A stretch of DNA of 64,000 bases from Affinibrenneria salicis (lineage in GTDB: Bacteria; Pseudomonadota; Gammaproteobacteria; Enterobacterales; Enterobacteriaceae): positions 310,001-374,000 of the forward strand of contig NZ_VYKJ01000001.1 in the NCBI RefSeq assembly GCF_008710095.1. The letters are read 5' to 3'. Each line of letters begins with the position of its first letter. Position 1 is the first letter of the stretch. The translations under genes were made by a program, and so were the position numbers. The notes below the pieces were generated by a model. That model was given only the letters and a program-made list of their open reading frames with translations, was not told where the DNA came from and did not search any database. This document shows positions 1 through 64,000 of the stretch, piece by piece.

Positions 1-95
1 TTGTGGATCGCCAGGCAAGCAAAGGCCTGATCCACAAGAACAAAGCTGCACGTCATAAAGCTAATCTGGCTAAGCAGATCAGCGCTATTCAGTAA
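1..95 (+). CDS. rpsT: 30S ribosomal protein S20, C-terminal end (partial)
   Basis: The window opens inside this gene; the reading frame begins at base 3 and ends with TAA at 93-95. The 30 visible residues include [15 protein letters not shown], the conserved C-terminal helix of S20, a primary-binding protein of the 30S subunit that contacts 16S rRNA. A strong rho-independent terminator follows about 30 bases downstream. In E. coli nhaA and nhaR lie between dnaJ and rpsT; here rpsT faces dnaJ directly, so those genes are absent from this spot. Confidence 0.93.
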
Positions 96-125
96 GCACC
101 GATCTTCGCTGCAGCGATTAAAAGA

Positions 126-149
126 ACCGGCTCAGGCCGGTTTTTTTGT
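126..149 (+). terminator. rpsT rho-independent terminator
   Basis: A perfect 7-bp stem (AACCGGC / GCCGGTT, 126-132 and 137-143) with a TCAG loop is followed by a run of T residues. It lies just after the rpsT stop and ends that transcript. Confidence 0.9.
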
Positions 150-182
150 GTCTGGCATTCGTCAGGCCGGGTGTACGCGGGC

Positions 183-214
183 ACAAAAAAACCGGCTGGG
201 TTTAGCAGCCGGTT
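183..214 (-). terminator. dnaKJ operon terminator
   Basis: On the minus strand AACCGGCTG and CAGCCGGTT form a 9-bp stem around a 7-base loop, followed by a T run (the A run at about 184-191 on the plus strand). It sits about 110 bases past the dnaJ stop and faces the rpsT terminator, so the two convergent units are separated. Confidence 0.85.
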
Positions 215-324
215 CGAGCGTCAGCGCAACCACGCCTACGGTATCCCTACCAGCCCGCGCCTGGCGGAGCGAGCGCAGTGCGGGGCGTCGGCACGGTATT
301 TGCGGTGACGCGTAAACGCCGGGA

Positions 325-1461
325 TTAACGCGTCAGGTCGTCAAAAAACTTCTTCACGCCGTCAAAGAAACTCTTCGAGCGCGGGCTGTTATGCTCGCCG
401 GACGGGCCGCCAAAACTCTCGGACAGCTCCTGCAGCAGCTGTTTCTGGCGTTCATTCAGGCTAACCGGCGTTTCCACCACGACCCGGCACAGCAGATCGC
501 CCTGCGCGCCGCCGCGCACCGACTTCACGCCCTTGCCGCGCATGCGGAACAGCTTGCCGGTCTGCGTTTCCGCCGGCACTTTCAGTTTCACCCGGCCATC
601 CAGCGTCGGCACTTCGATTTCGCCGCCGAGAGCCGCCATGGCAAAATTGATCGGCACTTCGCAATACAGATTGCTTTCATCGCGTTCGAAAATCGGGTGT
701 TTCTTCACCTGCACCTGTACGTACAGATCCCCGGCCGGCGCGCCGTGCTCGCCGGCTTCGCCCTCGCCCGACAGGCGGATGCGGTCGCCGGTATCCACGC
801 CCGCCGGAATTTTAACCGACAGCGTTTTGCTTTTTTCTATCCGGCCGTGACCGTGACATTTGTTGCACGGATCTTTGATGATCTTGCCGCGGCCATGACA
901 GTGCGGACAGGCCTGCTGTACGGTGAAGAAGCCCTGCCGCATCTGCACCTGGCCCGCGCCATGACAGGTCGGACAGGTAACCGGCGAGCTGCCTGGTTTC
1001 GCGCCGCTGCCGCGGCAGACATCGCATTCTTCCAGCGCCGGGATACGTATTTCTTTGGTTACGCCACGCACCGCCTCTTCCAGAGTCAGTTCCATGTTGT
1101 AGCGCAGATCGGACCCGCGGCTGGCGCGCTGACGGCGTCCGCCGCCGAAAATATCGCCAAAGACGTCGCCAAAGATATCACCGAAATCGGCCCCGCCGCC
1201 AAAACCGCCGCCGCCGCCACCGCCCATGCCGCCCTGTTCAAAAGCGGCATGGCCGTACTGATCGTAAGCGGCGCGCTTCTGCGCGTCGGTCAGAATTTCG
1301 TAGGCTTCTTTAACTTCTTTAAAGCGGGACTCAGCCTCTTTATCGCCCGGATTACGGTCCGGGTGGAACTTCATCGCCAGACGTTTATACGCCTTCTTGA
1401 TTTCGCGCTCTTCCGCATCTTTGGAAACGCCCAAAATCTCGTAATAGTCTTGCTTCGCCAT
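325..1461 (-). CDS. dnaJ: Chaperone DnaJ (Hsp40 co-chaperone)
   Basis: DnaJ stimulates the ATPase of DnaK and delivers unfolded clients to it in the cytoplasm. The 378-residue product starts [12 protein letters not shown]; the frame extends 7 codons upstream, but family length supports this ATG. Seen in order: J domain with the HPD motif (about residue 33), a Gly/Phe-rich linker, four CxxCxGxG zinc motifs (about 145-205) and the C-terminal client-binding and dimerisation domains. It lies 110 bases downstream of dnaK on the same strand, the usual dnaK-dnaJ operon, and is presumably driven by the heat-shock promoter upstream of dnaK. Confidence 0.98.
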
Positions 1462-1571
1462 TGTTTTCTCAGCCCTCAACATGCGTACACGGGCGCAGAG
1501 TTTCCCCGACGCCCGTGCTGGTTGCCAGCAACAGTATTAAAGTTACCGCTACTGCGCCCGCCTAAGGGCGA

Positions 1572-3494
<1,923 letters not shown>

Positions 3495-3942
3495 CTAAAC
3501 ATCTCCACTAAAAAGTCGCATTCGGTGTGGTGGTTTAACCTACTATGAGGACGAAAAAACGCTTTTCAACTCTCTGCTTCACGCTTTTTCATCGGCCAAA
3601 CCGCCTGGTTGAGAATAAGATGGGGTCACTCCCGGCCGCATCAAGGGGGAGAGGTAAAAAAAATTCTGTTAAATCTCCTTTGCTATCAATTTATTCCTGC
3701 CGGCCATATTGTTTCCTTTTTCGCCGCCCGATATGATGCCGCGCTCGCCGGAATACAGGGGAAAATCGCCCCGTGATCATGCGGGCAATAGCGTCTTTTA
3801 CCCCCGACAGATTTCCGGTTGAGAAAGGCGAGCGGCATCGGACGCGGAGCATAGGCAAGCGACCGGCGGCCGGGCGCGGCCTGCGGCCAGAAGGAGGAGG
3901 GGCATACAACAAAAATGATTAATCTGTTATCGCAGAGGATTT
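3495..3942. other. Divergent dnaK / satP intergenic region
   Basis: These 448 bases separate the divergent dnaK and satP starts. The dnaK half holds the sigma-32 promoter. The satP half is GC-rich around 3800-3900 and then AT-rich, with an AGAGGA ribosome binding site just before satP. No further gene is supported; short ORFs here have no recognisable content. Confidence 0.6.
3618..3645 (-). promoter_or_regulatory. Sigma-32 (RpoH) heat-shock promoter of dnaKJ
   Basis: On the minus strand CCCCCTTGAT (-35 core CTTGAT, plus-strand 3640-3645) is followed after 14 bases by CCCCATCT (-10, 3618-3625). This matches the sigma-32 consensus CTTGAA-N13-15-CCCCAT and resembles the E. coli dnaK P1 promoter. 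It lies about 125 bases upstream of the dnaK start codon. Confidence 0.85.
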
Positions 3943-4521
3943 ATGCACACCAACACGCTGGCAAACCCAGGTCCGCTCGGGCTCATGGGGTTCGGGATGA
4001 CCACGGTACTCCTTAACCTGCACAACGCGGGCTTTTTCCCCCTTTCGGCCATCATTCTCAGTATGGGTATCTTTTACGGCGGAATTGCACAAATTCTGGC
4101 CGGCATGCTGGAATATAAGAAAGGCAATACGTTCGGCGCGACCGCCTTTACCTCTTACGGCGCGTTCTGGCTGACGCTGGTCGCCATTCTGATCCTGCCG
4201 CGCGTCGGGCTGGCCGAGGCCAGCGACGGTCGCTTCCTCGGCGTTTTCCTTGCGCTGTGGGGCGTGTTCACGCTGTTTATGTTTTTCGGCACCCTGCGCG
4301 CCAGCCGGGCGCTGCAGTTTGTCTTCGCCAGCCTGGTAGTGCTGTTCGCCTTACTGGCGATCGGAAACTTTACCGCCAACCACGCGCTGCTGGTGTTTGC
4401 CGGCTACGAAGGCATTATCTGCGGCGCCAGCGCCATCTATTTAGCGATGGCCGAACTGCTGAACGAACAGGCGGGCCGCACCGTCCTGCCGATCGGCGCG
4501 CCGTCCGGTTCCAGTCACTGA
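3943..4521 (+). CDS. satP: Acetate/succinate:proton symporter SatP
   Basis: SatP (YaaH) is an inner-membrane importer of acetate and succinate driven by the proton gradient. The 192-residue product carries the AceTr family signature close to the N-terminus (NPGPLGLMGFGMTT, residues 8-21) and six hydrophobic spans, as in E. coli SatP (188 residues). It lies next to dnaK, the same neighbourhood as in E. coli. An AGAGGA site precedes the ATG. Confidence 0.93.
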   Translation: MHTNTLANPGPLGLMGFGMTTVLLNLHNAGFFPLSAIILSMGIFYGGIAQILAGMLEYKKGNTFGATAFTSYGAFWLTLVAILILPRVGLAEASDGRFLGVFLALWGVFTLFMFFGTLRASRALQFVFASLVVLFALLAIGNFTANHALLVFAGYEGIICGASAIYLAMAELLNEQAGRTVLPIGAPSGSSH

Positions 4522-4530
4522 ACCCGGAGC

Positions 4531-4554
4531 GGCAGGCGGCCTTGTCCGCCTGCC
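4531..4554. terminator. Hairpin between convergent satP and MHS transporter genes
   Basis: GGCAGGCGG and CCGCCTGCC form a 9-bp perfect stem with a 6-base loop, 10 bases after the satP stop. No T run follows on either strand, so it is a terminator-like hairpin rather than a canonical intrinsic terminator. Confidence 0.5.
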
Positions 4555-4582
4555 CTGCGCCCCGCCCCGCGCCGGCGCGCGT

Positions 4583-5935
4583 TCACACGCCGGCTGACGA
4601 CGGCACTTCGCCGCTCGGCTGATGCTCCGCATAGCAACTTTCCTGCTGCAGGCAGACGCCCAGCGCAAACCCCATAGCCGCCAGCGCCAGAATATAAAAC
4701 GCCGGCGCCATCGGCGTCACCGCCATAATCAGCGTGACAGAGATGGGCGTCAGGCCGCCAAAAATGGCATAGGAAAGATTATAGGAGAACGAAATGCCGG
4801 AAAAACGCACCTCTGCCGGGAAAGAACGCACCATGACATAAGGCACCACGCCCACCACGCCGACGCTGAACCCCGCCAGCGCATAGCCGGGAAACAGCCA
4901 GCCGGGTTCATTGGCCGCAATGTAATAAAACCCCGAACAGCAGAGGGCCAGCAGCGCGCAGCCAAACATCAGCGTACGGCCGGCGCCAATACGATCGGCC
5001 GCGTACCCCGCGACCATGCAGCCGACGACGAGCGCAATGATCGCCAGACAGTTGGCCTGCAGCGCCATTGCCGCGGAGATGCCATGCAGCTTTTGCAAAT
5101 AGACCGGCGCCATCAGGATCACCACCACAATACCCGCCGACAGCAACCAGGTCAGCAACATTGAGATCAACACCGCTTTTTTATGGTTAACCATCACCGC
5201 TTTCAACGGCAGCTCTTTCGCCAGCGCTTTGCGCGCCTTCATTTCAACAAAGATCGGCGTTTCCTGCAGCCAGCGCCGCAAATACATCGCCGTCAGGCCA
5301 AAGATTCCGCCGATAAAAAACGGGATGCGCCAGCCGCCGTCCTGCATTTGCTGCGGGGTCAACACACTGTTCAATAAAGTTGCCACAAGCGAGCCGAGCA
5401 AGATGCCCAGCGTCAGTCCGGCGGTCAGCGTCGCGCAGGCAAAACCGATACGCGCGCGCGGCACATGCTCGGCTACGAACACCCAGGCGCCGGGCACCTC
5501 CCCGCCGATAGCCGCCCCCTGCAGCACACGCATCAGCAGCAGCAACAGCGGCGCCGCGATACCGATGGACGCGTAGGTCGGCAACATCCCCATCGCCAGC
5601 GTGGGCAGCGCCATCAACAGAATACTCAGGCTGAACATTTTCTTACGCCCTACCCGATCGCCGAAGTGCGCCATGATGATGCCGCCCAGCGGCCGCACCA
5701 GATAACCGGCGGCAAAGATGCCGAAGGTTTGCGCCTGGCGCAGCCATTCCGGAATATTCGGCGGAAAAAACAGATCGCCGATCGCCACGGCGAAAAAGAC
5801 GAAGATAATAAAATCATAGAACTCGAGCGCACCGCCGAGGGCGGCCAGAGAGAGCGTCTTATAATCCTGGCGGTTTAACCGCCGTGGAGCGCCCTGAGCG
5901 GGGGCGGGAGCAGAGGGAAAAGATTCGCGAGCCAT
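4583..5935 (-). CDS. MHS-family MFS transporter (metabolite:proton symporter)
   Basis: The 450-residue inner-membrane protein has about 12 hydrophobic segments. It carries MHS-subfamily features: ALEFYDFIIF at the first helix, AGYLVRPLGGIIMAHFGDRVGRKK (residues about 96-119) as the loop 2-3 signature, and RVLQGAAIGGE. The family takes up organic acids, osmolytes or related metabolites; the substrate cannot be assigned. It lies between satP (convergent) and mog (same strand, 121 bases upstream) and is not part of this locus in E. coli, so it is an accessory gene. Confidence 0.85.
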   Translation of the reverse strand: MARESFPSAPAPAQGAPRRLNRQDYKTLSLAALGGALEFYDFIIFVFFAVAIGDLFFPPNIPEWLRQAQTFGIFAAGYLVRPLGGIIMAHFGDRVGRKKMFSLSILLMALPTLAMGMLPTYASIGIAAPLLLLLMRVLQGAAIGGEVPGAWVFVAEHVPRARIGFACATLTAGLTLGILLGSLVATLLNSVLTPQQMQDGGWRIPFFIGGIFGLTAMYLRRWLQETPIFVEMKARKALAKELPLKAVMVNHKKAVLISMLLTWLLSAGIVVVILMAPVYLQKLHGISAAMALQANCLAIIALVVGCMVAGYAADRIGAGRTLMFGCALLALCCSGFYYIAANEPGWLFPGYALAGFSVGVVGVVPYVMVRSFPAEVRFSGISFSYNLSYAIFGGLTPISVTLIMAVTPMAPAFYILALAAMGFALGVCLQQESCYAEHQPSGEVPSSAGV

Positions 5936-6056
5936 AAATTACCGTTTTAACGCCAGAGTGTACCGACAAAAAATTGCCGCCATGTGTAAAAATAAAATTA
6001 CTATAGCGGCAAATTTTCCACACACCAGAGAAGCTGAATCTTATGGCAGAAATGGT

Positions 6057-6650
6057 TTAACTTTGGTTTTTTATTTCGCGTATTGCATTTTTAGGGCGAA
6101 AAGCTGCTACCACGGCCGGATCGGTTTCCACATAAGGCCCCTCAAGCAGTTGAATGCAGTACGGCACGCTGGCAAAAATGCCGGCGACGATCACGTTGCC
6201 GTTTTCGTCGCGTACCCCGCTCAGCGTTTCCTGAATCGACTTCGGCTGGCCGGGCAGATTAAGGATCAGCGCCTGTTTGCGGATCACCCCGACCTGACGC
6301 GATAAAATCGACGTGGGAACGAAGTGCAGGCCGATCTGGCGCATCTGTTCGCCGAACCCCGGCATCAGCCGATCGGCCACCGCCAGGGTAGCGTCCGGCG
6401 TCACGTCGCGTCGCGCCGGGCCGGTTCCGCCGGTGGTCAATACCAGATAACAGCCCATCTCATCCACCAGCTCACACAACGTCTGCTCAATCAATGGCTG
6501 CTCATCCGGCACCAGCCGCACTTCCACCTCATAGGGCGTGGTCAACGCGGATGCCAGCCATGCCTGCAATGCCGGGATACCTTTATCCTGATACACACCG
6601 CTGGATGCACGATCGGAAACCGACACCAGCCCAATTCGCAATATATTCAT
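6057..6650 (-). CDS. mog: Molybdopterin adenylyltransferase Mog
   Basis: Mog adenylylates molybdopterin before molybdate insertion in molybdenum cofactor synthesis. The 197-residue product has the MoCF-domain motif TTGGTGPARRDVTP (about residues 72-85) that binds the pterin phosphate and the NLPGQPKSIQE motif (about 129-139). Length matches E. coli Mog (195 residues). It keeps its E. coli position between satP and talB. Confidence 0.96.
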   Translation of the reverse strand: MNILRIGLVSVSDRASSGVYQDKGIPALQAWLASALTTPYEVEVRLVPDEQPLIEQTLCELVDEMGCYLVLTTGGTGPARRDVTPDATLAVADRLMPGFGEQMRQIGLHFVPTSILSRQVGVIRKQALILNLPGQPKSIQETLSGVRDENGNVIVAGIFASVPYCIQLLEGPYVETDPAVVAAFRPKNAIREIKNQS

Positions 6651-6959
6651 ACAGAGGCTCTCTACTCAGACATGGCCAGGGAAAGGTCAGTTTACCAGAA
6701 ACCCCGGCCGAATCGCCCAGGGCACCCCACCTTCTTGCAGCGGTCGTCCATTCCGCCGGAAGAAGCGCATTCGATCGGTTCGGCCAGAGTAAAAGGCCAA
6801 CGGCGTCAATTTTCGCCCCTTACTGGCACCATAAAAATTTGCTTTAGGGCATAAGTAAGCCGAGCGTTCGCGAGTCGAAAGATGGTAGAATAAGTAAAAC
6901 TCTATTTTTATTTTATCTCCTGCTATTGATTAAGGTTGTTTCGCCCGGGAAGTTGTCGC
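6651..6959. other. Intergenic region between mog and the diguanylate cyclase gene
   Basis: About 309 bases between divergent genes. The last 100 bases are AT-rich and probably hold the promoter of the diguanylate cyclase gene. No other gene, repeat or recognisable site was seen. Confidence 0.5.
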
Positions 6960-8045
6960 ATGAATGCCATTAACTATAAAATACTAAAATTATTTGCCCA
7001 TCCGGGCTCTGCCTCTGTGTTATTCGGCATTTTCTCGCTGCTATTAACGACCATTGTTATTCACCAGACGCAATCCTATGACTGGCAGACAGAACGGAAG
7101 AATCTGGCTGAAACCATTGATGTGTATAAGTCTTACAATGCCGGCAGCAGCGTGACGGAAAACGAAAAGGAATACCGTTCAGGCAACTATTTATATTCCC
7201 GCGTGGCCACCTTTGCTTTTAATACCCGGAATACCACCACCGAATGTATTAATCGTTTATCAGAACTAAACCTTTCATTTAACAATATGGAAATCATTCG
7301 CATTTGCCAGAATAAACTACCGGCAATCGGCGAATTTGGCGCAAAGGGCAAACTGATCACCATCTTTCCCATATTGTCCGAAACCGATATCCTGACCGGC
7401 GTACGCGTCAGGACGACCAGCCAGTTGGATAAACCCACGCTGCTCACCACTCTGTCGACGGCCAATTCGCTGGGCATGGTGCTGTGCGTGGTCTTGCTAT
7501 CGGCCATTCTGGGCAGCCTGTTGTCGATTCTGGCCAAAAAATATCTGATTGAATTGCCCACTACCGCCCGCTATGACGAACTCACGGGTTTCCTGCGCCG
7601 GGAAGCCTTTTTCACCGCCGCCAGCAAGGTGCTGCACCTGGCGAATTTCACCGGTAAGCCGGTTTGTGTCATTTTGATTGATATCGACCACTTCAAAAAA
7701 ATTAACGATACGCTCGGACACAGCGGCGGCGACGTTGCGCTACAGGCCATCGCCGCGCAACTGCATCACTCTTTTCGTAAAGCGGATATTTTCGGCCGTA
7801 TCGGCGGCGATGAGTTCGCGGTGGTTCTGCCGGAAACGCCGCTGGACCAGGCGTGGAACGTCGCCGAGCGCGCCAGAAACGCAATTAACGCCATGGATAC
7901 CTCGACGCTGGCGGACCTCAAACTGTCGGTCAGTATCGGGCTGGTTGAATATCAGTCCGGGAAAGAGGGGCTGCTACAGGTTATTAACCGCGCCGATGAA
8001 AAGCTGTATTGCGCGAAGAAGGCCAGAAACAGCGTTTATAAATAG
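6960..8045 (+). CDS. Membrane-anchored diguanylate cyclase (GGDEF)
   Basis: This enzyme makes cyclic di-GMP from two GTP. The 361-residue product has one transmembrane helix at about 17-36, a periplasmic segment of about 135 residues with no domain I recognise, a second helix at about 171-192 and a C-terminal GGDEF domain. The active site GGDEF (residues 282-286) is intact, and RKAD (273-276) five residues upstream fits the RxxD inhibitory site, so product feedback is likely. The start is the ATG at 6960; a TTG eight codons upstream is possible. Its stop codon lies in a 19-bp tandem duplication. It is not part of the E. coli talB-mog locus. Confidence 0.9.
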   Translation: MNAINYKILKLFAHPGSASVLFGIFSLLLTTIVIHQTQSYDWQTERKNLAETIDVYKSYNAGSSVTENEKEYRSGNYLYSRVATFAFNTRNTTTECINRLSELNLSFNNMEIIRICQNKLPAIGEFGAKGKLITIFPILSETDILTGVRVRTTSQLDKPTLLTTLSTANSLGMVLCVVLLSAILGSLLSILAKKYLIELPTTARYDELTGFLRREAFFTAASKVLHLANFTGKPVCVILIDIDHFKKINDTLGHSGGDVALQAIAAQLHHSFRKADIFGRIGGDEFAVVLPETPLDQAWNVAERARNAINAMDTSTLADLKLSVSIGLVEYQSGKEGLLQVINRADEKLYCAKKARNSVYK

Positions 8046-8071
8046 CCGGTATGTTTATAAATAGCCGGTAT
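8034..8071. repeat. Perfect 19-bp tandem duplication across the diguanylate cyclase stop
   Basis: The sequence GTTTATAAATAGCCGGTAT occurs at 8034-8052 and again, directly adjacent, at 8053-8071. The first copy holds the last codons and the TAG stop of the diguanylate cyclase gene. It looks like a recent slippage or misrepair duplication. Confidence 0.9.
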
Positions 8072-8100
8072 AAAAAACGCAGGCCGGCGGCCTGCGTTTA
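8072..8100. terminator. Bidirectional terminator between GGDEF gene and talB
   Basis: AAACGCAGGCC (8075-8085) and GGCCTGCGTTT (8089-8099) form an 11-bp perfect stem with a 3-base loop. On the minus strand it is followed by a T run, which suits talB; on the plus strand the T run is short. Confidence 0.85.
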
Positions 8101-8113
8101 AACTGGCCGCCGG

Positions 8114-9067
8114 TTACAGCAGGCCGGCGATCACTTTTTCCAGCTTTTCCTGGTCAACGGCAAATTTTCGAATCCCTTCGGCCAGCTTATCCACCGCCAT
8201 CGGATCCTGATTGTGCTGCCAGTAGAACTGCGCTTCCGTCAGTTTTTCCGGCCGCGCCTGCACATCGCCGGAGAAAGACAGCTTGCGCTCAATGCTGCCC
8301 GCGCTCTCCGCCAGCTCTTTCAGCAGGCCGGGAGCGATAGTCAGGCGATCGCAACCCGCCAGCTCCAGAATCTCGCCGACGTTGCGGAAGCTGGCGCCCA
8401 TCACTACCGTGTCGTAACCGTGCTGTTTGTAATAGTGATAAATTTCGCTCACGGAAATCACGCCCGGATCTTCCTGCGGGGCAAACTCTTTCTTATCGCC
8501 ATTCGCTTTATGCCAGTCCAGAATACGGCCGACAAACGGAGAAATCAGGAAAACGCCCGCTTCCGCGCAGGCGCGCGCCTGGGCGAAGGAAAACAGCAGC
8601 GTCAGGTTACAGTTAATGCCTTCTTTTTCCAGTTGTTCGGCGGCGCGGATACCCTGCCAGGTGGACGCCAGCTTAATCAGGATGCGATCGTTGCTGATGC
8701 CGGCCGCGTTATACAGACTAATCAGTCGTTTAGCTTTGGCTACGCTGGCGGTGGTATCGTAAGAGAGACGCGCGTCGACTTCGGTAGAGATACGGCCGGG
8801 GATCAACTTCAGAATTTCCAGACCGATATTCACGGCCAGTTTGTCCGTTGCGTCCACGATCTGCTGAGCGTGGTCGCTGCTTTGCTCACGCGCCCAGGCA
8901 ACGGCCTCGTCAATCAGTCGACGATATTCAGGAATTTGCGCAGCGTTCAGGATCAGGGAGGGGTTGGTCGTAGCGTCTTGCGGCTGGTACAGTTTCATGG
9001 CCGCTATATCGCCGGTATCAGCCACGACCGTGGTGTATTGTCGCAGGGAAGTAAGTTTATCCGTCAT
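8114..9067 (-). CDS. talB: Transaldolase B
   Basis: Transaldolase moves a dihydroxyacetone unit between sugar phosphates in the non-oxidative pentose phosphate pathway. The 317-residue product starts [12 protein letters not shown]; the frame has five extra upstream codons, but this ATG gives exactly the E. coli TalB length. The signature DATTNPSL (about 31-38) and the Schiff-base lysine in [11 protein letters not shown] (about residue 132) are present. Its position beside mog is conserved. Confidence 0.98.
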
Positions 9068-9282
9068 GTTGTCATTTCTCATTGTTAGTGCATGAAAACG
9101 GTTTGGTACGCGCAGGGCGCAGGCATCAGCTGGTTACATGAATTTGCGCCTGCAATTGATAATAACACGCGAAAACAGCGGTGCAAGGCAGCCTTTTCCT
9201 GTTATATCCATCGCCGCTTTCTTTACGCTTTTTTGCTACAGTAACCCTTATTAATCGCGCAAAAACGACAGGATACGCACCG

Positions 9283-10056
9283 ATGCTGATCACCCTTTCC
9301 CCGGCTAAAACGCTGGACTACGCCAGCCCGCTCGCCACGCAACGCTATACCCAGCCCGAGCTGCTGGAGCAGTCCAGCCAGCTGATCGCGCGCTGCCGGC
9401 AACTGACGCCGGAACGTATCGCTTCACTCATGCATATCAGCGATAAACTGGCCGGACTGAACGCCGCTCGCTTCGCCGACTGGCACGCCGATTTCACGCC
9501 GGACAACGCGCGTCAGGCGCTGCTGGCGTTCAAAGGCGATGTATACACCGGTCTGGCCGCAGAGGATTTCGACGAAGAGGATTTCGATTTCGCCCAGCGC
9601 CATCTGCGTATGCTGTCCGGTCTGTATGGCGTGCTGCGTCCGCTGGATTTAATGCAGCCCTACCGACTGGAGATGGGCATTAAGCTGGATAATCCCGGCG
9701 GCAAGGATCTATACAGTTTCTGGGGCGCCACCCTGACGCATAAACTTAATCAGGCGCTGGAGCAGCAGGGCGACGATATCCTGGTTAATCTGGCCTCGGA
9801 CGAGTACTTCAGGGCGATAAAAGTGGACAAGCTGGCCGCCACGCTGATTAAACCGGTATTTATGGATGAGAAGAACGGCAAATTTAAAGTCATCAGTTTC
9901 TACGCAAAGAAAGCGCGCGGCATGATGAGCCGTTTTATTATTAAAAACCGGCTGACGCAGGTGGAGCAACTGAAAGATTTCGATCTGGAGGGCTACTTCT
10001 TCGATCAGGACGCCTCGTCCGCCAGCGAACTGGTATTTAAACGACACGAACAGTAG
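9283..10056 (+). CDS. yaaA: Peroxide stress protein YaaA (DUF328/UPF0246)
   Basis: YaaA limits free iron and oxidative damage during peroxide stress in E. coli. The 257-residue product starts [12 protein letters not shown], the family N-terminus; the frame is open for 34 codons upstream but those residues are not part of the family. The conserved [15 protein letters not shown] block (about residues 206-220) is present. It is divergent from talB and convergent with thrC, as in E. coli. Confidence 0.95.
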
Positions 10057-10088
10057 GGCACGGACTCTGAGCCGGCAAGCCTCTGAAC

Positions 10089-10124
10089 GCCGGGGTTGCC
10101 GCCGTCATCGACGGCACCCCCGGT
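10089..10124. terminator. Hairpin between convergent yaaA and thrC
   Basis: An interrupted stem (CCGGGG..CCGCCGT with ACGGC..CCCCGG) sits between the two stop codons. There is no T run, so termination here is only probable. Confidence 0.4.
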
Positions 10125-10128
10125 AACA

Positions 10129-11418
10129 TTACGCCGGCAATCCCATCAGCAGCTTACGCAACTGCGCGAAATCGGCCGGCAGATCGTGGGACAACAACGG
10201 CAGTTCGGCCCGCTGAGCCAGCGCGTCCGGCAGCGGCAGGGTCTTGCCGAGGATGGCCTCTACGCTTTCCTTAAACTTCGCCGGATGCGCCGTGCCGAGG
10301 AACAGACCGAATTCGCCCGGCTGTAGTTGATCGCGCAGCAGACGATAAGCGATGGCGGCATGCGGTTCGGACGTGTAGCCCAGCCCTTCCAGCTCGCGCA
10401 TCGTCTGTTTCGTCGTCTCATCGCTCACCGCGCCGAAGCCCAGCGTTTTCAACTGCCAGTTTTTACGGCTGAACAGCTCTTCCACCCGCGGCCAGTTATT
10501 CGGCTGGCTGACGTCCATGGCGTTGGACAGCGTGGCGACCGTTTTGCCCGGCTGCCATTCGCCGCTGGTCAGATAACGCGGCACGGTGTCGTTGGCGTTG
10601 GTGGCGGCGATAAAGCGCTTGATCGGCAGACCGAGCGATTTCGCCAGCAGGCCGGCGGTCAGGTCGCCGAAGTTGCCGCTGGGCACAGAAACCACCAGCT
10701 GACGACGCTCTTCCTGCGGCAGTTGCGCCACCGCTTCAAAGTAGTAGCAAATCTGCGCCAGCAGCCGGCTGATGTTGATTGAGTTGGCCGAATTCAGCCC
10801 CAGAGCCTGCTTCAGCTCTTCATCATCAAACGCCTGTTTCACCAGCGCCTGGCAGGCATCGAAGTCGCTGTCGATCGCTACGGTGTGGATATTGCCGCCC
10901 AGCGTACAGAACAATTTTTCCTGCAGCGGGCTGATCTTGCCGCGCGGATAGAGGATCACCACGCGGACATTTTTCAGTCCGTAGAACGCGTGGGCCACCG
11001 CGGCGCCGGTGTCGCCGGAGGTGGCAGTCAGGATCGTCACCTTGCGGTCGCCGGCGACTTCCGCCAGCATCTGCGCCATAAAACGGCCGCCGAAATCTTT
11101 GAACGCCAGCGTCGGCCCGTGGAACAGCTCCAGCGCGGCAATATCTTCGCTCACAGGAACCACCGGCGCAGGGAAGGCGAAGGCGGCGCTCACCCGACGC
11201 TGCACGACTTCGGCAGAAATTTCGTCGCCGATATAAGCCGACAGAATACGGCTGCTGCGGCTGACGAAATCCTGCCGCAGCAGGTCATCGATCTCCGCCG
11301 CGTCGAATTCAGGCAGCGCCTGCGGGAAAAAGAGTCCCTGCTTACGCCCCAGGCCCTGCTTAATCGCCTGCGCAAAGCTCACCTGTTCGCTATGATCTTT
11401 TAAGTTATACAATTTCAT
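10129..11418 (-). CDS. thrC: Threonine synthase
   Basis: This PLP enzyme converts O-phosphohomoserine to threonine, the last step of the pathway. The 429-residue product has the PLP-lysine motif GPTLAFKDFGGRF (lysine near residue 107) and the phosphate-binding SVPSGNFGDLTAG segment. Length matches E. coli ThrC (428). It is the third gene of thrLABC, starting 3 bases after the thrB stop. Confidence 0.98.
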   Translation of the reverse strand: MKLYNLKDHSEQVSFAQAIKQGLGRKQGLFFPQALPEFDAAEIDDLLRQDFVSRSSRILSAYIGDEISAEVVQRRVSAAFAFPAPVVPVSEDIAALELFHGPTLAFKDFGGRFMAQMLAEVAGDRKVTILTATSGDTGAAVAHAFYGLKNVRVVILYPRGKISPLQEKLFCTLGGNIHTVAIDSDFDACQALVKQAFDDEELKQALGLNSANSINISRLLAQICYYFEAVAQLPQEERRQLVVSVPSGNFGDLTAGLLAKSLGLPIKRFIAATNANDTVPRYLTSGEWQPGKTVATLSNAMDVSQPNNWPRVEELFSRKNWQLKTLGFGAVSDETTKQTMRELEGLGYTSEPHAAIAYRLLRDQLQPGEFGLFLGTAHPAKFKESVEAILGKTLPLPDALAQRAELPLLSHDLPADFAQLRKLLMGLPA

Positions 11419-11421
11419 GTG

Positions 11422-12351
11422 TTATCCCAGTTGTCGCGCGCCTGCGGTATCCAGACGACAAATATGAACAAAACCTTCATCATTTTGCAGATAATTCGAC
11501 TGCAGCCAGTCCGCCATGCGCCGGGCGGTGTCGCCGTCATCGCAAACGGCGAACAGCGTCGGGCCGGAGCCGGAAATGCCGCACGCCAACGCGCCGATAT
11601 CCTGCGCCGCCTGGCGCGCTTCGGCAAAGCCGGGCAGCAGACGGGTGCGATAAGGTTCCGCGATCACATCGGTCATCAGTTTCGCCGCCAGACGCGGCTG
11701 ACCGGTATGGCAGGCGTGAATAAAGCCGGCCAGATAGCGGCCGTGACTGATGCAGTCATGGCGCACATACTGCGCCGGCAGGATGGCCCGCGCTTCGGCG
11801 GTCGACACCTTGATGCCGGGATAAGCCATTACCCACAGCCAGTCGTCAAAGGCGGGAACCGGCTGGCTGATAATGCCGTCCTCCTCCAGAATCAACTGCA
11901 GCCCGCCCAGAAAACAGGGCGCGACATTGTCATAATGCACGCTGCCGGAAATACGCCCTTCCAGCTCGCCCATCAGCGCCAGCAGACGGGTATCGTCCAG
12001 CGGCTTGCCGCAGAACTCATTCATCGCCATTAACCCGGCCACGACGGAACAGGCGCTGGAGCCCAGCCCCGAACCGATCGGCATGTTCTTTTCCAGCAAC
12101 ATGGCGACCGGTACTTCCCGGCCAATCTCCTGGCAGAAACGCTGCCAGCACTGCCAGACAATATTTTGTTGCGGATCGGTCGGCAGCTTACTGACAAAAC
12201 GACCGGCGTTTTGCAGACTAAAACTGTCGGCGGCCGAAACCGTCACGCAGTCGCCCAGCAGCGTGCCGTCTACCGGCGAAACAGCCGCACCCAGCACATC
12301 AAACCCAACGCTAACGTTGCCGATTGAAGCCGGTGCATACACCTTAACCAT
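11422..12351 (-). CDS. thrB: Homoserine kinase
   Basis: ThrB phosphorylates homoserine with ATP. The 309-residue GHMP-family kinase has the ATP-binding motif [17 protein letters not shown] (about residues 89-105) and starts [18 protein letters not shown] as in E. coli (310 residues). It lies 4 bases after thrA and 3 bases before thrC, so translation is probably coupled. Confidence 0.98.
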
Positions 12352-12355
12352 ATAA

Positions 12356-14815
12356 TTAAACTCCCAACTTCCATGACAGCGTACGTAATAAATCCGCGAA
12401 TACGCCGGCCGCGGTCACGTCATTACCGGCGCCATAGCCGCGCAACACCAGCGGCAGCGGCTGATAATAACGGCTATAGAAAGCCAGCGCATTCTCGCCG
12501 TCCTTCACTTTATTCAGCGGATCGTTACCGCCTACCGCGCTAATCTGCACTTTGCAGCGCCCTTCTTCGATCGCGCCGACATAACGCAATACCTTGCCTT
12601 CGCTGCGCGCCAGTTCAACCCGGCGCGCGAACTCATCGTCCAGCGACGGCAGGCGATTCATGAACGTCTCCACATCGCCGGACGCATCGAAACTGGACGG
12701 CAGCACGGACTCGACGTCGATATCGTCGAGCTCCAGCTTATAACCCGACTCGCGCGCCAGAATCAGCAGCTTGCGCGCCACGTCCATTCCCGACAGGTCG
12801 TCGCGCGGATCGGGCTCGGTGTAACCATTTTTCTTCGCCTGCTGCGTCGCTTCAGACAGCGACAGCCCCTCGTCCAGCTTACCGAAAATAAACGAAAGCG
12901 AGCCAGACAAAATGCCGCTGAATCGAATCAGCTCATCACCGGCGTTCAACAGATTCTGCAGGTTCTCAATCACCGGCAGGCCGGCGCCGACATTAGTATC
13001 GTACAGGAAACGGCGGTGTGATTTCGCCGCCGCGCCGCGAATCTGCTGATAAAAATTCATCGAACCGGTGTTGGCCTTCTTATTCGGCGTCACCACGTGG
13101 AAGCCGTCGGCAAGAAAATCCGCATACTGATCGGCGACCGCCTGGCTTGAGGTACAGTCGACAATCACCGGGTTCAACAGATGATAATCTTTCACCAGGC
13201 GAATCAGACGGCCGAGGTTGAACGGTTCATCCGCCTTCTCCAGCCCGGTCTGCCAGTTATCCAGATCAATGCCGTTGATATTGGTCAGCATGGCTTTGGA
13301 ATTCGCAATGCCGCAGACGCGCAGGTCGATATGCTTCTGTTTTAACCAGTGCTGCTGGCGATGAATCTGTTCCAGCAGCGCGCCGCCGACGCCGCCGACG
13401 CCGATCACAAACACTTCCAGCACCTGATCGGTATTAAACAGCATCTGGTGCGCGGCGCGCACGCCGGTCGTCGCCACCTCATTGGCCACCACGACGGAGA
13501 TCGAACGCTCGGATGACCCCTGGGCGATCGCCACGATATTAATGTTGGCGCTGGCCAGCGCCGAGAACAGGCGGGCGGACAGGCCGCGCAGCGTACGCAT
13601 ACCGTCGCCGACCACCGAGATAATCGCCAGCCGCTCCATCACGTCCAGCGGTTCCAGCAGCCCTTCTTTCAGTTCCAGATAGAATTCATCTTCCAGCGTT
13701 TTTCTGGCGCGCGCCAGATCGTTCTGCGGAACGCAGAAACTGATGCTGTATTCAGAAGAGGACTGGGTAATCAGCACCACCGAAATGCCGGCGCCGGACA
13801 TCGCGGCAAACACGCGCGACGCCATGCCGACCATTCCCTTCATACCCGGCCCGGATACGTTGAACATCGCCATGTTGTTCAGATTGGTAATCCCCTTCAC
13901 CGGGTTAGCGGTGTCGCTGCTGTCTTTACCGATCAGCGTGCCGGGCGCCTGAGGGTTGGCGGTGTTCTTGATAAGGCAGGGGATCTGGAACTGAGCGATG
14001 GGAGCGATAGTGCGGGGGTGGAGGACTTTGGCGCCGAAGTAAGAGAGTTCCATCGCCTCCTGATAGGACATCGACTTCAGCAGTCTGGCGTCCGGCACCT
14101 GACGCGGGTCGCAGGTATAAACGCCGTCGACGTCGGTCCATATCTCACAGCAGTCGGCGCGCAGGCAGGCGGCCAGCACGGCGGCGGAATAGTCGGAACC
14201 GTTGCGCCCCAACACCACCAGTTCGCCCTTATCGTTGCCGGCGGTAAAACCGGCCATCAGAATAACGTGGTCGGACGGGATGGCGCTGTCGCGAATGCGG
14301 CGGGTCGATTCGGCAATATCGACCGTGGATTCAAGGTAGTGCCCCTGCGCCAGCAGTTTTTCCACCGGGTTGATGACCGATACCTGATAGCCGCGCGCCT
14401 GGAACAGCGCCTCCATGATGGCGATCGACAGTTTCTCGCCCCGGCAGATAATGCTGGCGTTGACGCTATCCGGGCATTGCCCCAGCAGCGAGATACCGTG
14501 CAGAACCTGTTTCAACTGGGCGAATTCCTGTTCGACCACCGCCTTCAGGCGATCGAGAGCGAAGCCCGGCTGAGCCTCGGCCAGCCCCTGCAGCAGCGAA
14601 GAGAAAATGGTTTCCGCGTCCTGCAGATGGGGGAAAATATCCTGACCGGCGACCGTTTTATCGATCATTGCCACCAGATGGTTGGTGATTTTTGCCGGCG
14701 CCGATAAGACGGTGGCAACCTGCCCCTGACGCGCATTACTTTCGATAATGTCGGCAACGTGCATAAAACGTTGCGCATTTGCCACCGAAGTCCCGCCAAA
14801 TTTCAACACTCGCAT
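12356..14815 (-). CDS. thrA: Bifunctional aspartokinase I / homoserine dehydrogenase I
   Basis: ThrA catalyses the first and third steps from aspartate to threonine. The 819-residue product has an N-terminal aspartokinase ([14 protein letters not shown]), central ACT domains (about 310-460), an NAD(P)-binding homoserine dehydrogenase ([12 protein letters not shown], about 470) and its catalytic domain. Length matches E. coli ThrA (820). Expression is expected to follow the thrL attenuator upstream. Confidence 0.99.
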
Positions 14816-14919
14816 TTTTCATTTCTCTCCTGAATTTTTTTGCCGACAAAAACGCCGGGAGCGCTTTTGAACGCCGCTTACCGCGGCTTAATAAGGCGGC
14901 GGGCAAGGGAGCGCCCACC

Positions 14920-14955
14920 ATAAAAAAAAACCCGCACTGTTCAGGTGCGGGCTTT
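14920..14955 (-). terminator. thr operon attenuator (rho-independent)
   Basis: On the minus strand CCCGCAC and GTGCGGG form a stem with a 7-base loop, followed by a run of nine T residues. The end of thrL (GGTGCGGGC) can pair with the CCCGCACC arm, the usual antiterminator switch. It lies about 105 bases upstream of the thrA start. Confidence 0.9.
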
Positions 14956-14977
14956 TTTTAATTTTTTCTTTACGCGT

Positions 14978-15058
14978 CAGCCCGCACCGTTACCTGTCGT
15001 ACCGGTGGTAATAATAATGATGGTGGTCATCAGGCTGAAAAGAGGCATGCTATGCATT
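14978..15058 (-). CDS. thrL: thr operon leader peptide
   Basis: A short minus-strand ORF whose translation by ribosomes senses charged tRNA-Thr and tRNA-Ile. From the ATG at 15058 it gives 26 residues ending TTIIIITTGTTGNGAG, with 6 Thr and 4 Ile codons and the NGAG tail of E. coli ThrL. In-frame ATGs at 15049 and 15031 would give 23 or 17 residues. The first is chosen because GTGAGA lies at a suitable distance upstream. It precedes the attenuator hairpin by about 25 bases. Confidence 0.88.
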
Positions 15059-15081
15059 GAGTCTCACGTTAAAAAAATTCC

Positions 15082-15118
15082 CGCCCTATTGGTTAAAGCA
15101 ATCGCAGCATGAAGTCAA
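15082..15118 (-). promoter_or_regulatory. thr operon sigma-70 promoter
   Basis: On the minus strand TTGACT (-35, plus 15113-15118) is followed by TTTAACCAATAGGG, closely matching the E. coli thr promoter (TTGACT...TTTAACCAATATAGG). It lies just upstream of thrL. Confidence 0.75.
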
Positions 15119-15244
15119 TGGATTTCTGTTTTTTTCTGTCGGCGCGCCAAAACGCCGAAAATCCATCATTCACCACCAAAATGAGATTTCACAGGAATAA
15201 ACGCCAAAATATTAATACGGGCAAAATTATTAACCAGCGCCGAA

Positions 15245-15946
15245 TTATTTTTCGCTATCTTTTTCCGCCAACGCCTTTTCCGCATCGTGCAGCAAGGTAT
15301 GCAGCATTGCGGTGTCGCGCTGCTCGAGCCAGCCTAAGCGCTGTTGTAGCCAGTCACGCAATTTTTCATCATCGGCGACCTGCAAACTGACCAGCAAACG
15401 GTCGACCCGCTGCCGGAGCGCAGCCAGTTGTCCAGGCTGCGCTTCGGCGACGGCAGGCGCGGCCGACTGCACCAGGCTCGCGAGCTGGTAGCAGTATACC
15501 ATCACCGCCTGCCCCAGATTAAGCGAGGGATAGTCGGCCTGCATCGGCACGCCGGTCAATATATCGGCCAGCGCCAGCTCGTCATTGGTTAAACCGCTAT
15601 CCTCGCGGCCGAACACCAGCGCAGCGCGGTTAATCCAGCGACGTTTTTCCTCCAGCATGCCGCCCAGCTCGGGCGGCGTGCAGAAATAGTGAAAATGCGC
15701 CCGGCTGCGCGCCGTAGTGGCGATAGTGAAATCGACATCGTGCAGCGCGGCCGACAGCGAGGGGAAGGTGACGGCGCCGTCAAGAATATCGCCGGAGCCA
15801 TGCGCCACCCAGCGCGCGGCCGGCTGTTGATGCGCCAGACTGTCCACGATGCGCAATTCGGCAAACCCCATCGTTTTCATCGCCCTTGCCGCCGCGCCAA
15901 CATTTTCAGGCCGCGCCGGGGACACCAGAATGATACAAAACCGCAT
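15245..15946 (-). CDS. lasT: SPOUT-family RNA methyltransferase LasT (YjtD, TrmJ-like)
   Basis: The 233-residue product is a SpoU/TrmH-type methyltransferase: FGREDSGLTNDEL (about 115-127) and SLNLGQAVMVYCYQL (about 143-157) form the knotted S-adenosylmethionine site. It starts MRFCIILVSPARPENVGAAAR; upstream in-frame codons are not part of the family. E. coli has its orthologue (lasT/yjtD, 228 residues) in the same place between thrL and arcA. TrmJ-type relatives methylate position 32 of tRNAs; the exact target of LasT is not established. Confidence 0.9.
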   Translation of the reverse strand: MRFCIILVSPARPENVGAAARAMKTMGFAELRIVDSLAHQQPAARWVAHGSGDILDGAVTFPSLSAALHDVDFTIATTARSRAHFHYFCTPPELGGMLEEKRRWINRAALVFGREDSGLTNDELALADILTGVPMQADYPSLNLGQAVMVYCYQLASLVQSAAPAVAEAQPGQLAALRQRVDRLLVSLQVADDEKLRDWLQQRLGWLEQRDTAMLHTLLHDAEKALAEKDSEK

Positions 15947-16152
15947 AATACTCTCCAAAATCTGACCGATACGCGGCTGGCCGCGCCAGCGCCGCGCGCC
16001 GACGGCGCAAGCGGTCAGGATCCCAGAGTATTCGTCGGCCCGCAAGGCATGCGTATCGGCAACCGGCAAAGAGCGCTCAGGGCGAAGCGCGGCGCCGGTT
16101 GTCGGCCGGGGAGACTCGCACGCGGTCGGCCGCCTTTGGTGCGACGTATCGT

Positions 16153-17607
16153 TCAGCGCCGGCGAGCGGAGTATGGAGGCGCGGGCCGCCATTCATCGCC
16201 CAGCAGTTCAGGCTCGTTATAATCGACAATCCGCCGATAATGATATTCACGATCTTCGACATACAGCTGCGCCGCGATCGCCTGCGCCAGACGTCGGGCG
16301 CCGACCGAAAGACCGGGAATCAATCCCACCACATACCCATTGCTCAGATACGCGGGATAGCTAAAACAGTGAATGCGATCCAGCCCCTGCGGCGCTGACG
16401 AGCTCTTCGGCCGCAGCGAAAAATCCTCATTCAGATACGGATATTGCGCCAGTTGGTCGTTATATTGCGTCTCCGGCGGCCGAAAGGCATCGCGCCAGAG
16501 CATGATCTGTCCCGCCAGCGCCCGATATTCCGGGCACTGCGACCAGTCCAGCCGGTAACCGGTGGCAAGAATCACAAAATCTACCGGAAACGCGCCTTTC
16601 GGCGTATGTAACGTTACTCCGTTTTCCTCCTGCTGCGCCCGCAAAACCGGGCAGGCGAAATTAAACCAGGCATTGGCATGACGCGCGACCCGCAGCGTAC
16701 TGCCGCGCGGCGGCGGAATCTGTTCGCTGGCGATATAGTGCGCCAGTCGCCATTTCCACTCATCCGGCAGCGAATAATAGCCCTGCTCCAGCCCTGGGCT
16801 GCCGGCCCCTTTATTTTTATTCACGCGCGGAAAATCCGCCCGGCGAATCAGCAATTCCACCGCCCCGGCGCCGGCCTCCAGCGCGGTCGCCGCCGTATCC
16901 ATCGCGGCGGCGCTGCCGCCGACCACCGCCACGCGCCGCCCGTTCAGCGCGCTGTAATCGATGGGATCGGCGGCGTGGGCCCAGTAACGTCGATCCAGCG
17001 CCGTCACAAAGTCCGGGATGGCCGCGCCGCCAAACGCCGTCATCCCGACCGCCAGGACGACTTTTCGCGCCAGCACCGTCTGCCGTTGCCCGGCATGGCG
17101 CAGATCCAGTTGCACCACGCCATCATCGCGCGGCAGCAGGTTTACCAGCTCATGTTCATTGCGCACATCCAGCGCCAGCACCCGGCGATACCAGCGCAAA
17201 TAATCCGCCCATTGTAAGCGCGGAATTTTGTCCAGTCTCTCCCAGGCCTGACGGCCAAACTGCGCTTCATACCAGGCGCGGAACGTCAGGGACGGCAGAT
17301 CCAGCGCCGGCCCGGTCAGCTGTTTGGGAGAACGCAGCGTTTCCATCAGCGCCGTGGTAGTCCAGGGGCCTTCATCATCTTTACGGGCGCGGTCATAAAG
17401 CACCGCGTCAATCCCCGCCAGACGCAGCGCCAGAGCGGTAGCCATTCCGGCCATGCCGGCGCCGATGATAACCACATCCTGCACGCGGCCGGCAGGATGC
17501 GTTTTCTGTGCGCCACCGGTCGTCGGCAGCGCCAGCCATGCTAAATCCTGATGCAGTCGTTGCTCTAAGGCCAGGAGTCCAATCGGGGTTTCATTACGAT
17601 ATGCCAT
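16153..17607 (-). CDS. FAD/NAD(P)-binding oxidoreductase (flavin monooxygenase-like)
   Basis: The 484-residue product has two dinucleotide-binding folds: VVIIGAGMAGMATALAL (about 45-61) for FAD and VAVVGGSAAAMDTAA (about 225) for NAD(P)H, plus the VILATGYRLDW segment of class B flavoprotein monooxygenases. The full Baeyer-Villiger fingerprint was not seen, so reaction and substrate are unknown. No signal peptide. It interrupts the lasT-arcA neighbourhood of E. coli and is preceded by a small exported ORF 44 bases upstream on the same strand. Confidence 0.8.
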   Translation of the reverse strand: MAYRNETPIGLLALEQRLHQDLAWLALPTTGGAQKTHPAGRVQDVVIIGAGMAGMATALALRLAGIDAVLYDRARKDDEGPWTTTALMETLRSPKQLTGPALDLPSLTFRAWYEAQFGRQAWERLDKIPRLQWADYLRWYRRVLALDVRNEHELVNLLPRDDGVVQLDLRHAGQRQTVLARKVVLAVGMTAFGGAAIPDFVTALDRRYWAHAADPIDYSALNGRRVAVVGGSAAAMDTAATALEAGAGAVELLIRRADFPRVNKNKGAGSPGLEQGYYSLPDEWKWRLAHYIASEQIPPPRGSTLRVARHANAWFNFACPVLRAQQEENGVTLHTPKGAFPVDFVILATGYRLDWSQCPEYRALAGQIMLWRDAFRPPETQYNDQLAQYPYLNEDFSLRPKSSSAPQGLDRIHCFSYPAYLSNGYVVGLIPGLSVGARRLAQAIAAQLYVEDREYHYRRIVDYNEPELLGDEWRPAPPYSARRR

Positions 17608-17651
17608 AGCGATTATTCTTACTCATAAAGGTTTCCGTACCGCAGCGACGA

Positions 17652-17840
17652 TCACTTTCGCGGCGGCGGCAAATTACGCCAATCGATGTGAAGTCCGCTG
17701 GCCTGCTCACCGGCATTATCCGCCGGGGCAATCTGAGAGGGGTCGGGAATCATCTGACGGACCATGATTAAATCAGCGGCACGCCCCGTCAATGCAAGAC
17801 CGCTCAACGCCAACGCCATCACATTAACGATGCGCCACAA
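17652..17840 (-). CDS. Small predicted exported protein, unknown function
   Basis: A 62-residue ORF on the same strand as, and 44 bases upstream of, the FAD oxidoreductase gene. The N-terminus (IVNVMALALSGLALTGRAA) looks like a short signal peptide, leaving a proline-rich tail of about 40 residues. The longest frame needs a TTG start; an ATG seven codons in (17819) is possible and no clear ribosome binding site marks either. I do not recognise the protein. It may be co-transcribed with the oxidoreductase or may be chance. Confidence 0.4.
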   Translation of the reverse strand: MWRIVNVMALALSGLALTGRAADLIMVRQMIPDPSQIAPADNAGEQASGLHIDWRNLPPPRK

Positions 17841-18743
17841 AATCCATCATTGCCGGCTCCATCTAACTAAAAAGCAAGGTTAATAGCCCGTCTGACGACA
17901 CGCAAAATCAATGCCAGTTAACGTTATCCGATGGAAAGGAAGAGCCTAAATATCGTTTGCGAATAGCTTATAATTTTACATTCACGCATAAAAACAGTGA
18001 TAACCGCTTATGCACAGAATGAAATTAGCTCGCTAATAAATGAATATCCGTCGACTCAGAGCGACGAGATAATCACATAAAATTCAAATAGATAAAATAA
18101 CACCATTGAAAAAAGCGCGAAAAACGACCACGAAGGGAGGTCTGGCGGCCGGGAGAAGGCGCGCGGGATAAATGGCAACCTAAAAGACACGATAAATTAA
18201 CAAAATGGTCGACAATATTGCCAGCGAGATGCCGCCGGCGCATCAATATGGTTTATTCGTCGGAAATTCAATTTAACTGTCTAATAAAAACAATAAATAT
18301 CAAGATATTAAATTATCTATATTGCTCTTTTTTCGAAATAAACATCAAGTCAGTTAACCATGCTGAATCGTTCAGGAAAACATTAAATTGTGACTTAAGC
18401 TGGCAATCTTATAAGTGTTTTTCACAAAATAGTTAACGTGGTACAATTAAATTTGATATATGTCAACAGAACCGTAGATTTGTTAGCAGGCAAAATCAGG
18501 CTTTACTGTTATGTCGCTGTTAATAAGGTTAAACTATGCGCCAATTCGAGTTCTGTTTAAACCTCATCACAATCTGGCGCCGGCACGATCCGCGACAGAG
18601 AGAACGTTCCTCAGGAACGCATTTATACGTACTTTAGTCAGACGGCAGGCGGAATGGCGAACGGCACCGCGGAAGCGCCTGAGATAACAACGACTTCTGT
18701 ACTTCCGGTTTCTAATATTAGTTGGCAATTTTAGGTAGCAAAC
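17841..18743. other. Long AT-rich leader region upstream of arcA
   Basis: About 900 bases without a convincing gene; a 72-codon plus-strand frame at 18218-18436 has no recognisable features. It probably holds several arcA promoters, as in E. coli. A near-consensus FNR site lies at 18453-18466. The last 25 bases before arcA (GTTGGCAATTTTAGGTAGC) are nearly identical to E. coli. Confidence 0.7.
18453..18466. promoter_or_regulatory. Candidate FNR-binding site upstream of arcA
   Basis: TTGATATATGTCAA matches the FNR consensus TTGAT-N4-ATCAA at 9 of 10 positions. It is 278 bases upstream of the arcA start. FNR is known to raise arcA expression under anaerobic conditions in E. coli, which supports the call. 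Confidence 0.6.
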
Positions 18744-19460
18744 ATGCAGACCCCGCACATTCTTATTGTCGAAGACGAGTTAGTGACTCGCAATACCCTC
18801 AAAAGTATTTTTGAAGCCGAGGGATACGTTGTTCACGAGGCCAATGACGGTGCAGAAATGCATCAGATTTTGTCTGAGAACGACATTAACCTGGTTATTA
18901 TGGACATCAACCTGCCGGGTAAAAACGGCCTGTTGCTGGCACGCGAACTGCGCGAGCAGGCCAGCGTTGCGCTGATGTTCCTGACCGGCAGGGATAATGA
19001 AGTCGATAAAATCCTCGGTCTGGAAATCGGCGCAGATGACTATATCACCAAGCCCTTCAATCCGCGTGAACTGACTATCCGCGCCCGCAACCTGCTGTCG
19101 CGCACCATGAATCTCGGCAGCGTGAGCGAAGAGCGCCGCCTGGTGGAAAGCTATCGCTTCAACGGCTGGGAATTGGATATCAACAGCCGTTCGCTGGTCG
19201 GCCCTACCGGCGAGCAGTATAAACTGCCGCGCAGCGAGTTCCGAGCCATGCTGCATTTCTGCGAGAACCCGGGCAAAATCCAGACACGCGCCGAACTGCT
19301 GAAGAAAATGACCGGCCGAGAACTGAAACCGCACGACCGTACGGTAGACGTCACGATCCGACGTATTCGTAAGCATTTCGAATCGACGCCGGATACGCCG
19401 GAAATCATCGCCACCATTCACGGCGAAGGCTACCGTTTCTGCGGCGAACTGGAAGACTAA
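18744..19460 (+). CDS. arcA: Aerobic respiration control response regulator ArcA
   Basis: ArcA, phosphorylated by the ArcB kinase, represses aerobic metabolism genes at low oxygen. The 238-residue product (same length as E. coli) has a receiver domain with the phosphoacceptor Asp54 in [12 protein letters not shown], Lys in the TKPFNPREL segment and a C-terminal winged-helix DNA-binding domain (about 135-235). Its start [12 protein letters not shown] and upstream bases are nearly invariant. Confidence 0.99.
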
Positions 19461-19551
19461 ACCACCCGCCGCCGGCGTCCTGTCTATTCACCGTCAGAAC
19501 GCCGGCCGGCGCCGAACGCGATAGCGATCGGCGCGATGATGTCGCCCGCGA

Positions 19552-20028
19552 TCAGCGAGTCCAGGGCATGATCGGCACCGCGCTCAACGCGTTTTTCGGC
19601 GAACCGTCCACCAGACGATCGGAATAAGTCAGATAGACCAGCGCATTGCGTTGCCCATCGTAGAAACGCACCACCTGCAGTTTCTTAAACACCAGCGATG
19701 TCCGTTTCTGAAACACCACGCTGCCCTCTTCCTTACCGGCTTTGATGCGTTCATTCAGTTCGATCGGCCCGACCTGCTGGCAGGAAATAGCCGCATCCGC
19801 CGTGTCCTCGGCCAGACCCAGCCCGCCCTTGATGCCGCCGGTTTTAGCCCGGCTGATGTAGCAGGTCACGTTTTTGACTTCAGGATCGTCAAAAGCCTCC
19901 ACCACAATTTTGTGGTCCGGCCCAAGCAGTTTAAATACGGTATCCACCGAGCCGATCTCTTCGGCCTGCGCGAAAGAGGCAGATAGCCCCAGTAAGCAGA
20001 ACCCCATAAACCACGTTTTCTTTATCAT
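19552..20028 (-). CDS. creA: CreA family periplasmic protein
   Basis: The 158-residue product starts [22 protein letters not shown], a signal peptide cleaved before [10 protein letters not shown]. The rest matches the CreA family (E. coli CreA, 157 residues), whose function is unknown. The frame is open 28 codons further upstream, but the signal peptide fixes the start. creBCD do not follow here. It is convergent with arcA and divergent from rob. Confidence 0.93.
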
Positions 20029-20232
20029 TGATACCTTATCCTTAATCAATCGCATCTGGCGGCGGAGGCCGGCCAGGCTCGTCGGGTTCACAAAGAAAGA
20101 ATAACGGAACAAAATGTTACAAACCTTAACCTTTGTGAAACTGAATCAATCTAAAGCAGTACCCCAGTCAAAAAATTGCTATTATGTGCAAAGAAACTTT
20201 TGGTGCACCGTTTGTTCTGCTGAGGAAGATCT

Positions 20233-21096
20233 ATGGATCAAGCCAGTATTATACGAGATTTACTTAACTGGCTGGAAAGCCATCTGAACCAACCTTTATC
20301 TCTGGACAATGTGGCCGCAAAAGCAGGATATTCCAAGTGGCATTTGCAAAGAATGTTTAAGGATGTCACTAACCATTCCATCGGCTCCTATATTCGCGCA
20401 CGCCGCCTGACCAAGGCCGCCGTCGCCCTATGTCTGACCAGCCGCCCGATTCTGGATATCGCCCTGCAGTATCGTTTCGACTCGCAGCAAACCTTCACTC
20501 GCGCCTTCAAAAAGCAGTTCGCTCAGACGCCGGCGTCCTATCGCCGCGCCGATGACTGGAACACCGCCGGGATTCATCCGCCGATTCGCCTTGGAGAGTT
20601 TACCCTGCCCCAGCCGGAGTTTATCACGCTGCCGGATATCCGGCTGGTGGGCGTGACGCAGACCTACAACTGCACGCTGGAACAGATCTGTAATTTCCGT
20701 ACCGATATCCGCATTCAGTACTGGAAGCAGTATCTCGGCAATCCTAAAACGTTGCCGCCCACGCTGTACGGCCTGCATCATTCGCGCCCGGGCAAAGAAC
20801 AGGATGAGCATGAGGTGCTGTACACCACGGCGGTAGAGCCTGAATACCTGTCGGACGATATACTGCCCGGCCACGATGTCGTCCTGCCCGGCGGCGATTA
20901 CGCGCTCTTTGTCTACGAAGGGGAAACCGACGGCCTGCAGGACTTCATTATTTCGCTGTACGATACCTGCCTGCCCACGTTTCAGCTTACGCGCCGCAAA
21001 GGCTATGACGCCGAACGCTTCCATCCGCAGCACACCCCGGACGGCAGCCCGCCCGAGCGTATCCGCTGCGAATACCTCATCCCGGTCCGCCGCTGA
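20233..21096 (+). CDS. rob: Right origin-binding protein Rob (AraC/XylS family)
   Basis: Rob activates the SoxS/MarA regulon, including efflux and redox-defence genes, in response to bile salts and other ligands. The 287-residue product (E. coli 289) has an N-terminal pair of helix-turn-helix motifs (about 10-110, with HLQRMFKDVTNHSIGSYI) and a C-terminal GyrI-like ligand-binding domain (about 120-287). A GAGGAAG site precedes the ATG. Its stop abuts the gpmB stop. Confidence 0.97.
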   Translation: MDQASIIRDLLNWLESHLNQPLSLDNVAAKAGYSKWHLQRMFKDVTNHSIGSYIRARRLTKAAVALCLTSRPILDIALQYRFDSQQTFTRAFKKQFAQTPASYRRADDWNTAGIHPPIRLGEFTLPQPEFITLPDIRLVGVTQTYNCTLEQICNFRTDIRIQYWKQYLGNPKTLPPTLYGLHHSRPGKEQDEHEVLYTTAVEPEYLSDDILPGHDVVLPGGDYALFVYEGETDGLQDFIISLYDTCLPTFQLTRRKGYDAERFHPQHTPDGSPPERIRCEYLIPVRR

Positions 21097-21744
21097 TTAA
21101 CGCTGCAATTCGTCCAGCGCCGGAGCGTCCAGATGGGAAACATCTCCGGCCGTTTCCACCACCCAGCCTGAGGCCAGCCAGGGACTCTGCTGGTGATCCA
21201 GCCGCGACAGCGAGCAGTTGCGCAGCCGCAGCCGCCGCTCGGCCCAGGCCGGCAAACCGAGGACGGTGCCGACCAGACAGCCCAGCGCGATACCATGGCT
21301 GACCAGCAGCGGGCGGCTGTCCGCCGGCAGTTCAAGGCAGCTATCCAGCGCCGCGCGCATACGCTGCGCCAGCTCGCTCAGCGATTCCCCTTGCGGGATT
21401 CGTCCGTCGGGCGTACCGTCAACCAGTTGCTTGCGCCACGCCTCTTCTTCGCCGTTCAGCGAATCGATATAGCGCGTCTCCAGCACGCCCATATCCAGTT
21501 CGCGCAGGCGGGCATCGACGGTCACCGGACACGAACAGGCTTGAGCGATAATGGCGGCGGTCTGACGCGTCCGCCCCAGATCGCTGGTGATAATGTGCGT
21601 AATGCCGAGGGATTTTGCTCGCTGGCCGACCAGAGCGGCCTGATGCTCGCCGTTCGCCGTCAATAAACTGTCCGACTGCCCCTGAATACGTCGAGCCGCA
21701 TTCCATTCCGTTTCGCCGTGGCGAACAAGATAGACCTGTAACAT
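21097..21744 (-). CDS. gpmB: Phosphoglycerate mutase-like phosphatase GpmB (YtjC)
   Basis: A 215-residue member of the histidine phosphatase superfamily. The phosphoacceptor motif VRHGETEWN is at residues 7-15 and the second histidine in LLVSHGIALG near residue 150. E. coli GpmB has the same length and lies next to rob; its phosphoglycerate mutase activity is doubtful and it may act as a phosphatase. It is convergent with rob, with no bases between the two stop codons. Confidence 0.94.
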   Translation of the reverse strand: MLQVYLVRHGETEWNAARRIQGQSDSLLTANGEHQAALVGQRAKSLGITHIITSDLGRTRQTAAIIAQACSCPVTVDARLRELDMGVLETRYIDSLNGEEEAWRKQLVDGTPDGRIPQGESLSELAQRMRAALDSCLELPADSRPLLVSHGIALGCLVGTVLGLPAWAERRLRLRNCSLSRLDHQQSPWLASGWVVETAGDVSHLDAPALDELQR

Positions 21745-21796
21745 GGTGATTTTCCGTTATACTGCGTCAAATTAACTAATAGAGTGCGAACCTGTT

Positions 21797-22333
21797 ATGT
21801 ATCACGTCGTCGCTACAACTACCAATCCGGCAAAAATTAAGGCGATTACCTTAGCATTCTCCGACGTCTACGGCGCGGACAACTGCCGCATCGAAAGTGT
21901 GGATGTCGACAGCGGCGTGCCTAATCAGCCACTGGGCTCCGTCGAAACCCGCACCGGCGCCCGCAACCGGGTCATGATGGCTCGACAGGTACGGCCGGAG
22001 GCCCATTTTTGGGTCGGCGTCGAAGCCGGCATTGAAGAAGGAATGACGTTCGCCTGGATGGTGATCGAAAATGCCCACCAACGCGGCGAGTCTCGCTCCG
22101 CCAGCCTTATTCTGCCAGAAATTATCTTACAGGGGATCCAGCAGGGGCGCGAATTAGGCGATGAAATGGCGCAGTTGACCGGCCTCAGCGATATCAGCCG
22201 GCGCGGCGGCGCAATCGGCGTGTTTACCAACGGACGCCTGTCGCGCACCAGCGTGTATCATCAGGCGCTGCTGCTGGCGCTGGTGCCGTTCCATAATGCG
22301 GTTTATCAGCCGGCGCCGGTCAAAATCAGCTAA
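21797..22333 (+). CDS. yjjX: Inosine/xanthosine triphosphatase (non-canonical purine NTPase)
   Basis: YjjX hydrolyses ITP and XTP to keep deaminated purines out of nucleic acids. The 178-residue product begins [17 protein letters not shown], the ITPase-like nucleotide-binding start, and has the [10 protein letters not shown] metal-site region (about 74-83). It is convergent with trpR; the two stop codons overlap by 2 bases. Confidence 0.94.
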
Positions 22334-22698
22334 CGCGACGAGTCCGAATCTGGGCCCGGATCCAAATCCACAGGCTCTTGCGTCAACAGGTGCGTCTCCA
22401 GCCAGTTTTTCAACTCTGGCGGCGCCGATTTCAGGCTATTTGAGCCGCGGGTAATGGTGGCGATCCCCGCGCCCAGGTAATTCTTCAGTTCGCGCTGGCT
22501 CATTTCCCCACGCATCAATTCCTGAATAATCCGCACCCGGGTGCCCAGCGCGGCGCGCTCATCCGCCGTCAGCAACAGCTGCAGCAGCGGATAGTTCAGA
22601 TCGTCAGCAACTGACTGACGCAGCAGCGTCATAAAATGCTGCCAGTCTTCATTCGCCTGGTCCGAAAGCGCGGGATCGAAAAGTGATAACGGTGTCAT
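22330..22698 (-). CDS. trpR: Trp operon repressor
   Basis: With bound tryptophan this dimer represses trp, aroH and its own gene. The 122-residue product contains the conserved [20 protein letters not shown] helix-turn-helix (about 67-86) and [14 protein letters not shown]. It is longer than E. coli TrpR (108 residues) through an acidic C-terminal tail ([14 protein letters not shown]). A trp operator overlaps its promoter. Confidence 0.97.
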
Positions 22699-22709
22699 AA
22701 CAGGCTGCC

Positions 22710-22727
22710 ATACTCTTTAACTAGTAC
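22710..22727. promoter_or_regulatory. TrpR operator (trpR autoregulation)
   Basis: ATACTCTTTAACTAGTAC, 11 bases upstream of the trpR start, matches the trp operator (GTACTAGTT/AACTAGTAC) with one strong half-site and closely resembles the E. coli trpR operator (GTACTCTTTAGCGAGTAC). Confidence 0.85.
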
Positions 22728-22785
22728 GGCAGCATAACACAGATCGCCGGCGCGTCACGATGACCCGCCCGGCCGCCGGGTGAAA

Positions 22786-24714
22786 TTAATAGCGGCGCTG
22801 CCATTCCGCATCGGTTAGCACGCTGGCCGGCTGATGCAGGAAATGCCGGTAAAACACATCGTAAGCCAGCACGTTTTTCACATAGCCGCGGGTTTCCGAA
22901 AACGGAATGCTTTCGATAAAGGCGACGGCGTCAATGCGTCCGGCGCTGCTTTCCAGCCAGCGATTAACGCGCGACGGCCCGGCGTTGTAAGCTGCGGAAG
23001 CCAGTATGCGGTTGCGCCCGAACATCTGATAAACATAGTCCAGGTAGGCGGTGCCCAGCGTGATGTTGGTCTGCGGATCGAAAAGCTGGCTGCTGTTGAG
23101 GTAGCCGCCGATGTTGTTCATCTCCGCCGTATGCTGAGCGGTGCGCGGCATCAGCTGCATCAGCCCGCTGGCGCCGACCGGCGAGCGCGCCTGCGGATTC
23201 CACGCGCTCTCCTGACGGGCGATCGCCATCGCATAGCTTTGGTTGATGCCTTTATCCTCGGTGGCGCGCCGGAATTCATCCCGCCACGCCAGCGGGAAGC
23301 GCTCCTCCAGGTGATCCCAGAGTTTACCGACGATGGTCGTCTGTACGCTGAGATCGGCCCAGCCCTGATCGAACGCATAGCGCGCCAGCGCCTCCTGCTG
23401 CGGCTTACTGCGGCTGGCCACCAGGCCGCTCCATTCACGGCGCGCCAGATTATCCATCTGCCAGTACATCAGCTCGCGCACCCGCGCGATCTCCGCCAGC
23501 TGCGTCAGGGCGCTGTCGGGCCGGGCGGCCTGCGCAATACTCACCGGCCAGTTGATATTCAGTTTCTGCGCCGCCGCCATCGGGTAGAACCCGCGCGCAT
23601 TGGTCAGCTCGCGCAGCATCGTCTCCCCTTCCTGCAGTTTCCCCTGTTCCAGCAACAGAACCGCGCGCCAGTAGCGCCATTCATCCTTCTGCAGCGCCTC
23701 GGCCGGCAAACGCGTCAGCCAGTCCGCCAGATCCTTGCGATCGCCGCTGCCCAACGCCATACGCACCCGCCGCTCCAGCAGGGCGACGGACTGGCTGCGA
23801 CGCACCACGTCGTCGCGCCAGCCGGCCTGTTCCGCGGTAACGTCCGTCCCCATCAGACGCCAGGCTATCGCCTCCGTCATCGCCTGGCGCTGCGCGTCAC
23901 TCATTTTTTGCAGACGCGCCACCACCGGCAGCATTGAGCGGGCCTCATCCGCCGACTGGCGCGCGACGCGGCTGAAAGCGACCAGCGTCGCCTGGCGGGT
24001 GAAATCGGTCGGACCGACCGACCGGGCAAAGCCCTCGACGCTGGTCGGATCCTGCTGCAGCCTGACCAGCGCCTCGCCCATCGTCCGATAGTCGGCCGGC
24101 AACTGCTTCGCCAGATACGTCACCAGCCCGCTGCTGCCTTCATTCAGCGCCAGACGCATACGCTCCAGCGTGACCAGCGGCGTTTGCTCGCCGGCCTGCT
24201 GCCAGACGCTGAATAAACGATCGCAGGCCGACGGCAACGAACGGCCGGTCAGCCAGATCTCGCGCGCGGCCGGCCAGACCGACTGACGCTGCCCGTCCGC
24301 CCACTGGGCATAATAGTAGTTGCAGCGCGCGGCCACCGGCTTCGGCGCCTGCGGGCTGAAGCGCAGTATCCCCGCCCAGTCCTGGCGGCGCGCCAGTTCG
24401 TTGACGAAAGTGGCGTGAAGATTCTGCGCTACGGGCAGCGTCGGATGCGCGGCGATAAACGCGCCGATTTGCTCAGCGTCGACCTGAGACAGGTTCTGCG
24501 TCAGAGCGCGGTACTCCAGATAGGGATACAGCGGGTAATCACGCAGCGTCGGCATCAGTTGCGCCACCACGTCCTGTTGATTATTGTCCCATGCTTGCTT
24601 TACCTGTTGATAACGCTGGCGCTGTTCATTCAGCGAATCAGCCTGCGCCGCCATCGACAACCCCGTCAGACAGAGCGCCGCGACCACGACGCGCCAGGAA
24701 CCCACTTTAACCAT
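22786..24714 (-). CDS. slt: Soluble lytic murein transglycosylase Slt70
   Basis: Slt is a periplasmic enzyme that cleaves peptidoglycan between MurNAc and GlcNAc, forming anhydro ends. From the ATG at 24714 (GAGGA upstream) the product has 642 residues, against 645 in E. coli. It has a signal peptide ending AAQA, the long helical superhelix domain and the C-terminal SLT domain with the catalytic glutamate in ARQESAWNP and GLMQLMP. The frame is open 81 codons upstream, but only this start gives a proper signal peptide. Neighbours trpR and ettA are as in E. coli. Confidence 0.96.
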   Translation of the reverse strand: MVKVGSWRVVVAALCLTGLSMAAQADSLNEQRQRYQQVKQAWDNNQQDVVAQLMPTLRDYPLYPYLEYRALTQNLSQVDAEQIGAFIAAHPTLPVAQNLHATFVNELARRQDWAGILRFSPQAPKPVAARCNYYYAQWADGQRQSVWPAAREIWLTGRSLPSACDRLFSVWQQAGEQTPLVTLERMRLALNEGSSGLVTYLAKQLPADYRTMGEALVRLQQDPTSVEGFARSVGPTDFTRQATLVAFSRVARQSADEARSMLPVVARLQKMSDAQRQAMTEAIAWRLMGTDVTAEQAGWRDDVVRRSQSVALLERRVRMALGSGDRKDLADWLTRLPAEALQKDEWRYWRAVLLLEQGKLQEGETMLRELTNARGFYPMAAAQKLNINWPVSIAQAARPDSALTQLAEIARVRELMYWQMDNLARREWSGLVASRSKPQQEALARYAFDQGWADLSVQTTIVGKLWDHLEERFPLAWRDEFRRATEDKGINQSYAMAIARQESAWNPQARSPVGASGLMQLMPRTAQHTAEMNNIGGYLNSSQLFDPQTNITLGTAYLDYVYQMFGRNRILASAAYNAGPSRVNRWLESSAGRIDAVAFIESIPFSETRGYVKNVLAYDVFYRHFLHQPASVLTDAEWQRRY

Positions 24715-25203
24715 AACCTGCACTATCCTCATCATGATGTGACGTTTTACCGCCGAAACCGCGCCAGACGGAGATTCAATCGATTTTAGGTTGCGGGCAG
24801 ACGGTAAGCGAGAGAATTCCCGGCCGCCGACGCAAATAACGCCGGAAACCCGCGCCTGCCGCAACGCGACGGGCGCGGCGCAGTTCTGACCCTTTGACCT
24901 CATCTTGCCGCAATCGTCACATCCGGCCCGCGATAAATCAGCGTTTAAGTGTGGCACATCATGCTGTATAGCGATACGTTAGCCGCGGATGTGCGCTGCG
25001 CGACGCGCGTCACGAAGCAGAAATGCGTACTGACCGGCGCCCGGCAAACACAGGGATGGCTGGGATCGGATCACGAAACCCGTTACACTCCACAGGCGAA
25101 GACGAATTTACCGGGCTGCCCGCGGGCGGGCCGGCACAACGATGCCTGCCCGGCGCCTGACGCGGGGCAGGATAACAACCATCAGAGAGAGGCTCAGAGC
25201 AAC
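24715..25203. other. Divergent slt / ettA promoter region
   Basis: About 490 GC-rich bases between divergent genes. Open frames cross it on both strands as upstream extensions of slt and ettA but lack family content. Promoters must be here; none is clear by eye. Confidence 0.5.
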
Positions 25204-26871
25204 GTGGCTCAATACGTTTACACTATGCACCGCGTCGGAAAAGTGGTTCCGCCGAAGCGTCATATTCTGAAAAACATCTCCCTCAGTTTTTTCCCCGGCG
25301 CCAAGATTGGCGTGCTGGGGCTGAACGGAGCCGGTAAATCGACCCTGCTGCGCATTATGGCCGGCATTGATAAGGATATTGAGGGCGAGGCCCGTCCGCA
25401 GCCCGGCATCAAAATCGGCTATCTGCCGCAGGAGCCGCAGCTCAATCTGGAGCAGACGGTGCGCGAAGCGGTGGAAGAGGCGGTGGCCGACGTCAAACAG
25501 GCGCTGACCCGCCTGGACGAAGTTTACGCGGCTTATGCCGATCCCGACGCCGATTTCGACAAGCTGGCTAAAGAACAGGGCGAGCTGGAAGCGATCATTC
25601 AGGCGCACGACGGCCATAACCTGGATAACCAGCTGGAACGCGCCGCCGACGCGCTGCGCCTGCCGCCGTGGGATGCTATCATCGCCAATCTGTCCGGCGG
25701 TGAACGGCGCCGCGTGGCGATTTGCCGCCTGCTGCTAGAAAAACCGGATATGCTGCTGCTGGACGAACCAACCAACCACCTCGACGCCGAATCCGTCGCC
25801 TGGCTGGAACGCTTCCTGCACGACTATGAAGGCACCGTGGTCGCCATCACCCATGACCGCTACTTCCTCGATAACGTCGCCGGCTGGATTCTGGAGCTGG
25901 ACCGCGGCGAAGGCATCCCGTGGGAAGGCAATTACTCCTCCTGGCTGGAACAGAAAGATCAGCGTCTGGCGCAGGAAGCTTCGTCCGAAGCCGCCCGCCG
26001 CAAGTCGATCGAGAAAGAGCTGGAGTGGGTGCGTCAGAATCCGAAAGGCCGCCAGGCGAAGGGCAAGGCCCGTCTGGCTCGCTTCGAAGAGCTCAACAGC
26101 ACCGAATATCAGAAGCGCAACGAAACCAGCGAACTGTTTATTCCACCCGGCGCGCGTCTGGGGGATAAAGTGCTTGAAGTCGACGGCCTGAGCAAATCCT
26201 ACGGCGACCGCCAGCTGATCGATAATCTGTCGTTCACGCTGCCGAAGGGCGCCATCGTCGGGATTATCGGGCCGAACGGCGCGGGTAAATCCACCCTATT
26301 CCGTATGCTGTCCGGCAAAGAGTCGCCGGACGCCGGCAGCATTACGCTGGGCGAAACCGTACAGTTGGCCTCGGTCGATCAGTTCCGCGACAACATGGAC
26401 AACGGCAAAACGGTGTGGGAAGAGGTTTCCGGCGGGCAGGACATTATGCGCATAGGCAACTTTGAAATCCCAAGCCGCGCCTACGTCGGCCGCTTCAACT
26501 TTAAAGGCGTCGATCAGGGCAAACGCATCGGCGAGCTGTCGGGCGGCGAACGCGGCCGCGTTCATCTGGCCAAGCTGCTGCAGGTGGGCGGCAACATGCT
26601 GCTGCTCGATGAACCGACCAACGACCTGGACATCGAAACCCTGCGCGCGCTGGAAAACGCCCTGCTGGAGTTCCCGGGCTGCGCGCTGGTCATTTCCCAT
26701 GACCGCTGGTTCCTCGACCGTATCGCCACCCATATCATCGACTATCAGGATGAGGGTAAGGTGGAATTCTTTGAAGGCAACTTCACCGAATACGAGGAAT
26801 ACAAGAAGCGCACCCTGGGCGCCGATGCGCTGGAACCGCACCGCATCAAATATAAGAAGATGACCCGCTAG
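25204..26871 (+). CDS. ettA: Energy-dependent translational throttle protein EttA (ABC-F)
   Basis: EttA binds the ribosomal E site and gates entry into elongation according to the ATP/ADP ratio. The 555-residue product starts at a GTG (VAQYVYTMHRVGKVVPPKRH), matching E. coli EttA in length. It has two ABC domains: Walker A GLNGAGKST (about 39) and GPNGAGKST (about 355), signatures LSGGERRR and LSGGERGR, and Walker B MLLLDEPTNHLD and MLLLDEPTNDLD, with the ABC-F linker between. nadR, its usual next neighbour in E. coli, is missing. Confidence 0.98.
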   Translation: MAQYVYTMHRVGKVVPPKRHILKNISLSFFPGAKIGVLGLNGAGKSTLLRIMAGIDKDIEGEARPQPGIKIGYLPQEPQLNLEQTVREAVEEAVADVKQALTRLDEVYAAYADPDADFDKLAKEQGELEAIIQAHDGHNLDNQLERAADALRLPPWDAIIANLSGGERRRVAICRLLLEKPDMLLLDEPTNHLDAESVAWLERFLHDYEGTVVAITHDRYFLDNVAGWILELDRGEGIPWEGNYSSWLEQKDQRLAQEASSEAARRKSIEKELEWVRQNPKGRQAKGKARLARFEELNSTEYQKRNETSELFIPPGARLGDKVLEVDGLSKSYGDRQLIDNLSFTLPKGAIVGIIGPNGAGKSTLFRMLSGKESPDAGSITLGETVQLASVDQFRDNMDNGKTVWEEVSGGQDIMRIGNFEIPSRAYVGRFNFKGVDQGKRIGELSGGERGRVHLAKLLQVGGNMLLLDEPTNDLDIETLRALENALLEFPGCALVISHDRWFLDRIATHIIDYQDEGKVEFFEGNFTEYEEYKKRTLGADALEPHRIKYKKMTR

Positions 26872-26879
26872 TATTGCCG

Positions 26880-26899
26880 CAGGCCCGCACCGCGGGCCT
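26880..26899. repeat. Duplicate of the ettA/trhA terminator stem, without a T run
   Basis: CAGGCCCGCACCGCGGGCCT here is identical to 27030-27049. This copy lies 8 bases after the ettA stop and lacks the T tract that the second copy has. Confidence 0.85.
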
Positions 26900-27029
26900 C
26901 AGACTGATGACAACGTTCGTTGCCAGGGGAAACGCGGCGAGGGGCCCTGGCTGCATTAACCGCCGGAGCGCCCCCCCGGTGCGGCAGGCCCGGCTATCCC
27001 GGGCTTATCGCCGGGGTTACCAGCAACCA

Positions 27030-27056
27030 CAGGCCCGCACCGCGGGCCTGTTTTTT
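27030..27056 (+). terminator. Rho-independent terminator downstream of ettA
   Basis: AGGCCCGC and GCGGGCCT form an 8-bp stem with an AC-type short loop, followed by six T residues. The same stem occurs without T run at 26880. It serves ettA; trhA converges from the other side. Confidence 0.85.
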
Positions 27057-27066
27057 AGCTCATGCG

Positions 27067-27714
27067 TTATACGTACAGGTAAATCGCCAGAAAATGGCAC
27101 AGGCTGCCGCCCAGCACGAAAGCGTGCCAGATAGCGTGGTTGTAGGGAATACGCTTGCAGGCATAAAAGATTACCCCCAGCGTATAAATCGCCCCGCCCA
27201 GCGCCAGCAGCGCCACGCCCCATATCGACAGCTTCTGCGCCAGCTCATACACCACGATCAGCGACAACCAGCCCATCACCAGATAGGTAATTAACGACAT
27301 CGCCTCGAAACGATGCACGAACGCCAGTTTAAATATCACCCCCAGTAAAGCGATCGCCCAGATCACCACCATTAGCCCCAGCGCCAGCGGCGTACCGAGC
27401 CCCACCAGCAGAAAAGGCGTATAGGTGCCGGCAATCAGAATATAAATCGCGCAGTGATCAAACCGTTTCAGCCAGGGTTTAGCCCGCGGCGAAGGAATCG
27501 CGTGGTAAAGCGTGGAGGCCAGAAACAACAGAATAATGCTGCCGCCGTACAGACTGTAGCTGGCGATGGCGACCGCATCGGCCCCGGTGCGGTGCGCCTG
27601 CGTCAGCAACAACACCAGCCCCACAATCCCCAGCACCAGGCCAATGCCGTGGCTGATGCTATTGGCGACCTCTTCCGCCAGCGTATATCCCTGTTCCATT
27701 AAATTTTTCGCCAT
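27067..27714 (-). CDS. trhA: PAQR-family membrane homeostasis protein TrhA (YqfA, hemolysin III-like)
   Basis: TrhA is an inner-membrane protein of the PAQR/hemolysin III family that helps control membrane fluidity. From the ATG at 27714 (GAGGTGGA upstream) the product has 215 residues with seven hydrophobic segments. Family residues are present: [28 protein letters not shown] and the C-terminal [16 protein letters not shown] histidines. In E. coli yqfA lies near gcvTHP, at 65 minutes; here it directly follows the 99-minute gene ettA. Confidence 0.93.
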
Positions 27715-27915
27715 TCGTTCCACCTCACCTGCATACTCAATGGCTTATCCGTCGTCAGCCAACCAATAAACTGTCAGCAGCTTAGCTGAGAATTATTTCA
27801 GTGTACACGTGTAAGCTAAATAAATATCCGGCCGCGGTGCGGCACGAATAGGTGATGGCAATGCTGCGCGCTTCCCCTACAATAGCCCGCGTATTTTACA
27901 ATCTGAGGTTTTCTG

Positions 27916-28521
27916 ATGTCTTTTGTCTCACCGGAGCTGGATTTCGGTTCCCTGACCCGCGTAGTCGGTTTTTTAATGGAAATCGATAAATTGAAAAGCG
28001 TGCAGCGCCGCTCCAAAATCATCGGCAGCGAACGTCACGAAGACTCGGCCGAGCACAGCTGGCATTTCGCCGTCGCCGCCATGAGCCTGGCGCCGTACGC
28101 CGGCGAAGTGGATATTCAGCGGGTGATCCAGATGGCGCTAATCCACGACATCGTGGAAATCGATGCCGGCGACGTGCTGGTTTACGATCTGAGCGCGCGC
28201 GCCGCGGTGCACGAGCAGGAAGTGGCCGCCGCCGCCCGTCTGTTCGGCCTGCTGCCGCAGCCGCAGAGCCAGCATTTTCACCAGCTGTGGCTGGAATATG
28301 AAGGCGGCGAAACGGCGGAAGCGCGCTTTGCGCTCATGCTTGACCGCATCATGCCCATACTGATGAATCTGCATAATCAGGGGCAGAGCTGGCTGGAGAA
28401 CGGCATTCGCCTGGAGCAGGTGCTGGCGCGCGTCGCCTTTATCGCCGACATCAACCAGGAACTCTGGCGCCATCTGCAACGCCATCTGGCGGATGCGCAA
28501 ACAAAAGGCTGGTTGAAGTAA
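27916..28521 (+). CDS. HD-domain phosphohydrolase (HDDC2/YfbR-like)
   Basis: The 201-residue protein has the HD metal-binding pattern: His47 in EDSAEHSWHFA and His77-Asp78 in MALIHDIVEIDAGD, then a distal aspartate in MLDRIMPIL. Relatives dephosphorylate deoxynucleoside monophosphates; the substrate here is unproven. It is divergent from trhA and convergent with an MHS transporter gene. Confidence 0.85.
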   Translation: MSFVSPELDFGSLTRVVGFLMEIDKLKSVQRRSKIIGSERHEDSAEHSWHFAVAAMSLAPYAGEVDIQRVIQMALIHDIVEIDAGDVLVYDLSARAAVHEQEVAAAARLFGLLPQPQSQHFHQLWLEYEGGETAEARFALMLDRIMPILMNLHNQGQSWLENGIRLEQVLARVAFIADINQELWRHLQRHLADAQTKGWLK

Positions 28522-28529
28522 CCCCCGAC

Positions 28530-28557
28530 GCAGGCCGGACGCAGGCGTCCGGCCTGC
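28530..28557. terminator. Hairpin between convergent HD hydrolase and MHS transporter genes
   Basis: GCAGGCCGGACG and CGTCCGGCCTGC form a 12-13 bp perfect inverted repeat with a very short loop, between the two stop codons. No T run on either side. Confidence 0.6.
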
Positions 28558-28566
28558 CATGCGCGC

Positions 28567-29892
28567 CTATAGCGGCTTATGCGCCGTCTCTCTGGCGGCC
28601 AGAACCGCCAGCAGCGTGACGAGCAACGCCAGCGACACATAAATCGAGATCGCCAGCGTACTGCTGTAGGACTTGAACAGCGAGGCGATGATCAGCGGCG
28701 CAAAGCCGCCGCCGACGATCCCGGCCAGCGTATAGGCCAGCGACGATCCGGCATAGCGCACCTTTGTCGGGAACTGCTCGGTGACGAAGGCCGCCTGCGG
28801 GCCGTACATCGCGGCGTGAATCAGCAGACCAACCACCACCGCGATACAGATCGACAGCGGCTGCGCGCGATCCAGCAGCACAAAGAAGACGAACGCCCAG
28901 ACCATTGCCGCCAGCGCGCCGCCCATGTAGACCGGACGACGGCCGAAGCGATCGGAAAGCATGCCGAACAGCGGCACCGCGACGGCGTTGCCAAACGCCC
29001 CCAGCATCGTCGCCATCAGCGCCAGCGGACGCGGCAGATGCAGCACGGTTGTCACGTAAGTCAGGGTAAACACCACCACCAGCGCGTACAGCACGTCGGA
29101 ACCGATGCGCGCGCCGCCGGCGATCAGCAGCGGTTTCAGATGCTGGCCGAACACTTCGCGAATCGGCGCCTGAGTAATGTCTTTGCTTTTTTCCAGCCGG
29201 AGGAACGCCGGCGTCTCGCCCACTCCGCGCCGCAGCCACAGGCCGAAGATCACCAACAGCAGGCTCAGCAGGAAGGGAATGCGCCAGCCCCACTGCTGGA
29301 AGCTGTCCGCCGACATCGACATCGTCACCAGGGTGATAAAACCGGTGCCGATCAGCGTGCCGCAGGAAGGCCCGACCTGAGCGAACGAGGCGTTACGCCC
29401 GCGCTGATGCGGTTTGCCGTGCTCCATCGACAGCAGCACCGCGCCGGCCCATTCGCCGCCCAGCGCGATGCCCTGGACAAAACGCAGCGAGACCAGCAGC
29501 AGCGGGCTCCAGATGCCCCACATCTCATAGCCGGGCAGCACGCCCATCAGCGCCGTCGTCACGCCCATGATCACCAGCGTGGCGACCAGCACGAAGCGTC
29601 GCCCCAGCACATCGCCTAAATGACCGAAGACGATGCCGCCAATCGGGCGCGAGATATAACCGACGGCATAGGTGGAAAACGCCAGAATGGTGCCCACCAG
29701 CGGATCGAATGAGGGAAAAAACACATGATTGAAAATCAGCGCCGCCATAATGTTGTAAACGGTAAAGTCATACCATTCCAGCGCGGTGCCGATCGAACTG
29801 GCCGCCGCCAGTTTACCGGTGTTGGGCGCGCCGGCGGCCTGTTCCTGCGGAGGCAGGCGGTCGATCGCCGCCTTAGTGGTGGATGTATTCAT
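28567..29892 (-). CDS. MHS-family MFS transporter
   Basis: The 441-residue inner-membrane protein has about 12 hydrophobic spans and the MHS signatures ALEWYDFTVYN, YISRPIGGIVFGHLGDVLGRR and LRFVQGIALGGEWAGA. The family imports organic acids such as shikimate or alpha-ketoglutarate by proton symport. It lies 236 bases downstream of an amidase/DUF2848 gene pair on the same strand, so it may bring in the substrate of that pathway. The spacing suggests its own promoter. Confidence 0.86.
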   Translation of the reverse strand: MNTSTTKAAIDRLPPQEQAAGAPNTGKLAAASSIGTALEWYDFTVYNIMAALIFNHVFFPSFDPLVGTILAFSTYAVGYISRPIGGIVFGHLGDVLGRRFVLVATLVIMGVTTALMGVLPGYEMWGIWSPLLLVSLRFVQGIALGGEWAGAVLLSMEHGKPHQRGRNASFAQVGPSCGTLIGTGFITLVTMSMSADSFQQWGWRIPFLLSLLLVIFGLWLRRGVGETPAFLRLEKSKDITQAPIREVFGQHLKPLLIAGGARIGSDVLYALVVVFTLTYVTTVLHLPRPLALMATMLGAFGNAVAVPLFGMLSDRFGRRPVYMGGALAAMVWAFVFFVLLDRAQPLSICIAVVVGLLIHAAMYGPQAAFVTEQFPTKVRYAGSSLAYTLAGIVGGGFAPLIIASLFKSYSSTLAISIYVSLALLVTLLAVLAARETAHKPL

Positions 29893-30128
29893 TCTTTTAT
29901 CTCCTGTGCGATGCGTAGCCAGTTACGGGAATATGGTGATCATTAAAGGTATGGCCGTTCAGCCCCCCACGGCTCCGTCCGGCGTCATACGACGCGGTTG
30001 CCCTGGTGTGAAACACCGCGTCCGCCTGCGCGTCGCCTGGCGTTGCAATCAGCGACCTTCGATGGGGAAAACCGGCCATACGGACTCTCCGGGTTACTTG
30101 ACATCAGGCGACGAGCGCGCCGTAAACG

Positions 30129-31478
30129 TTATGCGTCGGCAAGGCAGCGTTCGATCGCCAGCGCCCACCCCAGCAGCGCGTCGTCGCTGAGCGGCAACCC
30201 GGCCACCATCAGTCCGACCGGCGCGTCGCCCGGCCGCTGACACGGCAGGGAAAGCGCGCAGCCGTCCAGAAAGTTGATCACTGACGGATTGCGCAGCGCG
30301 GCGCCGTTGATGCGGAAATAGCGCTCCTCATCCGCCTCCAGTTCGGCAATGGTCGGCGCGATAACGGGCACGGTCGGCATCAGCAGCGCGTCGAAATCGC
30401 GCACCTCCGCCGTCACCCGCCGCTGCCAGTCGGCGCGCCGCGTTTCCAGCTGCAGCCGATCGTTCTCGTCCAGCGCCGCGCCGCGTCGAATGCGCGACAG
30501 AACCCGCGGGTCGTATTCGGCGGCGCGTTCGGCGATCAACGTCCGATGCCGGCGCCATGATTCCAGCGCGCTGAAACCGCCGCCGGCGTTAATCGCGGCC
30601 AGTTCGGCAAACGCCGTACAGGCGACGGGTTCGATACGCGCGCCCGCCCGCGCCAGCCGCTGCAGGCTCCGCTCGAACGCGGCGGACACGTCCGGATCCA
30701 GCCCCTCCAGCACCAGCGTTTGCGGCACGGCAAAACGCGCCCGCGACAGCGCTTTCTCCTCCGGCGCCAGCGCATGATGGGCGACCAGCGCATCCAACGC
30801 GATGCAGTCGGCGACGTCGCGCCCGATGGCGCCGATGGAATCCAGCGAGGTCGAAAGCGGCAGCAGCCCGGCGTCATCGATGCGTCGGGCGGTGGGTTTA
30901 TAGCCGGTCAGTCCGCAGAACGCGGCGGGAATGCGTACCGATCCGCCGGTGTCGCTGCCGAGCGCGCCGAAGCACATTCCGTCGGAAACAGACACCGCCG
31001 CGCCGGAGGAGGAACCGCCCGGGATACGGCGCGCGGCGCGATCCCACGGATTGGCCGGCGTACCGTAATGCGGATTGATCCCCAGGCCTGAATAGGCGAA
31101 TTCGGTCATGTTGGTTTTGCCGATCAGCACGACGCCGGCCTGCAGCAAGCGCGCCACCACGGCCGCATGGCGCGGCGCGGCGGGCGCGTCGGCCAGAACG
31201 CGGGAGCCGGCCGTCGTGGCTTCGCCCGCCACATCGAACAGATCCTTCACGGACAGAGGCACCCCGTCCAGCGCCGAACGCGGCTGACCCGCCGCGCGCC
31301 GTTGGTCGGCATCCCGCGCCTGACGCCGGGCCTCATCGCGATAGACCCGGGTAAAAACGCGCGCGCCCTCGCCCGCCCGATCGTCAATCCGCGCCAGCGC
31401 GCACTCGGTCAGCGCCACGGACGTCAGCTCGCCATTTGCCAACCCGGCGGCGACCTGCTGTAAGGTTAATGTCGTCAT
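30129..31478 (-). CDS. Amidase (amidase signature family)
   Basis: The 449-residue enzyme should hydrolyse a carboxamide. The Ser-Ser-Lys triad is visible: Lys78 in PLSVKDLFDV, the cis-Ser near 156 in RIPGGSSSGAAV and the nucleophile Ser180 in GSDTGGSVRIPAAF. No signal peptide, so cytoplasmic. It starts with ATGA overlapping the stop of the DUF2848 gene, which indicates coupled translation. The natural amide is unknown. Confidence 0.9.
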   Translation of the reverse strand: MTTLTLQQVAAGLANGELTSVALTECALARIDDRAGEGARVFTRVYRDEARRQARDADQRRAAGQPRSALDGVPLSVKDLFDVAGEATTAGSRVLADAPAAPRHAAVVARLLQAGVVLIGKTNMTEFAYSGLGINPHYGTPANPWDRAARRIPGGSSSGAAVSVSDGMCFGALGSDTGGSVRIPAAFCGLTGYKPTARRIDDAGLLPLSTSLDSIGAIGRDVADCIALDALVAHHALAPEEKALSRARFAVPQTLVLEGLDPDVSAAFERSLQRLARAGARIEPVACTAFAELAAINAGGGFSALESWRRHRTLIAERAAEYDPRVLSRIRRGAALDENDRLQLETRRADWQRRVTAEVRDFDALLMPTVPVIAPTIAELEADEERYFRINGAALRNPSVINFLDGCALSLPCQRPGDAPVGLMVAGLPLSDDALLGWALAIERCLADA

Positions 31479-32176
31479 CAGGCCACCACCGGCAGCTCAA
31501 TGCTGCAATAGCGGTGTTCGATCGCGCGTCCCAGACGCTCATCCACCAGCGCCATGCGAAATTCGGTCGCCGGGCGAATGCCGCCAATCGCGGCCATCGT
31601 GCCGCAGGTCATCGCCAGCCCGTCCGGCATCGGCGTGTCCAGCGAACAGGGCTCGCCCAGGTAACGCCCGAGCAGCGCCAGCGGCGGCTGCAGGCTGGCC
31701 AGCGTTCCCTCCTGATACAGGCGATACTCCCCATCTTCCTTGATCCACGAACGCAGGATGAGATCGTCCCAGTGATCGAGCACCTCCCGCAGCGGCCAGG
31801 CGTCGCGCGCAACCGGTTTGACGCACAGTTGCTTCGACAGCGCGACGCTGTGCGCTTCCAGCTGTCGGTCGGTATGATCCGACGCCAGCGACACGTACAG
31901 TTCGCCGCCGTGCGTGAAAAGCAGCGGTTCGGCTTCGCCGGAACTGGCGCCGCCGATAACTTCAACGCGAACGGACTGGCTGAGTTGGTTAACCGCCACG
32001 CGATAAAATAGCGGGATTGCACCAGGCGGAGGCACGCCCAGATCCGCCAGCTCCCGAATATGGTGCAGAACCGCCTCGCGATCGCGCCCGGTCCAGCCGG
32101 CGATCACCAGACGATCGATCGCGACGCTCAGCGGCGTCGTTGCTGCGTTGGCCGGTAAATTAAAGGTCAATGTCAT
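31478..32176 (-). CDS. DUF2848 family protein
   Basis: The 232-residue product matches the DUF2848 family as I recall it, with the block SGEAEPLLFTHGGELYVSLA followed by SDHTDRQLEAHSVALSKQL. The start at 32176 has GGGGGAG upstream; 83 codons of open frame beyond it have no family content. Some features recall fumarylacetoacetase-type hydrolases, but this is a guess. It forms an operon with the amidase, sharing bases at the stop/start junction. Confidence 0.82.
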   Translation of the reverse strand: MTLTFNLPANAATTPLSVAIDRLVIAGWTGRDREAVLHHIRELADLGVPPPGAIPLFYRVAVNQLSQSVRVEVIGGASSGEAEPLLFTHGGELYVSLASDHTDRQLEAHSVALSKQLCVKPVARDAWPLREVLDHWDDLILRSWIKEDGEYRLYQEGTLASLQPPLALLGRYLGEPCSLDTPMPDGLAMTCGTMAAIGGIRPATEFRMALVDERLGRAIEHRYCSIELPVVA

Positions 32177-32204
32177 GAAATCGCTCCCCCTGTCACTCAA
32201 ATAA

Positions 32205-32220
32205 CTGTGAAATTTCACAG
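32205..32220. promoter_or_regulatory. Candidate operator of the amidase/DUF2848 operon
   Basis: CTGTGAAATTTCACAG is a perfect 16-bp palindrome located 29 bases upstream of the DUF2848 start, in the divergent region shared with the GntR regulator. The half-sites resemble CRP (TGTGA...TCACA) but the spacer is 4 rather than 6 bases. Binding by the adjacent GntR protein is an inference. Confidence 0.55.
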
Positions 32221-32364
32221 AATCTTCAGGATGGAAATAAGCGATTTTCGTGCCATGTTTTTGTGTACTATAACCAATAGGATTCAGAATGCGGGAAAAC
32301 GGCGGGCGAACGCCGCCGGAAAAAATAAAGAGCGTAAAAGATTTTCCAGTTGCAGGAGCTACAC

Positions 32365-33045
32365 GTGAAAAGCGCTGATGCAGAGAGCCGGGAATTCCTG
32401 ACGGTAGAGGAAACCGGCCTGTCACAGAATGAACTGGCCTACCGGCGTTTCAAACAGGCGCTGGTGACGTTAAGTTACAAGCCAGGAGAATATTTGAATA
32501 CCGCTCAGGTGATGAGTGAACTCCGAATGGGCAGAACGCCGATTAATCAGGCTATCCATCGTCTGGCGAACGAAGGGCTATTGCAGGTGATCCCGCGCAA
32601 AGGCGTGATGGTATCCCCGCTGTCCATCAACGACGCCCTCGAGCTGATCGAAGTGCGGCTCGCCAATGAACTGTTGTGCATCCGTCTGGCCAGCCAGCGC
32701 GCCACGCCGCCGCAGGTTGACGAACTGAACGCGCTCAATCGGCGCATCGCGGCGGCCGGCCACGCGCGCGACCGGGTGCTAATGATGACGCTGGACCATG
32801 AATTTCATCAGTTGCTGGCGCAGATCGCCGGCAACAGCACGCTGACCGACATCCTCAGCGTACTGCATGCCCGATCGCAGCGTTTCTGGGCCAGTTCGCT
32901 GTCCCGGGAAGAGCATATGCTGGAGGTGATCACGGAGCACCAGGCGGTGATTGACGCGCTGGCGAGCCAGGACGCCGCCGCCGCGCAAAGCGCGATGGAG
33001 ACGCACGTCCTGTCGTTTCGTCACGCATTGCTGCACGACTACTAA
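32365..33045 (+). CDS. GntR-family transcriptional regulator (FCD domain)
   Basis: The 226-residue protein has an N-terminal winged helix (about 30-90, with MGRTPINQAIHRLANEGLLQVIPRKGVMV) and a helical C-terminal FCD ligand-binding domain (DHEFHQLLAQIAGN and EHQAVIDALAS hold metal-type histidines). The start is the GTG at 32365 with GCAGGAG upstream. It is divergent from the DUF2848-amidase operon and most likely its repressor. Confidence 0.9.
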   Translation: MKSADAESREFLTVEETGLSQNELAYRRFKQALVTLSYKPGEYLNTAQVMSELRMGRTPINQAIHRLANEGLLQVIPRKGVMVSPLSINDALELIEVRLANELLCIRLASQRATPPQVDELNALNRRIAAAGHARDRVLMMTLDHEFHQLLAQIAGNSTLTDILSVLHARSQRFWASSLSREEHMLEVITEHQAVIDALASQDAAAAQSAMETHVLSFRHALLHDY

Positions 33046-33119
33046 CCTGGGTTTCGCGCGCAACAGGAGCGGGTCGGTAAAGCGCGGCGACCTCTCCGAC
33101 AGCGCGCGTTATCCGCCCG

Positions 33120-34535
33120 CTACCCTCGCGACTGACGCTTTTTCCGGTGCAAAACCTGCTCGCCGGCGTCGGCGGGCAGACGCACGACATCCACCAGCGC
33201 CAGCAGAGCGACCAGCGCGATAATCCAGAACGCCAGCTGGAAATCCTGCGCGCCGGCGCTGCCGGCCAGGCTCCCGTGTAAGATTTCCGCACAGGAAAGC
33301 GCCAGCGCGCCAACCGCAATCCCCATTCCGGCGTTCATCTGCTGCAGCACCGAGAATAGCGTGTTGGCATCGCGCATTTGCGATGGCGGCACATCGGCGA
33401 AGCCGATGGTATTGAGTGCGGTAAACTGCATGGAACGGGTCATGCCGGTAAAAAACAGCAGGAGGCAGATCAGCCAGCGCGGCGTATCGGCGCTGAGCAG
33501 CGCGCAGGCGGCGAAACCAAGCGCCACCAGCAGGCCATTGCCGACCAGCACCGTGCGCAGACCCAGCGTATTCATCATCCATGTGGTGCCGGGTTTCATA
33601 CAAAGATTGCCGGCGAACAGCCAGAGCAGCATCAGCCCCGCGTCCACTGCGCTGTAGCCGAACCCCAGTTGAAACATCAGCGGCAGCAGAAAAGGGGCGG
33701 AGCCAATCGCGGTGCGGAACAACGAACCGCCTACCGACGTAACCCGAAACGTCCGAATGGCTAACGGCGTCAGGTTGAACAGCGGCGCTTTTGCGCGCCG
33801 CAGATAGCGGGCCGAAAGCAGCAGCAAAAGCAGGCCGGCCAGCAGGGTGAACAGCGCCGTTAACCGGGAGATATCGGCCCGGCTGGCCAGCTCTAATCCG
33901 CCCATAAACAGGCCGAACCCCAGCCCGGTGAGGATAAAACCGGCGCCATCGAAGGGCAAACGCCGCGCGTCCTCGTCGCGGATCAGCCGCAGCGCGGCGA
34001 CAAAAACCAGCGCGCCGAGCGGCAGATTAAGCAAAAAAATCCAGTGCCAGCTCCAGTGGGTGCTGATCCAGCCGCCCAGCGGCGGCCCGAGTACGGGCGC
34101 GACCAGACCGGGCCAGGTAAGAATGGCGATGGCGCGCACCAGATCGGCGCGCGGCGTATCGCGCAGCACCACCAGCCGGCCGACCGGCACCATCATGGCG
34201 CCGCCGATGCCCTGCAGAATACGCGCGGCGGTAAAGCTGAGCAGGTCGCCGGCCGCCGCGCACAGCGCGGATGCGCCGGTGAAGATGAGGATCGCCCAGC
34301 AGAAAATACGGCGGGCGCCGAAGCGGTCCGCCGCCCAACTGCTGACCGGGATAAACACGGCAAGAGCCACCAGATAGGCAGAAACGCCCACCGACATATG
34401 CGAAACCTGGGTGCCGAAATCGCGGGTCATCATCGGGAGCGCCGTGGTAATTACGGTGGCGTCCAGATTTTCCATGAAAAATACCGTCGCCACCAGAAGC
34501 GCGGTCGCGGTGCGCCGGTCGATGCGTAAAGCCAT
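33120..34535 (-). CDS. DHA2-family MFS drug exporter (EmrB/YieO-like)
   Basis: The 471-residue protein has about 13-14 hydrophobic segments and DHA2 motifs: ENLDATVITTALPMM (motif D1), WAADRFGARRIF (motif A) and GLVAPVLGPPLGGWI (motif C of exporters). It is similar to E. coli YieO/HsrA. The start at 34535 is the first Met that suits the family. Substrates are unknown; no adaptor (EmrA-like) gene is adjacent. Confidence 0.88.
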   Translation of the reverse strand: MALRIDRRTATALLVATVFFMENLDATVITTALPMMTRDFGTQVSHMSVGVSAYLVALAVFIPVSSWAADRFGARRIFCWAILIFTGASALCAAAGDLLSFTAARILQGIGGAMMVPVGRLVVLRDTPRADLVRAIAILTWPGLVAPVLGPPLGGWISTHWSWHWIFLLNLPLGALVFVAALRLIRDEDARRLPFDGAGFILTGLGFGLFMGGLELASRADISRLTALFTLLAGLLLLLLSARYLRRAKAPLFNLTPLAIRTFRVTSVGGSLFRTAIGSAPFLLPLMFQLGFGYSAVDAGLMLLWLFAGNLCMKPGTTWMMNTLGLRTVLVGNGLLVALGFAACALLSADTPRWLICLLLFFTGMTRSMQFTALNTIGFADVPPSQMRDANTLFSVLQQMNAGMGIAVGALALSCAEILHGSLAGSAGAQDFQLAFWIIALVALLALVDVVRLPADAGEQVLHRKKRQSRG

Positions 34536-34716
34536 AAGCTGTGTTACTCGCAAAATCAGAAGACCGCCCCGCTGCGGGTCGGCCCGACTAGAGGAACTGG
34601 CGCGTCCTGTTTTTCTTCCGGGGCAAGCGCGCGTTAAACCAGCGCGCAATCGACGGTAGCATGAAAAGCCGCCGGATAAAGCCGGAGACGGCGGAAAAGC
34701 GTATCCCGCTCACAAC

Positions 34717-34760
34717 GAAAATAAAAAACCGACGCAACGGGATATTACCCGATACGCCGG
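34717..34760 (-). terminator. gcvTHP operon terminator
   Basis: On the minus strand CCGGCGTATCGGG and CCCGTTGCGTCGG pair (12 of 13 including G-T pairs), followed by TTTTTTATTTT. It is about 125 bases beyond gcvP. Confidence 0.75.
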
Positions 34761-34788
34761 CTCGTATACCAGAGCTCTGCCCGACTTG

Positions 34789-34819
34789 CCGCTCGCCCGC
34801 TCGTTGGGCGGGCGAGCGG
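34789..34819. repeat. 12-bp inverted repeat downstream of gcvP
   Basis: CCGCTCGCCCGC and GCGGGCGAGCGG form a perfect GC-rich hairpin with a 7-base loop, about 65 bases past the gcvP stop and before the T-rich terminator. It may protect the 3' end of the message. Confidence 0.6.
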
Positions 34820-34883
34820 TTTCCTCCGTCAGCAGGCCGTATTGCCCCGGTAGCGCTAAGCCCCGCGCCCTGCCGGCCGCGCG

Positions 34884-37760
34884 CTATTCGACATAATCGC
34901 CGACCGGCACGCAGGCGCAGAACAGATTGCGATCGCCGTAGACGTCGTCCAGTCGTTTCACCGTCGGCCAGTACTTATCGCGCCGGCCGGCCGGAAAGAC
35001 CGCCAGTTCGCGGCTATAAGGGTGCGGCCAGTCGTCGACGACGTCATCCTGAGTGTGCGGCGCATTGACCAGCGGATTATCCTGCAGCGGCCATTCGCCG
35101 TTCGCCACCCGCTCCGCCTCCTGGCGAATAGCCAACATCGCGTCGATAAAACGATCCAGCTCGGTCTGGCTTTCCGACTCCGTCGGCTCCACCATCAGCG
35201 TGCCCGCCACCGGGAAAGACATGGTCGGCGCATGAAAACCGTAGTCGATCAGCCGCTTGGCGATATCCATTTCGCTGATGCCGGTACGCTCCTTCAGCGG
35301 CCGAATATCAAGAATGCACTCATGCGCCACCCGTCCGTTGCGGCCGCGGTACAGTACCGGCCACGCGGACTGCAAACGGTCGGCGATGTAGTTGGCGTTC
35401 AGCAACGCGACCTGACTGGCCTTTTTCAACCCGTCGGCGCCCATCATACGGATATACATCCAGCTGATCGGCAGAATGGAGGCGCTGCCGAACGGTGCGG
35501 CGGACACCGCGCCCTGCTGCGTCAGCAACCCGTCGATGCGCACCACCTGATGCCCCGGCACGAACGGCGCCAGGTGCGCTTTCACGCCAATCGGCCCCAT
35601 GCCCGGCCCGCCGCCGCCGTGCGGAATACAAAAGGTTTTATGCAGATTAAGGTGCGACACGTCGGCGCCGATATAGCCCGGCGAGGTAATGCCGACCTGC
35701 GCGTTCATATTGGCGCCGTCCAGGTATACCTGGCCGCCGTGCTGATGGATGATCTGGCACACCTCGCGGATCCCTTCTTCGTACACGCCGTGCGTCGAGG
35801 GATAGGTCACCATAATACAGGCCAGCCGCTCTGCCGCCTGCTGCGCTTTGGCGCGCAGATCGAGCAAATCGATATTGCCCTGGCGATCGCAGTCGACCAC
35901 CAACACCTCCATGCCGGCCATATGCGCCGAGGCCGGATTGGTGCCGTGAGCCGAGGCGGGGATCAGACAGATTCGGCGCGCCGTTTCGTCCCGGCTGTCG
36001 TAATAGCGCCGAATGGCCAGCATGCCGGCGTATTCCCCCTGAGCGCCCGAGTTCGGCTGCATGCACACCGCGTCATAGCCGGTCAGCTGCACCAGCCAGT
36101 CGGACAGCTGTTCGATCATCTGACGATACCCTTGCGCCTGCTCCGGCGGACAGAACGGATGCAGTTCGCTAAATTCCGGCCAGCTGATCGGCAGCATTTC
36201 GGCGGCCGCATTCAGTTTCATCGTGCAGGACCCCAGCGGGATCATCGCCTGATCAAGAGCCAGATCTTTCGCCGCCAGGTGGTGCAGATAGCGCATCATT
36301 TCCGTTTCGCTGTGGTAGCGATTAAACACCGGATGAGTCAGGATCGGACTCTGACGCGACAATGCCGGCGGAATCGAGGGCGGCTGCGCGATCACCTGTT
36401 TATCCAGCGCCGCCGGATCCAAGCCGTGACCATCGCCGAGCAGCACGTCAAACAGCGTCAGCACGTCTTGCCGGCAGGTGGTTTCATCCAGCGTAATGCC
36501 CACCGCGCCCGGCAGATCGCCGCGCAGGTTGAGGCCGAAGCTCAGCGCCCGGTTCAGCACCGCCGCCTTATCCGCCACCTCGACCGTCAGCGTATCGAAC
36601 CAGCCAGGGTGACGCAGCGTCATCCCGCCCTGACGCAGACCGGCGGCAAGGATATCGGTCAGCCGGTGGATACGTTCGGCGATGCGCCGCAGTCCGTCCG
36701 GTCCGTGAAACACCGCGTACATTCCGGCGATATTCGCCAGCAGCACCTGCGAGGTACAGATATTGGAGTTGGCCTTTTCACGCCGGATATGCTGTTCGCG
36801 CGTTTGCATCGCCATGCGCAGCGCCGTGTTGCCGGCCGCATCACGCGAAACGCCGATGATGCGGCCCGGCATCGCCCGTTTGAATTCGTCCCGACAGGCG
36901 AAAAACGCGGCGTGCGGCCCGCCGTATCCCATCGGAACGCCAAAGCGCTGCGCGGAACCGAACACTACGTCGGCGCCCTGATGGCCGGGCGCTTCCAGCA
37001 GCACCAGCGCCATCATATCGGCGGCGACGCAACTGATGATTTTTCGCTGCTTCAATTGCGCCAGCAGCGGGCGATAATCGTGCAGCTGACCGTCGCTGCC
37101 GACCTGCTGCAGCAGCACGCCGAAGACTCCGTCGTAATCGGCGAAGCGGTCGGCCGGCGCGACCACCAGCTCGAAACCGAACGCCCGCGCCCGCGTGCGC
37201 ACCACGTCCAGCGTTTGCGGATGTACGTCCTCCGCCACCAGAAAAAGGTTAGCCTGCTTCAGCTTGCTGGCGCGCCGGGCCAGCGCCATGGCTTCCGCCG
37301 CCGCGGTCGCTTCATCCAGCAACGAGGCGGAAGCCAGCGCCAGCCCGGTTAAATCCTGACTCAGTTGCTGGAAATTCAGCAGCGCCTCCAGCCGCCCCTG
37401 CGACACTTCCGGCTGGTACGGCGTATAGGCGGTATACCAGCCGGGGTTTTCCAGCATATTGCGCTGGATAACGGCCGGCATCAGCACCGCGCAATAGCCC
37501 ATGCCGATATAGTTTTTATAGCGTTGGTTGCGGCTGGCGATAGCTTTCAGCTCCGCCAGCGCCTGTGACTCGCTTACCCCGTCGCCGATGGCCGGCGGGC
37601 CGGGCAGTTGGATGTCGGCCGGTAAAATCTGCCGGGTCAGCGCCTCCAGCGAATCCGCCTGTATCTGCGCCAACATCGCCTGCTGCTGGAGAGGAGAAGG
37701 ACCAATATGTCGTTCCGTGAACGCGCTGTCGTGCTCAAGCTGGCTGAGTGTCTGAGTCAT
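34884..37760 (-). CDS. gcvP: Glycine dehydrogenase (decarboxylating), P protein
   Basis: The P protein decarboxylates glycine with PLP and passes the aminomethyl group to GcvH. The 958-residue product starts [20 protein letters not shown] (E. coli 957 residues). The PLP lysine is in [21 protein letters not shown] (about residue 709). Last gene of gcvT-gcvH-gcvP, but separated from gcvH by 357 bases. Confidence 0.98.
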
Positions 37761-38117
37761 TACGGCTATTTCCTGCATTTAAAGCGAAACTACGGGGAAC
37801 CCGGATACGGCGCTCTGCCTGAGCACAGGCCGATGCGGGTCGCTTAACGTGATTGACGCGGGCGTCAGATCGCGGTCAGGCCGATCGAAACACGCACGAT
37901 ATCAGGCCGCCGACCAGGCTTGTTATCAGGGACAGCGCAGTGCGGGGTCGCAGCGGCATCAACCGTCGACAAATTTGCCGGGCGAAAATTTGAATAACGC
38001 GCGCGCAGGTTCGCAAAGCGGGACAGCTCCTCGCTGCGCCCGTGCCGGGCGCAGCGGTCGGCAACCTCGATATGGCATTAACACGGCAGAGACAAGCGCT
38101 CGCCGCCCGCGGCCCGT
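37761..38117 (-). other. Unusually long gcvH-gcvP spacer
   Basis: 357 bases without a gene between two cistrons of one operon. It holds an 11-bp perfect hairpin (38032-38042 with 38046-38056, CGCTGCGCCCG / CGGGCGCAGCG) about 60 bases after the gcvH stop. No T run follows, so it does not look like a terminator. Confidence 0.6.
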
Positions 38118-38519
38118 CTATTCTTCGGCGTCGTCATCTTCCAGCGAGGCCTGATAGCTTTCGGCGTCCAGCAAATCATTGAGTTCGGTTTCATCGGCCG
38201 CTCTGATGCGAAACAGCCATCCTTCCGCATAGGGCGCGCTGTTAACCAGTTCGGGCGCGTTCTCCAGTTCCTCGTTAATTTCCACCACCTCTCCGCCGAT
38301 CGGCGCATAGATATCCGATGCGGCTTTCACCGACTCGGCCACCGCGCATTCATCGCCGGCGTTGAACAAGGCGCCCACTTCCGGCAGATCGATAAACACC
38401 ATATCGCCGAGAAGCTCCTGCGCATGTTCGGTGATCCCAATGCTGTATATGCCGTCGCCTTCATCCTGCACCCATTCATGTGATGCCGTATATTTTAGTT
38501 CTGCCGGAACATTGCTCAT
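38118..38519 (-). CDS. gcvH: Glycine cleavage system H protein
   Basis: GcvH carries the lipoyl group that shuttles the aminomethyl intermediate between P, T and L proteins. The 133-residue product starts [17 protein letters not shown] and has the lipoylation site [17 protein letters not shown] (Lys near residue 65). It lies 28 bases downstream of gcvT. Confidence 0.97.
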
Positions 38520-38547
38520 CGCTGACCTCTCCATTCACCAAAGATTG

Positions 38548-39645
38548 TTACTCAAAGACGGGTTTACCCGCGCGGACAAATCCCGGCCGGGTCACCTTAA
38601 CCGGGATCTCGCGGTTACGGATCTGCACCATGGCGCGATCGCCTATCCCCGCCGGTACGCGCGCCAGCGCGATGCTCACGCCCAGTACCGGCGAAAAGGA
38701 TCCGCTGGTGATCACTCCCTGCTGCAGCTCGCCGGCGTCGTCGGTAAAACGCACCGGCTGACCGTTGCGCAGCACGCCCTTTCCCGTCATCACCAGCCCC
38801 ACCAGCTGTTGCGTGCCCTTGTCGCGCTGCACCGTCAGCGCCTCCCGGCCGATAAAGTCGCGCTCTTCCGGCTGCCAGGCGATGGTCCAGCCCATATTGG
38901 CCGCCAGCGGCGACGTCATCTCATCCATATCCTGACCATAGAGATTCATGCCGGCCTCCAGGCGCAGCGTATCGCGCGCGCCGAGCCCACAGGGCTGTAC
39001 GCCTTCGGCCCGCAGACGCCGCCATAGGTCCGCCGCCTGCTCCTGCGGCAGCGCGATCTCATAACCGGCCTCGCCGGTATAGCCGGTGGTCGCGATAAAC
39101 CACTCGCCGGCCTGCACGCCAAAGAACGGCTTCATCCCCTCGACCAGTTGCCGCTGCGCTTCGCTCAACACCCGCCGCACCTTTGCCTGCGCCTGCGGCC
39201 CCTGCACCGCGATCAGCGCCAAATCGTCACGTTCACGCACCTCCACCAGAAACGGCTGCGCATGTTCCACGATCCAGGCCAGATCTTTTTCTCGCGTCGC
39301 GGAGTTCACTACCAGACGGAAATGATCCTCCGTCAGAAAGTAAACGATAAGATCGTCGATTACGCCACCGGAGGCGTTCAACATACCGGTGTAAAGCGCT
39401 TTACCCGGCTGGGTCAGACGGGCGACGTCGTTCGCCAGCAGATAGCGCAGAAATTCACGCGTGCGCACGCCGTGCAGATCGACAATCGTCATATGGGAAA
39501 CGTCAAACATCCCGGCGTTCCGCCGCACCGCGTGATGCTCATCCAGTTGCGATCCATAGTGCAGCGGCATCATCCAGCCATGGAAATCCACCATTCTGGC
39601 GCCATCGGCCAGATGCTGCTGATACAGCGGGGTTTGCTTTGCCAT
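38548..39645 (-). CDS. gcvT: Glycine cleavage system T protein (aminomethyltransferase)
   Basis: GcvT transfers the one-carbon unit to tetrahydrofolate and releases ammonia. The 365-residue product starts [24 protein letters not shown] (E. coli 364) and includes the folate-site region [13 protein letters not shown] (about 196-208) and the C-terminal barrel. First gene of the gcvTHP operon. Confidence 0.98.
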
Positions 39646-40120
39646 TGTTCCGTTCCCTCTTTGTTATTCGCTAAGAACCTGAGATAAAACCAGAGACACA
39701 GAGGTTGCCCATAAACTGAACTTACCACCGAAATTAGCCGCTAACCACAACCTTAGTCATAAGATAAAATATATAGTTAAATTAATAGACCAATTAACGC
39801 CATAGTCATTAAATTCATTAAAAACACATATATCAGAATAAAATTCACAACAAATAAATATAGAAGACTTTTAATCCAGATTGGTTGATAAAAACCAGAA
39901 GTTACCCTCCTAATAAAAAACACAAATCATTAGTTAAAGTAATGCGAATAGCCGAGCGAAATTAGTTTTTTTCAATTATCAGACCGCGATGGACGCACGG
40001 CTGCGCCGGAATAAGCGGCCCGCTCTGATAAGGTTTAGCGCGAGAGGCAAAAGATGCAAGCGGCGGGCAGGCGCGCGCAGCAACCGCGCGCTCAGTCAGG
40101 GAAACGAGTCGGCCGGCGCT
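39646..40120. other. AT-rich gcvT upstream region
   Basis: 475 bases, very AT-rich from about 39710 to 39980. In E. coli the equivalent region binds GcvA, Lrp and PurR; sites could not be placed by eye. No glycine riboswitch was recognised. No gene seen. Confidence 0.55.
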
Positions 40121-40693
40121 TCAGGCCGTCCTGCTATGTTCGGCGGCGTGCATCGCCAGCCAGGTTTTGAGGTTTTCGTCGCGGCTTCCCAGCTCGCGCA
40201 AGATTTCGGCCATGAAGCTGACCGGCGCGCTGCCGGGCGCGGTGATGACACGCCGATCGGCCACCGCCCAGGGAACATCCTGATAGTAAGCGGCGCCCCG
40301 ATAATGCAGTTCCGCCAGGTTTTCCGCCGAATTAGAGGTGTGGCGGACGTTGTCGAGCACGCCCGCCTGCGCCAGCACCCGCGTACCGTCGCAAATACCC
40401 GCGACGATGATGTTCCTGTGATGAGCCGAACTCACCAGTCCGGTAATATCCGGCGCCTGGTCGGTACGCCAGACGGTGCCGCCGCATACCATCAGCAGGT
40501 CGAGATCATCAAGTTGAATATCCTCAATCGCCAGTTGTGGAGTAACCATCATGCCGCCGGAGGATAGGACCGGGCGACCGTCAGGGGCGGCGAAACGAGT
40601 CTCGAAACCATAATAGCCGCGGCCGGCCGAATTGATCAGGGCGGTTTCCCAATCGGAAAAATTTTCGCTAAGAATAGTAATGGCGCGTATCAC
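40121..40693 (-). CDS. DJ-1/PfpI family protein (type 1 glutamine amidotransferase-like)
   Basis: The 190-residue product has the nucleophile-elbow cysteine Cys101 in IIVAGICDGTRVLAQAG and the LMVCGGTVW segment of the DJ-1/PfpI fold. Family members are glyoxalase-, chaperone- or protease-like; function here is open. The chosen GTG start at 40693 has AAGGA upstream; an in-frame ATG at 40771 would add 26 residues lying inside a hairpin. It stands alone, between gcvT and a lipase-like gene. Confidence 0.82.
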   Translation of the reverse strand: MIRAITILSENFSDWETALINSAGRGYYGFETRFAAPDGRPVLSSGGMMVTPQLAIEDIQLDDLDLLMVCGGTVWRTDQAPDITGLVSSAHHRNIIVAGICDGTRVLAQAGVLDNVRHTSNSAENLAELHYRGAAYYQDVPWAVADRRVITAPGSAPVSFMAEILRELGSRDENLKTWLAMHAAEHSRTA

Positions 40694-40999
40694 TGGCGTG
40701 TCCTTTTCAATATGCGATCGCGCGGATCGCGTTGGCGTGTAAATTCGGATCGTAACAAAGGCCACTGACAAAAAATGTCAGTGGCCTTTATGCTGATCGG
40801 GAAACCGTCCGCCGGAGACGTCTGCTGCGGCCCGGCGGCCACGGCGAAGAAAGAATGCCCAGCGCTAACGCTGCGGCCTTCACGACTGAGATCGCGCTGT
40901 CGGCCATGCCTGGCGATCGTGTTTTACGCCACGCGGCGATGCGGAAGGTTTAGAGCGGTCTGCTATGGCTGCGTCTGATCGCACGCCATTTTCATCCGC
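40694..40999. other. Intergenic region between hydrolase and DJ-1 genes
   Basis: About 306 bases between two minus-strand genes. Apart from the 14-bp inverted repeat nothing was recognised. Confidence 0.5.
40757..40789. repeat. Perfect 14-bp inverted repeat upstream of the DJ-1 gene
   Basis: AAAGGCCACTGACA (40757-40770) and TGTCAGTGGCCTTT (40776-40789) are exact complements around an AAAAA loop. It lies 64 bases upstream of the DJ-1 gene start and about 210 bases beyond the hydrolase stop. It could be a terminator for the upstream hydrolase or an operator; the T run is too short to decide. Confidence 0.85.
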
Positions 41000-42457
41000 T
41001 CACTGCGGTATTTTTTCCTCAATGCGCTGCCGCAGATAGGGAAAGAACGGATTGGACGACAGGCGCAGTAAGGTATCCAGATCGACCACCAGCACCGAGC
41101 GTTCTCCCCTGGCGGCTATCTGTCCGAGCGGGAAGCCGAACTCGCGCGGATTTTGCGCAAAACGACCGTAGAGCGAATCCGAATCCGGAAAAGGCAGCGC
41201 GACGTGCGACAGAGAGTAGACATCGGGCGGATAATCCATACCCAGCAGGCGCGACGTTTGCTGGCTTGACCCGGCCGGCACATCGTAAGCCAGCGCGCGG
41301 GCGCTGGATGGTGATTCGTTGGTGATTACCGTCGTCTCATAATTACGCGGCGGCGGCGGCAATAACTGACCGATGGCCGCCAGGGCGGCTGGCCGCAGCA
41401 GCGGGCCAAAGTTGACGGTGCGGTTAATGTCGAACAGAACAATTTGGCTGCCGTTCTTCGGCAACAGATTATAGAACGAGGCGATCACCGCCCGGGTACT
41501 GACCGTGTAATCCATCACCGACTGGAAGGTGAGCACCGGCGCCAGCGTCGCCAGACCATTCGCCTGCGCTTTGCGGCTGAGCTGCTGCTGCAGTTCATGG
41601 GTCAACAGCCACGACTGACGCGCGCCGTTAACCGGAAAAGAGTTATATTTGAACGGGTTGAACTCCGGCAGGATACTAAGCCAGGCCGATTTGGCAAACG
41701 CAGGGAAAACGGCCGGCAGCCCGGCCAGACCGGCAAAACGGGCGTAGCTGGTCACGCCGATCATCGGAGAAATCAGGACCAGTTGGTCCGGCCGCGCCAG
41801 CGAGGGATCGTCCTGCGCATCCAGCGCATATTTCAGCGCCAGCGCGCCGCCGTTGGAGAACCCCACCAAATGCAGCGGCTGCGCCGAATCGGTCAGATGG
41901 CGCCGGGCTTCGCGTACCGCCAGTCGGGTCGCCGCCATCCATGTCTGCCAGCGCACATCGGTCAGCGCGCCCGGCACCGTGCCGTGCGCCGGCAAACGAA
42001 TGCCCACCGCCACGAAACCGCGCCGACGATAGCTCTCGGCGAGATGGCGCAGGCTATAAGGCGAATCGGTCAGGCCATGCAGCAGCACTACCGCGCCTTT
42101 CACCTTACCGTCCGGCAGCAACTCATATGAGCGGTTCCAGTCATGCTGGAATTTGCCTGGATACAGCGGGCTGTCGGCGAAATAACGGTTGGCCGGCTGG
42201 CGGTCTTCCTCATCCAGCAGCTGGGTGACATGGCGGTCCGTTTCGCGAAAGAGCTGCGCCTCCGCGGCGAGCCACGTCGGCCAGTCGGCCTTATCCAGAC
42301 GCGCGTCCGACATTTCCTCCGGCACCCAGGTATGCCATGGAGAGAGCGCCGGGCCGCGTCCGCTGTCATAAACACGAATAACCAGCAGCGTCAGCGCCGC
42401 GACGGCGGTCAGCGCGATGACGCGTTTAATGGTGCGTTTGACGGTCCGGGTCAACAT
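41000..42457 (-). CDS. Membrane-anchored alpha/beta hydrolase (lipase/esterase-like)
   Basis: The 485-residue product has one N-terminal hydrophobic segment (VIALTAVAALTLLVIRVY, about 12-29), preceded by basic residues, that probably anchors it with the enzyme in the periplasm. The alpha/beta-hydrolase domain has the oxyanion motif VVLLHGLTDSPYSL (about 123-136) and the nucleophile elbow LVGFSNGGALAL. Substrate unknown. The ATG at 42457 is chosen over a GTG nine codons upstream because CAGGTAA lies at the right distance. Confidence 0.83.
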   Translation of the reverse strand: MLTRTVKRTIKRVIALTAVAALTLLVIRVYDSGRGPALSPWHTWVPEEMSDARLDKADWPTWLAAEAQLFRETDRHVTQLLDEEDRQPANRYFADSPLYPGKFQHDWNRSYELLPDGKVKGAVVLLHGLTDSPYSLRHLAESYRRRGFVAVGIRLPAHGTVPGALTDVRWQTWMAATRLAVREARRHLTDSAQPLHLVGFSNGGALALKYALDAQDDPSLARPDQLVLISPMIGVTSYARFAGLAGLPAVFPAFAKSAWLSILPEFNPFKYNSFPVNGARQSWLLTHELQQQLSRKAQANGLATLAPVLTFQSVMDYTVSTRAVIASFYNLLPKNGSQIVLFDINRTVNFGPLLRPAALAAIGQLLPPPPRNYETTVITNESPSSARALAYDVPAGSSQQTSRLLGMDYPPDVYSLSHVALPFPDSDSLYGRFAQNPREFGFPLGQIAARGERSVLVVDLDTLLRLSSNPFFPYLRQRIEEKIPQ

Positions 42458-42530
42458 GGTTGTTACCTGTATTGCGGCGATCACAAGAGAAGAAGAAGGC
42501 GCGCTTCATCCGCGCGGCGCCAGACGCCGT

Positions 42531-43319
42531 CTATCCCCCCTCTCCCCGGTTAAGCGTACAGTCGCGGCAGCGCGCCACGTCAGGCAGACGATAACGCTGA
42601 CAGCAACTGCGACGCTCCAGCTTATCATTACGCGGAATGACGGTGCGAAACAAGGGATTATCCGCGCCGTCCGGCAGCGTCGGCGTCAGAAACAGCGCCC
42701 GGCCGATGGCGGTCGGCGCGCCCGGCGGCAGCAACGCGGCGATATCGTCCAGCAGCCAGTGCATCAAATAGCCGTTGTTATTCCACGCCAGCTTTGCGTT
42801 CAGCACGCCAAAACCGTCGAGAGTATTGACCACCGGGATAAGATGCTGGCGCAGCAGCCTGACCAGACGCCATACGGCGTCATCTTCGGCCGTCTGCGCC
42901 TGCGTCTCGATAAAGAAGTGCGCCGGCCGGCCGGTTTGATGAAAAGCAACGTGAATACGTTCAGATGAATAATCCGCCATCAGCGGATACAGCAAGGCGG
43001 TCAGCATCAGCGGCGGCACCAGCAAACCAAAATACCACTGCGCCCACAGCGCCTGTAATGGTTTTTCCTCGCGCGCAGCCTGCGGCTGCAGACGGTAGAT
43101 ATCGTCGCCGTAGCGCCGGATCAAATCGGAAAAAAACGCAGGGGATGACCACTCGGCGAGCGTCATACTCCCTGCGGGAGGCGCAGAGCCAAAACGAACC
43201 GTCTCCAGGCAGTGCGGCCGATATCGGGCCAGCACATCATGCAACGCCTGCGCCAGCGACCCGACGTCGCTATGCGCATCTTGTTCGCCTGGCGTGATAA
43301 TCGTATTAACTGTCGGCAT
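42531..43319 (-). CDS. fhuF: Siderophore-iron reductase FhuF
   Basis: FhuF reduces ferric iron in hydroxamate siderophores in the cytoplasm, using a [2Fe-2S] centre. The 262-residue product (E. coli 262) ends with the diagnostic Cys-Cys-x10-Cys-x2-Cys cluster in SCCQRYRLPDVARCRDC. A Fur box is just upstream. Its E. coli neighbours yjjZ and leuQPV occur about 4 kb further on, separated by the bud genes. Confidence 0.93.
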   Translation of the reverse strand: MPTVNTIITPGEQDAHSDVGSLAQALHDVLARYRPHCLETVRFGSAPPAGSMTLAEWSSPAFFSDLIRRYGDDIYRLQPQAAREEKPLQALWAQWYFGLLVPPLMLTALLYPLMADYSSERIHVAFHQTGRPAHFFIETQAQTAEDDAVWRLVRLLRQHLIPVVNTLDGFGVLNAKLAWNNNGYLMHWLLDDIAALLPPGAPTAIGRALFLTPTLPDGADNPLFRTVIPRNDKLERRSCCQRYRLPDVARCRDCTLNRGEGG

Positions 43320-43356
43320 TGAGAGGTTCCGGCAAGCGCCGCGCCCTGATAAGAAT

Positions 43357-43375
43357 GACAATGATAATTATTGTC
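43357..43375. promoter_or_regulatory. Fur box upstream of fhuF
   Basis: GACAATGATAATTATTGTC matches the 19-bp Fur consensus GATAATGATAATCATTATC at 16 positions and is 37 bases upstream of the fhuF start. Confidence 0.85.
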
Positions 43376-43453
43376 AATATTATCGATGTTTGGCGGCGGA
43401 GACAAACTCCGCGCCGGCGTTGCCGCCCCCCTCACTGCCGGAGACGGGCAGGA

Positions 43454-45133
43454 TCAGAACAGCTGGCTGATATTCAGTTCTTCCATCAGGCGATAATTAT
43501 CCGAATAATCAACAGGAATAGCGATAACGGCCGGCCCCTGCACGTCCATGGCCGCACGGAGTTTGCTTTCCAGTTCTTCGGCATTGGTTACCGCGAATCC
43601 CTTCGCGCCGAAGGCTTCGGCATACGCCTTAAAGTCGATCGGACCGAATTTCACCCCGGAGGAACGGTGATATTTTTTCTCTTCCTGAATTTCAACCATG
43701 TTATAGGCGTTATCCACCCAGATGATATGCAGCAGGTTGCACTTCAGGCGAATCGCCGTTTCCAGCTCCATGCTGGACTGCATAAAGCCGCCGTCGCCGG
43801 AAACCGAAACCACTTTCTGGTTAGGATGAACCAGCGCCGCGCCAATGGCCCACGGCAACGCCACGCCCATGGTCTGCTGACCGTTGGTCATCAGAATCTG
43901 CCGCGCGCGGAAGCTGTACAGATAACGCGCCAGCCAGATATGGAAACTGCCCATATCGACGCACAGCGTCACATCGCTGTTGACGATATCCTGCATGGCG
44001 CGCACCAGGCGCAACGGGTGAATCGCGAAACCACGCATATTCACCGCGCGCGTCGCCAGATCGTGGCGCTGTTTGGTGCGATCTTCCAGTACCTGCTGTG
44101 CCTTGTCGGACAGCGTCACCGGATGGCTGATACAGTCGGTCAGCTGGTTGATGGTTGTTTCGATATCGCCAATCAGTTCGCGAGCCGGGCGGTAGGCGCT
44201 ATCAATCTCCGCCGGCACGATATCGATGTGCACCAGCGTGGCTTTACCGTTGTTCCACAAAGCGGGATCATATTCGACCGGGCTGTATCCCACGGTAATA
44301 ATCAGGTCCGCCTGCTGTAACAGCTTATCGCCAGCCTGGTTGTTAAACAACCCGACTCGGCCGGCAAAGTGATCGAAATGCTGCTGATCGACCACGCCCG
44401 CCGCCTGATAGGTGCTGGTTACCGGTAACTGGCTGCGGCGCAGTAAACGGCGTATCGCCTCGGCACTCTTCGGCTGGCTGGCCATCAGGCCCAGCAGCAG
44501 AATCGGATTTTTAGCGCGTTCAATCATCTGACCGAGCGACACGATATCGGCATGCGGCGCGCCGTTGACCGACGGCAGGTACGGCGTCGCCAGAATCTGG
44601 CTGGTGACCGGATCATTGACGATATCCTGCGGCAAACTGATAAACGAAGCGCCCGGACGGCCGAATTCCGCGGCGCGGAACGCGTTCGCCATCACTTCCG
44701 AAATGGCGGAAGACGCGCCGATTTCCGCGCTGTATTTAGTCACAGGCTGAAACAGACTGACCGTATCCAGGCTCTGGTGAGTCAATTTCAGTCTGTCCGC
44801 GCGTTTAACCGCGCCGCCCAGCGCCACAACCGGGTCACCTTCATAGGTCGCCGTCGCCAGACCGGTGACCAGATTGGAACAACCCGGTCCCGAGGTCACC
44901 AGCGTTACGCCGGCCTTACCGGTAATACGCCCTATCGCCGCCGCCATAAAGGCGCCGTTCGCCTCATGGCGCACCGGAACGGTCTCGATCGACGAATCAA
45001 CCAGCGCATCGAATACGCGGTCGACTTTCGCCCCCGGGATACCAAAAACATACTTCACGCCCTGCTGTTCCAGATGCTTTACAATCAGCTCCGCACCACT
45101 ATTCCAGTTTTGTTTACCTGATTCATTTTCCAT
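43454..45133 (-). CDS. budB: Acetolactate synthase, catabolic (acetoin pathway)
   Basis: BudB/AlsS joins two pyruvates to acetolactate with thiamine diphosphate. The 559-residue product has [17 protein letters not shown] with the catalytic Glu downstream in [15 protein letters not shown] and the ThDP motif [13 protein letters not shown] with [14 protein letters not shown]. It lacks a separate FAD/regulatory subunit, consistent with the catabolic type. It lies 45 bases downstream of budA; budC (butanediol dehydrogenase) is not adjacent. Confidence 0.96.
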
Positions 45134-45178
45134 AATATATCCCCCTTACATTTAATGGCTGTCGGTGATCTCTGGCTA

Positions 45179-45961
45179 TTAACTTTCAGCCGAACGGATG
45201 ATGCTGCTGAGGTTGTCGGGAGACAGATTGGCGCTGAGAAAATCACTGTCCTGCGGCAAATCGATAATCAGTTTGGCGATAACGCCAAAGGTCACCTTGC
45301 CTTCTTCAAGCTGGTAATCCAGAACGTGTCCACCGCCGGTGCGATCGTCGGTGATAAAATGTTCGTGGTAACCAGCAACATTAATACCCTGGGTATAAGC
45401 CGGGCTGCGGAAGCCGATAATGGCGCCGTCGCGATGTTCAAAATGGAACGTGGGCTGCTCGGCTATCGCTTCCAGCATGGGTTTATACGGGCGTTCCTGA
45501 CGAGGAACCGTGCGGGTTTCCACATAGCCGAACTTGCCGTCAATACGCAACGCGCAAAACAAGTTGTCGGTGCCGACGATTTCATCAATCTTCTTGTGAA
45601 TACTGGCGCGATCGGTCTGGCGCTCAAACAAAATTTCCTCCGTGGGACGGAAGAACGTCATCACCGCAAACGGCGTCTTTTGCTCGGGATGAGCGGCCCG
45701 GGCGCTGCCGTCGCCGCGCAGCTGGAAAATTTTGCTGTTCATGGCGACCAGTTCGCCATCTAAATCATTAAAAGTCCCGATCCCGAAATCGCCGTGTTTC
45801 AGCAAGTCGGCCATGGTTGTTGGACCTTCATAAACGCCGCTGATCAACCCGCTCATCAGCGAGGTTTGATAAATGACACTTTCCGCATCCTGTTCCTGCT
45901 GATCTTTGACCAGTTTTATGATTTCATCGACGCATGAGTTCGTATGAAGATGTTCACACAT
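45179..45961 (-). CDS. budA: Alpha-acetolactate decarboxylase
   Basis: BudA converts acetolactate to acetoin. The 260-residue product carries the zinc-binding histidines in AGYHEHFITDDRTGGGHVLDY (about 193-213) and the family's VMTFFRPT segment. First gene of budAB, divergent from the LysR gene budR. Acetoin production limits acidification during fermentation. Confidence 0.96.
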   Translation of the reverse strand: MCEHLHTNSCVDEIIKLVKDQQEQDAESVIYQTSLMSGLISGVYEGPTTMADLLKHGDFGIGTFNDLDGELVAMNSKIFQLRGDGSARAAHPEQKTPFAVMTFFRPTEEILFERQTDRASIHKKIDEIVGTDNLFCALRIDGKFGYVETRTVPRQERPYKPMLEAIAEQPTFHFEHRDGAIIGFRSPAYTQGINVAGYHEHFITDDRTGGGHVLDYQLEEGKVTFGVIAKLIIDLPQDSDFLSANLSPDNLSSIIRSAES

Positions 45962-46078
45962 ACTGACTACCTCCGGGACATCTCAAACATAAAGTTTATT
46001 AATATGTAGCTATTAGATTGACGCCAGAAGCAGTGAAGTTCCAATATAGAAAGGTCGCGACTTTGAGATCAAAAAAAT

Positions 46079-46975
46079 ATGGAACTACGTTATCTGCGCT
46101 ACTTCATTGCGGTAGCTTCGGCCCGGCACTTCACGCGAGCGGCGGAAAACCTGGGTATATCTCAGCCGCCGCTCAGCCAGCAAATTCAGAAGCTGGAGCG
46201 GGAGATCGGCACGCCGCTGTTCAGACGGCTCACGCGCGGCGTGGAAATGACGGCGGCTGGCGAGGTTTTGTATCAGGATGCCAGCCAGATCCTGCAACTT
46301 ATCGACACGGCGGTCGACAGAGCGCGCAGCATCGCGCGCGGCGAGAGCGGCAATCTTAACGTCGGTTTCTCCTGCTCGGCGTCCTTTCATCCCGCGGTAT
46401 TGAAACTGCTGCACGCCTACCGGCAGCGTTATCCTCATGTTACTTTACGGCCGCAGGAGGAGAATATGCCCGTGCTGATGTCCGGCCTGCACAACCAGAG
46501 TCTGGATGTGGCGTTCGTCCGGCTGCCGTGCAGCGCCAGCCGTGAGTTCAACAGTGAGATACTGGTCGAGGAATCGATGCAGCTGGTTATTCCCGCCGGC
46601 CACCCTTTACAACGGAAACAAAGCATTCATCTGAGCGAACTGCAGCAAGAGCCGCTGATCATTTTCCCGCGGGAAGTCAGCCCCGGTCTGTATGACATGA
46701 TCATGCTTTCCTGCTATGAAGCCGGTTATGAACCGATCATGAGTCAGCAGGCACCGCAGATGACCTCGGCCATCGGTATGGTTTCAGCCGGCTTTGGCAT
46801 TACCATCATCCCGCGCTCGCTGCATTTCATTCAGCCGGGCAACCTGACCTACCACGATATCGAAAACAATCAGCTGACGACGCAAATCGCGCTGATCTGG
46901 CGCAAGCATGAGCACTCGGCTGTGATCATGAACATGATCCATATGATGCGTAATATGCTGAAATCAGAAGAGTAA
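46079..46975 (+). CDS. budR: LysR-family activator of the bud operon
   Basis: The 298-residue product has the LysR helix-turn-helix at the N-terminus (FTRAAENLGISQPPLSQQIQKLE, about 18-40) and a C-terminal effector-binding domain. Divergent placement 117 bases from budA, as in Klebsiella and Serratia, supports BudR/AlsR, an activator responding to acetate and low pH. The symbol rests on this context. Confidence 0.88.
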   Translation: MELRYLRYFIAVASARHFTRAAENLGISQPPLSQQIQKLEREIGTPLFRRLTRGVEMTAAGEVLYQDASQILQLIDTAVDRARSIARGESGNLNVGFSCSASFHPAVLKLLHAYRQRYPHVTLRPQEENMPVLMSGLHNQSLDVAFVRLPCSASREFNSEILVEESMQLVIPAGHPLQRKQSIHLSELQQEPLIIFPREVSPGLYDMIMLSCYEAGYEPIMSQQAPQMTSAIGMVSAGFGITIIPRSLHFIQPGNLTYHDIENNQLTTQIALIWRKHEHSAVIMNMIHMMRNMLKSEE

Positions 46976-47032
46976 TCCCTCCGCAACAACACCGCGCGGC
47001 GATAAGGTGGCAATTGCGCCAGTTTCTTATAT

Positions 47033-47051
47033 GATATTGGTTATCATTATC
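47033..47051. promoter_or_regulatory. Fur box upstream of yjjZ
   Basis: GATATTGGTTATCATTATC matches the Fur consensus at 16 of 19 positions and ends 16 bases before the yjjZ start codon. Confidence 0.8.
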
Positions 47052-47067
47052 ATACGGACGAACAACG

Positions 47068-47355
47068 ATGTTTGCTGCCATTATTGCCGCCTGTGGTCGG
47101 ACGGAACGGGGCTGGCGGCTGAGAAAACGTCTTTCCAGCGCCTGGAGCGGGCTATTGCTGCCCTGCGCCGCTCTGCCGCTGCTGCTGCTGTTTGAGCCCA
47201 GTCTGACGCAACTGAAGGGGATTATCCTGCTGGCCATGCTGAGCACGCTGTTTATGCTGTGTCGCCGCCGATTACGTCCTTATTTACTGCTGCCGTCCTG
47301 CATCGCGCTGGTCTGCGGGCTGGCGGCGGTTGTCGCCACTCTCGGCGCCGGCTGA
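47068..47355 (+). CDS. yjjZ: Small membrane protein, DUF1435 family (YjjZ-like)
   Basis: A 95-residue product with three hydrophobic stretches and the C-terminal block RPYLLLPSCIALVCG typical of DUF1435 as I recall it. Function unknown. Position supports the call: E. coli yjjZ lies between fhuF and the leuQPV tRNA genes. A Fur box directly upstream suggests induction by iron limitation. Confidence 0.7.
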   Translation: MFAAIIAACGRTERGWRLRKRLSSAWSGLLLPCAALPLLLLFEPSLTQLKGIILLAMLSTLFMLCRRRLRPYLLLPSCIALVCGLAAVVATLGAG

Positions 47356-47462
47356 AAAACGCATATTCGGCGAGCAGAAACATTAACAATACTAATCAAA
47401 AAGAAAAATCGGCATTAAAACAGGGTATAAGTATAAGGAAGAGAACAAGAGGAAAAACGATG

Positions 47463-47549
47463 TGGTGCGAAGAGAGGGACTTGAACCCTCACGCCCGTTA
47501 AGGCACTAACACCTGAAGCTAGCGCGTCTACCAATTCCGCCACCTTCGC
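47463..47549 (-). tRNA. leuV: tRNA-Leu (anticodon CAG)
   Basis: An 87-base gene on the minus strand starting GCGAAGGTGGCGGAATTGG and ending in an encoded CCA. The anticodon loop reads TTCAGGT (CAG), and there is a long variable arm as in all leucine tRNAs. Third and last of a tandem trio; identical to the first copy. Confidence 0.97.
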
Positions 47550-47579
47550 ACAGGGTATGAATAATTTGTATCACCAGCG

Positions 47580-47666
47580 TGGTGCGAAGAGAGGGACTTG
47601 AACCCTCACGTCCGTTAAGACACTAACACCTGAAGCTAGCGCGTCTACCAATTCCGCCACCTTCGC
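47580..47666 (-). tRNA. leuP: tRNA-Leu (anticodon CAG)
   Basis: 87 bases, same structure as its neighbours with encoded CCA. It differs only in the variable arm, where one C-G pair is replaced by T-A on both sides of the stem, so pairing is kept. Confidence 0.97.
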
Positions 47667-47698
47667 AGTATGCCGTGCGATACAAATAATGTGGTTGT

Positions 47699-47785
47699 TG
47701 GTGCGAAGAGAGGGACTTGAACCCTCACGCCCGTTAAGGCACTAACACCTGAAGCTAGCGCGTCTACCAATTCCGCCACCTTCGC
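47699..47785 (-). tRNA. leuQ: tRNA-Leu (anticodon CAG)
   Basis: 87 bases with encoded CCA, first of the trio in the direction of transcription. The strong promoter upstream serves all three, which are spaced by 30 and 32 bases. Confidence 0.97.
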
Positions 47786-47826
47786 TTACCAGTAACATTA
47801 GCGATGTAATGTAACCACGGAGGCGA

Positions 47827-47854
47827 ATTCTAGAGATTTTCCCGCTAAGGTCAA
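47827..47854 (-). promoter_or_regulatory. Promoter of the tRNA-Leu operon
   Basis: On the minus strand TTGACC (-35, plus 47849-47854), a 16-base spacer and TAGAAT (-10, plus 47827-47832) are followed by a GC-rich discriminator, the form expected for a growth-rate-controlled stable RNA promoter. Confidence 0.85.
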
Positions 47855-47899
47855 TGATTATTTCCTTTCTGCGTGGGGGTTTGCTGTAAAAATCGTCAG

Positions 47900-48802
47900 T
47901 TAGCGTATCGGCGACTGGTCAAGGCAGGTCTGCAGCCAGTCAATCACCAGCCGAATACGCGGCGCCAGGAAGCGGCCCGGCGGATACATAATATAGAGGG
48001 GCATCGGCGGCGGCGGCGTTTGCGGCAGCATTTCCACCAGCTCTCCGCGCGCCAGTAATGAACGCAACGTGTAACAGGGCGCCTGGATCAGCCCCAGCCC
48101 GGCCCGGGCGGCGGCGATATAGGCGTCCGCCCCGTTGACTTCGACCCGCGCGGGCAGCATACGGAAAACCACCTGTTCTTGCTGCATAAACTCCAGCGGA
48201 TACAGCCGCAGGCTGCGCAGAGAAAAATACCCCACCATCTGGTGCCCGTTCAGTTCCGCCAGCGACGCCGGCCGGCCAAAGGCGGCGCAATAGTCCGGCG
48301 CGGCGCAGGTCACCTGCGGCAGCGACGCCAGCGGCCTGGCGACCAGCGAATCGTCGTCCATTCGCCAGGCGCGCAACACGCAGTCCACCCCTTCACGCTG
48401 CATATTGATTGTCGAATCGTTGGCGCTCAGCACCAGCGTCATCTGCGGATAGCGCCGATAGAACGCCGGCAGAGCCGGGATCACCACCTCGCGCGCCAGC
48501 GAATGCGGCATATCGATGCGCACCCGGCCGCTCGGCTGCTGACGCTGGCGCGAGAACATGCTGTCCGTCTCATCCATTTCGGCCAGCAACTGCACGCAGC
48601 GCTGGTGGTACAGCCGTCCCTCGTCGGTGATGCGCACCTGACGCGTGGTGCGCTCGAACAGGCGCACGCCCAGACGCAGTTCGAGTCGCTTCAGCGTCTG
48701 GCTTACCGTGGCGCGCGGGATCGCCAGACTTTCAGCCGCACGGCTAAAACTTTCGCTCTCCGCCATGCGGACAAAAACCCGCATCGCCTGTATCTGATCC
48801 AT
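47900..48802 (-). CDS. LysR-family transcriptional regulator
   Basis: The 300-residue protein has the LysR helix-turn-helix (FSRAAESLAIPRATVSQTLKRLE, about 19-41) and a substrate-binding-like effector domain. It diverges from an aldo/keto reductase gene 115 bases away, which it probably controls. The pair is not present at this locus in E. coli. Confidence 0.92.
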   Translation of the reverse strand: MDQIQAMRVFVRMAESESFSRAAESLAIPRATVSQTLKRLELRLGVRLFERTTRQVRITDEGRLYHQRCVQLLAEMDETDSMFSRQRQQPSGRVRIDMPHSLAREVVIPALPAFYRRYPQMTLVLSANDSTINMQREGVDCVLRAWRMDDDSLVARPLASLPQVTCAAPDYCAAFGRPASLAELNGHQMVGYFSLRSLRLYPLEFMQQEQVVFRMLPARVEVNGADAYIAAARAGLGLIQAPCYTLRSLLARGELVEMLPQTPPPPMPLYIMYPPGRFLAPRIRLVIDWLQTCLDQSPIR

Positions 48803-48917
48803 AACGTCGGCCCATTGTTTATTTTTTACAAACAGTGTTGCACAAAATGCGTGATTTATCTTTATCCAATAAACAACCAGACTCTATGCTCTTCCATCCA
48901 TTTTGGAGATCACTCAG

Positions 48918-49913
48918 ATGAAACAACGTACGCTAGGGCCGCAGGGGCCCCGGGTTTCCGCCCTCGGGCTGGGCTGCATGGGAATGAGCGACTTCTATTC
49001 CACCGCAATGGATGAACAGGAAGCCGTCGCCACCCTGCATCGGGCGCTGGAGCTGGGCATTACCCTGCTGGACACCGCCGATATGTACGGCCCCTATACC
49101 AATGAACAACTGCTGGGCAGCGCGCTCCGCGGCAAACGCGATCGGGTCTTTCTGGCCACAAAATTCGGCATTGTGCGCGATCCGCACAACGCTCAGGAAC
49201 GCGGCGTATGCGGCAAACCGGAATATGTGCGTCGCGCGGTGGAAGGCAGTCTGCAGCGGCTCGGGGTGGAAACCATCGATCTGTACTATCAGCACCGTCT
49301 CGATCCCACGGTGCCGATCGAGGATACCGTCGGCGCGATGGCCGAGCTGGTCAAGGAGGGAAAGGTCCGCTATCTGGGCCTGAGCGAAGTGTCCGCCGGC
49401 ACGCTGGAACGAGCGCATCGCGTGCATCCGATAACCGCCCTGCAAAGCGAATACTCGCTGTGGACGCGGGACGTGGAAGCGCACATTCTGCCGGCCTGTA
49501 AACGGCTGGGCATCGCGTTCGTGCCCTACAGCCCGCTGGGGCGCGGCTTTTTAACCGGGGCCATCCGCCAGTTGCAGTCGCTGTCCGCCGATGATTTCCG
49601 CCGCAACAACCCGCGCTTCAGCGACGAGAACTTCGCCAAAAACCTGACGCTGCTCGACAGCATAGAGCGAATGGCGCAGAAAAAACACATCACGCCGTCC
49701 CAGCTTGCGCTGGCCTGGGTGCTGGCGCAGGGCGAGCATGTCGTGCCGATCCCCGGCACTAAGCGGCGTCGCTACCTGGAGGAAAATGTGGCGGCGCCAG
49801 ACGTAAGCCTGTCGGCGGCCGAACTGGCTGAACTGGATGCGCTGTTTCCGCCGCAGGCCGCCGCCGGCGACCGCTACGGTCAGGAAGGCATGGCGATCAT
49901 CAATAACGACTGA
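48918..49913 (+). CDS. Aldo/keto reductase
   Basis: The 331-residue NADPH-dependent oxidoreductase has the AKR tetrad region: [18 protein letters not shown] (Asp and Tyr), KFGIV (Lys) and the histidine in [10 protein letters not shown]. The C-terminal [15 protein letters not shown] binds the cofactor. It resembles the AKR13-type reductases of broad aldehyde specificity. The ATG at 48918 follows TGGAG. Divergent LysR regulator upstream. Confidence 0.92.
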
Positions 49914-50011
49914 CGATAGAGGCTCCGGGCGGCAAAGGGGCGCCTGCGGCGGCACGGCGCCGTTTGGGATGCCCCCGGAGCGGCGGCGAGCCGCCGCCCT
50001 CGCCCGCTACC

Positions 50012-51046
50012 CTACGCGCGTTTTTTCGCGGCGCGCGCCAGCACCGCCTTATACACCCGGAAGCGGCCGGTTTGCGCCAGCACCTCGTGGCTGCCGAACG
50101 TATCGTCCAGCAACGCTGGATAAGGCAGGAAGGCATTGGCTACGATGCGCAACTGACCGCCGATATTCAGGTGCGCCGCCGCGCCGCGAATCAACATCTC
50201 GGCCGCCTGCAGGCTGGTCTGCAGGCCGTCATGGAACGGCGGATTGGAAATAATAAGATCGAAGCGACCGCCGATATCGGAATAGACATTGCTGGCGATC
50301 ACCTCGCCCTCCAGCTGATTCAGCGCCAGCGTCGCCCGACTGGCTTCCAGCGCCGCCGCGTTGACGTCGCTGAGCGTCAGACGGATCTTCGGCGAACGGT
50401 GGGCGAAGGCCGCGGCCAGCACGCCGGCGCCGCAGGCGATATCCAGTACCTTGCCCTTACTGTGCGCTTCCAGCGTAGACAGCAGCAACTGGCTGCCGTT
50501 ATCCAGCCCGTCGCGGCTGAAAACGCCCGGCAGCGTAAGAACCGGCACCCCGTCCACATCGTATTCCTGCCACCAGTCATCGAGCGTAAAGCCCGACGAC
50601 TTATCCAGCCGGCCGTGATACAGACCGCAACGCCGCGCGCTGTCGATCTTATTCAGGCTGGCGAACTCCGCCAGCAGTGTTTCCGCGCTGCGCACGCCGC
50701 TGCGATTTTCGCCGATCACGAAGATCTCGCAGCCCACCGGCAGCAGCGATAGCAGGTTGAACAGCTGGAACTGCGCCTCCTGCTTGCTCTTCGGCCAGTA
50801 ATAAATCAGGGTATCGCAGCCGGCCACCGTATCGGCGTCCGCCAGCAGGGCGAACTGCGCCCTGTCGCCCATCGCGCGCTGCAGTTGCTGCCAGTGGTGG
50901 TATTGCATAGTGTGCGCCCGGACCTCCGCCGCCTCGAAACTGGCGGGCAGGGTATCCTGCAAATCGCCGGCGAACAGGACCCGGCGGGCGGAAAATTCAT
51001 CGCTATGGCGCAGTATAACTTCACTGGCGGGGGTAAATGCGGACAT
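50012..51046 (-). CDS. rsmC: 16S rRNA (guanine-1207-N2)-methyltransferase RsmC
   Basis: RsmC methylates G1207 of 16S rRNA in the 30S subunit. The 344-residue product has a degenerate N-terminal domain and a C-terminal Rossmann domain with the SAM motif [15 protein letters not shown] (about 199-213) and the catalytic [12 protein letters not shown] (about 263-274). Next to holD-rimI as in E. coli. Confidence 0.97.
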
Positions 51047-51090
51047 CTGACTAAAGCTCCCTCGTTATCTGAGCGGCGATTATATACTCT

Positions 51091-51126
51091 AAGTAATTCG
51101 AGTTGCAGGACAAAACGTTATCGTTT
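51091..51126. repeat. ERIC-like repeat fragment upstream of rsmC
   Basis: ATTCGAGTTGCAGGA (51096-51110) is identical to the left end of the ERIC-like element at 62807. Here it is followed by a small hairpin (AAAACG / CGTTTT, 51112-51125) rather than the ERIC core, so it is a fragment or a related element. Confidence 0.5.
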
Positions 51127-51290
51127 TGAACAACGTGTTGGCCCCTGACGGGCGAAGCGTATGAGTACGCCTCGCCGCGCGGCACATAGAGCGGTAAATT
51201 CGCCGGGAGCGGAATCGCGCTTTGTTGGCGCATATACGATGGGTTTGCTAGCATAGCGCGGCACCGGAGAATCTCCTGACAGGATTAGGC

Positions 51291-51731
51291 ATGGCATCAT
51301 CAAGACGCGACTGGCTGTTACAACAGCTGGGCATCACGCAGTGGACGTTGCGCCGCCCGGCGGTGCTGCAAGGGGAAGTGGCGATCAGTTTGCCCGACCA
51401 GGTGCGGCTGGTGATTATCGCCAACGCGCCGCCGGCCGACGACGATCCTCTGCTGGGCGATGTACTGCGCAGCCTGGCGCTGACGCCGCGGCAGGTATAC
51501 AGTCTGACGCCTCAGCAGGCGGTGATGCTGCCGGAGAACACCCGCTGCCATTGCTGGCTGATGGGCGTCGATGACCCCATTAGGCTGAACGGCGGCCGGC
51601 TTACCAGCCCGGCGCTGGCCGAACTCTATAACAATGCCGGCGCCCGACGCGCGCTCTGGCAGCAGATATGTGAACATGAAAACGATTTCTATCCTGACGC
51701 CCGACGACCTGCCCCAGGCGCTGCGTATTGA
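51291..51731 (+). CDS. holD: DNA polymerase III subunit psi
   Basis: Psi bridges the clamp loader to chi and so to SSB. The 146-residue product starts MASSRRDWLLQQLGITQWTLRRP, the family's N-terminal chi-binding segment. It is divergent from rsmC and overlaps the start of rimI by 56 bases, as in other enterobacteria. Confidence 0.95.
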   Translation: MASSRRDWLLQQLGITQWTLRRPAVLQGEVAISLPDQVRLVIIANAPPADDDPLLGDVLRSLALTPRQVYSLTPQQAVMLPENTRCHCWLMGVDDPIRLNGGRLTSPALAELYNNAGARRALWQQICEHENDFYPDARRPAPGAAY

Positions 51732-52119
51732 GCAAGCCAGTCACCGCTTTCCGTGGACGGAAAAAACGCTGTACAGCAATCAGGGCGAACGCTACTTCAA
51801 CCTGAAGCTGGCGGTGCGGGATGAACTGGCGGCGTTTGCCATCACTCAACGGGTGCTGGACGAGGCCACGCTGTTTAATCTGGCCGTCCATCCATCGCAT
51901 CAGCGCAAGGGTTACGGACGCCAGTTGCTCGAACACCTGATCGCCGAACTGGAACAGCGCGACATCCTGACGCTGTGGCTGGAAGTGCGCGCCTCGAATC
52001 AACCGGCGCTGGCTCTGTATCAGCAACTGGGCTTCAACGAAGTGTCGCTGCGGCGCAACTATTACCCGGCGGAACAGGGCCGGGAAGATGCGGTAATTAT
52101 GGCGCTGCCGCTGGGCTAA
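51676..52119 (+). CDS. rimI: Ribosomal protein S18 alanine N-acetyltransferase
   Basis: RimI acetylates the N-terminal alanine of S18. The 147-residue GNAT protein (E. coli 148) has the acetyl-CoA motif HPSHQRKGYGRQLLEHL (about 74-90) and the C-terminal NYYPAEQGREDAVIM segment. The ATG at 51676 lies within the end of holD. yjjG and prfC, which follow in E. coli, are replaced by galP. Confidence 0.96.
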   Translation: MKTISILTPDDLPQALRIEQASHRFPWTEKTLYSNQGERYFNLKLAVRDELAAFAITQRVLDEATLFNLAVHPSHQRKGYGRQLLEHLIAELEQRDILTLWLEVRASNQPALALYQQLGFNEVSLRRNYYPAEQGREDAVIMALPLG

Positions 52120-52251
52120 GCCGCAGGCGGCGGTATTCTCGCGCCGCTCAGCCGCCGCGACAGGCCGACTGACGCAAGGCGCCCCTATACGCCGGCCGAT
52201 AACCCAGGCGCCACTAGACAAACGTTCTCCGCTTGTCGTTTGTAATGTGAC

Positions 52252-52265
52252 TGTAATCGATTACA
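52252..52265. promoter_or_regulatory. Gal-type operator, distal copy
   Basis: TGTAATCGATTACA is a perfect palindrome that fits the core of the GalR/GalS operator (GTGTAANCGNTTACAC). Identical to the proximal copy 183 bases downstream. Confidence 0.65.
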
Positions 52266-52434
52266 AAATTTGTAATCAAATATAAAGCTGACAATAAGCA
52301 CCACAAGAAGATACTCACCTCCATCTGATTCAGAAAAAATTATTATCAATATAAAACAGCACATTAAAATAAAAACACAATGCTCTAAGCGCAAACCAGA
52401 CAACAAAACAAAATGTAACCTCATTAATATCGAT

Positions 52435-52448
52435 TGTAATCGATTACA
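52435..52448. promoter_or_regulatory. Gal-type operator, proximal copy
   Basis: A second TGTAATCGATTACA, centred about 92 bases upstream of the galP start, next to the likely promoter. GalR/GalS binding is inferred from the consensus and from the gene it precedes. Confidence 0.68.
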
Positions 52449-52533
52449 TTTAATGTGATCTGGCGCACGGTCAATACGATTACGGACTCCTACCCTGAAT
52501 TTTTCTTCGTGAAGTCAGTAGTCCGGAGACTGT

Positions 52534-53940
52534 ATGAATATTACCGCTAGCGCGCCGTCAGCTCAGCCGCGCACGTCCAACGTCAGGCTCACCTTTTTCG
52601 TCTGTTTTCTCGCCGCGTTAGCCGGCCTGCTGTTTGGTCTGGATATCGGGGTGATCGCCGGCGCGCTGCCGTTTATTACCGCGTCCTTTAACATCACCAC
52701 TTCGCAGCAGGAGTGGGTCGTCAGCGCCATGATGTTCGGCGCGGCGGTGGGCGCCGTCGGCAGCGGCTGGATGAATTTCCGTCTGGGCCGGAAATACAGC
52801 CTGATGGTCGGCGCGATTTTATTCGTGGCCGGCTCTCTGCTTTCGGCGTGTTCCGCCAATGTGGAGATGCTGATTGCCTCCCGCGTCATTCTCGGTCTGG
52901 CCGTCGGGATCGCCTCCTACACCGCGCCGATCTATCTGTCTGAAATTGCGCCGGAAAACATTCGAGGCAGCATGATCTCGATGTATCAGCTGATGATTAC
53001 CATCGGCATTCTGGCCGCCTATCTGTCCGATACCGCGCTCAGCTACAGCGGCGCGTGGCGCTGGATGCTGGGCGTCATCACTCTGCCGGCCGCGCTGTTG
53101 CTGATCGGCGTATTCTTCCTGCCGGACAGCCCGCGCTGGCTGGCGTCGCGCAACCGTCATGAACAGGCGCGTCAGGTACTGGAAAAACTGCGCGACACCA
53201 GCGAACAGGCGCACCGCGAGCTTGATGAAATCCGGGAAAGTCTGAAACTGAAGCAGAGCGGCTGGGCGCTGTTCAAAAATAACGGCAACTTCCGCCGCGC
53301 GGTGTTCCTCGGCATTCTGCTGCAGGTGATGCAGCAGTTCACCGGCATGAACGTCATCATGTACTACGCGCCGAAAATCTTCGGCCTGGCGGGCTTCGCC
53401 AGCACCGAACAACAGATGTGGGGCACCGTAATCGTCGGGCTGGTCAACGTGATGGCCACCTTTATCGCCATCGGTCTGGTCGACCGCTGGGGCCGTAAAC
53501 CGACGCTGATTCTCGGCTTCGTGGTGATGGCGGCCGGCATGGGTATCCTGGGCACCATGCTGAATAGCGGCATCAGCACGGAGGCCGGGCAGTACATGGC
53601 GATCATTATGCTGATGCTGTTCATCATCGGTTTCGCCATGAGCGCCGGCCCGCTGATTTGGGTGCTGTGCTCGGAGATCCAGCCGCTGAAAGGGCGCGAT
53701 TTCGGCATCACCTGCTCCACCGCCACCAACTGGATCGCCAACATGATCGTCGGCGCCACCTTTCTCACCATGCTGAATTCGCTCGGCAGCGCCCACACCT
53801 TCTGGGTCTATGCGGCGCTGAACCTGCTGTTCGTCTTTATCACGCTGGCGCTGATCCCGGAAACCAAAAACGTCTCGCTGGAGCACATCGAACGGAATCT
53901 GATGTCTGGCAAGGCGCTGCGCAACATCGGCGCCCGCTAA
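52534..53940 (+). CDS. galP: Galactose:proton symporter GalP
   Basis: The 468-residue sugar porter has 12 hydrophobic segments and is very close to E. coli GalP over its whole length, including [20 protein letters not shown], the PDSPRW motif after helix 6, [17 protein letters not shown] in helix 7 and [16 protein letters not shown] at the C-terminus. AraE is a less similar alternative. In E. coli galP lies elsewhere (near metK). Confidence 0.9.
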
Positions 53941-54056
53941 CCTCCCTTCGTCAACCGATGCGCCGCGCCCGCGGCGCTATCGAACCACGTTCCGTTATCC
54001 ACAGGCTTACGAGAAAAACAGGCCCTTAGCGAAAGGATAAAGGCATGTCGTTAACA

Positions 54057-55679
54057 TCAAAACCCCACGGCCTGCCCGTCCCGTCGGCTGTCACTGGCGG
54101 CGACATAGCCGTGATTGAGGTCGTCTGACAGTCGCCAGATAAATTGCCCTGCACCAAAGTCCATGTAAGGGTCGTCAACGCTTTTTAGTTGATGGCCGCG
54201 GGATTGCAGTTGCTGCACGACCGCCGGGTCAAAACGGCTTTCCAGATCAAGGGTAAAATCCCGGTTAACTTTCCAGCGAGGGGCGTCGCAGGCAGCCTGC
54301 GGCTGCTGATGAAAATCCAGCATTCTGACGAGGGTTTGCACATGCCCCTGGGGTTGCATATCGCCCCCCATGACGCCAAAGCTCATCTGCGGCTGTCCAT
54401 TTCTGGTAAGGAAAGCCGGAATAATGGTGTGGAAGGGACGTTTGCCCGGCGCTACCACATTGGCGGATTTTGGATCACTGGAAAATCCCGCTCCCCGGTT
54501 TTGCAGGCTGATGCCATACTCCGGCACCACCACGCCCGAACCAAAGCCCATATAGTTGGACTGAATAAATGACACCATCATGCCATTTTCATCGGCGGTG
54601 GTCAGATAAACGGTGCCGCCGCTGCGAGGTATTCCCGCCGCCGGCAGGCTGGCGCGCGTCAGGTCGATTTGCGCGGCGCGCTGCTGCAGGTAGTTATTGT
54701 CCAGCATCTGCTGCGGCGTGATTTCCATCGACGCCGGATCAGCCACGTAGCGGTACACATCGGCGAAGGCCAGTTTCATCGCTTCGATTTGCAGATGCTG
54801 GACATCCACGCCATCCAGCGCCAGGCCGGCGAGGTCAAACCGCTCCAGAATCCCCAGGGCAATCAGCGCCGCAATGCCCTGCCCGTTAGGGGGAATTTCA
54901 TGGACCTCATAACCGCGATAGCGCTGGCTTATCGGCGTTACCCATTCAGGCTGATATGCCTGTAAATCCTGTAAGGTCAGGCTGCCGCCGGTCTGCTGCG
55001 ACCAGTTCACGATGGATTCGGCAATCTCGCCTTCATAAAACGCGCGCGCGCCCTGGTCGGCCAACAGACGCAGGGTTTTCGCGGCGGCCGGGAAACGAAA
55101 TAACTCGCCGGTTTGCGGCGCCCGTCCGCCAGGCATAAAGGCATCGGCAAAGCCGGGTTGTTGCGCAAGAATCGGTACGGCGGCCTGCCATTTCCGCGCC
55201 ACCATCGGCGCCAGTGCGACGCCGCGCTCTGCGATCCCGATGGCGCTGTGCATCAGACGGGAAAAGGGCAGTTTACCAAAACGGCGATGCAGCGCTTCCC
55301 AACCGGCCACCGCGCCAGGCACGGTAACGGCATCCCAGCCGCGTTCCGGGCGTTTCGCCAGTCCCTGCGCATCGTTGCCGTAGCGACGACGAAAATAATT
55401 CACATCCCAGGCGCCCGGCGCAGGGCCGGACGCATTCAGCCCGTGCAGTTGTCCACCGGCCCAGACCAGCGCAAAGGCATCGCTTCCCAGTCCGTTTGAT
55501 ACCGGCTCCACCACCGTCAGCGTGGCGGCGGCGGCGATAGCGGCATCCACCGCGTTGCCGCCTTCCAGTAAGATGCGGTTGCCCGCCTGAGCCGCCAGCG
55601 GATGCGAAGTGGAGACGATGTTATGGGCGAACACCGGCGTGCGCGGCGTAAGATACGGGTTATGCCAGTTAAAGCTCAT
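54057..55679 (-). CDS. Gamma-glutamyltransferase-family acylase, cytoplasmic
   Basis: The 540-residue Ntn-hydrolase precursor has the GGT fold signatures AGNRILLEGGNAVDAAIAA (about 32-50) and the autocleavage site before Thr356 in RSGGTVYLTTADENGMMVSF, which would be the nucleophile. There is no signal peptide, unlike periplasmic Ggt, so it resembles YwrD-type acylases. It is the last gene of a nine-gene operon and overlaps the ligase by 4 bases. It may release an acid from an amide or gamma-glutamyl conjugate. Confidence 0.88.
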   Translation of the reverse strand: MSFNWHNPYLTPRTPVFAHNIVSTSHPLAAQAGNRILLEGGNAVDAAIAAAATLTVVEPVSNGLGSDAFALVWAGGQLHGLNASGPAPGAWDVNYFRRRYGNDAQGLAKRPERGWDAVTVPGAVAGWEALHRRFGKLPFSRLMHSAIGIAERGVALAPMVARKWQAAVPILAQQPGFADAFMPGGRAPQTGELFRFPAAAKTLRLLADQGARAFYEGEIAESIVNWSQQTGGSLTLQDLQAYQPEWVTPISQRYRGYEVHEIPPNGQGIAALIALGILERFDLAGLALDGVDVQHLQIEAMKLAFADVYRYVADPASMEITPQQMLDNNYLQQRAAQIDLTRASLPAAGIPRSGGTVYLTTADENGMMVSFIQSNYMGFGSGVVVPEYGISLQNRGAGFSSDPKSANVVAPGKRPFHTIIPAFLTRNGQPQMSFGVMGGDMQPQGHVQTLVRMLDFHQQPQAACDAPRWKVNRDFTLDLESRFDPAVVQQLQSRGHQLKSVDDPYMDFGAGQFIWRLSDDLNHGYVAASDSRRDGQAVGF

Positions 55680-57199
55680 GGTCTTTCCCCTTGTTGTACA
55701 CGTTGTTCTGCCGATATCTGTAAGGCCCGGCGATCCACTTTATTGGTGCCCGCCAGCGGGAAGTGGTCGGTAAGCCAGATATGGCGTGGATGTAAATAAG
55801 CCGGCCCCTGTTGCAGCGCCCAGTTTTTCAGCGCCTGTGGGTCGAGGGACTCTCCGGCGCGGGGGATCACCCAGGCGACGGGTTTCTGGCCTTTGATGTC
55901 ATCCGCGACCGGCACGACACAGGCCTGCTGAACCTGCGGGTGGCTTTCCAGCAGCTTTTCGACCTCACCCGGCCAGATATTTTCTCCGCCGCAGACGAAC
56001 ATATCGTCATGGCGGCCGATGAACCAGAAGAACCCTTGTTCGTCGCGGCGAAACACGTCGCCGGTAATGTAGTAACCGTCATCAGTAAAGGGCGCGGGAA
56101 CATCCGGTCGCTGGTGATAGCCATGCATTAACGCCGGACTTTTCATCTCCAGCACGCCTTCATCCGCCAGCGCACCGTCAGCGCCGCGCAGCCGCACGCT
56201 GACGGCGGGATGGGGATAGCCGGGCGAACCGGCCGGCGTGGTCAGCCCTTGCGGGTGCGGCGCAAAGACCACCGGCCCGGCTTCTGTGGTGCCATAGGCG
56301 TTAATGATGCGCGCCTGCGGCAGCCAGCGGCGTAATGACCGATACAGGCTGTCACTCACCGGCGCTGATCCCATACGAATCACCCGCACGCAGGAGAGAT
56401 CGCTTTCCGCCAGCAGATCTTTTTCCTGCAGCATCATGGCCAGCATCGGCGGCACGGCGGTGAGCCAGCTACAGCGGTAGTGGTTCACCGCCTGGAGATA
56501 AGCGCGTGCGGCGAATTGCGGCAGCAATACGGTGGTCACCTGACTTGCCAGCGTCAACAGCGCCAGCGCCAGCGCGTTCATATGGTAGAAAGGCGCGGCG
56601 ATGAGCACCCGTTCGCCCGTCAGTTCCCGGGTGGACAGGCGAGTCGCCACCACCCAGCGGTGGCTGGCATGGGTCAGACGCACGCCTTTGGGCATCCCGG
56701 TGGAACCAGAGGTGTAGAGCATCAGCGCCAGGTCATCGGCCCCCGGAGCAAAACAGATCGCTTCCCCTTGCCGCTGCAGCGCGTCCAGCTCCGCGCCAAA
56801 ACTTAGCCGGGGAAGGTCACCGCTGATACGGGTAAGCTGATCCTCATCGCCCAGCAGCAGTCGGCTGCCGCTGTCCGCCAGAATGCGTTCAATCGTGTGC
56901 GTCGGGAAACGAAAGTTGATCGGCACCGCCACCAGACCGGCACGCATAATGCCCAGCAGGCTGGCAATATAGTCAATCGAGTTACGCGCTAAGATCGCCA
57001 CGCGCGTCCCGCCAGACCAGCCGAATTGCCGCAGGCCGAGGCAAATGGCGTCAGCCTGGTGATTTAATTGCCGAAAGGTGATTTCCTTCTGTGCGCCATC
57101 GGCCAGCGGGGTGATAAAGGCCGTCTGGTCACTGTGACGCAGGGCGGCGCTGAAGGCGCCGAGGTTGTCAGGTAAAGTTAATGACCGGGTATCAGGCAT
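55676..57199 (-). CDS. AMP-binding acyl-CoA ligase
   Basis: The 507-residue enzyme activates a carboxylic acid through an acyl-adenylate and transfers it to CoA. Seen: P-loop YTSGSTGMPKGV (162-173), the NAYGTTEAG motif, DGYYITGDVF and the C-terminal catalytic Lys487 in PLAGTNKVDRRA. The acid substrate is unknown. It overlaps the VOC gene by 8 bases and the GGT gene by 4, so translation is coupled. Confidence 0.9.
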   Translation of the reverse strand: MPDTRSLTLPDNLGAFSAALRHSDQTAFITPLADGAQKEITFRQLNHQADAICLGLRQFGWSGGTRVAILARNSIDYIASLLGIMRAGLVAVPINFRFPTHTIERILADSGSRLLLGDEDQLTRISGDLPRLSFGAELDALQRQGEAICFAPGADDLALMLYTSGSTGMPKGVRLTHASHRWVVATRLSTRELTGERVLIAAPFYHMNALALALLTLASQVTTVLLPQFAARAYLQAVNHYRCSWLTAVPPMLAMMLQEKDLLAESDLSCVRVIRMGSAPVSDSLYRSLRRWLPQARIINAYGTTEAGPVVFAPHPQGLTTPAGSPGYPHPAVSVRLRGADGALADEGVLEMKSPALMHGYHQRPDVPAPFTDDGYYITGDVFRRDEQGFFWFIGRHDDMFVCGGENIWPGEVEKLLESHPQVQQACVVPVADDIKGQKPVAWVIPRAGESLDPQALKNWALQQGPAYLHPRHIWLTDHFPLAGTNKVDRRALQISAEQRVQQGERP

Positions 57200-57962
57200 C
57201 GTTAAACTCCAGCACCAGCGCCAATGCGGGGATAGCCACGCGCAGGTATCCGTCTTGTTGTTTCAGCGGTAAATGAAACCGCTCTGCCGCGGCGACGACA
57301 GAGACGGTGTCGCCGCCGCCAATACGGATACAGGCAAACCGACTTTCGCGATCATCTGCAAGTGGCAATAAATCGCCGTATTGCGCCTGCCATTGCGCAA
57401 GGCTAACCACCTGTAGCAACGCCGTGTCGCCCAGTCGCGCATACTGTTTACCGGTTTCATCCGCATCACGCGCCACCACGGTTAACGCCTGAATACAGCC
57501 AGGCTGCAGCCACTCGTCACGCCACACCCATTGCGGCGTATGATGCTGACAGAAGTACACCCGGCCGGCGCTGAAGCTGCCCGGCGCCAGGCGCACGGTA
57601 CTGAAACGGGCTTCGCCTTTTTCTCCGCCGCTGTTCACCTCGCGAGAGAAGCGCTGCACCGGCTGTACGCTAAACCCCGCGGTACGCAGGGTGGTTGCCG
57701 TAGATTCCGCGTTGTCGCTGGCAAACACCAGTCCGTCAATACCCGGCGGGTTAGCCAACAGTTCCCGACGTAAAGGCTCGCCCCGTTCTGGCAGGCCAAT
57801 CAGCTCCAGGTAGTGGTCAGCGAACATGATCAAATGGTTGATCGAGCCGAGGCTGTGATAACCCCTGGGCGTTAACACGAACCCCAGCGCCCGAAACAGT
57901 TGCGCGCTGTTATCCAGTTCAAAGTGGCTGTTGATCACCAGATGATCCAGTTTCAGGATCAT
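57192..57962 (-). CDS. VOC / glyoxalase-like domain protein
   Basis: The 256-residue product begins MILKLDHLVINSHFELDNSAQLF and contains LELIGLPERGEPLRRE, as in the Glyoxalase_3-type vicinal oxygen chelate family. His7 and Glu54 are plausible metal ligands. Function unknown; members isomerise, hydrolyse or oxygenate small molecules. Tightly packed between a thioesterase and the ligase. Confidence 0.8.
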   Translation of the reverse strand: MILKLDHLVINSHFELDNSAQLFRALGFVLTPRGYHSLGSINHLIMFADHYLELIGLPERGEPLRRELLANPPGIDGLVFASDNAESTATTLRTAGFSVQPVQRFSREVNSGGEKGEARFSTVRLAPGSFSAGRVYFCQHHTPQWVWRDEWLQPGCIQALTVVARDADETGKQYARLGDTALLQVVSLAQWQAQYGDLLPLADDRESRFACIRIGGGDTVSVVAAAERFHLPLKQQDGYLRVAIPALALVLEFNDA

Positions 57963-58369
57963 GCCGCCCCCTGTTCCGCCGGAGTCGCGTACAGGCCACG
58001 TCCGCTGGCCACCAGACGCCCTTCGGCGTCATAGATCCAGGCCTCGGCGCTGGAGGCCAGTTTGCCGCGTTTAATCACTTTCGCTTTAACCGTCAGATCG
58101 CCGCGCGCCGGGCGGTGGTAATCCACATGCAGGTTCAGGGTGGGCACCCCCCTGCCGGTCCAGGCGACCAGCGCCCAGTCTGCGGCCAGATCAATCAGCG
58201 TAGCGAGAATACCGCCGTGGATATAGCCGCCTGCCGGGTTAACCACGAATTCATCCCGAAAGGGCACCTGCAGGGTAATTTCGCCTTCGCCGGCCTGCCC
58301 GACTTTCAGCCCCAGCCACTGGTGATAGGGGCCTTTAAGCAGTTTTTGTTCGATGTCCTGTGCGTTCAT
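57959..58369 (-). CDS. PaaI-type hotdog thioesterase
   Basis: The 136-residue product has the PaaI-like pattern NPAGGYIHGGILATLIDLAADWAL (about 44-67), with the catalytic Asp at the start of the hotdog helix, and LNLHVDYHRPARGDL. It should hydrolyse acyl-CoA thioesters, possibly those made by the operon's ligase. Start overlaps nothing upstream (14 bases to the reductase gene) but its stop overlaps the VOC start. Confidence 0.88.
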   Translation of the reverse strand: MNAQDIEQKLLKGPYHQWLGLKVGQAGEGEITLQVPFRDEFVVNPAGGYIHGGILATLIDLAADWALVAWTGRGVPTLNLHVDYHRPARGDLTVKAKVIKRGKLASSAEAWIYDAEGRLVASGRGLYATPAEQGAA

Positions 58370-58383
58370 TTCTTGCTCCTGAA

Positions 58384-59388
58384 TCAGGGGGTGACGATCA
58401 CTTTGCCCAGCACTTCACGGTCACGAATCAGCCGTAACCCTTCTGCCGCCTGTTCCAGCGGCAGCACCCGGTCGATCAGCGGCGTGATTTGTCCTGCGGC
58501 GACCATATCCAGCAGTACCGCCAGGTTATCCTGGTAAAAACTGTTGGATCCTTTGATGTTCAGCTCAAAACTCCAGACGTAACGCAAATCTTCCTGCGGG
58601 TCATAACCGGCGGTGGCGCCGCACACTAGCAGAGTGCCGCCACGCTTCAGACATTTCAGCGACGGGCGCCACGTGTCTCCGCCCGTAAAGTTGATCACGA
58701 CATCCACACCGCCGTCATAGGTCCGGCGCTGGGGTTTGCCGTATTTGTCAATCGCCCAGCGAGAGAAGTCCTGCCGGCGGTAATTGACCACGTGGTCGGC
58801 CCCTATCGCCTGGAGCGCCGCCGCTTTTTCGTCACTGCCTGCGCAGGCAACCACTTCCGCGCCGAGGTGCTTCGCCAGCACCACGCATGCGGTGCCGACG
58901 CCCCCACTGGCGCCGAGGATCAGCACCTTGTCGCCAGCCTTAATGGTGTTATGGGTGATTAACATGCGGTGAGCGGTGCCGTAAGCCACCGGCAGCGCGG
59001 CAGCCTGCTCAAACGTCACGCCATCCGGCACAGCAATAAGCTGGCGCGCGTCCGCCAGCGCATATTCCGCCATGCCGCCGTCGGTCATTTCCCCCATCAG
59101 ACCGACACCCGGTTTCAGTGGGTTAACCAGCACCCGGTCGCCGATATTCCAGCCCGTCACGCCTTCGCCAATTCTGTCGATGGTACCAGCCAGATCCAGC
59201 CCCGGCACTACCGGCAGAGGAACTTTGATGCCCGGCATTCCCTGTACGGTGAAGACATCGTGATAGTTAAACGAGGATGCCCGGACGCGCACCACCACAT
59301 GCCCGGCCTGCGTCTGAGGCATGGCTTTGTTTTCATCAATCTGTAACTGCTCAAGGTCACCATGTTGTAGTAATACCAGCGCTTTCAT
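58384..59388 (-). CDS. Medium-chain dehydrogenase/reductase (quinone/enoyl reductase type)
   Basis: The 334-residue product has the NADPH Rossmann motif LILGASGGVGTACVVLA (about 157-173). Neither the structural-zinc cysteine cluster nor the catalytic cysteine of alcohol dehydrogenases is present (SFNYHDVF replaces it), so it is of the zinc-free quinone oxidoreductase or enoyl reductase type. It lies 16 bases after the binding-protein gene. Confidence 0.87.
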   Translation of the reverse strand: MKALVLLQHGDLEQLQIDENKAMPQTQAGHVVVRVRASSFNYHDVFTVQGMPGIKVPLPVVPGLDLAGTIDRIGEGVTGWNIGDRVLVNPLKPGVGLMGEMTDGGMAEYALADARQLIAVPDGVTFEQAAALPVAYGTAHRMLITHNTIKAGDKVLILGASGGVGTACVVLAKHLGAEVVACAGSDEKAAALQAIGADHVVNYRRQDFSRWAIDKYGKPQRRTYDGGVDVVINFTGGDTWRPSLKCLKRGGTLLVCGATAGYDPQEDLRYVWSFELNIKGSNSFYQDNLAVLLDMVAAGQITPLIDRVLPLEQAAEGLRLIRDREVLGKVIVTP

Positions 59389-59404
59389 CGTGTTGCTCTC
59401 CGGG

Positions 59405-60382
59405 TTATTTCAGTTCTTTCGCGGCAAGATAAGGGCGCGGGTCGAACAGGTCATCATTCAGCCCGCCTTTGATGGAACCGCTGCTTAACAGCACTGCGTG
59501 TTCACGTTTTAGGGTGTCGATATCGGCTTTTTCAAAGGACATCTGGTTCATGCGATCCCACAGGCTGACGTAGGCTCGCGCCTGGTCTTCCGGCAGGCTG
59601 GCCTTCGTCTGGAGGATCTTTACCACTTCATCCGGGTTGGCCCGGCCCCAGTCGAGGGTATCGCGCAGGGCGGCGATGACTTTAGCGACGGTTTCCGGCT
59701 GTTGGGTGATCAGTTCATTGCGCACGGTGCCGACACCGATATAAGGCAGAGCGTCACTGTGCGTCAGTTTTTTCCACTCATCGGCAAAGGTGCTGATAAC
59801 GCGCAATTTCAGCTCCGGCAACTGTCTGACCGTCAGAGTACGCAGGGCGGCGGCATCAATCTGATTCTGCGCGAGGAACTGCGCCAGGCGCGATTCGTTC
59901 CCGCCGATCAGAGAAAATTCATTCGCGGCAATGCCGGCGTTTTCCTGCAACAGCGTGCTACCAATTACCGCTACGGAAGAGCCCGCCGGCGACATGCCCA
60001 CTTTTTTACCTTTCAGTTGTGACAGTTCAGTAATGGGAGAACCTTCCGGCACGACGAACGCCACATCGGCGGGCTGGGTGGCGGCGAAGATTTTTACCGG
60101 CACCCCTTCGGCAGCTACACTGAACACACCCGCCACCGGTGCGCCAAAGGCCAGATCAATGGAGCCGGATGCCAGCGCTTTCAGCGGTGCATTCACATCC
60201 GGGAAGTGGACGAACTCGGCATCGACGCCGCGTTTTTTCAGGAAATCCTGACTTTCCAGCACCGCGCCGTATCCCAGGCTGACGCCGGACGTCCAGTAAC
60301 CGATACGCACTTTGCCGTCGGCAAAGCTGAATGGCGGCAGCAGCCCCGCCAGCAAGGTGAAAAGAACAAGCAGTTTTTTCAT
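59405..60382 (-). CDS. ABC transporter periplasmic substrate-binding protein (SsuA/TauA/NMT1-like)
   Basis: The 325-residue protein has a signal peptide (MKKLLVLFTLLAGLLPPFSFA) and the NMT1/SsuA-type fold: RIGYWTSG at the start, then LKGKKVGMSPAGSSVAVIG. This family delivers sulfonates, taurine, nitrate or pyrimidine-like compounds; the ligand here is not predictable. It is encoded with its permease and ATPase. Confidence 0.9.
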   Translation of the reverse strand: MKKLLVLFTLLAGLLPPFSFADGKVRIGYWTSGVSLGYGAVLESQDFLKKRGVDAEFVHFPDVNAPLKALASGSIDLAFGAPVAGVFSVAAEGVPVKIFAATQPADVAFVVPEGSPITELSQLKGKKVGMSPAGSSVAVIGSTLLQENAGIAANEFSLIGGNESRLAQFLAQNQIDAAALRTLTVRQLPELKLRVISTFADEWKKLTHSDALPYIGVGTVRNELITQQPETVAKVIAALRDTLDWGRANPDEVVKILQTKASLPEDQARAYVSLWDRMNQMSFEKADIDTLKREHAVLLSSGSIKGGLNDDLFDPRPYLAAKELK

Positions 60383-60406
60383 GTATTACCCCTGAATGAA
60401 TAAGCG

Positions 60407-61174
60407 TTATGCACGTTTTTTCCAGCGAAACAGGCGACGTTCCAGCGGTTTGAGCAGACCGCCTTCCAGCAGCAACATCAGTGAGACGAGCAACAAGGTC
60501 CAGGCAAATACCTGACTGGTCTGCACCAGATCACCCGCCTGGCGCAGGCGATAGCCAATGCCATCGGATGATCCCAGCGTTTCCGCCACCAGCGACACTC
60601 GCCAGCCGAAGCCAAAGGCCAGGCGAGCACCAGAAAAGAAGTACGGCAGAATGGTGGGTAAATAGATTTTGCGCAGCGTCTGCCAGCGGTTCATACGGAA
60701 GCTGCGTGCCAGTTCGACATACTGCGCGTCCACGTTTTGCGCGCCCTGCCAGACATTGGTGAGGATCAGCGGCATCGCCGTCATAAACACGACGAAGATG
60801 GTGGTGGCATCAGAAATGCCGAACCAGATAATGGCGAAGATGGCCCAGATTGCCGACGATACGGTGTTAAACACCGCCAGCAGCGGTTCAAAAAAAAGCG
60901 CCACCCGCTGGCTGGCGCCCAGCGCCAGACCGAACAGGGTGCCGACCAACGCCGCCAGCACGAAGCCCGATACCACGCGGCTGAACGTGGCGCCGATGTC
61001 GTGCAGCAGCGATTCACTCTGCCACAGCACCAGCAGCGCCTGCCAGGTGGCGGCCGGGCCGGGCAAGACAAATGCCGGAAGATGTTGTGAACCCTGCCAC
61101 CAGGCAATCAGAAACACGGCCAGCAGGATCAGCCGTTGTAATAACAGGTTAAAGGTGCGTGAAAGGTGTTTCAT
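60407..61174 (-). CDS. ABC transporter permease (SsuC/TauC type)
   Basis: The 255-residue protein has about six hydrophobic segments and the BPD_transp_1 EAA-loop region (SFRMNRWQTLRKIYLPTILPYFFSG, about 157-181). The start at 61174 is one base after the ATPase stop; an upstream extension overlaps that gene. Confidence 0.9.
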   Translation of the reverse strand: MKHLSRTFNLLLQRLILLAVFLIAWWQGSQHLPAFVLPGPAATWQALLVLWQSESLLHDIGATFSRVVSGFVLAALVGTLFGLALGASQRVALFFEPLLAVFNTVSSAIWAIFAIIWFGISDATTIFVVFMTAMPLILTNVWQGAQNVDAQYVELARSFRMNRWQTLRKIYLPTILPYFFSGARLAFGFGWRVSLVAETLGSSDGIGYRLRQAGDLVQTSQVFAWTLLLVSLMLLLEGGLLKPLERRLFRWKKRA

Positions 61175-61175
61175 C

Positions 61176-61910
61176 TCATACCTCAAGACGTAACAGGCGA
61201 ATCTGTTCATTCACCTCAGGAGCCGTGGCGATGCGTGGGCGCGGCAGGTTCAGCGCGGTTTGCCGGTGGATGCGTCCCGGATGGGGTTTCAGCACCACGA
61301 CCCGATCCGCCAGCACCACCGCCTCTTCCACATCGTGCGTCACCAGCAATACGGTCATCCCCGTCAGCTGCTGAATACGCAGCAACTCGTCGTGCATGGC
61401 GCTGCGGGTTTGCGGATCGAGGCGTGAGAAGGGTTCATCCATCAACAGGATTTGTGGCTGCACCACCAGGCTGCGAGCCAGCGCCACGCGACTGCGCATC
61501 CCGCCGGATAACTGATGCGGCCAGTGCCGGACGAAGTCGGACAGGCCGACCAGCGCCAGAGCGTCGTCCACGCGCTGGCGACGCTCCCGTTTAGCGAGGG
61601 CGCTGTTTTCCAGGCCAAAGTGTACGTTTTGCCCAACGGTACGCCACGGCAGCAGGCGATCTTCCTGAAACAGGTAGGCGATACGCTGCCAGTGCTGAAA
61701 GTGTTTTGCCGGCGTTCCCTGAATGGCAATGTCGCCGTTGTCTGCCGGTAACAGGCCGGAAATCAGATTTAACAACGTGCTTTTACCGCCCCCGGATGCG
61801 CCCAGCAGCGCCACGATTTCCCCTTGCTGAATGGTCAGAGAAATATTTGTCAGCACGTTTTGGTTGGCAAAGGATTTACTGACGTCACGCAATTCAATGG
61901 CCACGCTCAT
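61176..61910 (-). CDS. ABC transporter ATP-binding protein (SsuB/TauB type)
   Basis: The 244-residue ATPase has Walker A GASGGGKST (about 37-45), the Q-loop in LFQEDRLLPWRTV, signature LSGGMRSRVALARSL, Walker B ILLMDEPFSRLD and the H-loop VTHDVEEAV. The LLPWRTV segment is characteristic of the nitrate/taurine/sulfonate transporter subfamily. Its start overlaps the GntR stop by 4 bases. Confidence 0.93.
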   Translation of the reverse strand: MSVAIELRDVSKSFANQNVLTNISLTIQQGEIVALLGASGGGKSTLLNLISGLLPADNGDIAIQGTPAKHFQHWQRIAYLFQEDRLLPWRTVGQNVHFGLENSALAKRERRQRVDDALALVGLSDFVRHWPHQLSGGMRSRVALARSLVVQPQILLMDEPFSRLDPQTRSAMHDELLRIQQLTGMTVLLVTHDVEEAVVLADRVVVLKPHPGRIHRQTALNLPRPRIATAPEVNEQIRLLRLEV

Positions 61911-62605
61911 TCAAATATCTCCCGTGGCAATACCGGTAATAACGTGCCTTCTTTACTCAGGGTGGCGTAGATTTTTTCCAGCGTCATTGTCTGAAACGTT
62001 TCAATATGGCGGCGGGCAATAAACTCCACCCGTTTCGCATCCCCTTCAATAAATGCGTCAATCATGGCGTTATGATCGTGTTTAATTTCAGGTTTAATAC
62101 GTTGCACGTTAAATCCCAGCGCCACCAGTCGCGCCATTTCATCCATTAATCCGGACAGCGTGCGAATTAAATGGCCGTTACCGGTGGCTTCGGCAATGGT
62201 TAAATGGAAACGTTTATTGGCATTCATAAACACATCAATGCGCGTAGACAGCGGGGCCGCGACTTCCACCCGGCACTGGGCTTCTAAATCTTTCAACAGT
62301 TCAATATCCACTTTGCCGACCGCCAGGCGCGCCGCCAGCGGCTCCAGTGCGGCGCGCAGGGTAAAGATTTCCTCCACGTCCTGCACCGTCACCGGCGCGA
62401 TGCGATAGCCCTTGCGTGGGCGTGAAATCACCAGTTTGTCATGACTCAGGCGCGTCAGCGCCAGCCGGATGGTGCTTTTCCCGGACTGGTAGCGATCCAT
62501 CAGTTCAGATTCCGTCACCAGCGATCCCGGCAGCAGGCGGCAGGTCAGAATATCGCGGCGAATGGTGTAGTAAGCCTGGTTGCTTAAAGATAAAGAATCG
62601 CTCAC
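61907..62605 (-). CDS. GntR-family transcriptional regulator (FCD domain)
   Basis: The 232-residue protein has an N-terminal winged helix (YQSGKSTIRLALTRLSHDKLVISRPRKGYRI, about 39-69) and an FCD domain with histidines in NKRFHLTIAEATGNG and KHDHNAMIDAF. As first gene of the operon it is probably autoregulated and controls the whole set. FCD regulators usually bind a pathway acid. Confidence 0.92.
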   Translation of the reverse strand: MSDSLSLSNQAYYTIRRDILTCRLLPGSLVTESELMDRYQSGKSTIRLALTRLSHDKLVISRPRKGYRIAPVTVQDVEEIFTLRAALEPLAARLAVGKVDIELLKDLEAQCRVEVAAPLSTRIDVFMNANKRFHLTIAEATGNGHLIRTLSGLMDEMARLVALGFNVQRIKPEIKHDHNAMIDAFIEGDAKRVEFIARRHIETFQTMTLEKIYATLSKEGTLLPVLPREIFE

Positions 62606-62719
62606 GCCAGCCCTCTCAGTTTATTTCTGTGAGCAGCTCACTGCGTCACATTGAATATCCCAATAAGGTCATTCTGAAACAGTGCCGGAAAGCGATCTAA
62701 TAATAAAATCAGCAATGCA

Positions 62720-62735
62720 ATGCGATTATTCGCAT
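62720..62735. promoter_or_regulatory. Candidate operator in the GntR upstream region
   Basis: ATGCGA-TTAT-TCGCAT is a perfect inverted repeat 115 bases upstream of the GntR start. Autoregulation by the GntR protein is an inference. Confidence 0.4.
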
Positions 62736-62803
62736 GTACTGAGCTGCCCAGAAAAGAATGGGAATATTTGCGCATTTAAATAGCCGAAATACTTATGCGC
62801 TAA

Positions 62804-62920
62804 ATCATTCGAGTTGCAGGAGACGGCAAGAGAGAGAATCCCGAATCACTGGCTCAAGTCAGTGATTCGGGTGAGCGAGCGTAGCCAACGCACCCGCAAC
62901 CGGAAGTATGACAAGTAGAT
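62804..62920. repeat. ERIC-like intergenic repeat
   Basis: The core GAATCCCGAATCACTG...CAGTGATTCGGGTGAGCG corresponds to the ERIC core around the ERIC1R/ERIC2 primer sites, followed by GCCAACGCACCCGC. A perfect 12-bp hairpin (62840-62851 with 62860-62871) forms its centre. The left end is ATTCGAGTTGCAGGA, also found at 51096. Confidence 0.75.
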
Positions 62921-63241
62921 AACCAGCGAGAAAGCGCGGTATCAATATGCTGCCTTTGGATGTGTCTGACGCGGGTTTACTATACAGGCATATAAGGAAA
63001 CGCCGACGCAGCAAATAGACGGAGAACGGCAACGTTAAACCGGCATCAGGGTACAACCGGGCTTTAGAGGTCGATATTAGCCATCTGTTTTCGGCTGACG
63101 GTAAGGCATAGACGACATAATAAGTCTGAGCATCCCACTTCATCCAGGATATGCACATTATTAGATAAAGTTATTCGTTCTGGTTTCATCACGCCTGCTT
63201 TACCCTAGCGGAAAATTTTCTTTATCGACCTGGGAGTATGT

Positions 63242-64000
63242 ATGCGTCTGAAGTTGTTGTTATTGTCCCTCATGTTGGCCGGAGTTTCCCAGGCTCAGGC
63301 GCTGGATGACGTGACGGTTGCGCTGGCGATTCCCCCGGCCGTGCACGATGGCGCGCCTTATGCGGCGGCGCAGGAACTGGGGTTATTTAAACAACAGAAC
63401 CTGTCCGTCAAACTGGTGGTGTTTCAGGGGGCCGGGGCGCTGCTGCCTCAGGTCGCCAGTAAACGAGTCACCTTTGGCTACCCGGTATCGGAACCGGTTA
63501 TTTCCAGCTACTTTAGCGGTAAAGATCCCCTGCCGCTGCGCTATTTTTACAATGGCACGCCGGCCCAGACCATGGAATACACCGTACTGGCGGATTCTCC
63601 GATCAAAACGCTGGCAGATCTGAAAGATAAAAAAATCGGGGTCGGCGCCCTGACATGGGGAACCATCCCGAACAGTCGCGCCGCGCTGCGTGTTGCCGGT
63701 CTGGAACCGGGTAAGAACGTGGAATTTGTCGCGGTGGGCGTGCTGGGATCGGGCTTCCAGGCGCTGCGCAGTAAACAGATCGATGCCCTGAACTATAACA
63801 GTAGCTGGGGCGATATTTTTGAGCTCACCGGCACCAAAATTCGCCGCATCGCTTACCCGGACGTATTTCAGGAAACCCCGGGCAACGGGTTTATCGCCCA
63901 TGAGGATACGTTCAAAGACAACCCGGATCTGATCCGCCGTTTTGGCCGTGCGTATACTGAAGCGCAATACGTTTGTGAAGTGAACCCCGAATTTTGCGTG
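63242..64000 (+). CDS. ABC transporter substrate-binding protein (NMT1/SsuA-like), partial
   Basis: The first 253 codons lie in the window and the gene continues beyond it. The product starts MRLKLLLLSLMLAGVSQAQA, a signal peptide, followed by DDVTVALAIPPAVHDGAPYAAAQELGLF and LKDKKIGVGALTWGT, typical of NMT1/TauA-type binding proteins. It is clearly different from the binding protein at 59405. Divergent from the GntR operon, it probably starts a second ABC importer operon. Confidence 0.88.
   Translation, partial: MRLKLLLLSLMLAGVSQAQALDDVTVALAIPPAVHDGAPYAAAQELGLFKQQNLSVKLVVFQGAGALLPQVASKRVTFGYPVSEPVISSYFSGKDPLPLRYFYNGTPAQTMEYTVLADSPIKTLADLKDKKIGVGALTWGTIPNSRAALRVAGLEPGKNVEFVAVGVLGSGFQALRSKQIDALNYNSSWGDIFELTGTKIRRIAYPDVFQETPGNGFIAHEDTFKDNPDLIRRFGRAYTEAQYVCEVNPEFCV

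Follow-up and report, generated by a model that had tools for sequence, protein, structure and literature searches.

The question raised by this locus of Affinibrenneria salicis is what a nine-gene operon combining an importer with a set of CoA-ester enzymes does for the bacterium. The initial annotation of the window (the whole stretch of DNA analysed here, 64,000 nucleotides) read it as a pathway of uptake, activation as a CoA ester, reduction or rearrangement, release, and amide or gamma-glutamyl cleavage. The co-inherited import and CoA-ester set and its amide hydrolase have stood up in our analysis; the gamma-glutamyl cleavage is weakened, and a second operon and an operator-like palindrome had been missed. 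No description of the cluster was found in the titles and opening parts of abstracts in the literature, in line with the earlier statement that no described pathway has such a composition.

Layout of operon 1

All nine head-to-tail open reading frames claimed for 54057 to 62605 on the minus strand are present, and the family scans agree with them (GntR/FCD, ABC_tran, BPD_transp_1, NMT1, medium-chain reductase, hotdog thioesterase, PF13468 VOC, AMP-binding with AMP-binding_C, and G_glu_transpept):

61907 to 62605, minus strand: REG, GntR/FCD regulator with a GTG start, gene 1 of operon 1 (PF00392 and PF07729)
61176 to 61910, minus strand: ATP, ABC importer ATPase (PF00005)
60407 to 61210 (alternative start 61174), minus strand: PERM, ABC importer permease (PF00528)
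59405 to 60382, minus strand: SBP, substrate-binding protein of the NMT1/SsuA fold
58384 to 59388, minus strand: MDR, zinc-free medium-chain reductase (PF08240/PF00107; structural-zinc loop of 2eih absent)
57959 to 58369, minus strand: THIO, hotdog (PaaI-like) thioesterase (TIGR00369 above cut-off)
57192 to 57962, minus strand: VOC, PF13468 protein
55676 to 57199, minus strand: LIG, class I adenylate-forming acyl-CoA ligase (PF00501 and PF13193)
54057 to 55679, minus strand: GGT-family Ntn amide hydrolase, catalytic Thr356 (PF01019; TIGR00066 just above cut-off)

The tight spacing reported for them, with gaps of 1-25 bases or overlaps of 4-8 bases, is likewise reproduced: overlaps measure 4, 4, 8 and 4 bases and gaps 24, 16 and 14 bases, and the 1-base gap is obtained with one of the several possible starts of PERM (61174), the longest ORF overlapping the ATPase gene by 35 bases. 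The system reaches beyond 62605, however: from 63242 a divergent operon runs on past the end of the window. No GC anomaly was found, no Rfam family reached its gathering score between 50000 and 64000, and scans for promoter and terminator consensus sequences did no better than on shuffles.

Conservation and distribution

In a comparison set of 46 regions, collected with the VOC protein as bait, the four core genes (reductase, thioesterase, VOC and ligase) occur together in 40, and all nine genes are found in 14. Because 28 of the 46 keep the eight-gene order, the arrangement is more than chance and the cluster is a real unit. Its named carriers are gamma-, beta- and alphaproteobacteria. A class-wide search gave one positive out of 369, the bait genome itself, a first scan of genome contigs gave 2 loci from 20 candidate stretches, and the reductase-SBP DNA had no match in an E. 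coli collection (blastn, word 11).

The proposed co-occurrence of ligase, VOC and GGT genes is largely borne out: 23 of the 40 four-core regions contain a relative of the window's GGT and two a more distant homologue (L044, L062). Five have another hydrolase (M20 in one, DUF2817 in four), which means that an amide or peptide hydrolase from one of three unrelated families stands beside the core in 30 of 40; the other ten have none of the three families searched. The amide hydrolase thus recurs with the core but is exchangeable. Three named plasmid copies, from Sodalis praecaptivus (one) and Methylobacterium (two), also carry in their flanks genes with the annotation Zn-dependent hydrolase. In genomes G985 and G1156 the copy has no linked GGT, and a GGT 69-70% identical to the window's adjoins Dpp-type importer genes elsewhere. 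In G119 and G223 the best relative is only 37-38% identical, which, together with the ten regions without a linked hydrolase, argues that amide cleavage by the GGT homologue is not indispensable.

Further families accompany the cassette in some lineages. A Cds1-like cysteine desulfhydrase occurs in 9 of the 46 regions (530 bits against a cut-off of 600), and this PLP gene sits between ligase and GGT in L108, L110, L111, L112, L114, L115, L119, L121 and L122; it is found neither in the enterobacterial regions nor among the nine window genes. An Asp/Glu racemase is present in six regions and a Ser/Thr dehydratase in one. Seven contain a decarboxylase of the UbiD family, whose members act on unsaturated or aromatic acids (the L110 copy is only 34% identical to the query); in L062, L116, L119, L120 and L121 an NMT1-type binding protein adjoins it. 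A connection to the box (benzoyl-CoA) genes, seen in L066, was dropped, since neither boxB nor boxC was found in any other region compared.

The enzymes of operon 1

The GGT homologue passes TIGR00066 narrowly (362.0 versus 357.85), and its nearest solved structure is 2nlz. It shares PF01019 and a catalytic Thr at the start of the small subunit with the gamma-glutamyltransferase family (TIGR00066; 2nlz, 'cephalosporin acylase'; HpxW): its residue 356 aligns with the first residue of 5hft_B, the small chain of 5hft, and T356 is invariant in nine sequences, the window's included. The window protein differs from the family in having no signal peptide by eye and in its binding site. When it is aligned to E. 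coli GGT, Ser84, Ala397 or Gly398, and His417-Thr418 occupy the positions of what we take to be the gamma-glutamyl-binding residues, Arg114, Asp433 and Ser462-Ser463, so that Ser84 replaces Arg114, no Asp matches Asp433 and His417-Thr418 replaces the serine pair. Because these residues are replaced, the alignment does not support gamma-glutamyl specificity, and the gamma-glutamyl cleavage first proposed is weakened.

The ligase has both adenylate-forming domains above cut-off (PF00501, PF13193) and falls below the cut-off of each of the best 25 NCBIfam ligase models listed. Its closest solved relative is feruloyl-CoA synthetase (8weu/8wev; 228 bits over residues 19-489), from whose setting operon 1 differs in lacking a hydratase/lyase gene. 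MDR is indeed zinc-free, as the structural-zinc loop of 2eih aligns to a gap; its solved relatives include crotonyl-CoA reductases, its family also holds quinone and alcohol dehydrogenases, and its best NCBIfam match, the PIG3 quinone-reductase group, is below cut-off. The label 'PaaI thioesterase' holds for the hotdog fold (TIGR00369, 78.6 versus 36.6) but not for PaaI (TIGR02286, 24.0 versus 118.9), and THIO is therefore called PaaI-like; its best solved relative is 3e29, Bordetella Q7WE92. The VOC protein passes the gathering cut-off of PF13468, Glyoxalase_3 (86.7 versus 25.1), and has 2518 relatives in this family at E 0.001 or better, and a sequence search found no solved relative. Secondary structure and conservation suggest a metal site, and the protein is probably metal-dependent.

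Importers and operon 2

The importer was first called 'SsuABC-type', a label that describes its fold and not its ligand, since SBP scores below the SsuA family (TIGR01728; 114.3 versus 163.5). The fold of SBP resembles SsuA bound to MOPS or MES, with PqqT, which binds PQQ, almost as close, and the best NCBIfam match of ATP, a taurine ATPase model, is below cut-off. Like the SsuABC, TauABC and PqqT-type importers, the system combines an NMT1-fold binding protein with one permease and one ATPase; unlike SsuABC and TauABC, it falls below the SsuA and TauA family cut-offs and is tied to CoA enzymes rather than desulfonating ones.

Divergent from operon 1 runs operon 2, which in relatives comprises a second importer and an ACOT/BAAT-like hydrolase; the window holds its beginning:

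63242 to 64000, plus strand: SBP2, second NMT1-type binding protein, gene 1 of operon 2, truncated where the window ends

This part of SBP2 is 88% identical to its counterpart in L002, where SBP2 is followed by the ACOT/BAAT-like hydrolase, an ATPase and a permease. The hydrolase was not found in 6 of the 11 genomes tested, G001 among them.

Regulator and palindrome

REG passes the cut-offs of the GntR DNA-binding domain (49.8 versus 27) and the FCD domain (83.1 versus 24.3), and its H134, H178 and H200 are invariant in 12 sequences, the window's included. FCD-type GntR regulons have a palindrome before the regulator's own gene and three conserved His in the FCD domain, and here too the palindrome TGTGAGNNGCTCACA precedes operon 1:

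62628 to 62642, no strand assigned: operator-like site 1, immediately ahead of the REG start, with one mismatch to TGTGAGNNGCTCACA
62739 to 62751, no strand assigned: operator-like site 2, CTGGGCAGCTCAG in minus-strand reading; its core and the core of site 1 lie 110 bases apart
63127 to 63186, plus strand: conserved promoter block of operon 2, opening with a weaker operator core (TGAGCATCCCA)

The palindrome occurs with at most two mismatches in 16 of 17 enterobacterial upstream regions, a figure that is descriptive because the motif was derived from these same regions; it is absent at this threshold from the seventeenth (L043) and from 9 of 16 other upstream regions. Independent support comes from the genome scan and from two promoters of unlinked operons 2. 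Among 16 genomes scanned, all ten perfect copies lie at the cassette, one of them preceding an unlinked operon 2 (L148), and the real pattern gave 50 strand matches against 19 for a reversed control; a further genome has another copy ahead of its unlinked operon 2 (L173). In L035 and L036 the promoter block of operon 2 keeps 93% identity across 60 bases, and it keeps 81% across 59 bases before the unlinked operon 2 of L175, where no full palindrome site lies upstream of SBP2 within three mismatches. No site stands beside the HYD2 homologue region of G1156 (L174), and a second site in G306 (one mismatch) lies in L149, where no cassette gene matched and integrase-like ORFs are seen nearby by eye. 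We infer that the palindrome is the REG operator; none of its three exact spellings occurs in a paper of the library searched.

A possible pathway and its alternatives

What the analysis establishes is which genes belong together, the order they keep, a second operon and a conserved palindrome at both operons; on these we build a reading whose chemical steps, step order and substrate we infer. We hold it at somewhat less than an even chance that the cassette, two co-regulated operons distributed horizontally, imports an amide-linked unsaturated or aromatic acid, cuts the amide, and then activates the acid with CoA, reduces it and releases it. Operon 1 would supply one importer and five enzymes of the cytoplasm, along with an FCD regulator of its own, and operon 2, judged by relatives, a second importer and the ACOT/BAAT-type hydrolase. 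The acid would enter joined by an amide bond to an amino acid or similar amine; the GGT-family hydrolase would cut this bond, LIG would convert the freed acid to its CoA ester, and MDR would saturate an alpha,beta-unsaturated bond. Rearrangement or oxidation would fall to the VOC protein, before the hotdog thioesterase freed the product and recycled CoA, while the FCD regulator would sense a carboxylate and bind the operators. In favour of this reading are the shared gene order and four-enzyme core, the recurring hydrolases, the Dpp-adjacent GGT of G985 and G1156, the amino-acid enzymes, the resemblance of LIG to feruloyl-CoA synthetase, the crotonyl-CoA reductase relatives, UbiD and the palindrome; against it are the ten core regions without a linked hydrolase, the operon 2 hydrolase missing in 6 of 11, the quinone and alcohol dehydrogenases in the MDR family, and the gaps in the palindrome record.

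The same ligase resemblance, the UbiD genes with their adjoining binding proteins and the ten hydrolase-free regions would also suit breakdown of an unconjugated acid, aromatic or alpha,beta-unsaturated (hydroxycinnamate-like), that is imported, activated, reduced, passed through the VOC step and released, with the GGT homologue serving some conjugates or an unrelated nutrient. We consider this rather unlikely, given that three unrelated hydrolase families recur with the core and that the family scan finds no ring-cleavage or beta-oxidation family in operon 1, the VOC protein aside. If instead the GGT homologue stripped gamma-glutamate from glutathione or cysteine S-conjugates, a cysteine lyase released the sulfur and the acid residue was processed via CoA, the PLP gene that nine regions have between ligase and GGT would find its place; the failure to find it in the enterobacterial regions or among the nine window genes, and the replaced binding residues, make such a route quite improbable.

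More doubtful still is a loop that detoxifies a reactive acid of the enone or quinone type, with the CoA ester as a temporary handle while reductase and VOC protein eliminate the reactive group, after which the thioesterase would discard the product. The PIG3 match of MDR points that way, and VOC proteins include many detoxifying enzymes, but two dedicated importers suggest a compound that is wanted rather than excluded. Scavenging of sulfonate sulfur in the manner of Ssu or Tau was weighed for the sake of the NMT1 importer and the SsuA-like fold of SBP and set aside as very improbable: SBP is below the family cut-off, the PQQ binder PqqT is almost as close, and the family scan of operon 1 shows neither a flavin monooxygenase or flavin reductase nor a TauD-like family.

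Significance and related clusters

The conjugated-acid reading can be extended, with more doubt, to an undescribed mobile pathway of alpha-, beta- and gammaproteobacteria that would salvage unsaturated or aromatic acids conjugated to amino acids (to cysteine in some lineages), with a new metal-dependent step that the PF13468 VOC protein would perform on the acid or on its CoA ester, and with a single FCD regulator governing two operons via TGTGAGNNGCTCACA. What had looked like one odd operon becomes, in this analysis, a defined regulon whose enzyme core is fixed, with a second operon, a candidate operator and naturally occurring variants that exchange one step. The substrate can be approached from several independent sides, and a function might be found for this PF13468 VOC family.

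A related VOC protein, an amide hydrolase and an importer are also common to the LLM (KPN_01858) - CMD (Avi_7169) - M20 - VOC - Dpp clusters, in which a luciferase-like monooxygenase replaces ligase, reductase and thioesterase, and the importer is of the Dpp type. The enzymes of the Dpp-type regions are only 36-60% identical to the window's and may act on other substrates.

Organisation of the operon

The system is filed as a putative catabolic import and CoA cassette, and its genes lie as follows.

62605 to 54057, minus strand: operon 1, nine genes head to tail in the same direction, encoding a GntR/FCD regulator (REG), an ABC ATPase (ATP), a permease (PERM), an NMT1-type binding protein (SBP), a zinc-free medium-chain reductase (MDR), a hotdog thioesterase (THIO), a PF13468 protein (VOC), an acyl-CoA ligase (LIG) and, last, a GGT-family protein (GGT)
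From 63242, plus strand, past the window end: SBP2, a divergent binding protein

Neighbouring genes of operon 1 overlap by 4 to 8 bases or are separated by gaps of at most 24 bases, the start of PERM being the one ambiguous case. The initial annotation had described nine head-to-tail genes of these families, which the minus-strand run and the family scans bear out; it had the nine genes right and overlooked both the second operon and the palindrome, which are described below. A GalP-like sugar symporter gene (52534-53940, named by eye) converges with the GGT gene at a distance of 116 bases, and farther off three tRNA-Leu (CAG) genes stand in tandem (47463-47785) near rsmC-, holD- and rimI-like genes, also named by eye.

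Conservation and mobility

A search with VOC as bait matched 46 of 392 genomes of a family sample (E 1e-20), 10 of 398 of a phylum sample and 1 of 369 of a class sample, this one being the bait genome itself (both E 1e-30), 14 of 58 of a further sample (E 1e-45), and 10 of 18, 6 of 60 and 18 of 100 of three others (E 1e-30); some genomes are shared between samples. Around selected matches, regions 13 to 20 kb long, 46 in all, were fetched and their genes called by tblastn (E 1e-8, 35% coverage), some calls in regions with a Dpp-type importer being based on just 36-45% identity. MDR, THIO, VOC and LIG are all present in 40 of the 46 regions (the full core is absent from L048, L050, L052, L053, L123 and L125), and the order REG-ATP-PERM-SBP-MDR-THIO-VOC-LIG is intact in 28; GGT follows LIG immediately in 14, and in 8 a PLP enzyme gene sits between the two. 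Operon 1 is thus a conserved unit. Two regions (L041:8511-9140 and L045:8461-9682) carry repetitive, tandem-looking DNA between THIO and MDR, within the operon.

The named carriers are Raoultella and Leclercia records, Caballeronia sp. SBC2 and two Methylobacterium plasmids, whose annotation gives the eight genes from REG to LIG in this order; in Sodalis praecaptivus the set is altered and the gene order different. Regions L034-L053, sampled from the family of genome G001, are termed enterobacterial here, and L064, L108-L115 and L119-L122 are probably alphaproteobacterial, to judge from their likeness to the Methylobacterium set. The window copy adjoins rimI-like and GalP-like genes; among relatives the neighbours, again named by eye, are recA/alaS-like (L037), moa-like genes and uvrB on either side (L047, L049) or secretion genes (L034). 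Because flanking genes vary among copies and some copies lie on plasmids, we conclude that the cassette moves between genomic sites. GC content does not make the window copy stand out.

A second operon and a probable shared regulator

SBP2 of the window is 88% identical to that of L002, a relative's region in which it is followed by HYD2 (a Bile_Hydr_Trans/BAAT_C hydrolase), an ATPase (ATP2) and a permease (PERM2). This four-gene divergent operon 2 adjoins operon 1 in 7 of the 46 regions, and in L002; it belongs to the same system. Of 11 genomes tested for HYD2, 5 have it; it was not found in the other 6, including G001. On the divergent side of REG, L119, L121 and L122 carry a UbiD decarboxylase gene, adjoined in L119 and L121 by an NMT1-type binding protein gene.

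The palindrome TGTGAGNNGCTCACA lies upstream of REG (62628-62642 in the window, with one mismatch). If up to 2 mismatches are allowed, the 400 bases next to REG contain it in 16 of 17 enterobacterial regions (the window and L002 are among the 17) and in 7 of the 16 other regions, whereas shuffled controls average 0.05 regions per set; L078 and L127, within this count, are nearly identical. A second, weaker copy stands 110 to 113 bases farther out in 16 of the 17. Across 16 whole genomes, with at most one mismatch allowed, the palindrome gave 50 strand matches and its reversed control 19. Ten places have a perfect match: nine are operon 1 promoters, and the remaining one (G143:C11:16654) is just upstream of an unlinked ATP2-PERM2-SBP2-HYD2 operon. 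In a further genome, G985, a perfect palindrome and an unlinked SBP2-HYD2-ATP2-PERM2 operon are 58 bases apart. The operon 2 promoter block (window 63127-63186) has 93% identity in L035 and L036, also precedes the unlinked operon of L175, and persists in L034, whose genome lacks a HYD2 match. Since the palindrome occurs at both operons and this block is conserved, a single regulator is predicted, most likely, to control both; some of the palindrome results do not fit this picture. The stretch in L034 (14141-14232, Raoultella sp. BIGb0138, no HYD2 found in the genome) has the appearance of a relic of the operon 2 promoter.

The REG-SBP2 spacer measures 636 bases in the window; in eight relatives the match ends are 274 to 399 bases apart. 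Its extra stretch (62752-63126) has no match among the loci collected for comparison and contains a 32-base hairpin (62840-62871), and may therefore be a small inserted repeat element.

Enzymes and proposed route

The GGT homologue, whose closest solved relative is 2nlz, retains the catalytic Thr356; in the alignment it lacks the residues of E. coli GGT which we take to be gamma-glutamyl-binding. The chemistry first proposed holds in outline; gamma-glutamyl cleavage is probably wrong. A hydrolase accompanies the full core in 30 of 40 regions (GGT-like in 25, M20 in 1, DUF2817 in 4), all three types being absent from the other 10. The core copies of G985 and G1156 have no linked GGT; one of 69-70% identity adjoins Dpp-type importer genes elsewhere. 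The best GGT relatives in G119 and G223 reach just 37-38%, and G058 has one at 55%, equal to a second, unlinked homologue in G001. Other linked genes encode a cysteine desulfhydrase-like protein (9 of 46 regions), an Asp/Glu racemase (6 of 46), a Ser/Thr dehydratase (1 of 46) and UbiD (7 of 46, once at just 34% identity). The common thread of the linked enzymes suggests a C-N bond beside an acid that is processed as a CoA ester. The closest solved relative of LIG is feruloyl-CoA synthetase, those of HYD2 are acyl-CoA thioesterases 4 and 2, and those of MDR include alcohol dehydrogenases, quinone oxidoreductase and crotonyl-CoA reductases.

From sequence, we infer all of the cassette's chemistry and predict its regulation. 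Either transporter would import the substrate, the GGT-family enzyme would cleave an amide, and LIG would activate the acid with CoA; VOC would then carry out a step, probably metal-dependent, MDR a reduction before or after it, and THIO would release the product, while HYD2 may contribute another cleavage, of a thioester or an amide. The initial view that the set matches no obvious described pathway stands.

The GGT homologues beside Dpp-type ABC genes lie at L171:8438-15548 and L172:9101-16203. L050:2603-10303, and also L053, contain clusters in which a related VOC is accompanied by a luciferase-like monooxygenase of KPN_01858 type, a CMD protein of Avi_7169 type, an M20 hydrolase and a Dpp importer. 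In L174 (7310-9731) a HYD2 homologue (48%) adjoins CMD-domain and Dpp genes, an arrangement that may link HYD2 to this second kind of cluster.
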